20,693 bases of DNA from IMG/VR virus record IMGVR_UViG_3300042905_005731, positions 1 to 20,693 of that record, one strand, 5' to 3'. This DNA comes from a virus. Position 1 is the first letter of the stretch. The number at the start of each line of letters is the position of its first letter. Positions 1 to 20,693 of the stretch are shown piece by piece. The notes beneath the pieces are model-generated. The model made no database searches. It saw only the letters and a list, made by a program, of their open reading frames with translations, and was not told where the DNA came from. A program made the position numbers and the translations under genes.

Positions 1-52
1 CTAGCGTCCCCAAGCCTAATTTCGCGAAATCGGCACCAAAAGTTTCTGACAC

Positions 53-61
53 TTTGACACC
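53..61 (+). promoter_or_regulatory. TTTGACACC leader motif, copy 1
   Basis: TTTGACACC begins 20 bases before the ATG at 73. The same 9-10 base word recurs at the same distance before five other starts in the window. It resembles a -35 box, but a -10 box at normal spacing would fall inside the gene, so its role is unknown. The rest of 1-72 shows nothing else I can name. Confidence 0.5.
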
Positions 62-72
62 ACACAGAGATC

Positions 73-357
73 ATGACAGCCGCCCATAAATCTCCGCGGG
101 CTCAAGTGTCCGACCGAAGCGAGCTGCTACGCATTGCTGCGTCCATGCTGCACAACCGAAATTTCCCGTCTGTCTATCCCGAGGACCATCCCAAGCGGAC
201 GCCGCGCCGCATAATCGAAGCCGCCAAAAAATCGCAAGACCAACTCCGGGATTGGGCCGTGGAACTGGCAGCCATTGCCCGAAGGATGGACGCACAGACT
301 CCTTCGCCGAGCGTCTCAAGCTCAGCGGCTGCGCTGGGCGGGAAAGGACAACCGTGA
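73..357 (+). CDS. Small hypothetical protein, 94 aa
   Basis: I do not recognise this protein. It is short, charged and mostly helical in appearance, with a basic stretch around residues 36-52 (RTPRRIIEAAKKSQ) and no membrane segment or signal peptide. The ATG at 73 is preceded by the TTTGACACC motif. The stop at 355-357 overlaps the GTG start of the next gene in a GTGA arrangement, which suggests translational coupling. Its last 15 or so codons contain an 18-base sequence (312-329) that is repeated exactly at the end of the next gene. Its place just upstream of the packaging genes suggests a phage accessory or late-control role, but nothing in the protein proves this. Confidence 0.6.
   Translation: MTAAHKSPRAQVSDRSELLRIAASMLHNRNFPSVYPEDHPKRTPRRIIEAAKKSQDQLRDWAVELAAIARRMDAQTPSPSVSSSAAALGGKGQP
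312..348 (+). repeat. Direct repeat with ribosome binding site, copy 1
   Basis: The sequence begins CGTCTCAAGCTCAGCGGC (312-329), continues with a GGGCGGGAAAGGA-like stretch and lies just before the GTG start at 354. The copy at 545-580 has the same order and also lies just before a start codon. The first 18 bases are identical between copies. Confidence 0.75.
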
Positions 358-596
358 GCGCGGAAACTACCCCAGCCCAGGGCAGTCCGCTGGAGCGCAT
401 GGATAGGCCGCTGAGAGAAACCGTGAAGCGAATGAACTGCCCGAGTGTGATGCGCGAACACCTGTGGAGCATCGAGCGTGAAGGCATGATCGAATGCCTG
501 TGGTGCTTTGAGCGGCGTCGCTCGGAGGATAGAGAGCGGCCTAACGTCTCAAGCTCAGCGGCGACGCCGGGCGGAAAGGATGCCGATGTCCGCTGA
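354..596 (+). CDS. Small Cys/His-motif protein, copy A (80 aa)
   Basis: The GTG at 354 overlaps the preceding stop, and GGGAAAGGA at 340-348 is a plausible ribosome binding site. The core has a C-x6-H-x11-C-x2-C pattern (NCPSVMREH ... ECLWCF), which could bind one zinc ion, followed by the basic run FERRR. The next gene carries a clear paralogue of this core with the same spacing, so the two are tandem duplicates. The final residues are encoded by the repeat at 545-580, which also supplies the ribosome binding site of the next gene. The function is unknown; a small nucleic-acid-binding or protein-binding zinc finger is possible. An upstream in-frame start at 252 is rejected because it would lie deep inside the previous gene. 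Confidence 0.6.
   Translation: MSAETTPAQGSPLERMDRPLRETVKRMNCPSVMREHLWSIEREGMIECLWCFERRRSEDRERPNVSSSAATPGGKDADVR
545..580 (+). repeat. Direct repeat with ribosome binding site, copy 2
   Basis: This is the second copy of the element at 312-348, with 18 identical bases (545-562) followed by GGGCGGAAAGGA. The GGAAAGGA stretch sits about six bases before the ATG at 586. The repeat therefore moves together with a translation start, which points to duplication of a gene plus its leader. Confidence 0.75.
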
Positions 597-1008
597 CCTC
601 CCAAGCCCGGAGTCGTCCGCTGGGCAGCGCCTCATTCCCGCCGACGAACAAACCGGGAGCCCTGAGCCCGTGGAGTCGCCAAGCGCCACCGAAGCCAGAG
701 CAGACGGCTCGGGAGACAGCTTGAAGCGCATGGATTGCCCGACTGTGATGCGCGAACACTTTTGGAGCATCCCTAACAATGGGTGGGTCGAGTGCCTTTG
801 GTGCTTTGAAAGGCGTCGCACGGACGGTGGAAAGCCGTCTGCCGGCGCTAGGAAGCCAGAACGGCGCGCTGACCAACGGAGGAGGGGCTCAATGAAAGAC
901 GAGCAAGCCCCTTTTGGTCCAGCAAGTGGTTCGCCGCGCACACGCTCGGCTGAGAACCGCCCCTCCGTAGTTGGGCAGCGCGCCGTTCGCCGCGCGGCGA
1001 ACAGATGA
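586..1008 (+). CDS. Cys/His-motif protein, copy B (140 aa)
   Basis: I chose the ATG at 586 because GGAAAGGA ends about six bases upstream; the ATG at 580 is the in-frame alternative. The N-terminus (MSADLPSPESS) is Pro/Ser/Glu-rich and looks disordered. The core repeats the C-x6-H-x11-C-x2-C pattern of the preceding gene (DCPTVMREH ... ECLWCF) and the basic FERRR tail. At DNA level 724-818 aligns with 426-520 without gaps. The C-terminal 60 or so residues are basic and Arg-rich and are absent from copy A. An internal ATG at 892 has its own GGAGGAGGGG and could give a 38-residue product. The function is unknown; the gene lies 25 bases before the TerS-like gene. Confidence 0.6.
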   Translation: MSADLPSPESSAGQRLIPADEQTGSPEPVESPSATEARADGSGDSLKRMDCPTVMREHFWSIPNNGWVECLWCFERRRTDGGKPSAGARKPERRADQRRRGSMKDEQAPFGPASGSPRTRSAENRPSVVGQRAVRRAANR

Positions 1009-1033
1009 TTGATCGGAAAAATTTCGTCATAAC

Positions 1034-1816
1034 ATGACCGCCGAACTTCCACTCCCGCCCGGCCCCGCCACGCCGGCTTCACCCGTGCCCCCCGCCGCCG
1101 AGGCTACCGCCGAACAGATTGCCCGCTGGGAATCCCTCTACGACACGAAGCGGCGGCAGCTCTTTCGTTACCTCGCCACGGGCCGCGAGAAAGGCCGGCC
1201 GTGCCCGATGGATCATCCCGCACAAATGCCCGGCTGGTGGGCCGCGTGCATGAAGCAGCGAGTGCCCACGAAGATCCTCACCGCCGCACAGCACGCCGCC
1301 GCCCAGACCGGCACGCCCGCGAGCGAAGCGCCCGCGCCCGAGCCACCGCCACCCGCGCCCGCCGGCGAGCTGGCGCTCACCGAGGCCAGCTACGATTTCC
1401 CCGCCCAGGTCGAGCGCCTGCGCGGCGAGCAGCGCCGCATTCAGAGCCAGCTCGACAAAGCGCGCGCCGGAGCGGTCGTGGATGGCGTCCTCGTCGTGAA
1501 TCAAACCGACTGCGAAAGCCTCCTGCGCCAGTCGCTCTCCCTCACCGCCGAGCTGCGCAAAGCCGAGAACGATCTCACCTCCTGGCTCGTCACCCGCGGC
1601 GGGCTGTCCGACACGGCGACGGTCCGCAGCGAAAACGCCCGCATCGCCGGTGCGATCTACGGAGCCGTGCGCCGCCTCGTCCGCAGCGTCCGGCCCCTGC
1701 TCACCGGCAAAAGCGACGCCGAGCAGGACCGGCTCTGGGACGCTAAAACGCTCGAATGCTTTTCCGCGCTCAAGGCCGCGAAGTTCACCGTCCAGATCCC
1801 CGCGGAAACCCCATGA
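1034..1816 (+). CDS. Probable small terminase subunit (DNA packaging)
   Basis: The gene sits directly upstream of TerL and overlaps it by ATGA, the normal position of a small terminase subunit. This subunit recognises the packaging site and loads the large subunit. The 260-residue protein has a Pro/Ala-rich N-terminus, then a segment at about 28-75 (IARWESLYDTKRRQLFRYL ... MPGWWAACMKQR) that looks like a helix-turn-helix DNA-binding domain. A Pro/Ala linker (about 92-112) follows, then a long helical part (about 120-225, with AQVERLRGEQRRIQSQLDKA) that could mediate oligomerisation. DNA-binding plus coiled-coil is typical of small terminases. The family assignment rests on context and on this pattern, not on a confirmed domain match. 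It has no clear Shine-Dalgarno sequence. Confidence 0.65.
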   Translation: MTAELPLPPGPATPASPVPPAAEATAEQIARWESLYDTKRRQLFRYLATGREKGRPCPMDHPAQMPGWWAACMKQRVPTKILTAAQHAAAQTGTPASEAPAPEPPPPAPAGELALTEASYDFPAQVERLRGEQRRIQSQLDKARAGAVVDGVLVVNQTDCESLLRQSLSLTAELRKAENDLTSWLVTRGGLSDTATVRSENARIAGAIYGAVRRLVRSVRPLLTGKSDAEQDRLWDAKTLECFSALKAAKFTVQIPAETP

Positions 1817-3831
1817 GCGCCGTCGCCGAACTCCGCGAGTTCATCACCTCCACCTGGGCCGATGGCATCCGCGATCGAGCCGTGCAAAACGTCTGGGAAT
1901 TCGCCCGCGACAACATCGTCTTCACGCCGAAGATGGGCAACATCACCGGGCCTTACGACCCCGACCTCACGCCCTACACGAAGCTGTTCCAGGAGGCCAT
2001 CACCAGCGACTTCCGCAACATCCCCGAGGAGGATTGGTGGCTGCGCGGCCTCGCCGATAAAGGCCAGCGGTGCGACGAGGCCTTCGTCGTTAAAAGCTCC
2101 CAATCCGGCCTCACGCAAGGCGCGCTCAACGGCACCATCTACCTCCCCCTCCACGCCCCGGGCCGCCTGCTCTACGTCCTCGACAGCGTCCCGAAAGCCA
2201 AGAAGGTGGCGCTCACCCGCGTCATCCCTTTCCTCCGCGAGCTGTGCGGTGCCGTCATCGCCGACGAGGCCGATCTCAATGCGACCTTCATCGAGCTGAT
2301 GGACATGATCATGGAATTCGGAGGATCCTACTCGTCCGGTCTCTTCTCGGAAAAGCCGCTCAAATACGCCTTCGCCGACGATGTTGAATACATGGTCAGC
2401 CAGGGCGGCGCCGCCGGCATGCTCGATGGCGTCCACGTCATCGATCACCTCCGCTCCCGCTTCACCACCGCCGACGAATCCTTCCTCGGCGTCTTCTCCA
2501 AGCCCAACCTCGAAAGCTCCGAATTCATTGCAAACGCCCTCGCCGGCTCGCAGCATCGCTACTACGTCCGCTGCCCCCACTGCGGCACGCGGCAGATCCT
2601 CGAACCGGAGAATCTGAACTACGACCACAAAGGCTGCAAAGACCTCGCCGGCCGCTACGATCTCGACGCCGTCGAAGCCCTCACCACCTACCGCTGCGCC
2701 AGCGCCGCGCATTGCGAGATCGAGGAAAAGTGGAAGCACTCCATGAATCTCGCCGGCACATGGCTGCCCAAGTCCCGCGAGGCCCGCATCCGCGACGAAG
2801 ATCCTGCCCTCGTCCCGCGCCGGCTCTCCATGCAGATCAGCGATCTCTACTCCCCTTTCCCGAAGGTGAAGTGGGGCATGCTCGCCCGCATGAAGATCGC
2901 CGCGGAAAACAACCCCGCCGCCCTGAAGCATCTCACCACAAACCATTTTGCCCGCCCCTGGCGCGAGTCCGCTATCAGCCTTCGCGCCGACAACATCCGC
3001 GCGATCTGCGCCGGCGCGCTGAATCCGCTCACCGGCAAATGGTGGCCCGACGACTGCGACCACGAGGGCAAGCTCAAAGTGCCGGCCTACCGCCGCGGCG
3101 AGTGCCCCTTCCGCCCCGTCGCCGTCACCGCCACGTCCGACGTGCAGGGCGACAAGTTCAAATGGATCATCTGCGGATGGCAGATCGACGGCACCTGCGC
3201 CGTCATCGAATACGGAGCCTCCCTCGGCACCTTCGATCTCTACGAAAAAATGATCGACCCCCGCGCCCACGATGGCTCCCCGCTGCTCTCCCTCATCGAT
3301 CCCGACCGCCCGCTCATCGCCGAGCATGGCCTCGTCGATTCCGGCGCGTTCACCTCGGCGATTTATGACTTCTGCATTCGCACCGGCTGGGCCTGGTATC
3401 CGTCGAAAGGCACCGGCGGCATCGAACTCAACGGCCAGATGGTCGCCGGCCGCCCCGACTTTTACGAAGGCACGCCGATCCTCCGCTACCACTACCACGA
3501 TCACGCCCTCAAGACCCTGCTCTACAACGGCAAGATCGCCAAAGCGCACGACAGCAAGTGGCCGCAGCCCCGCCTGTACCTCCCCCACGATCTCACAGAC
3601 GACTTCATCCTCGAACTGCTCTCTGAATCCCTCCAGCCGAAGCGCACTTCCGGCCGGGCCGTGCGCATGGAATGGATCCACAACTCGCGCATCGGCCCGA
3701 ATGACTGGGGCGACGCGCTCAAAATGCAGTTCGCCCTCTGGCAAATCGTCGGCCCCCAATACCAAGGCGCCGCCGGACTCAACGTCCGCCACTACGAGCT
3801 AAAGCCCGCCCCATTGCCAATGAACGCATAA
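1813..3831 (+). CDS. terL: Phage terminase large subunit, GpA (lambda-type) family
   Basis: This is the packaging motor: an ATPase that drives DNA into the procapsid, with a C-terminal nuclease that cuts the concatemer. The protein has 672 residues, close to lambda gpA. A deviant Walker A motif KSSQSGLTQ starts at K94, with the lysine at the front as in lambda gpA. A zinc-binding set follows: C254-P-H-C257, C295 and C301 (YRCASAAHCEIEEKWK), as is usual in this family. TATSDVQGDKF around D443 matches the family's nuclease motif, and VDSGAFTSAIYDFC and NDWGDALKMQFALW are further family signatures. The start at 1813 overlaps the upstream stop by ATGA; an in-frame start at 1756 would intrude into the previous gene. 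Confidence 0.96.
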   Translation: MSAVAELREFITSTWADGIRDRAVQNVWEFARDNIVFTPKMGNITGPYDPDLTPYTKLFQEAITSDFRNIPEEDWWLRGLADKGQRCDEAFVVKSSQSGLTQGALNGTIYLPLHAPGRLLYVLDSVPKAKKVALTRVIPFLRELCGAVIADEADLNATFIELMDMIMEFGGSYSSGLFSEKPLKYAFADDVEYMVSQGGAAGMLDGVHVIDHLRSRFTTADESFLGVFSKPNLESSEFIANALAGSQHRYYVRCPHCGTRQILEPENLNYDHKGCKDLAGRYDLDAVEALTTYRCASAAHCEIEEKWKHSMNLAGTWLPKSREARIRDEDPALVPRRLSMQISDLYSPFPKVKWGMLARMKIAAENNPAALKHLTTNHFARPWRESAISLRADNIRAICAGALNPLTGKWWPDDCDHEGKLKVPAYRRGECPFRPVAVTATSDVQGDKFKWIICGWQIDGTCAVIEYGASLGTFDLYEKMIDPRAHDGSPLLSLIDPDRPLIAEHGLVDSGAFTSAIYDFCIRTGWAWYPSKGTGGIELNGQMVAGRPDFYEGTPILRYHYHDHALKTLLYNGKIAKAHDSKWPQPRLYLPHDLTDDFILELLSESLQPKRTSGRAVRMEWIHNSRIGPNDWGDALKMQFALWQIVGPQYQGAAGLNVRHYELKPAPLPMNA

Positions 3832-3835
3832 GATC

Positions 3836-4030
3836 ATGGACACGCCCAGCTCGACTTCCGGTTTTCATGCAGCGCTTTGCATCACCTGCGGCGAGGAGTA
3901 TCCCGGCTCGTGGACTGGCGAATGCGATGACTGCGAGCAATCAACGGCGGCGCTGTGGCTCAACTTTGCCACCGCCGAGAAACGTGAAAGGCGCAGTGAG
4001 CCGAGCAGATTCGCCCCCCAAAATAAATGA
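3836..4030 (+). CDS. Small zinc-ribbon-like protein, 64 aa
   Basis: The gene starts four bases after the TerL stop. The peptide carries two CxxC pairs (CITCGEEYPGSWTGECDDC), the layout of a small zinc ribbon, followed by a helical, charged tail (ATAEKRERRSEPSR). Such short zinc-ribbon peptides are common accessory genes in phages and may bind nucleic acid or a host protein. Neither can be shown here. It is probably co-transcribed with terL, because the next promoter-like sequence lies downstream at 4040. There is no obvious Shine-Dalgarno sequence. Confidence 0.6.
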   Translation: MDTPSSTSGFHAALCITCGEEYPGSWTGECDDCEQSTAALWLNFATAEKRERRSEPSRFAPQNK

Positions 4031-4039
4031 AAAACTGTA

Positions 4040-4068
4040 TTGACATTAAAGCGAGTCGCCCCCATATT
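4040..4068 (+). promoter_or_regulatory. Sigma-70-like promoter
   Basis: TTGACA at 4040-4045 is a perfect -35 box. CATATT at 4063-4068 matches four of six positions of a -10 box, and the spacer is exactly 17 bases. The surrounding DNA (4021-4075) is much more AT-rich than the rest of the window. This is the best promoter candidate in the window and would drive the 4131 and 4426 genes independently of the late operon. Confidence 0.6.
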
Positions 4069-4092
4069 GTTCTCGTCCAACAAGGACAACCG

Positions 4093-4109
4093 ACCGGGCG
4101 GAACCCGGT
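4093..4109 (+). other. Hairpin in the 5' leader of the 4131 gene
   Basis: ACCGGG (4093-4098) and CCCGGT (4104-4109) form a perfect 6-bp stem with the 5-base loop CGGAA. It lies between the promoter-like sequence and the ATG at 4131. No T-run follows, so it is not a terminator; it could stabilise the leader or bind a regulator. Confidence 0.45.
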
Positions 4110-4130
4110 ATCTCAAAGAAGAAAATCAAA

Positions 4131-4433
4131 ATGAACATCACCGAACAAAACCTCGCCGCCGCTCTCAAAAGCCTCAAGAAAGAGCACAAAACCAACTGGC
4201 TCGCGTTCAATGCCAAAATCGACGCGATCCTGAAAGCGATGGAAAAGCGGAGGGGCTGCACATGGAGCAGCACGGAAGACATTACGGAGCACGTCGCCAA
4301 CGAAGATTTTGCAGCGGCTGGCTTCACTCCAGCGGAAACCGAAGCACTGACCTTCGTCCTGACCGAGGACTGCATGGGGCAGGCGGTCACCAACACGGAA
4401 ATGATCGAACGCTGGTTCTGCTACTGTGCCTGA
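4131..4433 (+). CDS. Hypothetical accessory (moron-like) protein, 100 aa
   Basis: I do not recognise this protein. It is acidic to neutral and helical, with a Lys-rich N-terminal half (SLKKEHKTNWLAFNAKID) and a C-terminus rich in aromatic residues and cysteine (MIERWFCYC). By hand count its G+C is about 56 percent, clearly lower than the flanking structural genes. It has its own promoter-like sequence 90 bases upstream and a purine-rich leader (AAAGAAGAAAATCAAA) before the ATG. These are features of a moron, an independently expressed phage gene acquired by transfer. Its end overlaps the next gene by eight bases. Confidence 0.65.
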   Translation: MNITEQNLAAALKSLKKEHKTNWLAFNAKIDAILKAMEKRRGCTWSSTEDITEHVANEDFAAAGFTPAETEALTFVLTEDCMGQAVTNTEMIERWFCYCA

Positions 4434-4620
4434 GCCCGAACAATCCCGCCGGGGCCGCCCGCCGCTGCCAGACAGCGAGCGGGCGGATTCCCAAATCCAG
4501 CTCCGCGTCACGCGGAAGCGAAAAGCCGCCTACGTGCGGGCCGCAAGCCGGAAAAAGCAGACTCTTGCGGCGTGGGCTTTTGACGCTCTCGACCGGGAAT
4601 CCGGCTTCGTCTCGGAGTAG
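4426..4620 (+). CDS. Ribbon-helix-helix-like DNA-binding protein, 64 aa
   Basis: The GTG at 4426 overlaps the end of the previous gene. After a basic RRGRPPLPDSE stretch the protein has a short beta strand (SQIQLRVT, about residues 22-29) and two helices (about 30-45 and 47-60, QTLAAWAFDALDRES). This is the layout of Arc/CopG-type ribbon-helix-helix repressors or of small MobC-like accessory proteins. The fold is inferred from sequence pattern only. As the second gene of the accessory unit it may regulate the promoter at 4040. Similar short proteins are, to my recollection, frequent in Verrucomicrobiota, but I cannot check this. Confidence 0.6.
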   Translation: MPEPEQSRRGRPPLPDSERADSQIQLRVTRKRKAAYVRAASRKKQTLAAWAFDALDRESGFVSE

Positions 4621-4836
4621 CTTGGGCCGCACGGCGGCGGGGGCCAGGCGGGGTGTTGTGAGCGCGTTCGAGCAGAGCGGCGCTAATTCGGGAAACATCG
4701 TAATGAGCACCGCCCGGTTGAATAACAGCCCCGCTTCTTTTGACACCACATCGCGAAGCAGTGCCCTCCCCGAGTTCTACCATACCATAGGGAGTCGAGC
4801 GGAGATGCCCGCGAGACCATAGACTCCCGCGACACG

Positions 4837-4865
4837 AGACCGGCCGCATCTGGCCGGTCTTACCC
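4837..4865 (+). terminator. Hairpin closing the accessory unit
   Basis: AGACCGGCC (4837-4845) and GGCCGGTCT (4852-4860) form a perfect 9-bp GC-rich stem with a 6-base loop, followed by TTACCCTTT. The T-tail is weak, so termination may be partial. The 4621-4886 gap also holds a lone TTTTGACACCACA at 4738-4750 that is not near a convincing start. I see no other gene in the gap. Confidence 0.6.
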
Positions 4866-4874
4866 TTTGACACC
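4866..4874 (+). promoter_or_regulatory. TTTGACACC leader motif, copy 2
   Basis: The first T is 21 bases before the ATG at 4887, immediately after the hairpin at 4837-4860. It marks the restart of the head module. Confidence 0.5.
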
Positions 4875-4886
4875 CCACCCGCGGCA

Positions 4887-5186
4887 ATGGATGCCGCCAT
4901 TCTCCTCCGCACCGCCGACCGCAACCTCCGCCGCAAGTTCGCGGCGGACATCCCGGGGCTGATCACCTTTGCCGACGGCCTCGCCACCGCGAGCAAAGCC
5001 AGCGCCGTCACCATCACCAGCTCGAACTTCGAGGGCGGCGGCAGTTCCGGCAACGTCACCATGCCCCAGGAGATCTGGCTCGCCGCCGCCGAGGAACTGC
5101 TCGCCGATCCCACTTTCAACCCGGACGCGGTCGGACGCCGAGCCCCGCGCCTCATCATGCCCGACTACTCCTGCGCACAGGTATGA
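4887..5186 (+). CDS. Hypothetical head protein, gpW-position, 99 aa
   Basis: The gene sits between terminase and portal, the slot of gpW (head completion) in lambda, and overlaps the portal start by ATGA. The N-terminal half is helical and basic (ILLRTADRNLRRKFAAD); a Gly/Ser-rich turn (EGGGSSGN, about residues 49-56) is followed by a second helix (PQEIWLAAAEELLAD). The length is somewhat above gpW and I see no diagnostic motif. A head-joining or completion role is inference from position alone. Confidence 0.6.
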   Translation: MDAAILLRTADRNLRRKFAADIPGLITFADGLATASKASAVTITSSNFEGGGSSGNVTMPQEIWLAAAEELLADPTFNPDAVGRRAPRLIMPDYSCAQV

Positions 5187-6712
5187 GCCGCCCGAAAAAG
5201 CGCAAAGTCGCCGCACCGAAAGCGGGCCAGCCTCTCGCGGCCAGCGGCGGCGGCGGGACATGGGGCAGCTTTTACGAGGCCACGGGCTACTCGACCTCGC
5301 GCGCCTACAAGCCCTTCTTCGCGACCGACAGCAAGCACACCCTCACCTCCTTCAACCGCCTGCGCGCCATGTCGCTCGCGCGCTGGGCCTACGTCAACAT
5401 TCCCGTGCTCAAGGCCGGCGTCGATCTCATGGCCCGCCTCACCGTGGGCACCGGCTTCGAGCCGCGCACACCCGGCCCGCTCGGAAAGCTCTACGACTCC
5501 TACTACCTCGCCCGCGCTCGCGCCATCGGCTTTATGGCGGGAGAAAGCATGGATGAGCTGCTCCTCCACGACTGCCGCGCCGTGGATGTCGATGGCGATC
5601 TCGGCTACGTCATGACCGAGGACGAAACCGGCGCGGCCAAGCTCCAGGTCATCGAAGGCCACCGCATCACCACGGGCGACACCACCGACGAGCGGTGCGT
5701 CGATGGCATATGGGTGGATGCCTTCGGGCGCAAGGCCGGATACAACGTCGCCCTCCCCGGTGGCAAAACCGTCCGCCTCGCCCCGCGCGATTTCCTCTAC
5801 CTGGCCGAGCGTAACCGCCCCGACGAGCTGCGCTCGATGACCAACTTCGTTCACGCGCTCGCCCCGCTGCAGGACCTTTACGAAATCCTCGGCTTCGCCA
5901 TGACTTCGGCGAAAAAGAACACCGAGATCGCCGCGATCATCGAAACGCAAACGCCCAACGATCTGCCGCTCGGTGCCCCGCGCGGCATGACCGTCCGCAG
6001 CGCCGTCGCCGCCAGTGGCGACCAACCCGCTGCGCCAGCCGTGCAAGTCACCTACGAGCAGGTCACCGGCGGCGGTGGCAAGATCCCCATCCTCCGCCCC
6101 GGCGAGACATTCAAGAGCTTCGCCCACGCCCAACCCTCCCCGACCATCGCCCAGTGGAGCGACTTTCACTTGCGCGGCATCTTCGCCGGCTACGGCCTGC
6201 CCTTCGAGATCGTCCTCAAGCCCGAGCTGCTCGGCGGTGCCGCCTACCGCGGCGTGCTCGCCATCCTCCGCCAGCGCCTGCAGCAGCGCCGCAACAACCT
6301 GGTGTTCCCCAAGCTCACCCGCAGCCGGTTCTGGATTCTTTCCCGAGGCATCAAACGCGGCGAAATCCCCTACGACCCGGCGCTCTTCCGCGTGGAGTGG
6401 CAGCCGAAGTTTGTGGACATCACCGTGGATGCCGGACGGGAATCCCGCGAGCGCCGCGCCAACGTCCTCGGCGGGCTCGACACCTTCACCAGCTACGACG
6501 CCGAGAACGGCAACGACTACCTCGGCACCACCCTCCCCGCCCGCGAGGCCGAGATGGCTGCGCAGTGCGAAGCAGCCAAGCGCCTCGCCGAGAAATATCC
6601 GGGACTCGGATTCTCCGCCGCCCTCGCCCGCATCGCCCTTCTCACCCAAGGCGCGAGCGAAGGCAACCTCGCCGCGGCTGCACCGGTGCAGCCGAATCCT
6701 TCTGACGCATGA
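5183..6712 (+). CDS. Phage portal protein, lambda family
   Basis: The portal forms the dodecameric ring at one capsid vertex through which DNA enters and to which the neck attaches. The 509-residue protein has the usual lambda-type length and order: a basic N-terminus, a conserved helical entry segment (LTSFNRLRAMSLARWAYVN), a variable middle region, a clip/stem part (FHLRGIFAGYGLPFEIVL) and a C-terminal wing. Its position between TerL and the S49 protease fits exactly. It starts at 5183 by ATGA overlap with the upstream gene and ends by ATGA overlap with the protease, so the head genes are translationally coupled. Confidence 0.92.
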   Translation: MSRPKKRKVAAPKAGQPLAASGGGGTWGSFYEATGYSTSRAYKPFFATDSKHTLTSFNRLRAMSLARWAYVNIPVLKAGVDLMARLTVGTGFEPRTPGPLGKLYDSYYLARARAIGFMAGESMDELLLHDCRAVDVDGDLGYVMTEDETGAAKLQVIEGHRITTGDTTDERCVDGIWVDAFGRKAGYNVALPGGKTVRLAPRDFLYLAERNRPDELRSMTNFVHALAPLQDLYEILGFAMTSAKKNTEIAAIIETQTPNDLPLGAPRGMTVRSAVAASGDQPAAPAVQVTYEQVTGGGGKIPILRPGETFKSFAHAQPSPTIAQWSDFHLRGIFAGYGLPFEIVLKPELLGGAAYRGVLAILRQRLQQRRNNLVFPKLTRSRFWILSRGIKRGEIPYDPALFRVEWQPKFVDITVDAGRESRERRANVLGGLDTFTSYDAENGNDYLGTTLPAREAEMAAQCEAAKRLAEKYPGLGFSAALARIALLTQGASEGNLAAAAPVQPNPSDA

Positions 6713-7530
6713 AAACCTTCGCCCTCACCTCGCCCATCGCCCTCATCCGCCCGCCGCACTTCGCCGCCGCCGCCGCCAGCGCCGCCGCCCTGCTGAATAA
6801 CCCGCGCTTTGCCGCCCGCGCCGACGACGACGAGGACGAGATGTGGTGGGAGGTATCGGACCTTTACGGCGCGCCCCTGCCCAAGCCGGAGACCGTGGGA
6901 AAGACCGCCATCATCCCGATCAAAGGCGTCATCACCTCCGGCCTGCATCCCATCTATCGCGTCATCGGGTTCGCCGATACCGAGCAGATTGCCGGATGGG
7001 TCCGCGCCGCCGCCGACGATCCCGCGATCGAGGAGATACTGCTCCGCATCGACTCGCCCGGCGGGATGGTCACAGGCACGCCCGAACTGGCCGCCGCCGT
7101 CGCCGCAGCCGACAAAATCAAACCCGTCGCCGCGCACACCTCCGGCATGATGGATTCCGCCGCCTACTGGATCGCCTCGCAGGCCCGCGCCCTCTGCTGC
7201 ACCCCGAGCGCCGATGTCGGCTGCATCGGCGTGTATCAGGTCTGCTACGACGAGACCGCCCTCATCGAGGGCTTTGGGGTAAAAGCCACGATTTTCAAGT
7301 CGGGCGACCTCAAGGCCGCCGGACATCCGCACATCCCCATGAGCGAAGCCCAGGCCGCGCACCTCCAGGCGGAGATCGACGCCATCGGCGTGCAATTCCG
7401 TGCCGCCGCCACCGCGCGCCGCCCCATCGCTGAGGACTCCATGCGAGGCCAGTCCTTCCTCGGCACCGAGGCCCTGGCGCGCGGGCTGGTGGACGATGTC
7501 TGCACCATCGAGGGCCTGCTTTCCGTTTGA
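6709..7530 (+). CDS. S49 (SppA/gpC-like) prohead protease
   Basis: This is a Clp/SppA-fold serine protease, likely the prohead maturation protease that degrades scaffold and processes head proteins, as lambda gpC does. The 273-residue protein has the strand ILLRIDSPGGMVTG, the nucleophile S150 in GMMDSAAYW and the general-base K202 in FKSGDLKAAG. The Ser-Lys spacing of 52 residues matches that of bacterial SppA with its Ser/Lys dyad. An Ala-rich N-terminus (residues 1-40) precedes the domain. Unlike lambda gpC, no long C-terminal scaffold extension is fused; a separate coiled-coil gene follows. Coupled to the portal by ATGA. Confidence 0.93.
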   Translation: MKTFALTSPIALIRPPHFAAAAASAAALLNNPRFAARADDDEDEMWWEVSDLYGAPLPKPETVGKTAIIPIKGVITSGLHPIYRVIGFADTEQIAGWVRAAADDPAIEEILLRIDSPGGMVTGTPELAAAVAAADKIKPVAAHTSGMMDSAAYWIASQARALCCTPSADVGCIGVYQVCYDETALIEGFGVKATIFKSGDLKAAGHPHIPMSEAQAAHLQAEIDAIGVQFRAAATARRPIAEDSMRGQSFLGTEALARGLVDDVCTIEGLLSV

Positions 7531-7535
7531 CAACC
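7526..7535 (+). promoter_or_regulatory. TTTGACAACC leader motif, copy 3
   Basis: The motif contains the stop codon of the protease gene (TGA at 7528-7530). Its first T is 23 bases before the ATG at 7549. Confidence 0.45.
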
Positions 7536-7548
7536 CGCCAAAGACAAC

Positions 7549-8079
7549 ATGGGCCTTTTTTCCTCCTCCGCCACTCTTGAGCAGCGCGTCGCGCAGCTTG
7601 AGTCCGACCTCGCCGCCTCCGCCGCGCAGGTCTCCACCCTCACCGACGACCTCGCCACCGCCACCCAGCGCGCCCTTACCGCCGAGTCCGCGCTCGCCGA
7701 ATCCCAGACCGGCCTCGACAACGCTCGCGGACTGCTCGCCACCCGCGACGCTGCCGTCTCCGTTCTCGCCAGCGCCGCCACCGTCCTCGGCTTCGGTCTC
7801 AGATCCACCGAACTCGACGCCCTCACCCCGGAAACCGCGCCCGCCGCCTTCGCCGCCGCGCTCGAAGCCCGCGCCGGAGCCCGCGCCGTGGAGCTGGCCG
7901 CCAGCCAGGGCGTCCCCGCCATCCCCACCGAGCCCTCCGGCACCGTCGCCGATTCCGACGAGGCCATCTACGACCGCTTCGCCGCCGCCGACTCCGCCGA
8001 GGCCACGCGCATGTTTCAGGACGCCACCCTCGGCCCCGTCATCCGCCGCGAATCCGCCCGCCGCCACGCCGCCGCGTAA
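7549..8079 (+). CDS. Coiled-coil protein in the scaffold position, 176 aa
   Basis: Residues about 8-70 form a heptad-rich helix (LEQRVAQLESDLAASAAQ and following), then comes an Ala-rich helical region and a C-terminal segment ending RESARRHAAA. A coiled-coil protein between the prohead protease and the major capsid protein is what one expects of an assembly scaffold, as with lambda Nu3. It could instead be a minor head protein. There is no Shine-Dalgarno sequence, and the leader carries the TTTGACAACC motif. The basic C-terminus would suit binding to the capsid shell interior, but this is inference. Confidence 0.65.
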   Translation: MGLFSSSATLEQRVAQLESDLAASAAQVSTLTDDLATATQRALTAESALAESQTGLDNARGLLATRDAAVSVLASAATVLGFGLRSTELDALTPETAPAAFAAALEARAGARAVELAASQGVPAIPTEPSGTVADSDEAIYDRFAAADSAEATRMFQDATLGPVIRRESARRHAAA

Positions 8080-8096
8080 CCCCTCTCTCTCGCCCG

Positions 8097-8120
8097 CAAC
8101 CAACCAACCAACCAACAACC
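8097..8120 (+). repeat. CCAA tetranucleotide tract in the capsid leader
   Basis: CAACCAACCAACCAACCAAC followed by AACC lies nine bases before the capsid ATG at 8130. No Shine-Dalgarno sequence is present. A very similar tract precedes the start at 20009, so it may be a translation-promoting, unstructured leader. Confidence 0.6.
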
Positions 8121-8129
8121 TAAGACTTT

Positions 8130-9032
8130 ATGGCTACCATCAACTTCGACGACAAGATTTTCTCCCGGGAAATTCTCAACCAGGTCACCAAGCGCCTCGC
8201 GCCTCTCCGCGCGTTCGCCCGTGATTTCAGCATGGAGGCAAAAAACGTCGGCGACGCCGTCTCCGTCCCGCTCATCGGGGCCGCCACCGCCACGACCTTC
8301 AGCCAGTCCGACAACTCGGGCAACCCCTACGAGCAGTCCGGCGGCAACGTCTCCGCGATCACCGTTTCTCTGAGTGAGAACCACATCGTGCCCGTGGACA
8401 TCACCGATCTCCAGGCGATCAACCAATCCCCGGCCCGCGCCGAGGTCTTCGCCGTGCAGGCCGGCTCCGCGCTCTTCAACCGCGTCTTCGGTCGCATCAC
8501 CTCGCTGGTCACTTCGGTGAACTTCGGCGCGATCGTCACCACCCTCGCCACCGCGAGCTGGACGCTCACCACCCTCCGCGCCCTCAAGCTCGTGCTCGAA
8601 CAGCGCGACGCCGGCGTGGACCGCCGCTCGCTCTTCATCCCCGTGGAGATCGAGGACACCGCACTGCTCGGTAACACGGCATTCAACGCCGCGATCAACT
8701 ACGGCGGAGCCGAGGCCATCCGCGAGGGCCGCGTGCCGCGCGCCATCGGATTCGATGTCTATGCGCTCAACCAGATCCCGACCAACGGCATCTCGCTGAC
8801 CGCCTGGGCGCAGACGCCCGACGCCATCGCCGTGGCCATGCGCCTCAAGCGCCCGCAGGACCTCTCCATGCTCGCCGCCTACGAGGAACTGAGCGATCCC
8901 GGCACCGGTTTCGCCTTCACCTACCGCCGGCATTACAACCCCGGCTCGGGCAAGCATCACATCAACATGGAAGTGCTCTTCGGCATGACCCAGGCGATCA
9001 CCCTCAACCTGGCCCTCGCGACCAAGCCGTAA
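8130..9032 (+). CDS. Major capsid protein (probable HK97 fold)
   Basis: The 300-residue protein occupies the capsid slot after protease and scaffold-like genes and ends at a strong terminator, as is common for a highly expressed capsid gene. Residues 1-60 (FSREILNQVTKRLAPLRAFA) look like the N-arm and E-loop start; the segment around 90-140 (ENHIVPVDITDLQAINQSP) and the later part (RALKLVLEQRDAGVDRRS, about 150-170) match the helical spine and P-domain pattern of HK97-like capsid proteins. Assignment rests on context, size and these patterns. No lambda gpD-like decoration gene is recognisable next to it. Confidence 0.85.
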   Translation: MATINFDDKIFSREILNQVTKRLAPLRAFARDFSMEAKNVGDAVSVPLIGAATATTFSQSDNSGNPYEQSGGNVSAITVSLSENHIVPVDITDLQAINQSPARAEVFAVQAGSALFNRVFGRITSLVTSVNFGAIVTTLATASWTLTTLRALKLVLEQRDAGVDRRSLFIPVEIEDTALLGNTAFNAAINYGGAEAIREGRVPRAIGFDVYALNQIPTNGISLTAWAQTPDAIAVAMRLKRPQDLSMLAAYEELSDPGTGFAFTYRRHYNPGSGKHHINMEVLFGMTQAITLNLALATKP

Positions 9033-9118
9033 CTCCACCTTCAACGTCCGCTGCGCAAGGCTAGCTGCGCGGCGGCGGAGTTTCTCCGGGGCCTCCCAGT
9101 GGCCTCAAAAGAAAACCC

Positions 9119-9155
9119 GAAAGCCCGACCGCTAGCCCGGTCGGGCTTTCCTTTT
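9119..9155 (+). terminator. Strong rho-independent terminator after the capsid gene
   Basis: GAAAGCCCGACCG (9119-9131) pairs perfectly with CGGTCGGGCTTTC (9138-9150): a 13-bp stem with a 6-base loop, followed by CTTTT. This is the clearest terminator in the window. It separates the head operon from the glycosyltransferase genes. A weaker inverted repeat (CCGCTGCGCA / TGCGCGGCGG, around 9047-9075) lies just upstream. Confidence 0.9.
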
Positions 9156-9161
9156 GCACCC

Positions 9162-11441
9162 ATGAATCCACAGAAAATCTCCCTCGCCATCATCACCGGC
9201 AACATCGGCGCGCCGATGATGAACCGCTTCCTCGATCACTTCTGGCAGGTCGCCGACGAGATCATCGTCGTCCGCGCCATCGGCAATGAGCCCCCGGATG
9301 CCAGCCTTGAAATCGCATTCGATCGTGGATGCGTCACCGCGGAATATCACAATCGCATTAAGACAATCGTGGCTGAATCAGGGCAGCACCATATTTGCGG
9401 CGATAGCCCCTCCAACTGGCCGCACGTCGATGACTTCGCCGCCGCCCGCAATCAGGCATGGGACCTCGCCACCGGCGACTGGATCATGTGGGCCGACACC
9501 GACGACATCATCACCCCGGAGGCCGCAGCCGCCATCCGCGCCGCGATCGAGGAAAAGGGCGAGCGCTTCGACATGTTGCAGACGCCCTACTGCGTACCAG
9601 ATGCCGGCCTGCTCGACAACCCGCGCGAGCGCGTGGTGCGCCGCGGCATCGCCCGCTGGGCGCAGCCCGTCCACGAATGCCTCGAACCCATCGACCCCGC
9701 TGCGAAGTGGCGCACCGCCACCTGCGCCGAGGGCCGCATCGTCCACGATCCCGGCCCGCGCCCGCCCGCCGCGCGCAACGGACGCAACCTCCGCATCCTC
9801 GAAAGCCTCCCGCCCGACCAGCTCACCACGTCCCTGCGCTACCATCTCTTTGCCGAGCTTTTCGCGATGGGGCGCAAAGCCGAGGGCGCGCTCGCCGCCG
9901 AGCAGTTCCTCCTGCTGAAAGACGCCGGCCCCGTCGAGCGCTTCGAGTGCGCGCTCTCGCTTTCCATGGTCGCCGAAGATCCCGCCGACAAGGCGCAGTG
10001 GCTACAGCTTGCCTTTCACGAGTGCCCCCACCGCCGCGAGCCCCTCGTGCTGCTTTCCAATCTCGCCCTCAACGCCGACGATCCCACCCGAGCCGAAGCC
10101 TACCTCCGCGCAGCCTCCGCCCTCCCGCTCCCGCAGCCCGCCCCGTGGAATCTCCGCCGCAAGATGTGGGGCTGGCAGTTCGTTCAAGAGCAGGCCCGCG
10201 TGCTGCGCACCCAGGGGAATTTCCCCAAAGCCGAAGCGCTCGAAACCAATCACTTCCGCCGGCACGGTGCCCGCATCTCCCTTCTCCACGCCACCCGCGG
10301 ACGCGCGCAGCAGGCCATCGAAACCCGCGCCCTCTGGCTTGAGCGCGCCGCCGATCCCGACGCCATCGAGCACATCTTCGGCCTCGATCCCGACGACCCG
10401 GAAGGCCCCGCCCTCGGCGGCTTCCGCCACATCATTCAGGACTCCCACGACGGCGGCCCCTGCGGTGCATGGAACATCGCCGCGACCGTCGCCGCCGGCG
10501 AAGTCTTCGTCCAGGTCTCCGACGACATGATCCCGCCGCAAGGCTGGGACCGCGCCATCCTCGCCGCCCTCGGCGACACCACCGTCCCCGCCGTCCTCCG
10601 CGTCTCCGACGGCCACCGCACCGACGGCCTCATCGTCCTCGCCATCGTCACCCGCGCCTGGTGGCGGCAGGAAGGTCACCTTTTCCACCCGGCCTTTTTC
10701 AGCATGTTCAGCGACAACTGGCTCACCGAGCGCGCCAAAAAAGCGGGCACGATCCTCGAAGCTCCGCACCTTATCTTCGAGCACCGGCACCCCGCTTTCA
10801 CCGGCGAGGCCTGGCACCCCACCACCGCAGCGAGCAACAGCCTCCTCCACTACGCGACCGGGGCGAAGATCCTCGCCCAGCTCCGCGCTGGCCGGGAGGC
10901 ATTCACCTGGCGCGACATCCCCGGCTGCGTCCTCGACCCTTCGCCCGCAAAGGTCCACGCTCGCATCATCGGCCAGTTGGAAGCGCCCGTCTGCGTCGAG
11001 GTCGGCGTCGCCAATGGCCGCGGGCTCGCCTGTATGGCAACGCTGGCCGAGTTCCGCGGGGGCCGCGCCGTTGGAATCGACACCTTTTTGGGGACTCCCG
11101 GTGAGTCCGAGGGCTACCCACCGGACATGATGGCTCGGAGCTTTGAAAACATCGCCCGCTGTTCCATCGACCATATCACCGGTCTGCGCTGCGCTTCCAG
11201 CCTCGAAGCTGTCCAGGATATTCCGGACGCCGCTTACGACTACGTCTTTCTCGACGCCGCCCACGACTACGAGAGCATCCGCGCCGACATTGCCGCATGG
11301 TGGCCCAAGATCAACCCCGGCGGATGGCTTGCCGGCCACGACTACACCGACGCCGAGAGCGTTCGCCGAGCCGTCGATGAAGCCTTCCCCCACGCCGAAA
11401 AGCTCGGCACCTGCTGGCTCGTCCAGAAGCCCCTCGCATGA
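9162..11441 (+). CDS. Fusion protein: two GT-A glycosyltransferase domains plus SAM methyltransferase
   Basis: The 759-residue protein has four parts. Residues 1 to about 220 look like a GT-2 glycosyltransferase of the SunS-like type (DFAAARNQAWDLATGDWIMW), with D112-T-D114-D115 as metal/sugar-nucleotide motif. About 230-370 is helical and TPR-like. About 380-580 is a second GT-A-like domain (AWNIAATVAAGEVFVQVSDD, D454-D455). About 600-755 is a class I methyltransferase (CVEVGVANGRG from C611; DYVFLDAAHDYESI; INPGGWLAGHDY). It could build and then O-methylate a glycan, likely on virion proteins given its place after the capsid gene. I start it at 9162; the longer in-frame ORF from 9099 would translate the terminator. 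No Shine-Dalgarno sequence is seen. Confidence 0.88.
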   Translation: MNPQKISLAIITGNIGAPMMNRFLDHFWQVADEIIVVRAIGNEPPDASLEIAFDRGCVTAEYHNRIKTIVAESGQHHICGDSPSNWPHVDDFAAARNQAWDLATGDWIMWADTDDIITPEAAAAIRAAIEEKGERFDMLQTPYCVPDAGLLDNPRERVVRRGIARWAQPVHECLEPIDPAAKWRTATCAEGRIVHDPGPRPPAARNGRNLRILESLPPDQLTTSLRYHLFAELFAMGRKAEGALAAEQFLLLKDAGPVERFECALSLSMVAEDPADKAQWLQLAFHECPHRREPLVLLSNLALNADDPTRAEAYLRAASALPLPQPAPWNLRRKMWGWQFVQEQARVLRTQGNFPKAEALETNHFRRHGARISLLHATRGRAQQAIETRALWLERAADPDAIEHIFGLDPDDPEGPALGGFRHIIQDSHDGGPCGAWNIAATVAAGEVFVQVSDDMIPPQGWDRAILAALGDTTVPAVLRVSDGHRTDGLIVLAIVTRAWWRQEGHLFHPAFFSMFSDNWLTERAKKAGTILEAPHLIFEHRHPAFTGEAWHPTTAASNSLLHYATGAKILAQLRAGREAFTWRDIPGCVLDPSPAKVHARIIGQLEAPVCVEVGVANGRGLACMATLAEFRGGRAVGIDTFLGTPGESEGYPPDMMARSFENIARCSIDHITGLRCASSLEAVQDIPDAAYDYVFLDAAHDYESIRADIAAWWPKINPGGWLAGHDYTDAESVRRAVDEAFPHAEKLGTCWLVQKPLA

Positions 11442-11563
11442 CCACTTTGCCCGCGGCACTCACCGCCCAGCCCCTGCCTCCGTCGTGGAATGCGGAACCC
11501 GGGGTCAACCGCCACCGCACTTCCGCGGCCGGTGCGGGCAATTCCTTTCCCATCCATCCATGA
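11438..11563 (+). CDS. 41-aa micro-ORF bridging two glycosyltransferase genes
   Basis: The ATG at 11438 overlaps the stop of the preceding gene (ATGA), and its own stop (11561-11563) overlaps the ATG of the next gene (ATGA). It encodes a Pro/Ala-rich peptide (MTTLPAALTAQPLPPSW and on) with no recognisable domain. The double coupling makes chance less likely. It may be a real small protein or simply a ribosome relay that couples translation across the gap. Confidence 0.45.
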   Translation: MTTLPAALTAQPLPPSWNAEPGVNRHRTSAAGAGNSFPIHP

Positions 11564-12123
11564 ATCCGCTCCTCTCCATCCTCATCCCATCCATCCCCGC
11601 CCGGCTCGATCAGCTCGGCGTCCTCTTCAACCGCCTTGGCCGCGATCCGTGCGTCGAGGTGCTGGCCTTCGCGGACAACCGCGCCCGCCCGGTCGGGGCA
11701 AAGCGGCAGGGCCTGCTCGACATCGCGCGCGGGGACTACGTCGCCTTCGTCGATGACGACGACTGGACCAGCGAGGACTATCTCGCCGAGCTGCTGCCCC
11801 GCTGCGCCAGCGGGCCGGACGTGGTCACCTTCGAGCAGATCGCCGTCATCAATGGCGTGGAGGGACGGATCATCTTCGACGCCGCCTGCCGCGTGGATGA
11901 GCCATGGCAGGCCGGAGGCACCGCCCGCCGTCGCCCCTGGCACGTCTGCGCGTGGCGCCGCGCTCTCGCGCAGCAGGGCATCTTCACCGAGGTCAACTAC
12001 GGAGAGGACCGCGCGTGGGTGGATCAGGTCGCGCCGCTCGCCCGCACCCACCTGCACATCCCCAAGGTGCTCCACCACTACCGCCACGACGCCGCGCTCA
12101 CCGCCGCGCCGGCCCCGCTTTGA
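11560..12123 (+). CDS. Compact GT-2 family glycosyltransferase, 187 aa
   Basis: The protein opens with the typical GT-A strand (LLSILIPSIPARLDQL) and has AKRQGLLDIARGDYVAFVD followed by D65-D68 and W69, the metal and sugar-nucleotide binding motif of GT-2 enzymes. Near the C-terminus GEDRAWVDQV supplies the usual acidic ED pair. At 187 residues it is a minimal GT-A domain with no membrane segment. The start at 11560 overlaps the micro-ORF stop; a longer ORF from 11143 would run inside the upstream methyltransferase. With its neighbour it forms a two-gene glycan cassette between capsid and neck genes. Substrate and acceptor cannot be read from sequence. Confidence 0.85.
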   Translation: MNPLLSILIPSIPARLDQLGVLFNRLGRDPCVEVLAFADNRARPVGAKRQGLLDIARGDYVAFVDDDDWTSEDYLAELLPRCASGPDVVTFEQIAVINGVEGRIIFDAACRVDEPWQAGGTARRRPWHVCAWRRALAQQGIFTEVNYGEDRAWVDQVAPLARTHLHIPKVLHHYRHDAALTAAPAPL

Positions 12124-12124
12124 C

Positions 12125-12295
12125 ATGCGCGGACCCTTGGGCGAGCCGGAGCATCATCCGTCGCTTGGGGCGCAAGCCCGTAGGTCAGCCAGCCACCCAC
12201 GCCCTCCGCTTTTTCATGGGGGTAACATAGGCGCGGCGCCGGGGTTTTTGGGAACTTTCCCCGGCGTCGCTGCCCCTTTGACACCCCAGCCCTGA
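12125..12295 (+). CDS. Doubtful 56-aa ORF in the gap after the glycosyltransferase
   Basis: The ATG is two bases after the preceding stop (TGACATG) and the stop is one base before the next ATG (TGACATG again), so it fills the 12124-12296 gap exactly. However, the peptide (MRGPLGEPEHHPSLGAQ and on) looks like translated non-coding DNA, and the gap contains two inverted repeats. I list it because of its position and keep the confidence low. Confidence 0.22.
   Translation: MRGPLGEPEHHPSLGAQARRSASHPRPPLFHGGNIGAAPGFLGTFPGVAAPLTPQP
12237..12266. other. Inverted repeat downstream of the glycosyltransferase cassette
   Basis: CGCCGGGG (12237-12244) pairs perfectly with CCCCGGCG (12259-12266), with a 14-base loop. 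A smaller hairpin, GCTTG/CAAGC, lies near 12160. No T-run follows on the + strand, so this is at best a weak terminator or a transcript-stabilising hairpin. Confidence 0.5.
12277..12285 (+). promoter_or_regulatory. TTTGACACC leader motif, copy 4
   Basis: The first T is exactly 20 bases before the ATG at 12297, at the restart of structural genes after the glycosyltransferase cassette. A related TTTGACATG overlaps the glycosyltransferase stop at 12121. Confidence 0.5.
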
Positions 12296-12296
12296 C

Positions 12297-12497
12297 ATGA
12301 CCGCCGCCACGCTGCCCCTCACCGTCCTGTTCGGGCTGGCGGAAAGCGCCGAAGCCCACGCCCGCGCCCTCCGGCAGGCCATCCACATCGCGCAGGAGGC
12401 CTGCCCCCACGCCGAGACCGATCCCGTCCACCCCGCCGACGCCGAAGACGCCCCGCGCCGCTGCTGCCGGGCCTGCCGCAAGGTCCTACCAGCATGA
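12297..12497 (+). CDS. Small Cys-rich hypothetical protein, 66 aa
   Basis: I do not recognise this protein. Its N-terminal half is a hydrophobic to amphipathic helix (LPLTVLFGLAESAEAHARAL). The C-terminal half holds ACPHAE and RRCCRACRK, a possible zinc-binding C-x-H / C-C-x2-C set. It overlaps the next gene by ATGA, so it belongs to the neck and tail transcription unit. A structural or assembly-factor role is only a guess from position. Confidence 0.6.
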   Translation: MTAATLPLTVLFGLAESAEAHARALRQAIHIAQEACPHAETDPVHPADAEDAPRRCCRACRKVLPA

Positions 12498-12832
12498 GCC
12501 AGTCCGCCACCCTTCTCGCCCGTGGCCAGGCATTCCTGGCCACCGAGTTTCCCGCCACGATCAAGATCGGCGCGCAGAGCTACGCCGCCGCCACCAGCGG
12601 CATGCGCAGCGGCATGGAGCTGTCCGAGTTCGGCGCGGTCGCCCAGCGCACCATCGCTTTCTGGCTCCCCGCCTCCGCCTTCACGGATGCCGGACAGCCC
12701 GCACCCGCCGCCGGTGCCGCCGTGGAATGCACCGCCCCGGCCGCCCTCGCCGGCAGCTACACCCTCGACGCCCCGGTCATCGATCCCACCGGCACCACCC
12801 TCACCCTGCGCTGCACCGCGCCCGCCCAATGA
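12494..12832 (+). CDS. Probable head-tail joining protein, 112 aa
   Basis: The gene lies between the capsid/glycosyltransferase block and the tail genes, coupled by ATGA at both ends. The protein is small, beta-rich and Gly/Ala-rich, with a short N-terminal helix (ATLLARGQAFLATEF) and alternating strands (TIKIGAQSYAAATSG; TLTLRCTAPAQ). Small beta proteins in this slot in lambda-like phages (FII-type) join head and tail. I see no diagnostic motif, so the role is inferred from position and size. Confidence 0.6.
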   Translation: MSQSATLLARGQAFLATEFPATIKIGAQSYAAATSGMRSGMELSEFGAVAQRTIAFWLPASAFTDAGQPAPAAGAAVECTAPAALAGSYTLDAPVIDPTGTTLTLRCTAPAQ

Positions 12833-13269
12833 GCGACCGCCCGCAAGACCGCCTGCTCGCCGAGGCCTTCCGCCTCATCCTCGCCCGCGAGCTTCCCGCC
12901 GGCACGAATCTCCGCACCCTGCACGAAGACACGCCCGAGGACGGTGCCCCGCGCCCGCTCCCGATGATCGGCATCGCCGCCAGCCGCTCCGGGGAAGACT
13001 ACGCGCTCACCGACTCCACCCGAAAGCCCAGCGACCTCATGGAGATCCGCTTCGAGTGCCGCCTGGATGCCGACCAGCCCGGCAGCGCGCAGGCCGCCGA
13101 AACCCTCGCCGGGCAGGTCAGGACCGCCATCGCCACCGCCACCGCCGGGGATTTCACCGGATGGGACGTGGTGGACAACTTCGAGTGGACGGGCAACGAG
13201 CGCAGCTTCGACCAAGGCGCGCGGGTCGTCACCCTCCTCGCCACCTGCTTCGTTCTCCGCACGGTTTGA
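12829..13269 (+). CDS. Probable tail terminator/completion protein, 146 aa
   Basis: The start at 12829 overlaps the previous stop by ATGA; the longer in-frame ORF from 12727 is rejected. The protein begins with a helix (RLLAEAFRLILARELPAG), then strands (MIGIAASRSG; LMEIRFECRLDA), a central helix (AETLAGQVRTAIATATAG) and C-terminal strands (RVVTLLATCFVLRTV). This alpha/beta layout and length resemble tail terminators such as lambda gpU, which cap the tail tube and bind the neck. The position before the tube candidate agrees. The call is inference. Confidence 0.6.
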   Translation: MSDRPQDRLLAEAFRLILARELPAGTNLRTLHEDTPEDGAPRPLPMIGIAASRSGEDYALTDSTRKPSDLMEIRFECRLDADQPGSAQAAETLAGQVRTAIATATAGDFTGWDVVDNFEWTGNERSFDQGARVVTLLATCFVLRTV

Positions 13270-13274
13270 CAACC
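13265..13274 (+). promoter_or_regulatory. TTTGACAACC leader motif, copy 5
   Basis: It contains the preceding stop codon (TGA at 13267-13269). The first T is exactly 20 bases before the ATG at 13285. Confidence 0.45.
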
Positions 13275-13284
13275 GCTCTCCATC

Positions 13285-13452
13285 ATGCCCGCCGAATCTC
13301 CCGCACCGCATCCCGAACTCGCCGGCCTCGCCGCGCGCAAAGCCCAGCTCGAAGCCAAGCTCAAAGCGACCGGCCTCAGCGCTGAGTCCAAGGCCCGCAC
13401 TGAGCTTTTCCTTTCGCAGGTCACCGCCCGCATCGCCGAACTTTCCAAGTAA
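13285..13452 (+). CDS. Small helical protein, 55 aa
   Basis: This small gene fits the gap before the tail-tube candidate and has the usual leader motif. The peptide starts with MPAESPAPHPELAG and is then almost entirely helical with coiled-coil character (AARKAQLEAKLKATG; SQVTARIAELSK). Codon use is GC-rich like its neighbours. The function is unknown; a small assembly factor is possible. Confidence 0.6.
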   Translation: MPAESPAPHPELAGLAARKAQLEAKLKATGLSAESKARTELFLSQVTARIAELSK

Positions 13453-13470
13453 CCCTTTTCACCACACACC

Positions 13471-13845
13471 ATGGGAGCCACACTCAAAAACGTCAGCGGA
13501 GCGCAACTCAACATCGAAGCCGCGGAAACCGGCGTTGAAGTCCAGAGTTTCGAGGTCACCTACAAGCCTGAATACAAAGTCCCTTTCACGGACCGCAACG
13601 GCCAGACCACGGGCTTCGGCGTTCCGGACAAGATGAGTCTGGAGATCAGCATCGAGGCCAACGTCAAGGGCAGCACCGGCCTGATGGCGGCCACCAACGT
13701 CACCGCGCTGACCTTGGGGAATGACGTGAACACTTTCCAGGCCACCCCGGGCGGCATCTACATGGATGAGGTCACCGAGAAGCAGAAGCCCCGCGAGTGG
13801 CGCGCGATCTCCATGAAGCTCAGCTCGAATCCCGAGTGCGCCTGA
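13471..13845 (+). CDS. Probable major tail tube protein, 124 aa
   Basis: The protein is beta-rich (VEVQSFEVTYKPEYKVPF; KMSLEISIEANVKG; REWRAISMKLSS) with a flexible loop containing DRNGQTTGFG. A short beta-sandwich protein just upstream of the chaperone pair and tape measure is in the position of the tail tube subunit, whose hexameric rings stack around the tape measure. There is no Shine-Dalgarno sequence; the leader is A/C-rich (CACCACACACC). The identification is by context and predicted fold, not by a signature motif. Confidence 0.65.
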   Translation: MGATLKNVSGAQLNIEAAETGVEVQSFEVTYKPEYKVPFTDRNGQTTGFGVPDKMSLEISIEANVKGSTGLMAATNVTALTLGNDVNTFQATPGGIYMDEVTEKQKPREWRAISMKLSSNPECA

Positions 13846-13860
13846 TCGGAGATTGAGAGT

Positions 13861-13930
13861 TGAAAGTTGAGAGTTGAGTGATCGGAAATCCTCTTTCTCT
13901 CAACACTCAACCCTCAACACTCAACTTTCA
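13861..13930. repeat. Inverted repeat built from GTTGAGA heptamers
   Basis: TGAAAGTTGAGAGTTGAGTG (13861-13880) and CCCTCAACACTCAACTTTCA (13911-13930) are inverted copies with two mismatches in 20, separated by 30 bases. Each arm is made of about 7-base GTTGAGA-like units. TGATCGGA also occurs twice (13843-13850, 13879-13886). The 126-base gap 13846-13970 holds no convincing gene. The structure may act as a terminator or processing signal after the tail-tube gene, or be a mobile simple repeat. Confidence 0.7.
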
Positions 13931-13970
13931 CCACCCACCGGAGCGGGAACCGGAGAAACCGCCACAGACC

Positions 13971-14477
13971 ATGCAGGACATCAACAAAGCCATTCATTTT
14001 GAGACCCCGAACTGCGCGCAGGCTTTCGCCCTCGCCCTCGCCGGTTTCCCGCTCATCGGCCTCCGCAATGAGTATTCCCCCGAGCAGCTTGCCAAGCTCG
14101 ACTGCACCGCCCGCGAGGCATGGCAGAAAGGCCAGCCTGGAGCAGTCACCTACACCTTTGCCCGTACCGAGGAGCTGACCGCCGCGATCGCGGCATGGGA
14201 TGAGGAGTGCGCCATCCTCCGCGCCAATGGCGAGCCATCGGACGTGCCGGTCAGCCAGCTCGACGTGGTCCGCATCGCCGCCTGCGTCCTCGCCCAGCGC
14301 AGCCGCTGGGCCGCCATGTGGCAGCAGGTCACGCCCTCGATCATCGTCCGCCACGCCGGCGAGCCCACCGACCGCACCCTGCCCGACGGCCGCACCGCCA
14401 CCACCTTCCCCGGCTTCACCCGCATCAGCATCAATGCGGACCCCGCCGACCTCGCCCTGCTCAACAAGCACCGCTGA
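13971..14477 (+). CDS. Hypothetical tail-module protein, 168 aa
   Basis: I take the ATG at 13971 because an in-frame GTG at 13878 would translate the inverted repeat. The protein is mixed helical (NCAQAFALALAGFPLIG; YSPEQLAKLDCTAREAW) with a Pro/Thr-rich C-terminal part (GRTATTFPGFTRISINAD). It has no motif I recognise. It lies between the tube candidate and the frameshifted chaperone gene and ends two bases before it, so a tail-assembly function is likely but undefined. Confidence 0.65.
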   Translation: MQDINKAIHFETPNCAQAFALALAGFPLIGLRNEYSPEQLAKLDCTAREAWQKGQPGAVTYTFARTEELTAAIAAWDEECAILRANGEPSDVPVSQLDVVRIAACVLAQRSRWAAMWQQVTPSIIVRHAGEPTDRTLPDGRTATTFPGFTRISINADPADLALLNKHR

Positions 14478-14479
14478 TC

Positions 14480-15019
14480 ATGGACCCCACCGACTTCCTC
14501 GCCGCCGAGCCCGCCACCGCCGCCTTTGTGGGCAGCGACGCGCACACCCTCTTCGGCCATCCGCTCGCACCCTTCAGCATCCGCCGCCAGATCGCCGCCC
14601 AGGCCCTCGGCAACCGCCTGCTCTGCGGTCGTGCGCGCATGGAGCCGCCGCAGCCATGCCCGCGCTGCGCCGGGCGGATTGATCCCCAGTGCCCCTCCTG
14701 CGCCGGCACCGGAGAGCGCCACGGCACCTACGACGGCCAGTTTGCCGATGTCATCGGACTGCTCCACCTCTGCGCCGCGCCCGATGCCGAATCCCTCCGC
14801 GCCGTGCGCGATCCCGTCGCCGTGTTCGATGCCGCCTTCGCCTGGGCCGAGCGCGAGTGCATCACCCTCGGCTCGCCGCGCTACATCGAGGCCTGCACCG
14901 TTTTCTTCGCCATCCTCAGCGATCTCCAGCGCGCGCAATTCACTGTGGATGGGGCCGAGGCTGACGAGGGCAAAAAAAAAGCCCCGGCTACTGCCACCTC
15001 GCCGAATACGTCGCCATGA
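14480..15019 (+). CDS. Tail assembly chaperone, G-like, with -1 frameshift site (179 aa)
   Basis: The gene is just upstream of the tape-measure region and contains an A9 run (14972-14980) near its 3' end. In the zero frame it ends at 15017-15019, giving 179 residues. A -1 slip on the A-run joins it to the 15016 frame to give a 239-residue fusion, the classic G/GT arrangement of siphovirus tail chaperones. Residues C60, C63, C71 and C74 (CPRCAG ... CPSCAGTG) form a DnaJ-like zinc cluster, which is unusual for a tail chaperone. The C-terminal half is helical (AVFDAAFAWAERECITLG). Zero-frame tail: EADEGKKKAPATATSPNTSP. The start at 14480 follows the upstream stop by two bases. Confidence 0.75.
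   Translation: MDPTDFLAAEPATAAFVGSDAHTLFGHPLAPFSIRRQIAAQALGNRLLCGRARMEPPQPCPRCAGRIDPQCPSCAGTGERHGTYDGQFADVIGLLHLCAAPDAESLRAVRDPVAVFDAAFAWAERECITLGSPRYIEACTVFFAILSDLQRAQFTVDGAEADEGKKKAPATATSPNTSP
14972..14981 (+). promoter_or_regulatory. Programmed -1 ribosomal frameshift site (A9G)
   Basis: Nine A residues followed by G. In the zero frame the codons are GGC AAA AAA AAA GCC. Slipping back one base makes AGC CCC GGC TAC the next codons and opens the frame of the 15016 gene without a stop. It sits in the place where lambda has its G/GT slippery sequence. Confidence 0.75.
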
Positions 15020-15198
15020 TCGCCGCCGTCACCCATCACGACGCCGCCTTCATCCTGTGGCGCATGCCGCTCGCCCAGGGCCTGCAATACCAGGCCGTGT
15101 GGCTCGACATGGATGCCGCCGCCAAAGGCCGCCCCGAGCGCACAGCGCCCGCCCACCGCACCGACCGCAGCGTCTCCTTTGCCCGTCTCGCCGGATGA
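14980..15198 (+). CDS. T domain of the frameshifted tail chaperone
   Basis: From the slip point the -1 frame reads SPGYCHLAEYVAMIAAV and continues to a stop at 15196-15198 (72 codons before the stop). The 12 codons before the ATG at 15016 look protein-like (YCHLAEYVA), supporting expression as a fusion. The internal ATG at 15016 could also give a 60-residue product, because it overlaps the zero-frame stop (ATGA). The domain is helical with conserved-looking FILWRMPLAQGLQYQAVWL and a basic C-terminus. In lambda the T part recruits tail tube subunits to the tape measure; the same role is inferred here. Its end overlaps the next gene by ATGA. Confidence 0.7.
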   Translation, partial: SPGYCHLAEYVAMIAAVTHHDAAFILWRMPLAQGLQYQAVWLDMDAAAKGRPERTAPAHRTDRSVSFARLAG

Positions 15199-15884
15199 AA
15201 GCCACCCTCGACATGCGGAAGCTGAACAGCGCCATCGCCCACCTGCAACAGCGCAAGCGGCGCGGCGGCACTCCGCCGCCGCTCGACGGGCTGCTGAAGG
15301 AGGCCGCCAAGGGCTTCGTGCGCAACATCATCGCCATCACTCCCCCCGCGGGGCATGGAACCACGGGGACAGCGGCCAAAAAGGTCGGCGAAACGGCCGT
15401 GGTCGCGGACGTCCTGAAAATCGCCCACCCTGTGACCGTGGTCGGCAGATCGCGAAAAGGGATGCCCACGGAAGCGGACATCCTCGCCGCGCACGCCCGC
15501 AGCCGCTCCGGGGCTCGGGGCCGCGTCAACCCGCGAAACTCCCCGGGACTTTGGGCCGCGCATGCCATCGTCTTCCGCGTCATCACGAAGCTCCAGAAGA
15601 ACGTCGGATGGCTGGCCGCCGGTTGGAATTCCGCCGCCGCGAAACTCGGCGTCACCGTGCCGCTGTGGATTCGCCGCCATGGAACGTCGCGCGGCGCCGC
15701 CGTGATCAGCACGGGCGCCCGTGGTGGGATCCGGATCGTCCTGTCGAACGCGGTCGGTTTTGTCGGCAACGTCGCCGACTATGTCCGCCGCGTGCAGTTC
15801 GCCGTGGACTGGCAGGCGTCCAAGATGTCCCGCAACGCGGCCCACGCCCTCTCCGCCGAGCTGAAGCAGGCAGGATTCAAATGA
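15195..15884 (+). CDS. Tail completion-like protein before the tape measure, 229 aa
   Basis: The start at 15195 overlaps the preceding stop by ATGA; the longer in-frame ORF from 14526 is rejected as out-of-frame with the chaperone. The protein is strongly basic. LLKEAAKGFVRNIIAITPPA and the later NVGWLAAGWNSAAAK resemble the pattern of HK97 gp10-like tail-completion proteins (helix, then TP...G, then W). It ends with a helix (KMSRNAAHALSAELKQAG). Finding it between chaperones and tape measure is an unusual order, since such proteins usually come before the tube gene. Family assignment is tentative. Confidence 0.6.
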   Translation: MKATLDMRKLNSAIAHLQQRKRRGGTPPPLDGLLKEAAKGFVRNIIAITPPAGHGTTGTAAKKVGETAVVADVLKIAHPVTVVGRSRKGMPTEADILAAHARSRSGARGRVNPRNSPGLWAAHAIVFRVITKLQKNVGWLAAGWNSAAAKLGVTVPLWIRRHGTSRGAAVISTGARGGIRIVLSNAVGFVGNVADYVRRVQFAVDWQASKMSRNAAHALSAELKQAGFK

Positions 15885-17314
15885 GCACCGCCCGCGCCAC
15901 TGCGATTTTCGACGGCGACGATGCCGGCCTGCAACGCACGCTCGGCCGCATCAACAAATCCCTCGGCGGAATGCAGCAGAGCTTCGCCACCGCGGCCACC
16001 TCGCTTGGCGGACTCATCGGCGGCGGCGCACTGCTCGCGGGCGCGCGCAACCTCGGCGACTTCGCCAGCGAGATCCGCGATCTCAGCGATACCACCGGCC
16101 TCTCGACGGAGATGTTCCAGCGTTACAGCTTCGCCGTGAGCCAGAGCGGTGGCAGCCAGGAGCTTTTCGTCAAAGGCATAATCGCCATCCAGCAGGCCCA
16201 GCAAAGCGCCCTCACCGGCAATGAAAAGGCCATCGCCTCCTTCGCCGCCCTCGGCATCACGCTGGCGGATCTCCGCCGCCTCTCGCCCGATCAGATCTTC
16301 CTCGCTTTCGCCGATGCCATGAAAAGCAGCGGCGGCAGTGCCGAATCCTTCGCCGCCATCGCCGAGCTGGTCGGCGTAAAGGTGGCCACAAAGCTCGTGC
16401 CCTCGCTCAAGATGGGCAGCGACGGCTTTGTCGAGCTGGGTAAGTCCGCCAGCGTCGCCAGCGAAGACGCCATCGCCGGCGCGGAGGCTGCGCAGGATGC
16501 ATGGGACAGTTTTCTGCGTTCCGTAAAAGTCGCAGGGCTGCAAGCCTTCGATGCCATCGCGGACATCGGCGGCCAGCAGACACTTGATCGGCAGGCCAAG
16601 GCTTCGACCGCGATGTTTGCGAAAGTGCGCGCCGCGTCCGACGCGCTCGCGCCCCAAATGGGTCCTTTCATGAAAGACTTCCAGCCCGGCGTGGTGGAGG
16701 GATTCGAGCAGTTTGGCCCGACCCGCGCAGACTTGGGGATCCGCGTCGAACCGACCGCCGAGGAAAAAGCCGTCGCAGACGCCCGTGAAAAGGCGGCCCG
16801 CGACATCTACGAGATCGAGCAGAAGATCGCGCGCCTGAAGCTCGAAAGCTCGCGGGACCAGATGAGTCAGACTGAGCTGATCGCCAGCCTTGAAGCCGAG
16901 CGCGCAGGGCTCCAGCGAGGGGCCGCGAGTCTCGCCGGGTCCGTGGACTCCAACCTTCGCGTAATGGCCGCCGAGATGCGGATGCAGGCGGAGGAAGTGG
17001 GCCGCCGTGCTGCCGGTGTGCGCGCCCGCTTCATGGCCGGGGAATCCACCGGCGAGCAGTTCGGCCCCACGCTCGCCGAGCTGACCGGCAGCCGCTCGAC
17101 TTCCGCCGCCGCCAGCTCCGGCGCGGTCAGCAAAGGCGGCGCCGGCGCGGGGCTCTGGTCTTCCGGCGGACTCGTCTCCGGCGGCGCGGCCTACCTCGCC
17201 AGCGCCCGCGGCATGGGCCTGGGGCGGCCCTCCAGCGTCACCACCCGCGGCGGCCCGCAGGAGCGCATGGCGGCCGATATGCGCGAGCTGCTCACCCTCT
17301 GGAAACGCGGCTGA
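15881..17314 (+). CDS. Tail tape measure protein, 477 aa
   Basis: The gene follows the chaperone frameshift pair and starts by ATGA overlap. The protein opens with a helical region, then a Gly/Ala-rich hydrophobic stretch (SLGGLIGGGALLAGARNLG, about residues 43-61) and the common tape-measure segment IRDLSDTTGLSTEMFQRYSF. A long helical, coiled-coil part follows (AEEKAVADAREKAARDIYEI, about 290-395). The end is Gly/Ser-rich. FGPTRADLG and FGPTLAELTG are a short internal repeat. At 477 residues it is short; with the usual 1.5 Angstrom per residue it would set a tail of roughly 70 nm. Confidence 0.88.
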   Translation: MSTARATAIFDGDDAGLQRTLGRINKSLGGMQQSFATAATSLGGLIGGGALLAGARNLGDFASEIRDLSDTTGLSTEMFQRYSFAVSQSGGSQELFVKGIIAIQQAQQSALTGNEKAIASFAALGITLADLRRLSPDQIFLAFADAMKSSGGSAESFAAIAELVGVKVATKLVPSLKMGSDGFVELGKSASVASEDAIAGAEAAQDAWDSFLRSVKVAGLQAFDAIADIGGQQTLDRQAKASTAMFAKVRAASDALAPQMGPFMKDFQPGVVEGFEQFGPTRADLGIRVEPTAEEKAVADAREKAARDIYEIEQKIARLKLESSRDQMSQTELIASLEAERAGLQRGAASLAGSVDSNLRVMAAEMRMQAEEVGRRAAGVRARFMAGESTGEQFGPTLAELTGSRSTSAAASSGAVSKGGAGAGLWSSGGLVSGGAAYLASARGMGLGRPSSVTTRGGPQERMAADMRELLTLWKRG

Positions 17315-17317
17315 CCC

Positions 17318-18001
17318 ATGAGTGCATCCCTCGTCTCTAACTGCAACTGGCGCTTCATCACCGGCCGCCGCTCAGGCCGGGCCAAAGGTCTCCCCGCCCG
17401 CACGCACACATGGGAAGGCCGCTTCGATCAGCTCGACGCCTTCCTCGCCCTTTACCCCGTGGGCGCGCCGCACGAGGGAGGCTACATCATCGACCGCGAC
17501 ATCCGCGACCTCGTGCCCAAGAGCGAGGTCGATCTCATCCTCGCCCTCCCGCCGGACTTCGAGGCCTTCAAAGTGCGGCCTGGCACGTCGAATAAAGTCT
17601 ATTCGAAAACAGGCACCGTGGACGACTCGGGGCACACGCTTTTCACCACCACACCCTACCCGACCTCCATCGAAGCCACGCGCACGCTCTCCGCCCGCGT
17701 CCACGCCAGCACTTACCTCTACTTCTGCGCCAGCCTGCCCGCCACTTCGCGATTTTCCACCGAAGTGACCGGCCAAAACCCGCGCAAGCTGTCCGATGAA
17801 ATTGTAGTAACCGGTCGCTTTGCAGACGGTGGAGAAACCGTCATTACCTACCGCAGTTACGCCAGTGCCCCGGCCAACGTCCAGGCAGCCATCGACCTCG
17901 ACATTCGCGACAGCGTGGAAGGGTTTGATGCCAATGAGATCGAAGGCACTCCGTGGTTTGAATGCAGCGATCAAGTCGTCCGCGGGTACGAGGAAGCCTG
18001 A
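17318..18001 (+). CDS. Distal tail/tail-tip candidate, 227 aa
   Basis: The gene starts three bases after the tape measure stop, where lambda-like phages place distal tail and tail-tip proteins. The N-terminus is basic (NWRFITGRRSGRAKG); the middle is mixed (LDAFLALYPVGAPHEGGY; VDLILALPPDFEAF); the C-terminal half is beta-rich. No domain is recognised with certainty. It probably shares the transcript with the tape measure. Confidence 0.6.
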   Translation: MSASLVSNCNWRFITGRRSGRAKGLPARTHTWEGRFDQLDAFLALYPVGAPHEGGYIIDRDIRDLVPKSEVDLILALPPDFEAFKVRPGTSNKVYSKTGTVDDSGHTLFTTTPYPTSIEATRTLSARVHASTYLYFCASLPATSRFSTEVTGQNPRKLSDEIVVTGRFADGGETVITYRSYASAPANVQAAIDLDIRDSVEGFDANEIEGTPWFECSDQVVRGYEEA

Positions 18002-18003
18002 GC

Positions 18004-18426
18004 ATGAAGCCGCTCCCCGAGATCCCGCCCGGCCCCGAGGCATGGAAACGCTTTGCAGCCGGGGTGCTCGCCGCCCTCCGCGCCCGCACCCCGCTCCGCA
18101 GCCCCACCGCCGAGATCGACGAAAAAAACGATGGCTTTTTCGTTGTTCCCAAAATCCCCGCAGCCCGCCGCCTCGTCTCCCCGCTGTTCTTCGTCACCGC
18201 CAATATCACCGTTTCCCCGCTCGGCTACGCCACCATCACCATCCCAGCCCCGGGCGTCGCCGACCACACCCCCATCGCCATCGAAACCGGCTCAGCCACC
18301 CCCAGCCAGGTCATCTTCACTCAGCAATACGTCTCCGGGGAAAACATCATTGTCCGCGTCTATAACCCCAACACCGTCACCACCTACACTCTGGCCGATC
18401 GCATCTCCGCCCGCGCCCTCCTTTGA
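18004..18426 (+). CDS. Hypothetical tail protein, beta-rich, 140 aa
   Basis: I chose the ATG at 18004, two bases after the previous stop. The protein starts with a helix (EAWKRFAAGVLAALRARTP) and continues as a beta-rich domain (ANITVSPLGYATITIPAPG; NIIVRVYNPNTVTTYTLAD) typical of virion surface or baseplate proteins. No family is recognised. Its stop is part of a TTTGACACC motif. Confidence 0.6.
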   Translation: MKPLPEIPPGPEAWKRFAAGVLAALRARTPLRSPTAEIDEKNDGFFVVPKIPAARRLVSPLFFVTANITVSPLGYATITIPAPGVADHTPIAIETGSATPSQVIFTQQYVSGENIIVRVYNPNTVTTYTLADRISARALL

Positions 18427-18430
18427 CACC
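18422..18430 (+). promoter_or_regulatory. TTTGACACC leader motif, copy 6
   Basis: It contains the preceding stop (TGA at 18424-18426). The first T is exactly 20 bases before the GTG start at 18442 and helps to choose that start. Confidence 0.5.
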
Positions 18431-18441
18431 CTTTCCCCCGC

Positions 18442-19983
18442 GTGAAGCACCACCTCAACCGCCAGCGCCAGCGCAACGTCATCGGCCTGAATAACCCCGC
18501 CGACGTGACCCTCCGCGAGGTCAAGCGCGGAGACAACTCCACCTTCGAGGTGATCGTCTGCGACGACTTCGGCGTCGCGGTCGAGCTGGATGCCACCCTC
18601 ACCCTCACCGACTTCCGCTTCACGGCCAAAGTGGTGGGCGCGCTCGGTGCGGAAAGCGCCATCGTCAGCGCCACGAGCTACACCAAGACCGGCACGGGCA
18701 GCGCCACCGTCTATACACTCGCCCCGGCATTCACCGGCACCGCCCTCGGCGATCTCTTCCCCACCGGCGGCACCCAGCGCACGCCCGCCGATGCCACCGC
18801 CCGGCTCGCCCTCACCGGCCTGCTCGTCAACGCCGTGGTGCGCCAGGTGGACTCGGGCGAATACTGGATGCTCACCAATGCCGCCGCGCCCTCCAGCGCC
18901 GCGAGCTGGACGCTGGAGGAGGCCCGCGAGAACTACGTGGACCTCGCCGGTGAGTTCGAATACGTCCTCGATGGCAAGCAATTCAGCTACCCCACCTTCA
19001 CCCTCCGCGTGTGGGACGATGTGAGCAAAGGCAACGAGACCACCTCCGGCGCGTTGCCCGTGTCCAACGCCTTCGTGGGACTCGCCCTCACCGCCTTCAC
19101 CGGCGGCGGCAGCACGGCTCTCGACGGCCTCGACATCACCGGCTTCCCCGTGGGCTCGATCGTGCAGATGGTCGCGAGCAGCGAGGGCGCGCTGAGCTCC
19201 TGGCAGCTCACCGCCCCGGCTGCGATCACCGCCAATACCGTCGCCAACCCCACCGTCGTCACCAGCGCCGCGCACGGACTCCCGGCGGGCACCACGGACA
19301 TCGTCATTGGCGGCAGCAACAGCACACCCACGATCGACGGCGCGCGCACCGCCACCTACATCGGCGCGAACACCTTCTCCGTGCCGGTCAACGTCACCGT
19401 CGCCGGCACCAGCGGCTACTGGGGCCCCGCCGAAAACGCCGCCGCCGGAATCGTCCGCCCGGACACCAACTACCTCGGACGCTACTGGACCCGCATCTCG
19501 CCGACCAGCGGCCGCGCATCCCTGTCCGGCAACGTCACGCGCACCAGCGACGCCACGCTGACAAACACCGGACTTTCCGCACTCGATGTGCCAGTGGTGG
19601 CGGGCGAGCGGTATCGGATCGAATACACCGTGCAGTGGAGCATCGCCGGGGTGACCAGCGGCGCGCAGTTCGGCCTCGAATACCCGGCTCACACAGCCGC
19701 CGCATGTCAGATTGAAGGACTGGTGTTTGAAGGTGGCGCGCCCCTAGCCTATGACACCTTAACAGGAGCCGCGTTTGCGGATGCCTACAACAACAGCGGA
19801 AGCGGCGCGCCGTTGGTCCAAGTAACAACGTCTGCCGCCGACGATTTCGGCAACGTCACATTGGTCTTCGACATCATTCCATCGGCATCCGGCACGGTGA
19901 AGCTGCTCGCCGGGCAGTACGCTTCTTCTGGCAACGTGCTGACCATCTACCGCATGACCTCCGTGAACTGGGTGAAATTCTAG
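18442..19983 (+). CDS. Tail fibre/baseplate-like protein with FCCH-like beta domain, 513 aa
   Basis: The GTG at 18442 is supported by the leader motif 20 bases upstream. The N-terminal region (DVTLREVKRGDNSTFEVIV) and the following strands look like an attachment domain to the tail. Residues about 265-320 (VVTSAAHGLPAGTTDIVIG ... ANTFSVPV) match the pattern of the small FCCH-like beta domain often seen in phage tail proteins. The last 170 residues look like a carbohydrate-binding jelly roll (YRIEYTVQWSIAG; NVTLVFDIIPSASGTVKLL). A receptor-binding or adsorption role is likely by domain style and position near the end of the tail genes; it is not proven. Base composition falls slightly after about 19690. 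Confidence 0.7.
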   Translation: MKHHLNRQRQRNVIGLNNPADVTLREVKRGDNSTFEVIVCDDFGVAVELDATLTLTDFRFTAKVVGALGAESAIVSATSYTKTGTGSATVYTLAPAFTGTALGDLFPTGGTQRTPADATARLALTGLLVNAVVRQVDSGEYWMLTNAAAPSSAASWTLEEARENYVDLAGEFEYVLDGKQFSYPTFTLRVWDDVSKGNETTSGALPVSNAFVGLALTAFTGGGSTALDGLDITGFPVGSIVQMVASSEGALSSWQLTAPAAITANTVANPTVVTSAAHGLPAGTTDIVIGGSNSTPTIDGARTATYIGANTFSVPVNVTVAGTSGYWGPAENAAAGIVRPDTNYLGRYWTRISPTSGRASLSGNVTRTSDATLTNTGLSALDVPVVAGERYRIEYTVQWSIAGVTSGAQFGLEYPAHTAAACQIEGLVFEGGAPLAYDTLTGAAFADAYNNSGSGAPLVQVTTSAADDFGNVTLVFDIIPSASGTVKLLAGQYASSGNVLTIYRMTSVNWVKF

Positions 19984-19990
19984 CAGTAAA

Positions 19991-20008
19991 AACCAACCAA
20001 CCAACACC
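19991..20008 (+). repeat. CCAA tetranucleotide tract in a second leader
   Basis: AACCAACCAACCAACACC lies immediately before the ATG at 20009 and has no Shine-Dalgarno sequence. It mirrors the tract before the major capsid gene at 8097-8120. Confidence 0.6.
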
Positions 20009-20338
20009 ATGAGCATCATCGAATACATCATCGTCCCTCAACCCACCCCGGCAAACCTCGCCGCCGCCATCACGTCCAAAGCCACCGGCCTCGCGGCCCA
20101 GGGTCGCGCGGCATTCCCGGTCGCAAACCTCAAAGACTCGTCGCTTTTTGGAGAATCCGAGCCCGGCAACGCGGCTATCGCGGTCGTTCAGGACGAAGTG
20201 CCAAACCTCCTCGGGCTGCTGGATTACGCGCTGGGCAGCTCCGCGCCCGAAGTGAACGCAGCTATCGCCGCGCAGATTCACGCGCTGGAGGCGTTGAACG
20301 CAGCTATCGCCGCGCAGATTCACGCGCTGGAGGCGTGA
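20009..20338 (+). CDS. Small helical protein with duplicated C-terminal heptads, 109 aa
   Basis: The N-terminal part starts MSIIEYIIVPQPTPANLA and is followed by helical segments. The C-terminus consists of two identical 14-residue units (NAAIAAQIHALEAL, the last ending at the stop), each equal to two heptads and so likely a coiled-coil stalk. A weaker related piece, NAAIAVVQDEV, occurs upstream. The gene is preceded by the CCAA leader and overlaps the next gene by GTGA. It may be a virion or lysis-region accessory protein; I do not recognise the family. Confidence 0.6.
   Translation: MSIIEYIIVPQPTPANLAAAITSKATGLAAQGRAAFPVANLKDSSLFGESEPGNAAIAVVQDEVPNLLGLLDYALGSSAPEVNAAIAAQIHALEALNAAIAAQIHALEA
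20253..20336 (+). repeat. Exact 42-bp tandem repeat, two copies
   Basis: Copies at 20253-20294 and 20295-20336 are identical over 42 bases and keep the reading frame (14 codons). Perfect identity points to recent duplication by slippage or unequal exchange. Confidence 0.95.
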
Positions 20339-20693
20339 TTCTCGCGCAGATCGACACCGTCCTCTCCGCGGTGGACAAAGCCTCCGCCTCCTCGGACCGC
20401 TGGCTTTTCCTCCTCGCCCTCGCCATCATCATCCTCGGCGGCGTGGCCGTCATCCGCTACCTCGTGGCCTCGCTGGAGCGGAAGGACGCCACGCACGCCG
20501 CGGCGTGGGCCACCCAGAGCGCCGAGCACGCCAAGGAAAGGCTGGAATGGAAAATCTCGCTGGAGGAGGCCAAGAGCGGATTCCTCAACGCCCTCAAAGA
20601 GCAGCGCGATGAGTTTCGCGCCGAGCTTTCGCTTGAACGCGCCGCGACCTCCAAGATGGCGCAGACCGTGGAAAGCCTCGCCCGCCAGCTCGC
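20335..20693 (+). CDS. Membrane-anchored coiled-coil protein, partial at the window end
   Basis: The GTG at 20335 overlaps the preceding stop (GTGA), and the frame stays open to the window end (119 codons). After a short N-terminal helix, residues about 23-40 (WLFLLALAIIILGGVAVI) form one transmembrane segment, followed by RYLVASLERKD and a long charged coiled coil (KERLEWKISLEEAKSG; LKEQRDEFRAELSLER). A one-TM, coiled-coil protein after the tail genes could belong to the lysis module (holin or spanin-like) or be a tail accessory protein. The missing C-terminus prevents a firmer call. Confidence 0.65.
   Translation, partial: MILAQIDTVLSAVDKASASSDRWLFLLALAIIILGGVAVIRYLVASLERKDATHAAAWATQSAEHAKERLEWKISLEEAKSGFLNALKEQRDEFRAELSLERAATSKMAQTVESLARQL

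Follow-up and report, generated by a model that had tools for sequence, protein, structure and literature searches.

Capsid-linked glycosyltransferases with an exchangeable methyltransferase module: a probable virion-glycosylation cassette in uncultured tailed phages

A large group of uncultured tailed phages encodes, directly downstream of the major capsid gene, a fused glycosyltransferase-TPR-glycosyltransferase-methyltransferase and a third, stand-alone glycosyltransferase (Table 1). We posit, with a probability of roughly 70%, that this cassette adds up to three sugars and an optional methyl cap to a virion protein, with the major capsid protein as the likeliest target. Capsid glycosylation is already known from a few mycobacteriophages and from giant algal viruses; new here is its prediction as a trait that nearly all members of a large uncultured phage group share in linkage with the capsid gene, with a fused enzyme laid out as in the best-studied eukaryotic-virus case. 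Surprising aspects of the system are its broad conservation, apparent convergence and module exchange. The window, i.e. the whole 20,693-base stretch analysed, is the complete IMG/VR record IMGVR_UViG_3300042905_005731 and looks like the structural half of a tailed-phage genome, with Pfam and PHROGs matches to a GpA-type terminase, a lambda-type portal, an S49 head protease and a major head protein. Part of a 26.7-kb record (L002) is near-identical to the window, with genes matching at 100%.

Table 1. Positions of the cassette, its domains and flanking features within the window
Feature	Position	Strand	Evidence
Major capsid (head) protein gene, presumed glycan acceptor	8130..9032	+	phrog_283 E 3.6e-14, phrog_267 E 6.6e-9
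Terminator-like hairpin in gap between capsid gene and cassette	9119..9150	.	13-bp stem, 6-nt loop
Fused glycosyltransferase-TPR-glycosyltransferase-methyltransferase gene, 759 aa	9162..11441	+	profiles, alignment, model, Foldseek
Domain 1: GT-A, protein-glycosyltransferase-like	9162..9776	+	GmaR/SunS/ThuS profile and Foldseek matches, alignment
TPR-like helical repeat, proposed acceptor-binding region	9777..10265	+	consensus TPR protein matches; helices 208-367 in model
Domain 2: second GT-A	10269..10886	+	phrog_14945 E 1.2e-12; PF00535 in related records; stand-alone Verrucomicrobiota homologues
Domain 3: class I SAM methyltransferase, sugar O-methyltransferase-like	10944..11432	+	Methyltransf_24, Foldseek MeT1/MycF, alignment
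Block exchanged in near-identical phage L005	10838..11428	+	unrelated DNA between 95.5% and 97.4% identical flanks
Third glycosyltransferase, stand-alone GT2, 187 aa	11560..12123	+	phrog_14775 E 2.4e-30, alignment, model
Inverted repeat after cassette, 8-bp arms 12237-12244 / 12259-12266, 14-nt loop	12237..12266	.	read from sequence

Domain architecture and active sites

An earlier sequence-only reading of this DNA had described a 759-residue protein with two GT-A-like domains, a helical linker and a methyltransferase domain, followed by a separate compact GT-2 enzyme, and each of these elements was recovered. The fusion gene runs from ATG 9162 to a stop at 11441 with the motifs D112-T-D114-D115, D454-D455 and C611-V-E-V-G in place; starting instead from the in-frame GTG at 9099 would lengthen the product to 780 aa, but relatives in the alignment begin at residue 1 of the ATG 9162 product. 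Profile searches, which that reading had proposed as a check, matched both GT2 and methyltransferase families above the Pfam cut-offs, namely Glycos_transf_2 (E 1.6e-10) and Methyltransf_24 (E 8.6e-17; 62.4 bits against a curated cut-off of 26.3), together with PHROGs 13126 (residues 90-316), 14945, a glycosyltransferase (370-557), and 2675, a methyltransferase (600-742). Domain 2 is also found by PF00535, weakly, in 14 of 14 related records. An AlphaFold2 model built from 27 sequences (mean pLDDT 88.5, pTM 0.80) contains all expected parts: a GT-A domain (~1-205), paired helices (208-367) that resolve the linker into a TPR-like helical repeat also matched by profiles, a second GT-A domain (~370-575) and a class I methyltransferase (~595-757).

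Incomplete active sites, named earlier as grounds for rejecting the idea, were not seen: none of the presumed catalytic residues varies among the 27 aligned fusion proteins (37-94% identical to the window protein). These comprise D46, D112xD114D115 and H171E172 in domain 1, where the second D of the DTD motif is always D and the middle residue varies; D409, D412, S453D454D455, D518N519 and H541/H543 in domain 2; and E613xG615, D640, D698..HD702 and GHD727 in domain 3. The third glycosyltransferase, at 11560-12123 directly after the fusion gene, has invariant D39N40, D65-D68 and E149D150, and its model (pLDDT 93.5) matches GT-A enzymes. All three glycosyltransferase domains thus combine the GT-A fold with an invariant first Asp and DxD-type motif characteristic of GT2 enzymes (D46/DTDD, D409/SDD and D39/DDDD), and the methyltransferase domain is class I SAM-dependent by score, fold and the invariant E613xG615xxxG619. 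All domains are under purifying selection, with dN well below dS in each, and hydropathy indicated no membrane segment in either cassette protein.

Structural comparisons point to protein glycosyltransferases as the nearest relatives of domain 1. Among the best 60 of 73 PDB matches to the family profile, domain 1 matched GmaR (E 4.5e-21), SunS (8.8e-14) and 7msk/ThuS (7e-11), the helices matched consensus TPR proteins and the C-terminus matched methyltransferases. In the top 50 Foldseek matches of the model, ThuS/SunS came first (E 2.7e-12), chondroitin polymerase and heparosan synthase were matched as two-domain glycosyltransferase enzymes, and the methyltransferase part matched MeT1 best (E 4.2e-9) and also MycF (E 2.7e-6), along with O-methyltransferases of other substrates (COMT, TrmR). 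SunS and ThuS are glycocin S-glycosyltransferases, whose acceptor is a bacteriocin; they resemble the fusion in having a GT-A domain, a helical region and, as proposed for domain 1, peptide acceptors, but have a single glycosyltransferase domain and only ~14-17% identity, a level at which donor and acceptor are not readable from sequence. The likeness to Listeria GmaR extends over nearly the whole solved chain, a GmaR-homologous GT-A domain (~190 residues in GmaR) being followed by a TPR/helical region in both, whereas GmaR ends in an antirepressor and the fusion in a second glycosyltransferase plus methyltransferase. GmaR transfers GlcNAc to flagellin, a self-assembling surface protein, with its TPR domain as the proposed binding site for the acceptor (PMC9638930). 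Judged from profile and model, domain 1 and the TPR region together look like a protein glycosyltransferase. The methyltransferase domain resembles sugar O-methyltransferases in its modelled fold, the sugar-acting MeT1 and MycF being among the nearest structures in the top 50. MeT1 methylates a mannoside hydroxyl (PMC9883506); both differ from domain 3 in being stand-alone enzymes of mannoside or macrolide pathways (MycF acting on macrolide sugars) at ~12-16% identity.

The methyltransferase matches could also be taken to indicate glycosylation and methylation of phage DNA or RNA, given that phrog_2675 carries the label 'DNA methyltransferase' and that TrmR is among the structural matches. This is very improbable: a search of the cassette proteins for DNA-methyltransferase motifs (DPPY/NPPY, PCQ/PCN, ENV) found none, which is why the PHROG name was not adopted; domain 1 matches protein glycosyltransferases; and the domains here are GT2/GT-A, not GT-B, the fold of the T4 DNA glucosyltransferases.

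Linkage to the capsid gene and likely host

A search for close relatives of the fusion protein yielded 66 viral loci, and a profile search found relatives encoded on 561 viral stretches, of which 80 were kept, which rules out a single-contig artefact. A homologous major capsid gene lies directly upstream in 67 of 68 non-redundant loci (68 proteins at 95%), and of the 59 loci testable for it, 57 have the third glycosyltransferase after the fusion. Since these loci were gathered using the fusion protein, the reverse search from the capsid side matters: of 71 loci whose downstream sequence reaches 600 bases or more, 69 have domain 1, and all 39 that reach 3,500 bases or more have domains 1 and 2, 38 of them with the third glycosyltransferase as well. 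The capsid proteins in this search were at least 50% identical to the query and several loci came from contigs already in the forward set, so the linkage claim is confined to this clade. In L068 and L069, two contigs from bacterial genome bins, a related GT-GT part stands behind a capsid gene of another family, phrog_1005. The cassette had been placed between capsid and neck genes; the capsid side is confirmed by family match (phrog_283), and the neck side is assigned by synteny only, the downstream interval 12494-12832 having no family match in Pfam or PHROGs.

Precedent for phage enzymes of this kind comes from Che8 gp110 and Corndog gp38, glycosyltransferases needed for capsid glycosylation in phages whose tail tube is also glycosylated; they differ in having mycobacterial hosts, and no fused methyltransferase is reported in the source text (PMC12363180). 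The Che8 glycosyltransferase Q855A2 gave only a weak, partial fold match (TM 0.18/0.32). That both capsid and tail tube are glycosylated in mycobacteriophages (PMC12363180) raises an alternative in which the same enzymes act on another virion protein (tail tube, neck or decoration) and the capsid gene is a mere neighbour; the position at the capsid/neck boundary fits this gene order too. We consider it unlikely, as the cassette occupies the same place behind two different capsid families.

Phage glycosyltransferases that bring about serotype conversion are well known, and stand-alone homologues of domain 2 occur in Verrucomicrobiota genomes, some close to other glycosyltransferase-like genes, both of which could suggest that the enzymes alter a host surface polysaccharide, with serotype conversion or superinfection exclusion as the outcome. 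Several observations make this distinctly improbable. Neither protein has a membrane segment, and in each of the 14 long records (27-38 kb) PF00535 has exactly three matches, two of them in the frame of fusion length and the last in that of third-GT length. In both respects the cassette proteins and the GT2 complement are unlike a Gtr system, which has a membrane glycosyltransferase together with a flippase and a lipid-carrier glycosyltransferase. Further, the strict linkage to the capsid gene is not that of an accessory position, and domain 1 is nearest to protein glycosyltransferases. The nucleotide-sugar pyrophosphorylase family PF00483 was not found in the 14 long records, which are perhaps incomplete.

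The sequence-only reading had invoked actinobacteriophages as the context for the cassette. An actinobacteriophage origin was not supported: among cultured phages a similar capsid protein (25% identity) is found only in Verrucomicrobia phage P8625, and actinophages gave no full-length match, Streptomyces phage matches reaching 24% coverage at 28% identity. P8625 and members of the group have terminase, portal, protease, capsid and tape-measure relatives in common, in the same order. This kinship and the relatives of domain 2 in Verrucomicrobiota genomes indicate that the host is likely a member of Verrucomicrobiota and not an actinobacterium. P8625 itself lacks the cassette, with small genes of no glycosyltransferase annotation after its capsid gene; the lack of a glycosyltransferase between its capsid and neck-region genes implies that a phage of this general body plan can do without the function. 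The absence of the cassette there could also be expected of hitch-hiking accessory genes with no role for the phage, an explanation we regard as barely credible for a cassette that is near-universal in its clade, under purifying selection and with catalytic motifs kept in 27 aligned members.

The methyltransferase as an exchangeable module

The methyltransferase is a swappable module that has been lost or replaced many times. Methyltransf_24 is present in 52 of the 68 non-redundant proteins, and 12 end after domain 2; the others carry an FkbM domain (L042, L057), a Methyltransf_23-like domain below the cut-off (L045) or a domain of unknown kind (L005). A quick tree of the GT-GT part, with some long branches, requires at least 13 changes among these C-terminal states; taking only branches with good support, 11 gains or losses of the Methyltransf_24 label are unavoidable. 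The forms without a methyltransferase are not truncated assemblies, as their genes end well inside contigs, and in most of them the third glycosyltransferase and further structural genes follow downstream.

One clean exchange is seen between near-identical phages. L005 and the window agree at 95.5% of DNA positions as far as 10837 and at 97.4% from 11429, with unrelated sequence between these points. Its 1.2-kb replacement block encodes the unknown domain, for which a search for relatives returned only itself and Pfam and PHROG gave no credible match, and a separate methyltransferase-like gene (6071-6670 in L005; Methyltransf_24 E 6e-5, just below cut-off). Elsewhere the two parts of the fusion differ in their divergence: between the window and L003 the methyltransferase part is identical in every codon compared and domain 1 differs at 26% of synonymous sites, and L092 and L011 share 93% in the methyltransferase and 61% in the GT-GT part. 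In L069 the methyltransferase part is encoded by a gene of its own, next to the one for the GT-GT part. Together, the C-terminal states, the exchanges and these separate genes indicate a core of GT-GT plus third glycosyltransferase, and a predicted methyl cap that is optional and exchangeable. Natural forms with the methyltransferase, without it or with other domains make the role of the cap directly testable.

Proposed function, analogues and expression

The suggestion that the cassette is a compact virion-decoration system gains support from the linkage to the capsid gene, the protein-glycosyltransferase-like domain 1 with its TPR region, the sugar-methyltransferase-like domain 3 and purifying selection. 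We infer the acceptor, order of steps, sugars, methyl acceptor and benefit as follows. Domain 1 and the TPR region would bind a virion protein, for which the product of the upstream major capsid gene is the most probable candidate, and domain 1 would begin the glycan in the cytoplasm by attaching a sugar to a side chain, in the manner of GmaR on flagellin and SunS/ThuS on peptides. Domain 2 and the separate third glycosyltransferase may then lengthen or branch the chain to up to three sugars, host nucleotide-sugars being the presumed donors, and the C-terminal methyltransferase would cap a sugar hydroxyl with methyl. Exchange or loss of the methyltransferase would change the exposed glycan end and could alter virion recognition or adsorption. 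The GmaR-like domain suggests a way for a phage to prime the capsid itself, independently of lipid carriers, and such an enzyme is a possible tool for cytoplasmic protein glycosylation.

By layout, the cassette is an analogue, without detected homology, of A064R from PBCV-1, and by domain 1 it is a relative of GmaR and SunS. A064R (638 aa) is a proven GT-GT-MT enzyme of capsid glycan synthesis, and a natural variant with truncated domain 3 has lost the methyl group of the glycan (PMC9614988). Like the fusion, A064R joins two glycosyltransferase domains and a C-terminal sugar methyltransferase, in the same order, in one soluble viral chain, and forms with a truncated methyltransferase exist; its substrate is the glycan on the major capsid protein, which is the target proposed here. 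In contrast, A064R has a GT34-like domain 1 that adds to an N-glycan already present, has no described TPR region and belongs to a virus of eukaryotic algae. No PBCV-1 chain was among the best 60 of 73 PDB profile matches or the top 50 structure matches; a 638-aa viral protein, M1IF74, gave a weak fold match. More tentatively, and at somewhat under even odds, we hypothesise that this phage lineage has a protein-linked, methyl-capped capsid coat of at most three sugars, made with a trifunctional enzyme convergent with A064R and subject to a serotype-like switch by methyltransferase exchange.

The hairpins flanking the cassette had been taken as its boundaries. The downstream inverted repeat is present, with no T-run following it. 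The upstream terminator-like hairpin, first placed at 9119-9155, also exists (9119-9150); given its position between the capsid gene and the cassette, restricting read-through of the capsid transcript is a more likely role for it than bounding a unit. A search of positions 7900-12600 found no sigma-70-like promoter. Compared with shuffled sequence, the gap between capsid gene and cassette shows excess folding stability (z < -2) in 57 of the 60 non-redundant members, the median z being -3.5, and a T-run follows the stem in several of them (L044, L061, L107). The most economical explanation is a terminator of the capsid gene that lets little transcription through, which would yield much capsid protein and little enzyme.

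Exchange within the cassette and additional ORFs beside it

In L187, a contig with relatives of the cassette, a different GT2 enzyme occupies the place of the usual third glycosyltransferase, which indicates that this slot is exchangeable too. L005, the near-identical phage with an exchanged methyltransferase block, carries a C-terminal domain in place of the methyltransferase; comparison with Pfam and PHROG gave no credible match, and a search for relatives in other viruses found none. An 'AEWD' motif in its sequence hints at a third GT-A domain. The gap between capsid gene and cassette holds additional ORFs in L016 and L046.

Features in related loci and in the window
Location	Strand	Feature	Match
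L187:7871-8662		GT2 enzyme	PF00535, E 8e-7
L005:5499-6074		C-terminal domain, ~190 aa
L069:12216-12998		additional GT2 gene
L016:2913-3281		short ORF	GIY-YIG homing endonuclease-like, by eye
L046:6366-7575		two ORFs
window 1657-3792	-	711-aa open frame, antisense to terminase
window 18442-19983		513-aa protein, tail region	Ig-like, weak (E 0.0012, under cut-off)

Bacterial genomes and binned contigs

Verrucomicrobiota genomes (L070-L077) encode homologues of domain 2, the second GT-A glycosyltransferase of the fused protein, as stand-alone proteins, mostly of ~240-315 aa with longer frames in L072 and L076, and some lie close to other glycosyltransferase-like genes. The phage-like contigs L068 and L069 lie in bins of a Thermoleophilia MAG and a Betaproteobacteria MAG, reflecting either misbinning or different hosts; L069 combines the split form of the fused protein with the additional GT2 gene.

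Other frames in the window

Further long antisense frames accompany the one opposite the terminase, as expected from the high GC at third codon positions, and all are probably not genes. The tail-region protein is possibly a virion surface protein.
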